From: a virus
Virus record (IMG/VR): IMGVR_UViG_3300033146_005322
Location: 1 to 21,567 of that record
Length of the DNA stretch: 21,567 nt
Reading direction: 5' to 3' (one strand)
Shown here: one piece after another, positions 1-21,567 of the stretch
Layout: each line of letters opens with the position of its first letter
How positions within the stretch are numbered: the stretch's first letter is position 1
Notes under the pieces: generated by a model
Told to the model about the DNA's origin: nothing
Database searches by the model: none
What the model saw: only the letters and a program-made list of their open reading frames with translations
Position numbers and translations under genes: made by a program

Positions 1-218
1 GGCCCCACCGTCGGCCTAGTCGGCTCCGGGTGACGCCTTACAGTCGGCGGAGAGAGAAGAGAGATATGCTAGACGCGTTTCTCTCGGGCGGGACGCTGGG
101 TCCCCCTAGGGACCAGCGCCCGCTCTTGCGCCTTCTGGCTCCGTAAAGGGGCCAAGAGAGCCGCTAAGGAGGCGGACTGGTAGGACGCATCATGTGAGGG
201 CGTTTAAGGCGGCGTATG
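1..218 (+). ncRNA. Candidate structured RNA element, copy 1 (may start before the window)
   Basis: This is the first of two direct repeats of about 235 bases in a gene-free stretch. Read on the plus strand it folds into a series of local hairpins. A small stem pairs 19-21/23-25 with 29-34. A stem pairs 59-64 with 80-85. A long stem spans 88-123, with arms 88-92/119-123, 94-98/114-118 and 100-104/109-113, single A and G bulges, and loop CCTA. A bulged hairpin has arms 123-127/154-158 and 137-142/148-153 with loop GTAAA. There is no plausible coding frame with an SD sequence, and it does not fold as a tRNA cloverleaf. Strand assignment rests on G-U-compatible differences from copy 2. I do not recognise the family. 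A DNA-level role such as a protein-binding or recombination site remains possible. Confidence 0.45.
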
Positions 219-235
219 GGGCCTTCTCGTGGCCC

Positions 236-453
236 GGCCCCCATCGTCGGCCTAGTCGGCTTCGAGCGACGCTTTACAGTCGGCGAGTGAGAAGAGAGAT
301 ATGCTAGACGCGTTTCTCTCGGGCGGGACGCTGGGTCCCCCTAGGGACCAGCGCCCGCTCTTGCGCCTTCTGGCCCCGTAAAGGGGGCAAGAGAGCCGCT
401 AAGGAGGCGGACTGGTAGGACGCATCATGTGGGGGCGTTTAAAGCGGCGTATG
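236..453 (+). ncRNA. Candidate structured RNA element, copy 2
   Basis: This is the second copy of the repeat. It is offset by 236 bases from copy 1 at its start and by 235 after a one-base indel near 285-292. The long bulged hairpin (323-358) is identical to copy 1. Differences fall mostly in loops or keep pairing. In the first stem, 265 and 267 give A-U and G-C pairs where copy 1 has G-U pairs. In the GTAAA-loop hairpin, 375 gives C-G where copy 1 has U-G. One change (387, G for C) breaks a pair. The copy ends about 20 bases beyond the stop codon of the neighbouring minus-strand gene. No promoter or terminator for plus-strand transcription could be recognised. Confidence 0.45.
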
Positions 454-474
454 ACCGCGTTACGGAGGGCGGCC

Positions 475-1056
475 TTATCGGGCCAGCATCCGCATCGGGA
501 AGCCGTCGCTCTCGATCATTCGCCTGGTGTTGACGACGTAGAGAAGACAGTCGCCTGCGAGGAGGCGGGCCACCGTTGGGGCTGAGAGGTCGAAGACGGC
601 CTGATACGTGACCTCTGTTGGGTCGGCGCTGCTCACCATGGCCCCGCGTATGGTGGCGGTCCCTGACGGCGCCAGAGGGATGCCTGTGCGCCTGTTGATG
701 GCGGGGCAGACGATGGACATCATCACGTCGTCTGAGGAGACGCCGAGATCGGAGCCCGCCACGGTCATCGTGACCTTCTGCCCGTCTTGGATGGTCGCTG
801 GATCAGGCATATCAGTGAAGGCGGCGCCGATCACAGGGGCGTTGTCTACTCGCCACATCTCCTGGTCGATAAAATCGCCGTTCGCCCCGTAGGTCTTCTG
901 ACGCTTGATAACCACGGCGGAGCCGGCGTCCGAGGCGTCCTGTCGGAACAGCGCCTCCTCGTCGGAGGTCGTCGCGATGGCGCCGAGGTTGGTCCGGTGG
1001 ACCTCCGGCTCCATCATCATCTCCACGAACATCTTCGACTTTTTTAGGACCCTCAT
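475..1056 (-). CDS. Phage protein of unknown function, 193 residues
   Basis: I do not recognise this protein. It starts at an ATG preceded at six bases by GAGG, and internal Met codons at residues 9 and 13-15 have less suitable upstream sequence. The first 35 residues are Met-rich and helical in character. From about residue 70 the sequence is rich in Thr, Val, Ala and Gly with alternating hydrophobics, consistent with a small beta-sandwich domain. There is no signal peptide and no membrane segment. It is the last gene of the appendage block, separated from the 401-residue gene by a structured gap of 258 bases and followed by the tandem structured repeats. By position it could be a virion component, but this is inference only. 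Confidence 0.75.
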   Translation of the reverse strand: MRVLKKSKMFVEMMMEPEVHRTNLGAIATTSDEEALFRQDASDAGSAVVIKRQKTYGANGDFIDQEMWRVDNAPVIGAAFTDMPDPATIQDGQKVTMTVAGSDLGVSSDDVMMSIVCPAINRRTGIPLAPSGTATIRGAMVSSADPTEVTYQAVFDLSAPTVARLLAGDCLLYVVNTRRMIESDGFPMRMLAR

Positions 1057-1141
1057 AAAAAACCTCGTCCTGGGTGATTCTCGCCAATCTTAGTCGGCCC
1101 GTGAAGCTATTTCGCCTCTTATCTTCGGATGGAGCGCGTTA

Positions 1142-1165
1142 CCGGCACCGCCTATTCGGTGCCGG
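1142..1165 (-). promoter_or_regulatory. Perfect 9-bp hairpin in the gap before the 193-residue gene
   Basis: CCGGCACCG at 1142-1150 and CGGTGCCGG at 1157-1165 form a perfect stem with a six-base loop. There is no T tract on either side, so it does not look like a standard intrinsic terminator. It may be an RNA processing or stabilising hairpin, or part of a terminator/promoter region, between the 401- and 193-residue genes. Confidence 0.55.
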
Positions 1166-1196
1166 CCTTCGCCTTGGTATCTGATTTGGAGTTCTT

Positions 1197-1212
1197 GCGC
1201 GAGCTACCGCGC
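1197..1212 (-). promoter_or_regulatory. Short GC-rich hairpin downstream of the repeat array
   Basis: GCGCG (1197-1201) and CGCGC (1208-1212) form a perfect 5-bp stem with a six-base loop. In the direction of transcription it lies just after the three 31/32-bp repeats and before the 9-bp hairpin at 1142-1165. The gap therefore carries at least five hairpins in a row. Its function is unknown. Confidence 0.4.
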
Positions 1213-1218
1213 GAAAGG

Positions 1219-1308
1219 CGACCGGACTCTAGCAACGACCAGTCGAGTGGCAGCCGGACTCTAGCAGCGACCAGCTGATAGCGACCGGACTCTAGCAGCG
1301 ACCAGTCG
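1219..1308 (-). repeat. Three tandem 31/32-bp hairpin repeats after the 401-residue gene
   Basis: The core CCGGACTCTAGCA (plus strand) starts at 1222, 1254 and 1285. In the sense (minus) direction each unit forms a 27-base hairpin at 1308-1282, 1277-1251 and 1245-1219. The two outer copies pair CGACTGG with CCGGTCG. The middle copy pairs CAGCTGG with CCGGCTG. Two base pairs are thus exchanged in a compensatory way, and the shared U-G pair is only possible on the minus-strand RNA. The first hairpin begins six bases after the stop codon. The units are contiguous with no spacers, so this is not a CRISPR array. Confidence 0.85.
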
Positions 1309-1314
1309 AACGCG

Positions 1315-2520
1315 CTAATTGTAGCAAATCTCAAAAGAGAAGGGCGCATCGCGACGGCCGAGCCTGCACTTGACGCGCTGACGAGAGGGATAGGAGATCT
1401 TGCCGGTGATCTTGTTGCGCAGGAAGAAGCTGGTGTCGGCGATCCTGTAAGCGGTCGACGAATTCGTCAGCTTCTTGCGGTCATCCGGGGCCCAGTCGTC
1501 CATCTCCACCCAGCTCAGGCTGCGGGTAACTGATTGGCGGTGAGGGTCCACGTCGACCTTCTTTATCAAGGGCGAGCGATTGGGCTTGCTGTAGAAAGCC
1601 CACAGCTCGTAGAGCCGTGGGTCGAAGAAGCGCACCCCAACGCGGTCGATTCCGATCGGCTTAACGAAGACGGCGTGCTCCGAGCCGTACGTTAGGTAGT
1701 AGACGTTTATCGCGCTCCGAGACCCGCTTTTTAAGATGTCACTGATATGCCCCGCGTTTGGGGCACTGCGCCAGGTATAGGTGCCGCCGCCGGTGTCGAT
1801 ATAGCACAGCTTTAGCGAGCTGCCGCCGCTGTCGGGCTGGTTAGTGAAGGTCGCGTTCGGGGCGACGAGCGCGCCCGCCGTGCTATCCCAGGCGCGGCGG
1901 TCAGAGGGCCCGTTGGTCCCTGCCGAGAAGCCGGGAGGTGGGGCGCCGTACATCTTGACGCTGCCGGCGGGAAACCAAACCATCTGCGCCTCGAGGTTGG
2001 ACATCGCCCCAGAGCCAAGGTCTTGGAAATTGGACCGAACCGAAGATAGCCAGCTTGAGAGCCTCGACCACCCGTTGCTGCCTGCGTCGACCACCGGCGA
2101 GCCAGACTTGTAGCGTCCGCGGCCCCGTAGTATGGAATAGAACGTGTTCATGCCATAGATCTTGTCTATGACCGGGATGTCGTCGTCCACAACATCGTAG
2201 AGGGTCACGAACGCCGCGTGCCGGGGGCCGCCGGGGGTCGACGTGGACTCGCCGAACTTGGTCGCTATAAAGGAGTAGAGCGCCCCAACGTCGTCGAACT
2301 GCTGCCCCGGCCAGCTCCTGTAGACCTCGCCCGAGTCGCGGTCGACCTCTGCTACGTCCCAGTAACAGCTTAGGTAGGAGGACGGATTCCGGTATACGTC
2401 CGGCGCGCTGCCTCCGACGGAACTATAGAAGCTCGTGCGGCTCCACGACTTCTCCGAAGGGAGGACGCAGAAGGATCCGTACTGCAGTTTGGTTGGCGTG
2501 TTGCGGATTGGTGGTGCCAT
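1315..2520 (-). CDS. Free-standing paralogue of the spike C-terminal domain, 401 residues
   Basis: From about residue 17 to the end, this protein aligns with the last 390 residues of the neighbouring 1286-residue spike. Shared blocks include the CxWDVxEx motif near residue 52, VYGMN-type residues near 122, a VWF..KMY block near 181-191, the segment HAVFVKPIGIDR at 282-293 followed by FFD at 298-300, SFFLRNKITGK near 364-373, and the ending RRDAP...CY. Cys52, Cys239, Cys399, His282 and Asp300 are conserved between the two copies. The start is an ATG with AGGAGG eight bases upstream. There is no N-terminal anchor domain, beta-helix or LamG part, so it probably acts as a separate subunit, a tip or a chaperone-like partner of the spike. 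The fold and function are not recognised. The order Cys...His...Asp recalls papain-like hydrolases, but that is weak. Confidence 0.88.
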   Translation of the reverse strand: MAPPIRNTPTKLQYGSFCVLPSEKSWSRTSFYSSVGGSAPDVYRNPSSYLSCYWDVAEVDRDSGEVYRSWPGQQFDDVGALYSFIATKFGESTSTPGGPRHAAFVTLYDVVDDDIPVIDKIYGMNTFYSILRGRGRYKSGSPVVDAGSNGWSRLSSWLSSVRSNFQDLGSGAMSNLEAQMVWFPAGSVKMYGAPPPGFSAGTNGPSDRRAWDSTAGALVAPNATFTNQPDSGGSSLKLCYIDTGGGTYTWRSAPNAGHISDILKSGSRSAINVYYLTYGSEHAVFVKPIGIDRVGVRFFDPRLYELWAFYSKPNRSPLIKKVDVDPHRQSVTRSLSWVEMDDWAPDDRKKLTNSSTAYRIADTSFFLRNKITGKISYPSRQRVKCRLGRRDAPFSFEICYN

Positions 2521-2528
2521 CTTGTCGG

Positions 2529-2553
2529 CCTCCTATGTCGCGTTTACGACATA
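2529..2553 (-). promoter_or_regulatory. Hairpin abutting the SD of the 401-residue gene
   Basis: On the sense strand TATGTCG (2553-2547) and CGACATA (2540-2534) form a 7-bp stem with a six-base loop. The last paired base is the first base of the SD sequence AGGAGG (2534-2529), which lies eight bases before the ATG. Such a hairpin could affect ribosome access or mark an mRNA 5' end after processing. A TATTAT hexamer overlaps its upstream arm, but no convincing -35 element was found. Confidence 0.45.
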
Positions 2554-2597
2554 ATACCGCACAGACGGACTTGAGCTACCTATCGTTTGCGTGGGGT

Positions 2598-2635
2598 AAA
2601 AAAAAGAAAGCGGCCAGACTCTCGCTGAGCTGACC
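2598..2635 (-). terminator. Probable intrinsic terminator after the spike gene
   Basis: The last of the three 30-bp repeats forms a sense-strand stem of GGTCAG with CTGGCC and CTC with GAG, closing loop AGC and leaving an AGT bulge (2635-2612). It is followed within a few bases by TTTC and a run of eight T residues (2605-2598). Hairpin plus T tract is the usual layout of a factor-independent terminator. Confidence 0.65.
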
Positions 2636-2700
2636 TGTGGCGGCCAGACTCTCGCTGAGCTGACCTGTGGCGGCCAGACTCTCGCTGAGCTGACCGACTG
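2611..2700 (-). repeat. Three exact or near-exact 30-bp hairpin repeats after the spike gene
   Basis: The units start at 2611, 2641 and 2671. The core CGGCCAGACTCTCGCTGAGC is identical in all three, and only the end of the third unit differs. The array begins immediately after the stop codon at 2701. In the sense direction each unit folds into a 9-bp stem with an AGT bulge and AGC loop. The layout (stem, AGAGT, C-Y-GG arm) resembles the 31/32-bp repeats found after the paralogous 401-residue gene. Confidence 0.9.
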
Positions 2701-5700
2701 CTAGGCATCATAGCAGACTTCGGGGGCATATGGGGCATCGCGCTGAGATCGCTTTATGCGCACTACCGCCCTTGAGGCCGGAGAGACGCGCCCTGTCACT
2801 TTGTCCCGCAAGAAGAACCGCGTCTCGGCGATGTTTCTGGCCGACCGCCGACCGAGGTAGCAATATTGCGGCGGGGCCCACGAGGACATCTCAATCCAGA
2901 CCAGCCCCCGTCGCGGGTGTGACTGCGAAATCGAGAGCTTGCGGATGAGGCTGGAGCGACCCTCCCCCGAGAACAGGGCGTAGAGGTCGTATTTGGTCTG
3001 ATCGAAGTAGTCCACCGAGATGCGGTCAATCCCGACAGGCTTGATCATGACTGCGTGCCGATCTCCACTCTGCATGTGATAAAGGACGATCCGGCTGGAC
3101 ACCCCCTCCAGCGCATCTCTGTTGGCGATCGCGGCGGACGCCCCGACTCCGGTGTCCCAACCCCAGCTGTTGACCCCTGGCATCTGGAGGTTGCAGAAGA
3201 TTCGGTGCTCGCCGGTTGAGGCCGCCGTGTTGGTGACGACCGAGTCGTCGGCCAGGGCCTCGATCCCGCTCGAGCCCCACATTCGGCGATGCCCTGGAAA
3301 CGGCAGCTCAGACTCGAACCCTTGTCGGGGGAGGCTGTACATCTTCCGGTGGTTCGTCGCAAACCACACGATTCTATCCTCGCCCGCCAAGTTAACCCCC
3401 GTGCCCAGATCGCCGCCCATCTGGAGGCGCATGTCTGAGAACCAGGCGCTCACGTTGCTCCACTCCAGGACGGCCGTATCCAACGTCTTGTGGCTGGAGT
3501 TCTTGTATCTCTTGTGGGTGAGGGCCGAGAAGAAGGAGTTGACGCCGTACACGCGAGAGATCGGCTGGATACCTCCGTCGATCTCGTCGTACACGCGCAT
3601 CCGGATTACGTTAAGCGGGCCGACCCCGCTTGGGGCGCAGTGGTCTGACACAAACGAGTAAATGTCAGCGACAGAGGCGAAGCGAAGGCGCTTCCACTCA
3701 TTGATCGTGGCGCCAGTGGTGTCATCGATCTCAATGACGTCCCACATGCAGTCGATATAGGAGTCCGGGTGGTGCTGGACTGTCGCTCCACCAGCAGCCC
3801 CCTGGATCTTCTCGGGGAAGCTCGCTTGCGTCCAGTTCTGCCCCGGCTTGAGCAGGCGGAAGGAGTCGTGGTCGATGCGCTGGCGGGAGATACCGTCGTC
3901 CTGCGACACCTTGACCCACATAAGCCCGTCGCACTGAATGTTGACGGACTCCCACTGGGCGCGAATGTCTACAGTCCCGACCCCCGAAATCCTCTCTACC
4001 CCAGCCGCCTTTATGCGAACAATGTGGCTGCTGGAGTCCGTGCGAAGGAATCGAAGGAGGCGGTACTTGCTCAGCAGGACCGCGGGAAGCTCTATCTCGA
4101 TATCGGTGGTGCCGGCGTCAATCAGCACTGTTGAGATCCCGTCTGTGTCAGTCAGGACCGTGTCGGCCGTCACCGTCTCGATATGCGTCCCGAAGGCCCC
4201 CGCGACCACAAGGTCGTCTGGGGCCGTCGTGGTTACTGTGGTCCCATTGCGATCCCAGGGGGTTGAGTCCGGGGCAATCGGGATATCCTTGATGTCCCAC
4301 TTCACCGCCAGGTAGTTGATCAGGTTGCCGCGCTCGGCCTCGGTGAGGCGGCGCGAGTAGACCAGGATCTCGGCCATCTCGCCCAAGTAGCGAGAGGTGA
4401 ACTCGGTGTCCCCGATCATCAGGGCTTCTGTTCCAGCCGTAATGTCTGCGATCGTGCCGCCGGAGGTGCCGAGGAGGTTGCCGTTGATGTACGCCTGTAG
4501 ATTGCCCGCAGGGGCCCAGGCCATCTCCGTAATCTGCCAGTCGCCGGCGTAGCTCGGAGATATAGTCACGTTCTGGTTTGGCGTGCCGGTCCCCGCCTCG
4601 TAGATGCGAGCCCGACTGGTGATTACATACCACTCGCGCTGGTCGCCAGTGGTGTCGCCCTTGCCGATGTAGGTGTCGCCGGAGGCCTCGGGTTTGGCAA
4701 CGACGAAGACATGGAGCCCCCGCCCGACGCCGTTGTTGTGCACCGAGACGTCGCCGAAGGACAAGGACTGGCCGCCTAAATAGTCGAGGGTGTCTCGGTG
4801 GTTCTGAGAGGCGGTCACCAGCGTTGGCCGCGCCGTGGTGAGGGCGGTTCCCACTCTGGTCCCAGAGGCGTCTTTGCTCGTGATCGAGTCAACCAGGGCT
4901 CCGGTCGTCGAGACGGTGGTGCTGTCGTCTGGGTCTATCCACAGCTCCAGGTTGGCGACATCATCCGGGATCACGAGAGTCCCGTAGCCGCGCGACCCAA
5001 GGGTTCTAACCTCGCCGGCGACGAGGACGAATGTGACGTAACCGAACGGGGCGATCTGGCGACCGTCGAGGCTGTCGTCGATCTCGTGCCCGTTAGGGTC
5101 GATTATCATCCTGTAGTCGCTCAGGTTGTGGAGCGTAACCCTCTGCCCTTCTTTGAAACCGGAGAGGTCTGAGGGGAAGGTGACCGTGGCGTCTGTGACA
5201 CCCACGAGGTGTAGCGAGTCGATCATCCACGACTCTGTGGCGCCATAGTCGGAGGTTATGGACTTGACGCGCGGAACGACGACACCAGAGAGCTGCAGGT
5301 CGCCGGGGTTAGGCATCGAGCTGTAGCTGACGCCGGGGCCGACCATGGCGTCGGGGATAGACTCCCGGCTGGAGAACTTCACCACGTCCATGTGCGACGT
5401 GAAGGTCGCGCCGGATGAGCTGTCGTTGCGGCAAAACCACTCTTCTTCCCCGTTGCCAAGCGGGCCGAAGTCGCCTTGGCCCACGATGAGGGTGTTACCC
5501 CTGGAGAGGGTGCGGTGGTCGCCGTTTGGTGGGCGAACCCGGAAGAAGTGGAGGGCGCCATCGGTCCCCGCCGCGCGAGTCTCGACCGTGACGCTGTTGT
5601 CGGCGTAAACAGAGGGGATGCCATTCGATACCGAATGGTCATCGAATATGGTCAGCTCACAGTCTCCTCCGTCGGCCAGAGCGTGAATTGTGTTGTTGGC

Positions 5701-6561
5701 GATTACCGCTACGGACCCGGGTGTGCTCTGGCCATGATTCTGGAGCACGGTCGTGCCGTAGCCCGCGTCGCTCTCCTGCGTCATTGTGATCGTGTTGTCC
5801 GCGAACAAGAAGTGCGAGCTGGTGCTTCGGGAGATCAGCGTGCATTCACCGCTGCCGGTTTTTACGGTCGTAAAGGTGCAGCCTCGGATGATATGCGCCG
5901 AGGCCGCCCCGACCATCCTCACGAGCTGGTTGGTTGATGTCCCTTCGGCGTAGAAGTGGCAGTTGATGATGTTGTGATCGCCTGAGTCCATTAGCAGCAG
6001 GCGGCTAGAGTTGGCCCCGTAAACGGTGCGGACACCCATGTTAAGCAGGTCCGAATTTGCGCTGGCGCCCCACTGGATCGCGTTGCCGCTGGTCACAGTC
6101 ACCCGGCAGGTCCGGGGGTCGCGCCCTACCAGGTCTACGCCGTCTTTTAAGACCACGTTCTCAGCGTAGTCTCCAGGATGGACCAAGACGACCCACCTCT
6201 CTCCGGGGGCCACTGTGATCGAATCGATCGCCGCCTGGATGGAGGTAAATGGGCGCCCCGCCTTCGCCACCTCGACTGTGTAGGCGGGCGTGGTCGCGAG
6301 GAACTCCGCCTCCCCCCAGTTCCCGTCCAGGATTCCACCAGTGAGCGCATAGAGTTTCTCTATCCCGCCACCGGCGTCGAGCACTTTGACCAGCATGCCC
6401 TCCTTGCGGCGTGGCGCGGGAATGGCGTTGCGCTCGGCGATCGTGGCGACCGTCCTGTAGCCGCCATGATGATAAAGCTCCGACTGAGAGGCGTATGTGT
6501 CTGAGCTGTCGGTGGGGGCAATGAAGCCACCAACGCGCACTGATCCGGGAATAGCAGCCAT
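2701..6561 (-). CDS. Modular phage spike/fibre: anchor, beta-helix, LamG-like and C-terminal domains, 1286 residues
   Basis: This is probably a receptor-binding or glycan-binding virion appendage. Residues 1-85 match the N-termini of the 346- and 348-residue proteins (GGFIAP, GGYR, RRKEGMLVK, LTGGILD.NW) and probably attach it to the virion. Residues about 95-430 resemble a right-handed parallel beta-helix of the pectin-lyase type, with PFTSIQAAID, then VHPGDYAENV and repeated short turns. A small beta domain follows at about 460-525. Residues about 535-757 resemble a concanavalin A/LamG domain (LELWIDPDD, YINGNLLG, GEMAEILVYSRRL, YLAVKWD). Another small beta domain covers about 800-885. Residues about 900-1286 are shared with the next gene. 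The ATG has AGGAG eight bases upstream, within an inverted repeat. Tailspike enzymes often have this layout, but I cannot point to catalytic residues. Confidence 0.9.
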   Translation of the reverse strand: MAAIPGSVRVGGFIAPTDSSDTYASQSELYHHGGYRTVATIAERNAIPAPRRKEGMLVKVLDAGGGIEKLYALTGGILDGNWGEAEFLATTPAYTVEVAKAGRPFTSIQAAIDSITVAPGERWVVLVHPGDYAENVVLKDGVDLVGRDPRTCRVTVTSGNAIQWGASANSDLLNMGVRTVYGANSSRLLLMDSGDHNIINCHFYAEGTSTNQLVRMVGAASAHIIRGCTFTTVKTGSGECTLISRSTSSHFLFADNTITMTQESDAGYGTTVLQNHGQSTPGSVAVIANNTIHALADGGDCELTIFDDHSVSNGIPSVYADNSVTVETRAAGTDGALHFFRVRPPNGDHRTLSRGNTLIVGQGDFGPLGNGEEEWFCRNDSSSGATFTSHMDVVKFSSRESIPDAMVGPGVSYSSMPNPGDLQLSGVVVPRVKSITSDYGATESWMIDSLHLVGVTDATVTFPSDLSGFKEGQRVTLHNLSDYRMIIDPNGHEIDDSLDGRQIAPFGYVTFVLVAGEVRTLGSRGYGTLVIPDDVANLELWIDPDDSTTVSTTGALVDSITSKDASGTRVGTALTTARPTLVTASQNHRDTLDYLGGQSLSFGDVSVHNNGVGRGLHVFVVAKPEASGDTYIGKGDTTGDQREWYVITSRARIYEAGTGTPNQNVTISPSYAGDWQITEMAWAPAGNLQAYINGNLLGTSGGTIADITAGTEALMIGDTEFTSRYLGEMAEILVYSRRLTEAERGNLINYLAVKWDIKDIPIAPDSTPWDRNGTTVTTTAPDDLVVAGAFGTHIETVTADTVLTDTDGISTVLIDAGTTDIEIELPAVLLSKYRLLRFLRTDSSSHIVRIKAAGVERISGVGTVDIRAQWESVNIQCDGLMWVKVSQDDGISRQRIDHDSFRLLKPGQNWTQASFPEKIQGAAGGATVQHHPDSYIDCMWDVIEIDDTTGATINEWKRLRFASVADIYSFVSDHCAPSGVGPLNVIRMRVYDEIDGGIQPISRVYGVNSFFSALTHKRYKNSSHKTLDTAVLEWSNVSAWFSDMRLQMGGDLGTGVNLAGEDRIVWFATNHRKMYSLPRQGFESELPFPGHRRMWGSSGIEALADDSVVTNTAASTGEHRIFCNLQMPGVNSWGWDTGVGASAAIANRDALEGVSSRIVLYHMQSGDRHAVMIKPVGIDRISVDYFDQTKYDLYALFSGEGRSSLIRKLSISQSHPRRGLVWIEMSSWAPPQYCYLGRRSARNIAETRFFLRDKVTGRVSPASRAVVRIKRSQRDAPYAPEVCYDA

Positions 6562-6572
6562 GGAGTGACTCC
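6562..6572 (-). promoter_or_regulatory. SD and complementary sequence directly before the spike ATG
   Basis: On the sense strand GGAG (6572-6569), TCA, CTCC (6565-6562) is followed immediately by the ATG. The GGAG is the SD sequence, so it can pair with CTCC in a small hairpin. The same arrangement with a longer stem occurs at 19590-19602. It may damp initiation; the hairpin is short and the effect is inferred. Confidence 0.4.
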
Positions 6573-6596
6573 TGCTGAGGATTGGCTAATTGACAT

Positions 6597-6609
6597 GAGA
6601 GTAACAGAG
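6597..6609 (-). promoter_or_regulatory. Shared 13-base intergenic motif, site C
   Basis: The plus-strand sequence GAGAGTAACAGAG matches the consensus GAGARTARCAGRG seen also at 7739-7751 and 9714-9726. It lies 36-48 bases upstream of the spike ATG. Its role is unknown; a phage promoter element or RNA site is possible. The rest of this 93-base gap is pyrimidine-rich on the sense strand with no clear terminator. Confidence 0.45.
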
Positions 6610-6654
6610 GGTCGGGGAGGGCAAAAGAGCGAGGAGGGCAGATGCTACTCCAGT

Positions 6655-7701
6655 TTAGAGGCCGACCTCGATATCCATAGCGGCAGAGAGCTGGTTGACG
6701 CTGCGGTAGACGACATAGTCGTGAGCCACGCCTTCGGCGTTGGTCACGGAGATATTGCCGGCGCCGTGGAGCTGGAAGGGCACATTCATTCCGGTCTGAG
6801 TGTCCTTAAACGTCGTCGGCGCCGTGGAGCCGAGCGGGTAGGCGATGTACTTATACTCGCCGGACGCGGCGGCGAAGTTATAGGTGCGCGCCACCGTGTC
6901 GGTCAGGTCGGCGTAGTTCCAGAGACCCTTGATGCCCGCCTCGTTCAGCGTGGAGGCGGAGTCGGTGCCGGCGTAGTAGCGCCACAGCCAGTCGTAGGTC
7001 AGCGTGGAGCTGAACGTGTTGGGGCCGTCGGGGTCGGTGTCCGTGGCTGAGACCACAAAGTTATGGCTGTGAGGGACATTGTAGGTCAGGGCGGCTTGCG
7101 TGGAGACGTACGGAGTGGCCGCGGGATCCAGGCCGCTGGCGACCGCCAGCGGCGTGGTCGTGTCGTCCAGGTCGACCGAGAGGGCGGCTACCTTGGAGAC
7201 GCTGTCGATCGCCCATGAGTAGGTCGGGTTGGCGGCGAGGGTAGCGCCGACCTCGACGGGGTCGCCGGCGCTCACGGGCCAGCTGACCCCGCCGTCCTGA
7301 ATGTCGAAGCTGGTGAACGTGGGCGCCACGTAGGGGTAGAGGATCGTGTCGAGCAGCGTGCTCAGGGGTACGGCGGCGAAGGTGTCGCCTACGTCAATGC
7401 CACCGTGGGCCACCTCAATCGCGCTGGCGTTGGTGTACGTCTCGCCGCCGCTGAACGACTGGACCGCCCAGTTGGCGTCGAGAATGCCGCCCGTCAGCGT
7501 CCAGATGTCGCCGGTGTCGACCTGCTTGACGAGCATGCCCTCTTTGCGGCGGCCAGGAGTGATGGCGAGGCGCTCTGCAGCGTCGGCCACAGAGCGATAG
7601 CCACCGAGGTTGTAGACCTCGGACTGGGCTGCATAAGTATCTGCGGTATCTGTGGGGGCGATAAAGCCGCCGACGCGTACTGAACCTGTAATGGCCGCCA
7701 T
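6655..7701 (-). CDS. Beta-rich virion appendage protein, paralogue family, 348 residues
   Basis: Residues 1-85 form the same N-terminal domain as in the spike and the 346-residue protein (GSVRVGGFIAP, GGYRSVADAAERLAI, RRKEGMLVKQ, LTGGILDANW). From about residue 89 there is a second domain (YTNA..I.VAHGG, DTFAA, LYPY.APTF) also present in the 346 and 268 proteins. An Ig-like or PKD-like stretch follows (PTYSWAI), and the C-terminal block contains EYKYIAYP, F.D...G.NVPF and an ending in VYRS.NQ..AAMDI. The ATG has AGGAG upstream. There is no signal peptide or coiled coil. Lengths of 346 and 348 and the shared order point to gene duplication. It is probably a fibre, head decoration or collar component; which one cannot be decided from sequence. 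Confidence 0.88.
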   Translation of the reverse strand: MAAITGSVRVGGFIAPTDTADTYAAQSEVYNLGGYRSVADAAERLAITPGRRKEGMLVKQVDTGDIWTLTGGILDANWAVQSFSGGETYTNASAIEVAHGGIDVGDTFAAVPLSTLLDTILYPYVAPTFTSFDIQDGGVSWPVSAGDPVEVGATLAANPTYSWAIDSVSKVAALSVDLDDTTTPLAVASGLDPAATPYVSTQAALTYNVPHSHNFVVSATDTDPDGPNTFSSTLTYDWLWRYYAGTDSASTLNEAGIKGLWNYADLTDTVARTYNFAAASGEYKYIAYPLGSTAPTTFKDTQTGMNVPFQLHGAGNISVTNAEGVAHDYVVYRSVNQLSAAMDIEVGL

Positions 7702-7738
7702 GGTCTTCTCCTGATCTGGACTGGATTGTCCTTTTGGG

Positions 7739-7751
7739 GAGAATAGCAGAG
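7739..7751 (-). promoter_or_regulatory. Shared 13-base intergenic motif, site B
   Basis: The plus-strand sequence GAGAATAGCAGAG matches the consensus GAGARTARCAGRG. It lies in the 75-base gap between the 346- and 348-residue genes, 25 bases after the stop codon and 37 bases before the next ATG. It differs from the other two sites at one or two positions, mostly R for R. Confidence 0.45.
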
Positions 7752-7776
7752 CCAGGGCGACTAGAGGAGAGAGAAG

Positions 7777-8817
7777 TTAGACGGTGACGACAATATCCAT
7801 CGCGGCGGCCATCTGGTTGGTGCTGCGGTAGACCTTGTAGTCCTCGTCCTCCCCGTTGGAGTTGGTGACGGCGGACTCTGTCACCGGGGCCTCGAACGGG
7901 ATATTGAGGCCGGTCGCGTCATCCTTGAATGACGTCGGCTGGGCCTGAGAGGCTGGGACGCAGATGTACTTGTACTCGCCTGGGCTCGTGGCGGGGAACG
8001 AGTAGGTCCGGGCCGCGTCGGTGGCCGGCTCGTTGAAGACCGAGAAGAGGATCATCTGCGCGCCGGTCACCGATGTCGCGACGCTGTTGTCGGCGTACAC
8101 GCTCCACTCCCACTGGTAGGAGACCGTCAGGTCGACGGCCTCTCCGCCGTCCGGGTTCATGTCTGTCCCGCTGATCTTGAATCGGTGCGCGCCAGGAGCC
8201 AAGAACTTCACGGCCGCCCCGTTCGTGGCCGCCTCCGTCCCATCCGCCACCGTCTTGTCTGCAAAGGTGTAGACCAGCGGGGTGTCGAGGCTCTCGATGC
8301 TGTCGAAGCTTGAGCTGACGAAGTCCGCCGCCGCCCCGGTGAAGCTCCAGCTGAACGTGGGCGTGGCCGGGATGGCCTCGCCCACCTCGAGCAGGACGCT
8401 CGGGTCTCTTGCGTCCACCATGAGCGCCGTGAACGTCGGGGCGATATACGGATAGAGGATCGCGTCGAACATATCCGAGACAGGCGTGGCGGCAAAGGTG
8501 TCGCCCACCCCGACGCCCCCGTGCGCGACCTGGACGGGAGTGGCGTTGGTGTACGTGCCGCCGCCGCCCATCGGCTGGACCGCCCAGTTGGCATCCAGGA
8601 TGCCCCCAGTGAGCGTCCAGAACGCGCCGGTGTCGATCTGCTTCACGAGCATCCCGAGCTTGCGGCGGTCTGCGGTGATGGCGAGGCGGGCTGCGGTGTC
8701 TGCCACCGACCTGTATCCGCCTCTGTTCCAGAATTCGTCTTGAGTTGCGTATGAGTCCGTGTCGTCTGAGGGGGCGATAAACCCGCCCATTCGTACCGAT
8801 CCAGGTATGGCTGCCAT
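7777..8817 (-). CDS. Beta-rich virion appendage protein, paralogue family, 346 residues
   Basis: This is a close paralogue of the 348-residue protein over its whole length. It has the N-terminal anchor-like domain 1-85 (GGFIAP, GGYRSVADTAARLAI, RRKLGMLVKQIDTG, LTGGILDANWAVQ), the linker GGGGTYTNATP, the VAHGGVGVGDTFAA and LYPYIAPTF block, an Ig-like stretch (PTFSWSFTG), and the C-terminal EYKYI, FKDD.TG.NIPFE and VYRSTNQMAAAMDI motifs. The ATG has AAGGAG nine bases upstream. The gene starts 19 bases after the stop codon of the 268-residue gene, so the two are probably co-transcribed. It is probably a structural protein assembled on the virion surface; no enzymatic motif was seen. Confidence 0.88.
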   Translation of the reverse strand: MAAIPGSVRMGGFIAPSDDTDSYATQDEFWNRGGYRSVADTAARLAITADRRKLGMLVKQIDTGAFWTLTGGILDANWAVQPMGGGGTYTNATPVQVAHGGVGVGDTFAATPVSDMFDAILYPYIAPTFTALMVDARDPSVLLEVGEAIPATPTFSWSFTGAAADFVSSSFDSIESLDTPLVYTFADKTVADGTEAATNGAAVKFLAPGAHRFKISGTDMNPDGGEAVDLTVSYQWEWSVYADNSVATSVTGAQMILFSVFNEPATDAARTYSFPATSPGEYKYICVPASQAQPTSFKDDATGLNIPFEAPVTESAVTNSNGEDEDYKVYRSTNQMAAAMDIVVTV

Positions 8818-8836
8818 CTCTTGAGCTCCTTATTCC

Positions 8837-9643
8837 TTAGGACACGTCGATTGTTACGACGCCGCCCATCTGGTTCCATGTGCGATGCACATTGTAGAGA
8901 GTTGCCGCGCCAAATGCGTTTGTCACCATGACCGTGTAGACGGCATCCATCGGGACATTGAAGCCCGTGTCGTGGTCATCGAAGTTGGTGGCGGTTCCCA
9001 GCGCGGCCGGATAGGCGATGTATTTGTACTCTGATGCGGCGGCCACAAAGGCGTAGCTTCCGACGAAGGTATCGCTCAGCTCGCTTGCCCGCAGACCCTC
9101 GATGTCCGCCTCAGTGATTGGGCCGGCGGGCCCGAACTCGCCATAGAATCTCTTGTATTGCCACTCCACTTCGTACTGCCTCGAGAACGCGACCGTGGTG
9201 GTCGACTGTCCGGTGATGCTGAAGAGATAAGATCCCGGAGCGTTTAGCGTATACACGGGCGTCGCGATCGCCTCGGTGTTGTCGTCCGCCAGCCCAGTAG
9301 CCAGGTCCACTGCGTCGGTTTCGTTCCTGATCACGAGGCTGTTTGGCTGGACGTTGGCGCTATCAGTGGTCGTCCAGACGAAAGTCCTGTTCGCGAGGAT
9401 CGACGCCCCCACTTCAAGCGGAGAAGCCTGAGCCATGATGGAGAAGGCGGAGAATGTGGGCGCCCCGCTGGGATAAAGGATGCGATCAAACATCTGCTGC
9501 ATCGTCTGAGATGTGAAGTTCTCTCCTGTCGCCACCCCGCCGTGCCCAACAGGCACGGGGGTCAGGTTGGTGTAGGTCGCCGCGGGGCCACCACCACCGC
9601 CCGTTGGGTTCAGGTCCTGCTTTAGATAGCCGCCAACTGACAT
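8837..9643 (-). CDS. Short member of the appendage paralogue family lacking the anchor domain, 268 residues
   Basis: The protein starts MSVGGYLKQDLNP, followed by a Gly-rich linker (GGGGG), then joins the family fold at YTNLTPVPVGHGG. It shares LYPSGAPTF, the Ig-like core (NRTFVWTTT), EYKYIAYP, FDDHDTGFNVP and the ending HRTWNQMGG...I with the 346 and 348 proteins. The roughly 85-residue N-terminal domain of those proteins is missing and replaced by about 23 residues. The ATG has AAGGAG six bases upstream. It could be a subunit that joins fibres already anchored by its longer relatives, or a differently attached head protein. Family assignment is by visible similarity within the window only. 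Confidence 0.87.
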   Translation of the reverse strand: MSVGGYLKQDLNPTGGGGGPAATYTNLTPVPVGHGGVATGENFTSQTMQQMFDRILYPSGAPTFSAFSIMAQASPLEVGASILANRTFVWTTTDSANVQPNSLVIRNETDAVDLATGLADDNTEAIATPVYTLNAPGSYLFSITGQSTTTVAFSRQYEVEWQYKRFYGEFGPAGPITEADIEGLRASELSDTFVGSYAFVAAASEYKYIAYPAALGTATNFDDHDTGFNVPMDAVYTVMVTNAFGAATLYNVHRTWNQMGGVVTIDVS

Positions 9644-9667
9644 GGGACGCTCCTTGCGTTTTCGATT

Positions 9668-9688
9668 AGGCAGCGACGTCGCCTGCCT
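9668..9688 (-). promoter_or_regulatory. Hairpin in the leader of the 268-residue gene
   Basis: AGGCA and TGCCT flank an inner palindrome GCGACGTCGC, giving a stem-loop with one bulged base. It lies between the TATAAT hexamer at 9696-9701 and the SD of the next gene, so it would be near the 5' end of a transcript starting there. It has no T tract. Confidence 0.45.
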
Positions 9689-9695
9689 TTCTCAG

Positions 9696-9701
9696 ATTAT
9701 A
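9696..9701 (-). promoter_or_regulatory. Possible promoter -10 box before the 268-residue gene
   Basis: The minus strand reads TATAAT, a perfect match to the bacterial -10 consensus. It lies in an 89-base gap downstream of a gene end and upstream of an SD-led ATG. At a 17-base spacing the -35 position reads CTGCTA (three of six matches), which overlaps the shared 13-base motif at 9714-9726. A promoter is plausible but unproven. Confidence 0.4.
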
Positions 9702-9713
9702 GGGCTTGGGCAG

Positions 9714-9726
9714 GAGAGTAGCAGGG
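9714..9726 (-). promoter_or_regulatory. Shared 13-base intergenic motif, site A
   Basis: The plus-strand sequence GAGAGTAGCAGGG matches the consensus GAGARTARCAGRG. It lies six bases after the stop codon of the 158-residue gene and twelve bases upstream of the TATAAT hexamer on the minus strand, where it could serve as an upstream promoter element. Confidence 0.45.
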
Positions 9727-9732
9727 AAGAGC

Positions 9733-10209
9733 TTAGGCAGAGGGTGAGATGGCGGAATAAGAGAGAGTCAGGGTCTCTCCCTTCTGGAGGACCTCTGACT
9801 CGTCAAGCTGAATGGTAAAGCTCTCCTTCGCCAGCTTGATGACTCGAATCGAAGGGACGGCCACCCCACGACGCTCCTCGCCGGCCTTGTGTCTGAGCAC
9901 CGTCAGATCCAAATGGTAGAGATCATCTGGCATCGACGTCTCGAACTCCACTACGTAGAGGGCCTGCTTCCCTTTCTTCGCCTTTAGCAGCTCTCGCCCG
10001 ACCCGCAGCTGGAAGGGGACCACGCTGGCGACTTTCTCTAGGGCCCCCCTCAGCCCATTGGCCATCTCGACCTTGACGCTGGACTCGAGGTCATGCAGGA
10101 GCGCGCGCACCTCTTCGCCGCTCGGGCCCATCTTGCCGACGAGCTTCTCGAGGTCTTCTACGCGGCGTTGGATAGAAAGTGGGCGGGGGGCGTCGGTGGG
10201 GAAGGGCAT
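9733..10209 (-). CDS. Phage protein of unknown function with N-terminal coiled coil, 158 residues
   Basis: I do not recognise a family. Residues about 12-60 have heptad-like spacing (IQRRVEDLEKLVGKM, then LLHDLESSVKVEM), which suggests a short coiled coil or helical oligomerisation segment. Residues about 65-155 alternate hydrophobic and polar residues and are probably a beta domain (YVVEFETSMP, YHLDLTVLRH, ESFTIQLDE, ETLTLSYSAI). The start is an ATG with a strong AGGAGG seven bases upstream. It is the first gene after the probable capsid terminator, so it may begin a separately expressed appendage unit. The layout, a helical oligomerisation part plus a beta head, would suit a small fibre or a connector, but this is inference. 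Confidence 0.8.
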   Translation of the reverse strand: MPFPTDAPRPLSIQRRVEDLEKLVGKMGPSGEEVRALLHDLESSVKVEMANGLRGALEKVASVVPFQLRVGRELLKAKKGKQALYVVEFETSMPDDLYHLDLTVLRHKAGEERRGVAVPSIRVIKLAKESFTIQLDESEVLQKGETLTLSYSAISPSA

Positions 10210-10245
10210 CTGTTGGCCTCCTTTAGTTGAGGCCCAATAGATAAC

Positions 10246-10281
10246 AAAAAAGGCCCCCCGCCGACAGCGAGAAGCCCCTTT
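10246..10281 (-). terminator. Probable intrinsic terminator after the major capsid gene
   Basis: On the sense strand AAAGG (10281-10277) pairs with CCTTT (10253-10249). The inner arms CTTCTCGC and GCGGGGGG pair with several G-U pairs around a five-base loop, and a run of six T residues (10251-10246) follows. It lies 26 bases after the capsid stop codon and upstream of the SD of the next gene, where a late transcription unit could end or be attenuated. Confidence 0.6.
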
Positions 10282-10306
10282 ATTCGCTCGGGTGAGTCTG
10301 CGCCTG

Positions 10307-11584
10307 CTAGCTGCGAGCCTCGTTCCCGTCGATCTGGGTGTTGAACGAGATGGTCGCCTGCGCGGGCAGGAGGATCTCGTTGCTCGTCATGACGACGTTC
10401 TTGGCGATGGCGACGCCAAGGCCGCGATCACGGGGGCGGAACGCGTAGCGCTCCTTCATGCGGATCATCTTGACGTCACTGATTGGGTTGTCCCACTCCT
10501 TGACCATGAGGCCGTGCTCGTCGACGAAGAAGCCAAGTTGGTTAGAGTCGGCCATGATGATGTCGGTGGTGTTGTCTGCCTTGTTGAAGGGCATGAAGGG
10601 GCTGACCACGATGCGCATGGGCATGCCGTAGTAGTCAGGGATCTTCGGCGCACTGTTGAGCTGAGGGCTGAACTCCTCGGGGCCGCTGCCGTTGCCTGCT
10701 AGCTCGCCGCTGCCAGGGAAGGTCTTGCCGGACGCGCCGGTCTCGCCCAATCCGCCGTTGTAGGAGGGGAAGTTGAGCTTGGCGGGGTTGCCCGTCCACT
10801 GCTTGAGGAACTGGGAGCTCTGGTTCATCTGGGCGAAGTGGCGGAGCTGCGCATCCTGGACCCACATCAGCCAGGTGAGAGGGTGCATGATCATGATGTT
10901 GGGGATGAAGCCGTTGGCCATCACCGCCGTATACATCTCGAGCATGTTCTTCTGGACGAAGGCGCCGTTGTAGGCCCCGTCCAGGCCACGACCCGTAGTG
11001 GTGCCGTACTCAGAGCTAAGCGGCGTGGTGTTGTCATGCGTGACGGTCGCGCCCTCACCCATGACGGCGAAGGCCTGGGCCTCCTTGAACCGCGCCAGGG
11101 CGAAGCCCGCCTGGCGAATATACATGGAGATGATGTCGAACTGGGAGTCCCGGAGGGCCTCCTCAGTAGCGCGGATCGCGAGACCGTATTTGCCGGTCCC
11201 GGAGATCTTGGAGCCGCCGCCTACGGTGAGCTGGAACTCAGGATAGTTCTCTTCCTCGCCGACTCGGTAGTCGCCCCCGGCCGCGCCCATCACGGGTAGG
11301 TTGACGACCGACCCGGGCTGATAGGGGATGCGAGTCATCAGGTCGACGCCGACCAGCAGGGGCTCGACGGCCTCCGTGATGATGTTGTTGATGATCTTGG
11401 GGAGGAAGATCGGAGCCTCGTGCTGCGTGACGATATCGGCCATCTTGAGCCGCTCACCGTCGCGCGTAAGGCCGTTGTTCTTCCACGCGTGAGAGATATC
11501 CTCGAACTTGCGGCCTCTTGGGGCCGCGTCGTTGATGCCTCTAAAGTTCTCGAAGGTCATGTCTGAAGGACGAATGTTGGCCAT
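10307..11584 (-). CDS. Major capsid protein, HK97 fold, 425 residues
   Basis: This is the main shell subunit of the head. The N-terminal arm (about 1-60) is charged and partly helical. It is followed by features usual in HK97-fold capsid proteins: EAVEPLLVGVDLMTRIPYQPG with VNLPVMG near 70-100, an acidic extended-loop-like stretch EENYPEF, RATEEALRDSQFDI near 138-151, and a long spine-like helix with ARFKEAQAF. The A-domain part near 225-245 contains IPNIMIMHPLTW, and the C-terminal part contains MPMRIVVSPFMPF, IIMADSNQLGFFVDE and MKERYAFRPRDRGLGV. The ATG has AAGGAG six bases upstream. The length is normal for the family. Position after the protease/scaffold gene and before a terminator fits a highly expressed late gene. 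The N-terminal arm may be trimmed by the encoded protease. Confidence 0.92.
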   Translation of the reverse strand: MANIRPSDMTFENFRGINDAAPRGRKFEDISHAWKNNGLTRDGERLKMADIVTQHEAPIFLPKIINNIITEAVEPLLVGVDLMTRIPYQPGSVVNLPVMGAAGGDYRVGEEENYPEFQLTVGGGSKISGTGKYGLAIRATEEALRDSQFDIISMYIRQAGFALARFKEAQAFAVMGEGATVTHDNTTPLSSEYGTTTGRGLDGAYNGAFVQKNMLEMYTAVMANGFIPNIMIMHPLTWLMWVQDAQLRHFAQMNQSSQFLKQWTGNPAKLNFPSYNGGLGETGASGKTFPGSGELAGNGSGPEEFSPQLNSAPKIPDYYGMPMRIVVSPFMPFNKADNTTDIIMADSNQLGFFVDEHGLMVKEWDNPISDVKMIRMKERYAFRPRDRGLGVAIAKNVVMTSNEILLPAQATISFNTQIDGNEARS

Positions 11585-11594
11585 GCTTGTCTCC

Positions 11595-12752
11595 TTAGCG
11601 CATCAATGGGCTGATCTTGACTTCGCCAAGCACGACGTCTCCGATCGCGCAGCCGGCGGTGTGCATCTGCCAGGGGAGGCCGCCAGTGGCGGTTCCTGGC
11701 ATGGCGTCAATCGCGCCAAAGCCGGGAGCGAGAGAGCTGTCCCAGCGAGTCATGACGTTGCCGAGCAGCGCCTGGGGATAGGTTGTCACCACGTCGATGA
11801 CCTGGCCGACAATGCGAGCCTTGGCGCGGATCATCTCGGTGCTGAGAGCGGCGCGGTTGTTGGGGATGACGGCTGTCGGGTCGAGGGCGCCCGCCAGCGT
11901 CGCCCCGGTGGCCGCCACGACGTCTGAGTTGCTGTCGTAGGTGACGTAGGCGCCGCGCACGAACTCCGCATAAGCAGAGGCGTCAGGGGCAATGGCGAGA
12001 GCCTGGCCCGTGACGATGGCCCCGGAGCGGTCGGCTCGGATGGGGTACATGAAGACGTCCTCCGCCACGAGGATCGTCGCCCGGTCTTGACCGAACTCCC
12101 AGTTGTAGTTGCGGAGCTGAGCGCCGTTGCGGACCGCCTTCTCGAAGAGGGTATCGGGGGTGTGATTCGCGGTGGCGTGAGCGACGATGCTGTCCTTGCT
12201 GTTGCGATACAGCATGTGACCAGCGCAGCCGATATGGTTGCCGATGGTCATCCAGGAGGCATAGTTGACGGTCACGAGGGGGGAATCCCAGGGAGTCGCT
12301 ATGCCGGTGCCCGTATTGCAGAACATGCTCCACACGACGGGTTCGCCTACGCCCACCGGGAGGCCCACGGCGTTGACGACGTTGTTGTCAACGTCCACCT
12401 GGGTGTACTTGTCCAGCTCGTAGTTGTTGGCGGCCAGGGCCCCTAGGCTCGCTTCTGCAGCCGCGATAGCCACTGAAGGGGCCGCGCCCATGGTGGAGGC
12501 GATGGCGATGGCCATCGCCTCATGCTGAATCGCGAGGCCGGCCGGCACGATGTATCCAACCGAGTCCAGCGCGACCCACTTACCCGAGAGGATGACGTAG
12601 TGCTCGCCGTGACGCGTGTTCTCGTAGCCGAGATTGAGGTAGGGCGCCACGTTGGTGTTCAGATTGGGCTTCTCAGTGAAGCTCGCAATCCGCGGATTGG
12701 GCATGACCGTAGAGACGTCTGTTCTGTCGGTCTTGGAGGGGGCGTTGATCAT
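11595..12752 (-). CDS. Probable head-associated structural protein, 385 residues
   Basis: It lies between the protease/scaffold gene and the major capsid gene, with a gap of only 10 bases to the latter, a position often held by head decoration or minor capsid proteins. The sequence is rich in Ala, Val, Gly, Asn and Thr with short beta-prone stretches and an Ala-rich helix near 78-108 (HEAMAIAIASTMGAAP). Cysteines are sparse (near 145, 176 and 369). The start is an ATG with GGAG eight bases upstream. No signal peptide or membrane helix is present, and I see no enzymatic motif. A role as a decoration or vertex protein is inferred from position only. A second capsid-like subunit is an alternative, but the neighbouring 425-residue protein has the better HK97-like pattern. 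Confidence 0.8.
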   Translation of the reverse strand: MINAPSKTDRTDVSTVMPNPRIASFTEKPNLNTNVAPYLNLGYENTRHGEHYVILSGKWVALDSVGYIVPAGLAIQHEAMAIAIASTMGAAPSVAIAAAEASLGALAANNYELDKYTQVDVDNNVVNAVGLPVGVGEPVVWSMFCNTGTGIATPWDSPLVTVNYASWMTIGNHIGCAGHMLYRNSKDSIVAHATANHTPDTLFEKAVRNGAQLRNYNWEFGQDRATILVAEDVFMYPIRADRSGAIVTGQALAIAPDASAYAEFVRGAYVTYDSNSDVVAATGATLAGALDPTAVIPNNRAALSTEMIRAKARIVGQVIDVVTTYPQALLGNVMTRWDSSLAPGFGAIDAMPGTATGGLPWQMHTAGCAIGDVVLGEVKISPLMR

Positions 12753-12766
12753 AAGGATCTCTCCGG

Positions 12767-14635
12767 TTAACTAATGCTGAAGTCATGAGGAATGTAGCCC
12801 TGGCGACGCATATCTGCAAGATAGGCGTTGGCAATGGCTACGCTTCGGAGGCGCTTCTCGTAGTACGTGTCGATGATAAGAGAGTAGCCGCTCTCATCTT
12901 CAGTCTTGCCGTCTTTGATGCCGACCGATGGGGCACCAAGAGGGTCGGCCGCCTTGCCTGTGGGCTCTGAACCTTCGCTTGGGCGGCTGATTGAGGACAG
13001 GTCGGCGAGGGAGTCCCTCAGGGACTCCAGGGACCGACCCTTGAGCTTGACGAGCTGCGCCTGACGATCTTCGATCTTGACTCCGGCCTTCCCCTGAGCG
13101 TCGAGCAGACGCTCGGCTAGGCTCGCGGCGCGCTCGGCTCTCAGGTCGCTGATGAGCCCAGAGTTCTCGGACTCCAGCAGCTCTACCCGGCGAGCCAGGC
13201 GGGCGCGGTCTCTGGTCATCGAGTCGCGAGAGAGGGTCAGCTCAAGGACTGAATCCTTCGCCTTCGCCGCCGCGCCCTTCAGCCCGGTCGCCTCCTCGTT
13301 CGTTATGACGGTGAATCCGGCCGCTCTCAGCGCGGCCTTGTGGGCCTCGAGCTCGGCGTTCACATCGGCGTCAGGCTCGGGCTCAGGCTCGGGCTCGGGC
13401 TCGGGCTCAGGCGTGGGCTCGGGCTCAGGCGTGGGCTCAGCGTCGCCCATATCCTTAATTATCGCCTCCGTCTCAGCGATCAGCGCGGCGGCCGCACCCT
13501 GGGAGTCGTCAGAGACCGTCTTGAGCAGCGCCAGTACTGATTCCGCATGGGCCTTGTCGTGCACTGGCAGGCGACGACCCGCCGGGTCGAGGAACTGGTC
13601 CTCTCCCAGACTGGAGATCCCCTCCTCGGAGAGATGCTTGGTCTTGTCTTCTATGGCGTCTGCAATCTTCTCGTAAAGATCGCTTAGCGCCAGAAGCTCG
13701 GCGAGCGTCTTAAACAATGGAGTCTCCTCTTTGAACGCTGCGACAATATGATCCCGTATGGGAGCGCTGTCTAGTCGCTCGTCATAGTAGTCGAAAATAC
13801 AGTCCGCTCCACAAGCTGTGTCGTCGTGCAGCGCGAAACCCCTGCCTCGCGCGTCGGCTTCGGCCCCCTCTTCGCCCCCAAGACTCACGATCATCGCATG
13901 CCCGGCGGCTGGGCTGTTTACAATGGAGCACTCGTCGTTGTCATACCCGTAGGGCACATGAATGACGCGCTTCCCGTCCACCATGTCTCCCTTCCAATGA
14001 CTGCATTTGAAAGGGGTCCCTACGAGATCTGTTAAAGTGCCCTCTCGAGCGCAGGCCGAACAGTAGAGGGTGTCCGGATAAAAAGAGCTTGAGACCGTCA
14101 GATATCTCTTGTCTTCGATCCTCTCAATGGCGGCAGCGTCCGTGATACGCCAGACGGCCTGCGTTACGCCTACGCCACGAAACCCCTTCTTGCCACGAAC
14201 CATGTCCGCCATGTCAGCGGCAGCAACGATCTGCGCGATGAGGCCCTTTTCTCCTTTTGCCTTCTTTGAGAGCACGTCCCTGAACTGGGCGACGCCAGGG
14301 ACGCTCTTGATCGCGTCATCCCAGGTGTCGACGTACCTGACGCTCGAGATGCGGCCTACTGGGTCCGACCAGCTATCGTGATTCGTGAGGATCGGCTTGG
14401 CATAGGGCGAGGTCCAACTCTTCAGCCCCTTCTTCATCTCTGCCGGAAGATAGATGGCGTCATTGAGGGTAGGGAGGCCCGCGAAGGTCATGTCGACGAG
14501 GGGGTGCATCGCCTCGTCGCCCGCCGCGTCCTTGATCATCGCGGCCTTGTCACCTATGCGCTCAAGGCCAACCCTATAGTCTTCCACCAGGGCCTCGGTG
14601 ACCGCCGCAAGGCGCCGCTTTTTGCTCATTGGCAT
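12767..14635 (-). CDS. Prohead protease fused to a scaffold-like domain, 622 residues
   Basis: The N-terminal part resembles phage prohead maturation proteases (Ser/His type). KPILTNHDSWSDPVGRI at 80-96 carries the likely catalytic His86. YLTVSSSF at 178-185 carries the likely nucleophile, Ser182 by analogy or a neighbouring Ser. ECSIVNSPA near 235-243 is the usual late block. Inserted between them is a possible metal site, CSAC at 192-195 and CSH at 211-213. Residues about 300-395 are helical. Residues 400-421 are a Glu-Pro repeat linker, and about 455-545 are a charged coiled coil like a scaffold. The protease would cut the scaffold and capsid arms after assembly. The ATG has AAGGA seven bases upstream and overlaps the portal stop by 10 bases. 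The fusion is plausible and the frame is continuous. The catalytic Ser assignment is by analogy. Confidence 0.86.
   Translation of the reverse strand: MPMSKKRRLAAVTEALVEDYRVGLERIGDKAAMIKDAAGDEAMHPLVDMTFAGLPTLNDAIYLPAEMKKGLKSWTSPYAKPILTNHDSWSDPVGRISSVRYVDTWDDAIKSVPGVAQFRDVLSKKAKGEKGLIAQIVAAADMADMVRGKKGFRGVGVTQAVWRITDAAAIERIEDKRYLTVSSSFYPDTLYCSACAREGTLTDLVGTPFKCSHWKGDMVDGKRVIHVPYGYDNDECSIVNSPAAGHAMIVSLGGEEGAEADARGRGFALHDDTACGADCIFDYYDERLDSAPIRDHIVAAFKEETPLFKTLAELLALSDLYEKIADAIEDKTKHLSEEGISSLGEDQFLDPAGRRLPVHDKAHAESVLALLKTVSDDSQGAAAALIAETEAIIKDMGDAEPTPEPEPTPEPEPEPEPEPEPDADVNAELEAHKAALRAAGFTVITNEEATGLKGAAAKAKDSVLELTLSRDSMTRDRARLARRVELLESENSGLISDLRAERAASLAERLLDAQGKAGVKIEDRQAQLVKLKGRSLESLRDSLADLSSISRPSEGSEPTGKAADPLGAPSVGIKDGKTEDESGYSLIIDTYYEKRLRSVAIANAYLADMRRQGYIPHDFSIS
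13373..13438 (-). repeat. In-frame Glu-Pro codon repeat (linker)
   Basis: This is a low-complexity run of GAG/CCC/CCT-type codons, read on the minus strand, encoding alternating Glu-Pro with two Thr-Pro interruptions, residues about 400-421 of the protease/scaffold protein. Such EP repeats make a stiff, extended tether. It separates the protease half from the coiled-coil half. Its length is likely to vary by slippage between relatives. Confidence 0.85.
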
Positions 14636-16356
14636 CGGGAGATCCTTTTTCTAATCTGGTGTGTCATCATCATGAACCTTGAGGACGCGTCACGCTGGTC
14701 GGCCCCAGCCGCCACCCTCTTAGTAAACCACCCGAAGGCTTCGCGTAACAGCTCTCTGTCAGATTCGTCTTCGATTTCGGCGTCTAGGATAGCGTCTGCC
14801 TCGACAAGACCCCACAGCAGGGCGCCCGAACTGCCGCTGTCCGCAACCATTTCTACGAGGCGGCGGCCGAGGTCCTCCCCTCTGGAGGACGCCTTCTTTG
14901 TCGGCCCTGACGACTTGCCGAACTGGTTCTCGGGTTGCTGCTTGTTCTCTGCGGCCTTCATCTTCGCTTCTTCAACGGCCGCCGCCCTGGCCTGAGCGGT
15001 GTCCTTCTCTTGGGCCTTAGTCATCGCGTCGCGCCCAGAGGCGAGACGCGCTTCTGTTCGCGTGATGATGTTGCCGGCATAGAGCAGCATCAGGTGGTTC
15101 TCTTTCTTGATCTGCGCCTCGAGGTCGATCTCGTTCGGCTCTACTGTGACTACGTGCTCGTCTGCGAGGGGGTCAAACCTGAAGCCGCCCTCCAGCAGTA
15201 GCTCTCTGACCATCTCGAAGTTGACCATATCGAAGAACATCTTCTGGACGAACTTCACGTTGCCGATGGCGAGCTTGCTCATGTTCTCGGCGGTGGAGCG
15301 ATTCGCTGTATTTCCGTCGCCGTAGTCGAGGGCGGAGAGCCCCGAGCCAGCGATGATCCTCTTCGTGTAGTGCTCTACGATGCTCTCTGTGCGAAGCGCC
15401 CTGCTTTCGGCTCCGAGGGCCTTCACGCTATGACGCCAAGGAATGACGAGCATGCCGTCTACCGGCATCTCCTTAAGCTTCACCTCCGCATCGTCGATCT
15501 CGTCGTGGCCGTCCCTGTAGACCTCTGCCGGGTGATTGTCTGTCCCCACGGTATAGACGAAGAGCGGGAAGACGTGCTGGTAGATCAGGTTCTCGTTGTG
15601 CTCCTCGATGCGGCGGAGGGCGGCCACGTCGTCGGCTACGGGGAACCATGGTGGCGTCGGGGCGATGAAGTGCGGGCGCTTGTTGAGAGAGAAGACCACC
15701 ACGTCGCGCGGATCGAACTCCTTGGACCGCCCGTCGGGCATCCTGTGGGCCCACCTGACGACCTTGTTTCCTGCGCCGACCTTCACCATCATGTTGCCCG
15801 GTGAGGCCAGGAAGTACCCCGCCACAGGCTTCACGAGCGTCTTTCCATCCACCCTCAGTCGCCCGCCGGATGCGCTCAGACTGCGACTCTTGATGAGGAA
15901 GGCCATGTGATAGCGGAACATGGACCCGAGGACGCCAGCAAACAGGTCCGTGGTGGTCCTCTCTTGAGCAATCTCCAGCTGGCGAAATCGCTTCTTGATG
16001 TACTTGACCGTGGTCTTGTTTTGGCCGGAGAAGGACCATCCCTCCTTCACGGCGAGAGCCGTCTTCTTGAGGTTCGCCTGGAAGACGTAAGAGTCCACGT
16101 CCTCGATGGCGTCTAGCTCCTCGGTGTCGTACTCCAGTGGCCTGAATTCAGCGGCGACCTTTCTGCCGCGTCCATACAGCGGTGCGCCTGATATCAGCTG
16201 AAAAGTCTTGCTCTGCGGCAGGCCCCGGCTGACCAGGTCTTTCTGCATCAGCGCCTTCAGGGAGAACATCGCCGGCATGGCGGGCTTCTCCTCGGAGCGT
16301 GGCGGCGTGGAGGCTGCCTTCAGTGACACCTCTCTCCCATTAACGATCTCAGGCAT
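14626..16356 (-). CDS. Portal protein, 576 residues
   Basis: This protein forms the dodecameric ring at the packaging vertex through which DNA enters and leaves. Family-like features are the charged N-terminal clip region, AVKEGWSFSG, the helical stretch after it, a central YFLASPGNMMVKV block, DPRDVVVFSLNKRP, and a helix with VADDVAALRRIEEHNENLIYQ. Later come IIAGSGLSALDYGDGNTANRSTAE, the usual Gly/Asn-rich portal segment, and a long helical C-terminal part with an Ala/Lys/Glu/Gln-rich barrel-like helix. I place the start at an ATG six bases after GGGAG. It overlaps the preceding stop by eight bases (ATGCCTGA). An upstream in-frame TTG at 16374 has no good SD. It is followed by the protease gene, the common head gene order. 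Confidence 0.9.
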   Translation of the reverse strand: MPEIVNGREVSLKAASTPPRSEEKPAMPAMFSLKALMQKDLVSRGLPQSKTFQLISGAPLYGRGRKVAAEFRPLEYDTEELDAIEDVDSYVFQANLKKTALAVKEGWSFSGQNKTTVKYIKKRFRQLEIAQERTTTDLFAGVLGSMFRYHMAFLIKSRSLSASGGRLRVDGKTLVKPVAGYFLASPGNMMVKVGAGNKVVRWAHRMPDGRSKEFDPRDVVVFSLNKRPHFIAPTPPWFPVADDVAALRRIEEHNENLIYQHVFPLFVYTVGTDNHPAEVYRDGHDEIDDAEVKLKEMPVDGMLVIPWRHSVKALGAESRALRTESIVEHYTKRIIAGSGLSALDYGDGNTANRSTAENMSKLAIGNVKFVQKMFFDMVNFEMVRELLLEGGFRFDPLADEHVVTVEPNEIDLEAQIKKENHLMLLYAGNIITRTEARLASGRDAMTKAQEKDTAQARAAAVEEAKMKAAENKQQPENQFGKSSGPTKKASSRGEDLGRRLVEMVADSGSSGALLWGLVEADAILDAEIEDESDRELLREAFGWFTKRVAAGADQRDASSRFMMMTHQIRKRISRCQ

Positions 16357-18286
16357 CTGCGTCTCCCGGGGCAAGTTCAGGACACCTTAATGCCCCTGTT
16401 GGCTGCGAGTCCTCTTGGGCTTGATACTCGGACGGGTCGCTTTCTGCGACCGAGTCCGAGGTGGGGTCCTCATTCGACAGCGGCACCACAGAGGTGGTGA
16501 CGCGCGGGGCCATGCCGTTGGCACCTGGAGTCGGAGGCACCTTCCGCTCCATCATGCCCAGGACCATCTGAGCCACGTCCTGATCACAGAGGCTACGGAG
16601 CTGCCCCGTTCTCTTGAGCTTCTCTAGGGCCTTGAGGATAGAGATGATCTCGATGAGCTTCTGGATGTTCTCCATGAAGGTCATCCTCTTGGTCCCTATG
16701 CCCCACTCTAGGCCGAGCATGCGGATCAGCGACTGCTGGAGGCGGGCGAGGTGGCCCTCGACGTAGTTGACCATCCCCTCTGACATATCCTTGAGGAAGT
16801 CACCTATGGCCTCGCCCGCCGCGTCTAGAGCCTTCCCGGGTGCCTCGCTGACGGTGCGCTGGATGCTGTCGACCTCCTTGTTGAAGGCCGCAGCGCCCTT
16901 CCTGAAGGACTCCGGGAAGACGTCGTGGTGATAGACGTCTATCCCTGGGCGGCGCGTCTTGCCCCTGTCGATGTTCGACCCGGGCGTCCTGTACTCATCG
17001 CTGAGACTGGAGACCCCGTCTTGGTCGCCTCGCGACATGGCGGCGATAGAGTCGTCCAGGGCCTTCATCTCGGCGTCTGTAGCAGCGCTGAGCTCGGCTT
17101 CTATGTCGTCCCACCTCTTCTTCTTCGCCGCCGTTGGGTCTGCGTCGTAGTCAGCCTCGGCCCTCTTCGCCTTCTCTCTCAGTTCGCCTACCGTCGTCGG
17201 CCCGCCTTCGGAGCCGACCTTGTAGACCGTCTTGGCGGCGTGGACCCCGTAGGTGTCGTATTTGAGGCCGGCGAGGTTGGTGATGTTAGCCTGGATGGCG
17301 TCGATGATGCAGGTGATCGGGGCGATCAAGGCCTTCCAGAAAGCCAGCAGCCAGGCGTCTATTCCGCTGATATAGGGCCGCAGGATCTGCCCTAGGATGT
17401 CGCTAATCCCCGTGGCAATATTGAAGTCCATGAGCAGGAACAGCGAAGTGATCCATGCCGCCAGCATCGCTATTAGCTTCAGGATGTCAGAAGGGCAAAG
17501 ATCCTTGAACATCGCCAGGATGTTGCAGAGGTCAGCGATGGTCTTGCTGTTCTTGGGGCCAGAGAAGGCATCCAGCATGCGCTGGTACCACTCCCATCGC
17601 TGGTTCCAGTCTGCCGCCAGGAGATCTCTTAGCTTCTTCCATTCGAGCTTCGGGTCTGCGAACTTCTGCGTACAGAGGGGCACGCAGTCCGAGAAGTCCT
17701 TCAGCAGCCTCGTCCCCTTCTTGTTCTTCTGGTCCCTCCAGCTCAAGGCGAAGTATTCGTCGACCTCCGTATTAGAGAAGCCGAAGTGCGCGGTCCCTGA
17801 CCCCAGCACCGAGCTGGGGTCGTTCAATCCCCCCTGCCTTACGGTGAGAGTGGGGTTGGCGTCGCCCTCGCTCCACATTCCCACCTCGAAAAAGTCTCTC
17901 TCGAGGCCGCTGGTGAGGTCGTACTTCTCGTCTAGCTCCCTGTCGATCTCCGCCCACTCCTCCTCTTCTGTGGTCTCTCCGCCTGGGTCTGGGATCTGAT
18001 TCCCGCTGTCGTCTGTCAGGCCGAAGGTGGTGGTCGCATAGGGGGAGTCGTCGCTCTTGGTGCCTGGGCTCTTGGGTGATGCGTCACCCCTGGCGATGGC
18101 CTCCGCGCGCTTCCGGAAGGTCTCTATGGCGGCGATGTTGCGGCTGATGTCGCGGCTATACATCGCCTCGCCCGCGCGGATGGCCTGCGCTCCGTCCGCC
18201 GCCTCAGACGCCAGATGCTCCTCGTACGCCTCGATTATCAAGAATAGCGTCGAGCGTAGTCCTGCTGCGTGGGATTGGTTGATCAT
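16349..18286 (-). CDS. Large structural-region protein with hydrophobic helical core, 645 residues
   Basis: I do not recognise the family. The N-terminal 130 residues are mostly helical and acidic (EEEEWAEIDRELDEKY near 107-122). Residues about 266-342 are strongly hydrophobic with several possible transmembrane-like helices (LKLIAMLAAWITSLFLLM, AWLLAFWKALIAPITCIIDAI). Cys pairs occur at 201/205 and 254/264. Residues about 355-410 form a charged coiled coil, and amphipathic helices continue to about 600. The C-terminal 50 residues are disordered (Pro, Ser, Asp, Glu). The start ATGA overlaps the previous stop by four bases with little SD, so translation probably depends on coupling. The position directly upstream of the portal gene suggests a virion protein near the packaging or neck vertex, possibly ejected with the DNA or inserted in a membrane at infection. 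This is inference. Confidence 0.82.
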   Translation of the reverse strand: MINQSHAAGLRSTLFLIIEAYEEHLASEAADGAQAIRAGEAMYSRDISRNIAAIETFRKRAEAIARGDASPKSPGTKSDDSPYATTTFGLTDDSGNQIPDPGGETTEEEEWAEIDRELDEKYDLTSGLERDFFEVGMWSEGDANPTLTVRQGGLNDPSSVLGSGTAHFGFSNTEVDEYFALSWRDQKNKKGTRLLKDFSDCVPLCTQKFADPKLEWKKLRDLLAADWNQRWEWYQRMLDAFSGPKNSKTIADLCNILAMFKDLCPSDILKLIAMLAAWITSLFLLMDFNIATGISDILGQILRPYISGIDAWLLAFWKALIAPITCIIDAIQANITNLAGLKYDTYGVHAAKTVYKVGSEGGPTTVGELREKAKRAEADYDADPTAAKKKRWDDIEAELSAATDAEMKALDDSIAAMSRGDQDGVSSLSDEYRTPGSNIDRGKTRRPGIDVYHHDVFPESFRKGAAAFNKEVDSIQRTVSEAPGKALDAAGEAIGDFLKDMSEGMVNYVEGHLARLQQSLIRMLGLEWGIGTKRMTFMENIQKLIEIISILKALEKLKRTGQLRSLCDQDVAQMVLGMMERKVPPTPGANGMAPRVTTSVVPLSNEDPTSDSVAESDPSEYQAQEDSQPTGALRCPELAPGDADA

Positions 18287-18684
18287 AGCAGCGTCGGGTC
18301 AATGGGCGGCATGGCGATGATGTCTCCGGCTACACGCGAGGCTACGACGGCGACCCCGGAGCCTGTCGGCTGCGGCACTCCCCCTGGGACGATGAGGCCC
18401 TTGCCCACCGCGCTCGTTGGCCCGAACGGGGCTGATGGCGTCAGCACTACGATGGGCGGCCCCGTCGCCGCGCCGGAGACTGGATGCGTGTGGATCTGAA
18501 GCTGGAGCTTGAGAGCGTCTAGCTCTGCCTGCACCGAGATGAAGGCGGCCTTGATATCGTCGGTGTGCGAGAAGTCGTCCGTCATTGCCGGGTAGAGCCG
18601 CAAATAGAGCTTCCTGAGATGCTCCTTCATCACGTCCCCAGGAGACCTGACGAGCATCTTCATGACCGAGTCAGAGATGGACAC
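18283..18684 (-). CDS. Small phage protein with HTHP...TGPP motif, 133 residues
   Basis: The start is a GTG with GGAGG six bases upstream; it overlaps the end of the previous gene by 14 bases. The first 65 residues are helical (MKEHLRKLYLRLYP; IKAAFISVQAELDALKLQLQ). They are followed by HTHPVSGAATGPP near 65-77 and a Gly/Pro/Val-rich tail. HxH followed by TGPP-like sequence is seen in some phage baseplate or spike-associated proteins, where histidines can bind a metal ion, so this might be a spike or neck component. The evidence is only a short motif. The ending overlaps the ATG of the next gene (ATGA), indicating tight coupling. Confidence 0.78.
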   Translation of the reverse strand: MSISDSVMKMLVRSPGDVMKEHLRKLYLRLYPAMTDDFSHTDDIKAAFISVQAELDALKLQLQIHTHPVSGAATGPPIVVLTPSAPFGPTSAVGKGLIVPGGVPQPTGSGVAVVASRVAGDIIAMPPIDPTLL

Positions 18685-19117
18685 TGGCGTCCTCCGCTAT
18701 GACCATGGCGATCTCTCGCTCCATCTCAAGGGCGGCGAGGTACATCTTGTAGGTGATCTTGTCGTTGACGCCCCGGAAGAAGGTGGCGATCGCCTCTGCT
18801 AGATCAGGCCTTTGCATGGGGTCGAAGGTAAACGTCAGGTGTTCTCCGACTCTCTCCTTCAGGGCCGTTAAGAGCCCCAAATATCTCTCCCCGAGCTCCC
18901 TGTATCCGCCAGCCAGGTCCGCCGGAGTTACGTCTTCGGCGAACTCTCTGGGGCGAGGCGCGTCATTGGTAGAGCGGCTCATGTTTCCGGCTTTCTTTGC
19001 TTTGCCGGAAGAGACGCTCATGCCCTCAGTCAGGGACTCTTTTATCTCTGCGCTGACCGAGCTGACGGTGGCCCTAGAGGCCACGTTCACCTCGAGCGCT
19101 ATCAGTTTGCTAGACAA
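18671..19117 (-). CDS. Phage protein of unknown function, about 149 residues (TTG start)
   Basis: I place the start at a TTG seven bases after GGAG, which overlaps the previous stop by eight bases. This gives a sensible N-terminus (SSKLIALEVNVASR). The longer frame from 19162 would overlap the previous gene by 53 bases and begins with an Arg/Ser-rich stretch that looks out-of-frame. An ATG at 19021 is an alternative, but GAGG is too close to it. The N-terminal third is Ser- and Ala-rich. From about residue 60 it is mostly helical (LAGGYRELGERYLGLLTALKERV; DLAEAIATFFRGV; MYLAALEMEREIAMVIAE). The family is unrecognised. Small terminase-linked helical proteins of this size exist in many phages, but I cannot link it to one. 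Confidence 0.75.
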   Translation of the reverse strand: MSSKLIALEVNVASRATVSSVSAEIKESLTEGMSVSSGKAKKAGNMSRSTNDAPRPREFAEDVTPADLAGGYRELGERYLGLLTALKERVGEHLTFTFDPMQRPDLAEAIATFFRGVNDKITYKMYLAALEMEREIAMVIAEDASVHL

Positions 19118-19589
19118 TGTTCGACTCCGTGTAGTCGATCTCGATCGAGAAAAGAGCCGCACCGATCGGCGCGCCCTTTATTAGCTCAACGCTGACCCAG
19201 AACGGATAGTAGTTGGTATCAGGGGCCCCCAACGCCCCGAGGTCGGGCATCTGGCGATTCCTTGGCTGCCCCGCCGCTACCGGAGAGGTGATGGTCGAGG
19301 CCGAATTGTCGTTGGCCGAGCCCCAGTCGCTCTCAGAGGGTCGGCGCTGCCCCGACAGCAGCTTTATGACAAAGGGGGCACCGACGATGTCTGCCCCGAT
19401 TACGGTCGTCGGCTTCAGCGTGATGTCGTGATAGAAGCGAGCCACATCATCGTTGCGCAAGAACAGCTTTGTCTGCGACCGGCCGCCGCCTGGGGCCAAG
19501 AAGGCCTTGATCGGGTTGACGAGGGCGCTCATGGTCGCCTTTTCCATAGCCATCGTCTCGGGGTTCATGGAGTAGATATCGATGGCCAT
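19110..19589 (-). CDS. Phage protein of unknown function, 159 residues
   Basis: The start is an ATG at 19587-19589 with GGAGG eight bases upstream. A GTG nine bases earlier would overlap the SD and the terminase stop, so I reject it. The N-terminus (residues 1-30) is Met-rich. From about residue 30 to the end it is beta-rich (TKLFLRNDDVARFYHDITLKP, APFVIKLLSGQ, YYPFWVSVELIKG, AALFSIEIDY), suggesting a compact beta-sandwich structural domain with a flexible Ser/Asn/Gly/Pro segment near 85-115. No catalytic motif was seen. Its start codon sits five bases past the terminase stop with an SD hairpin between, so its translation is probably coupled to that of the terminase. The function is unknown. 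Confidence 0.8.
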   Translation of the reverse strand: MAIDIYSMNPETMAMEKATMSALVNPIKAFLAPGGGRSQTKLFLRNDDVARFYHDITLKPTTVIGADIVGAPFVIKLLSGQRRPSESDWGSANDNSASTITSPVAAGQPRNRQMPDLGALGAPDTNYYPFWVSVELIKGAPIGAALFSIEIDYTESNIV

Positions 19590-19602
19590 GGAGGTCACCT
19601 CC
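19590..19602 (-). promoter_or_regulatory. SD-stop-anti-SD hairpin linking terminase to the next gene
   Basis: The sense strand reads GGAGG TGA CCTCC directly followed by ATG. GGAGG is the SD of the 159-residue gene, TGA is the terminase stop codon (19597-19595) and forms the loop, and CCTCC is the complement. A perfect 5-bp stem would hide the SD until a ribosome ending the terminase opens it. This is an elegant coupling signal, but not tested. Confidence 0.6.
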
Positions 19603-21567
19603 TCTTGCGTGGGATTGAGCGGCTTACGGGGGCGCGGCCTCTGGCCCCTGACATCCCCCTGGTTCGCTGCGACTTTAACGTGCTCCGCCGTGTCTTACTA
19701 GACTGTCGTGTCTTGTTCGTTCTGGCCGCCGCTTCGTCTACCGGTATGAACCCCTGGGCGCCAAGCCCCTTGGTCTCCTGCCTATCCTCAAGCCTGAGCC
19801 TCTCCTTCGCCGTAGACGCCACCGACGTTATCTGGTTAGGCGACCTACGCTCCAACCCAGAAGGCGTGTTCATGAACTTGACCTTCTTGACGTAGGTTGG
19901 ATTGCCCATAGAAGAGAACTTCATGGTGAACGCAAACAAGGCCAGCACCATGGCGTCGAGCTTGTGGTCCTTCACCGCCTTGCTGACCGTCGTGTAGCTG
20001 ATGCGGTCGCCCGATGTGGATTTGACTACATAGCCTCGGAGTTGGCGCTCGAGCTCCTTGTCTGTCTTAGGGATGCGCAGCGCCCCTGCCTCCAGGAACC
20101 GCACGGCGTTATCCACCATCGCTGGCTTCGCCCAAACCTTCTGGACAGTGCCGTCGACTGGATGTCTGACCTCAATCTTGGAGCCCGAGTCTACGGCGCG
20201 CAGCGCCGACCTGAGCCTCGCCGCCTCGGTGCCGGCAGGGGCCTTGCTGCTGTGGTCTTCCAGCAGCTCTATCTGGGCGAAGCCGGCGCCTTTGTCTACG
20301 TAGAGGCTGTCCGGAGCCCAGTGCTCAAACATCTTCACCAGCTCAGCCAACGTATGCAGCTGTGTGTATTCGACGCGCGGGGCGGAGTAGGTGTCGACGA
20401 TGTAGTGGAGTGGCGTTGTGGCGTTCTTATTGAGGCCAATCACGCAGACCTCGGTGCCGTTGACCGGGTTCCAGTCCACGCCCATCATGTAGATCCAGCC
20501 CTTTTGCGGCTTGACGCGGCCGTACCGGTGCTCCCCGGTCATCGCTATTTCTATGTCGGAGGGCTTGAAGACGCCAAGGTCGGTCTCACCATACTGGGCG
20601 CAGTTGAACGTCCTTATCCCGCTGAGGAGAAGGTATGAGTGGTCGGCCGTATCAACGGTTATGTTGTACGTCTTTCTGCCGTCGACCCTTTTTCTTGCGT
20701 CTATCTTCAGCGCCAAGCCACCGTCGCTGGTCGATCTTGACTCAAGCCAATCCTCAAACCCCTCCACCGGGAGGTCAACGAGCCTCTTGGAGACTCGTCC
20801 ATACTTTGCTGTGCAGACCTGCCTGTACGTCAGCTCTGTGGCGGCCACGGCCGCTATATTGCCTTCCGCGTCGGCCACAGACCTTGCCTTTGCGAAGGGC
20901 TTCTTCTTCTCGAGGTGATGCAGTAAGACCTTGGTGTATGTGACCCACTTCCAGGCTAAGTTGGACTTTCGTTCTGCGTATCTATACCCGACGTTGGAAA
21001 AGAACCTCTGAGAGTTCTCTATGTCATTGTGGACATAGAGAATGTAGACCGTGTTCCGCCCTACTACCGAGCTCTTTACGACTGACGACACGCCGAGGTC
21101 CCTCAGCAGCCCTTTGAGCTCCCTGAAGAATCCGCTCCCATTTATCCCGACGCGCTTGCACATCGACAGGGCTACCGTCTTTGCTCGCCTAGTCCCCCTG
21201 TCGCCCACTCTTGGGGTCGAGCCCTTGGCTCCAAATAATGCAGCGACAAACTCCCTCTTCACCGCGAGGGTCCCGTTCGTTACAAACGACGGGACTGAGA
21301 ATCTCTGCTCTACCTTCTTGCCTCGCGCAACACCAAGCTCTATCAGCTCTTTTGCGATCCTAGTCGAGACCTGCACCGTGAACCTGTCCCCACCTACCTT
21401 CGCTAAGCTGCTCTCGCCCGGCGTCACCCGGTCATGTCTGACTGATCCTCGAAAAGACGGCCATAGCCTCTGTACGTCGAGCCGCAGCCGCTCCATGTCT
21501 TCGCCGGTGCCACTATCGAAGACAGCAAAAAACCTGACTGGATGCGAGTAGCCGCCCCCTAAGTTGT
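19595..21567 (-). CDS. terL: Terminase large subunit with intein, C-terminal part (5' end outside window)
   Basis: This is the motor-nuclease that cuts and packages phage DNA. The frame stays open to the right edge, so the ATG at 21496 is not the true start. Residue numbers below count from that ATG. Residues up to 298 belong to an intein. The C-extein begins at Cys299 (CAQYGETDLG) and holds an RNase H-like nuclease domain. Its likely metal-binding acids are Asp341 (MGVDWN), Asp401 (LYVDKGAG) and Asp514 (HKLDAMVLAL). The last 85 residues are basic and Ser/Arg/Lys-rich, perhaps a DNA- or portal-binding tail. The ATPase domain with Walker motifs would lie upstream, outside the window. The stop overlaps the SD hairpin of the next gene. 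Gene order with the portal and protease supports the call. Confidence 0.92.
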   Translation of the reverse strand, partial: NLGGGYSHPVRFFAVFDSGTGEDMERLRLDVQRLWPSFRGSVRHDRVTPGESSLAKVGGDRFTVQVSTRIAKELIELGVARGKKVEQRFSVPSFVTNGTLAVKREFVAALFGAKGSTPRVGDRGTRRAKTVALSMCKRVGINGSGFFRELKGLLRDLGVSSVVKSSVVGRNTVYILYVHNDIENSQRFFSNVGYRYAERKSNLAWKWVTYTKVLLHHLEKKKPFAKARSVADAEGNIAAVAATELTYRQVCTAKYGRVSKRLVDLPVEGFEDWLESRSTSDGGLALKIDARKRVDGRKTYNITVDTADHSYLLLSGIRTFNCAQYGETDLGVFKPSDIEIAMTGEHRYGRVKPQKGWIYMMGVDWNPVNGTEVCVIGLNKNATTPLHYIVDTYSAPRVEYTQLHTLAELVKMFEHWAPDSLYVDKGAGFAQIELLEDHSSKAPAGTEAARLRSALRAVDSGSKIEVRHPVDGTVQKVWAKPAMVDNAVRFLEAGALRIPKTDKELERQLRGYVVKSTSGDRISYTTVSKAVKDHKLDAMVLALFAFTMKFSSMGNPTYVKKVKFMNTPSGLERRSPNQITSVASTAKERLRLEDRQETKGLGAQGFIPVDEAAARTNKTRQSSKTRRSTLKSQRTRGMSGARGRAPVSRSIPRKRR
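20603..21567 (-). mobile_element. Intein with LAGLIDADG-type endonuclease domain, partial
   Basis: The C-terminal splicing blocks are clear: TYNITVDTADHSYLLLSG followed by IRTFN and then Cys as the first C-extein residue; splicing would cut between Asn298 and Cys299 (20603/20602). The penultimate residue is Phe, where most inteins have His. Upstream is a homing-endonuclease region: STRIAKELIELGV, then FVAALFGAKGS at 83-93 in the place of the second LAGLIDADG motif. Its catalytic acidic position is Lys. The region then continues FFRELKGLLRDLGV and FFSNVGYRYAERKS, as in two-motif DOD endonucleases. The first motif and the N-terminal splice site lie to the right of the window. It interrupts the terminase just before the nuclease domain. 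Confidence 0.88.

Follow-up and report, generated by a model that had tools for sequence, protein, structure and literature searches.

A tandemly duplicated, structured intergenic element beside the virion genes of an uncultured large phage: a candidate orphan non-coding RNA

GOLLD and ROOL are large, ornate structured non-coding RNAs of phages that have no known function and are often encoded near tRNA islands (PMC12286853). Structured motifs that occur in tandem have been described in bacteria as STAXI, which consists mainly of a repeated pseudoknot, and pan (PMC2864571), and RNAs derived from the antisense strand of the giant phage phiR1-37 are described in a review (PMC12197685). The element analyzed here lies at the left end of a stretch of DNA, hereafter the window, which makes up a complete IMG/VR record of 21,567 bases. 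The element belongs to a kind of thing already known, the orphan phage candidate for a structured RNA, but has no match among described families.

Phage and genomic context

All genes of the record are located on the minus strand, opposite to the strand of the modelled RNA, in agreement with the initial annotation. The right end is occupied by a fragment of an intein-bearing terminase large subunit gene (19595-21565, minus strand; intein model match at residues 17-322, E 5e-25), and after the intein this frame continues with a nuclease-like C-terminal part starting CAQYGETD. The other minus-strand genes encode a portal, a major capsid protein and, in one block, surface-type proteins. Compared with their counterparts in the large phages Acinetobacter ME3, Bacillus KLEB27-3 and Moorella MTATph1, the capsid and portal proteins show 26-32% identity, and nearer proteins are found in IMG/VR contigs (best 43-49% identity). 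The record is a fragment of a large, uncultured tailed phage without close relatives in collections, and ARAGORN at standard thresholds identified no tRNA gene in it. The gene neighbouring the element (475-1056, minus strand) encodes a protein of 193 amino acids, the homologue of which adjoins the capsid genes in the related phage G036.

Several other features were observed in the record. Three adjoining proteins (2701-6561, 6655-7701 and 7777-8817, minus strand) have an N-terminal domain of the same type (MAAIPGSVRVGGFIAP...), and the block 2701-8817 has thus expanded by duplication. Intergenic tandem arrays with units of 31 and 30 bp, in about three copies each, occur at 1218-1309 and 2610-2695; they have a common core like GCGRCCRGACTCTMGC, read by eye, and possibly represent a lineage-specific repeat family between surface-protein genes. 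Immediately downstream of the major capsid gene, a long GC-rich hairpin with TTTTTT after it (10210-10306, minus strand) looks like an intrinsic terminator of that strand, and the gene at 11595-12752 has, in its 5′ part (12481-12698, minus strand), an unusually good mRNA fold (z -3.8, 200 shuffles).

The duplicated unit and its predicted fold

The initial annotation had proposed a duplicated unit at this position, and the duplication is real: copy 1 occupies 1-218 and copy 2 occupies 237-453 of the plus strand, and homology between the copies stops at 218 and 453, which leaves a linker of 18 bases (219-236) that can itself pair as a GGGCC/GGCCC hairpin (219-223 with 231-235). The copies, with a GC content of 65%, are approximately 95% identical and are distinguished by 11 substitutions and one 1-base indel, differences that make a duplicate created during assembly unlikely. 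A coding repeat was ruled out by the same indel together with the finding that no frame in 1-474 contains an open stretch of more than 65 codons. Because copy 1 starts at the end of the record, more copies may lie to the left of it; assemblies often break in repeats.

On the plus strand, the bare units fold more stably than dinucleotide shuffles (z -3.7 for copy 1 and -5.0 for copy 2), and a comparison with 131 further plus-strand windows from the record gave one z-score as low as that of copy 1 or lower, and none as low as that of copy 2. When flanking bases were included, the z-scores were -3.5 and -3.65 on the plus strand and -2.6 and -2.5 on the minus strand, the latter giving -2.5 and -3.0 for the bare units. 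A fold more stable than that of composition-matched shuffles, one general criterion for structured non-coding RNAs, was thus found for this unit. When copy 1 was mutated at random, 3 of 300 mutants were as stable as copy 2 on the plus strand, and 10 of 300 on the minus strand; the two-sequence RNAalifold energy was unremarkable (54/300).

The modelled plus-strand fold is well supported in a core formed by P3, P4 and P5, and in P6. Helix P3 (46-48/130-132; 282-284/365-367 in copy 2), with probabilities of 0.63 and 0.79, encloses hairpin P4 (59-85; 294-320) and hairpin P5 (86-125; 321-360), both of which are identical between the copies and predicted with a probability near 1. The 15-bp bulged stem recognized earlier (88-123 and 323-358) is the long stem of P5, and its identity in both copies holds, with a pairing probability of about 1. 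Hairpin P6 (133-158; 368-393) forms in each copy, with a register that slips by one between them. A further hairpin, P7, was drawn out of register in covariance model R2 (two non-pairs), the intended pairing being 162-164/172-174. The region had been interpreted as a chain of hairpins; strong structure is indeed predicted, but a simple chain is not the predicted minimum-energy fold.

The differences between the copies at 29-31/265-267, 37/273, 140/375 and 152/387 are all real, and their interpretation as wobble-compatible changes of a plus-strand RNA is right for the hairpins as drawn in the initial annotation. However, the first of these stems (about 19-34) has a pairing probability near 0 with Turner energies, and the wobble argument based on it is therefore weaker than it looks. 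The change at 152/387, which had been taken to break a pair, is absorbed in copy 2 by the register slip of P6 (slipped pairing 0.96) or, alternatively, by a compensated helix at 1-6/148-153, and the change at 37/273 also fits a long-range helix at 34-40/205-211, position 208/443 changing along with it.

When all helices common to both copies were listed, these two were the only ones with 6 or more pairs, perfect Watson-Crick pairing and changes on both sides. In the tentative closing helix P1 (34-40/205-211; 270-276/440-446 in copy 2), C37-G208 is replaced by U-A, and in the tentative pseudoknot helix (1-6/148-153; 237-242/383-388), G2-C152 is replaced by C-G. Among 100,000 random placements of the same substitutions, at least two such pairs arose in 0.18%, and 1.1% yielded a helix of 7 pairs or more; both frequencies are to be read as post hoc, the two helices having been picked after looking. 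P1 hardly appears in the RNA ensembles, and forcing it costs 4 and 12 kcal/mol in the two copies; the pseudoknot helix would cross P1 and be in competition with P6, and both helices fit either strand. The covariation found so far comprises these two compensated pairs between two paralogous copies, with no homologues found. If both helices were real and functional, the element would constitute a new class of pseudoknotted tandem-pair phage RNA located among the virion genes of an uncultured lineage of large phages, an outcome that we regard as improbable.

Relatives, favoured strand and competing readings

The unit had been described as unrecognized, and a check with the Rfam 15 covariance models upheld this, as no family reached the gathering threshold and nothing relevant appeared in 1-1400 even at E values up to 10; a known RNA family was ruled out on this basis. 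The covariance models of GOLLD, ROOL and OLE gave no match to the element, and a tRNA or tmRNA was excluded since ARAGORN at standard thresholds detected neither. A blastn search of 50,697 phage and 72,556 plasmid records returned no match, an exact 29-mer of the unit was absent from IMG/VR, and pattern scans of IMG/VR with short pieces returned either nothing or matches that failed model R2. The search of 50 related phage contigs with covariance model R1, which was run with a positive control, and that of 43 related contigs plus the window and of 85 related loci with R2 detected only the two copies in the window, with models built on two near-identical sequences that could miss distant relatives. 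The proposed check for conserved pairing in homologues accordingly returned no homologues and speaks neither for nor against the RNA. In G036, the closest relative, a gap of 77 bases separates the 475-1056 homologue from the gene that follows it, which indicates that the element is absent from the same place. The element is either confined to a narrow lineage or has relatives that have diverged beyond the reach of a two-sequence model, and this orphan status caps the confidence of any reading.

Strongly folded intergenic regions were also observed in another related phage contig, G032 (L143:240-790 and L143:1840-2070; plus-strand z -5.2 and minus-strand z -5.6). Neither has an Rfam match, and L143:240-790 is also without a match in the phage records; they are possibly further undescribed structured elements of this phage group. 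L143:240-790 was rejected as a relative of the present unit: the two appear alike by eye at CTAAGG..GCGGACTGG, but their alignment falls within the shuffles (23/200).

A plus-strand origin of the putative RNA is favoured. In line with the initial proposal of a plus-strand RNA, the plus strand folds better than the minus strand, by 16.6 and 19.5 kcal/mol for the two copies, and after correction for G+T content this bias ranks 20th and 12th among 348 windows, which is suggestive only. The wobble changes listed earlier all favour the plus strand, and the agreement of four by luck would have a chance of 1 in 16 by our own arithmetic. Neither a promoter nor a terminator was found in 1-474.

The reading towards which we lean, with reserve, is an orphan, tandemly duplicated, plus-strand non-coding phage RNA of approximately 218 nt, encoded opposite the late virion genes. 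Beyond the observed duplication, non-coding nature, stability exceeding that expected from composition and pairing-compatible changes, transcription would start at a promoter beyond the left end of the record and run rightwards, and one transcript would perhaps bear both units. The RNA would fold into a branched shape composed of the P3-P4-P5 core and P6 and might act in trans by that shape, probably through binding a host or phage protein. Action by shape rather than by long antisense pairing is suggested by the perfectly conserved parts being stem-loops, and antisense pairing is mildly disfavoured because complementarity to the late mRNAs of the record is no better than chance; an antisense RNA to these late genes was rejected, its complementarity not exceeding that of shuffles.

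The element also lies in the direction of late transcription, copy 2 being reached 21 bases past the stop codon of the 475-1056 gene, and could instead provide a late polycistronic mRNA with two folded domains for processing, protection or attenuation of the transcript between virion genes. In related phages, large tail genes come next; these are outside the window, and the late operon may therefore continue to the left; moreover, the minus-strand fold of the bare units also beats shuffles, and both compensated helices fit that strand too. This explanation nevertheless has to accommodate a minus strand whose fold is 16.6-19.5 kcal/mol weaker than that of the plus strand and copy differences that, in the hairpins as drawn, are wobble-compatible on the plus strand only, and the GC-rich hairpin with a T-run that would mark an intrinsic terminator of a late operon was not encountered on the minus strand within 1-474. 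We consider it unlikely, while giving it real weight.

The tandem GC-rich hairpins might alternatively operate as DNA, either single-stranded or in cruciform shape, and serve for instance replication, recombination or packaging, at the sites of which tandem arrays are common. With DNA energies, the best fold of copy 1 does contain a P1-P2-P3 stack (z -3.1), and the compensated helices are strand-neutral, but copy 2 is without this stack (P1 probability 0.17), and the unit is no simple iteron or palindrome array and folds differently on the two strands; we regard a DNA-level role as quite improbable. It is doubtful, too, that the locus is a recent, functionless tandem duplication of GC-rich intergenic DNA in which the strong fold and paired changes arose by chance: the GC-richness of the unit, the frequency of local duplication in the record (intergenic tandem repeats and repeated protein N-termini) and the finding of no conservation outside the record are all in keeping with such an origin, whereas the z-scores controlled for dinucleotide composition, the stability test on mutants and the compensated helices agree against it.

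Comparison with known structured RNAs

If the favoured plus-strand RNA is transcribed, it would represent an undescribed structured RNA of a poorly studied large-phage lineage, encoded in a virion-gene block and not beside tRNAs, and a compact duplicated phage RNA would be easier to probe than GOLLD or ROOL; if it is untranscribed, the locus warns that an RNA gene can be mimicked by tandem GC-rich repeats. The element has one point in common with each of the described systems and belongs to none of them. It shares with GOLLD and ROOL the character of a phage-encoded structured non-coding RNA, here a candidate known only from its sequence, but these RNAs far exceed it in length and are often found near tRNA islands, whereas the present unit has 218 nt, is arranged in tandem and is located beside virion genes. 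The tandem repetition of a structured unit is shared with STAXI and pan, which are families with many homologues, whereas the present unit is longer and has no Rfam family match. With the RNAs of phiR1-37, a lytic phage, it would have in common an RNA strand opposite to the genes of a large phage; those RNAs were seen by RNA sequencing, whereas the present element is intergenic and was recognized by sequence analysis.
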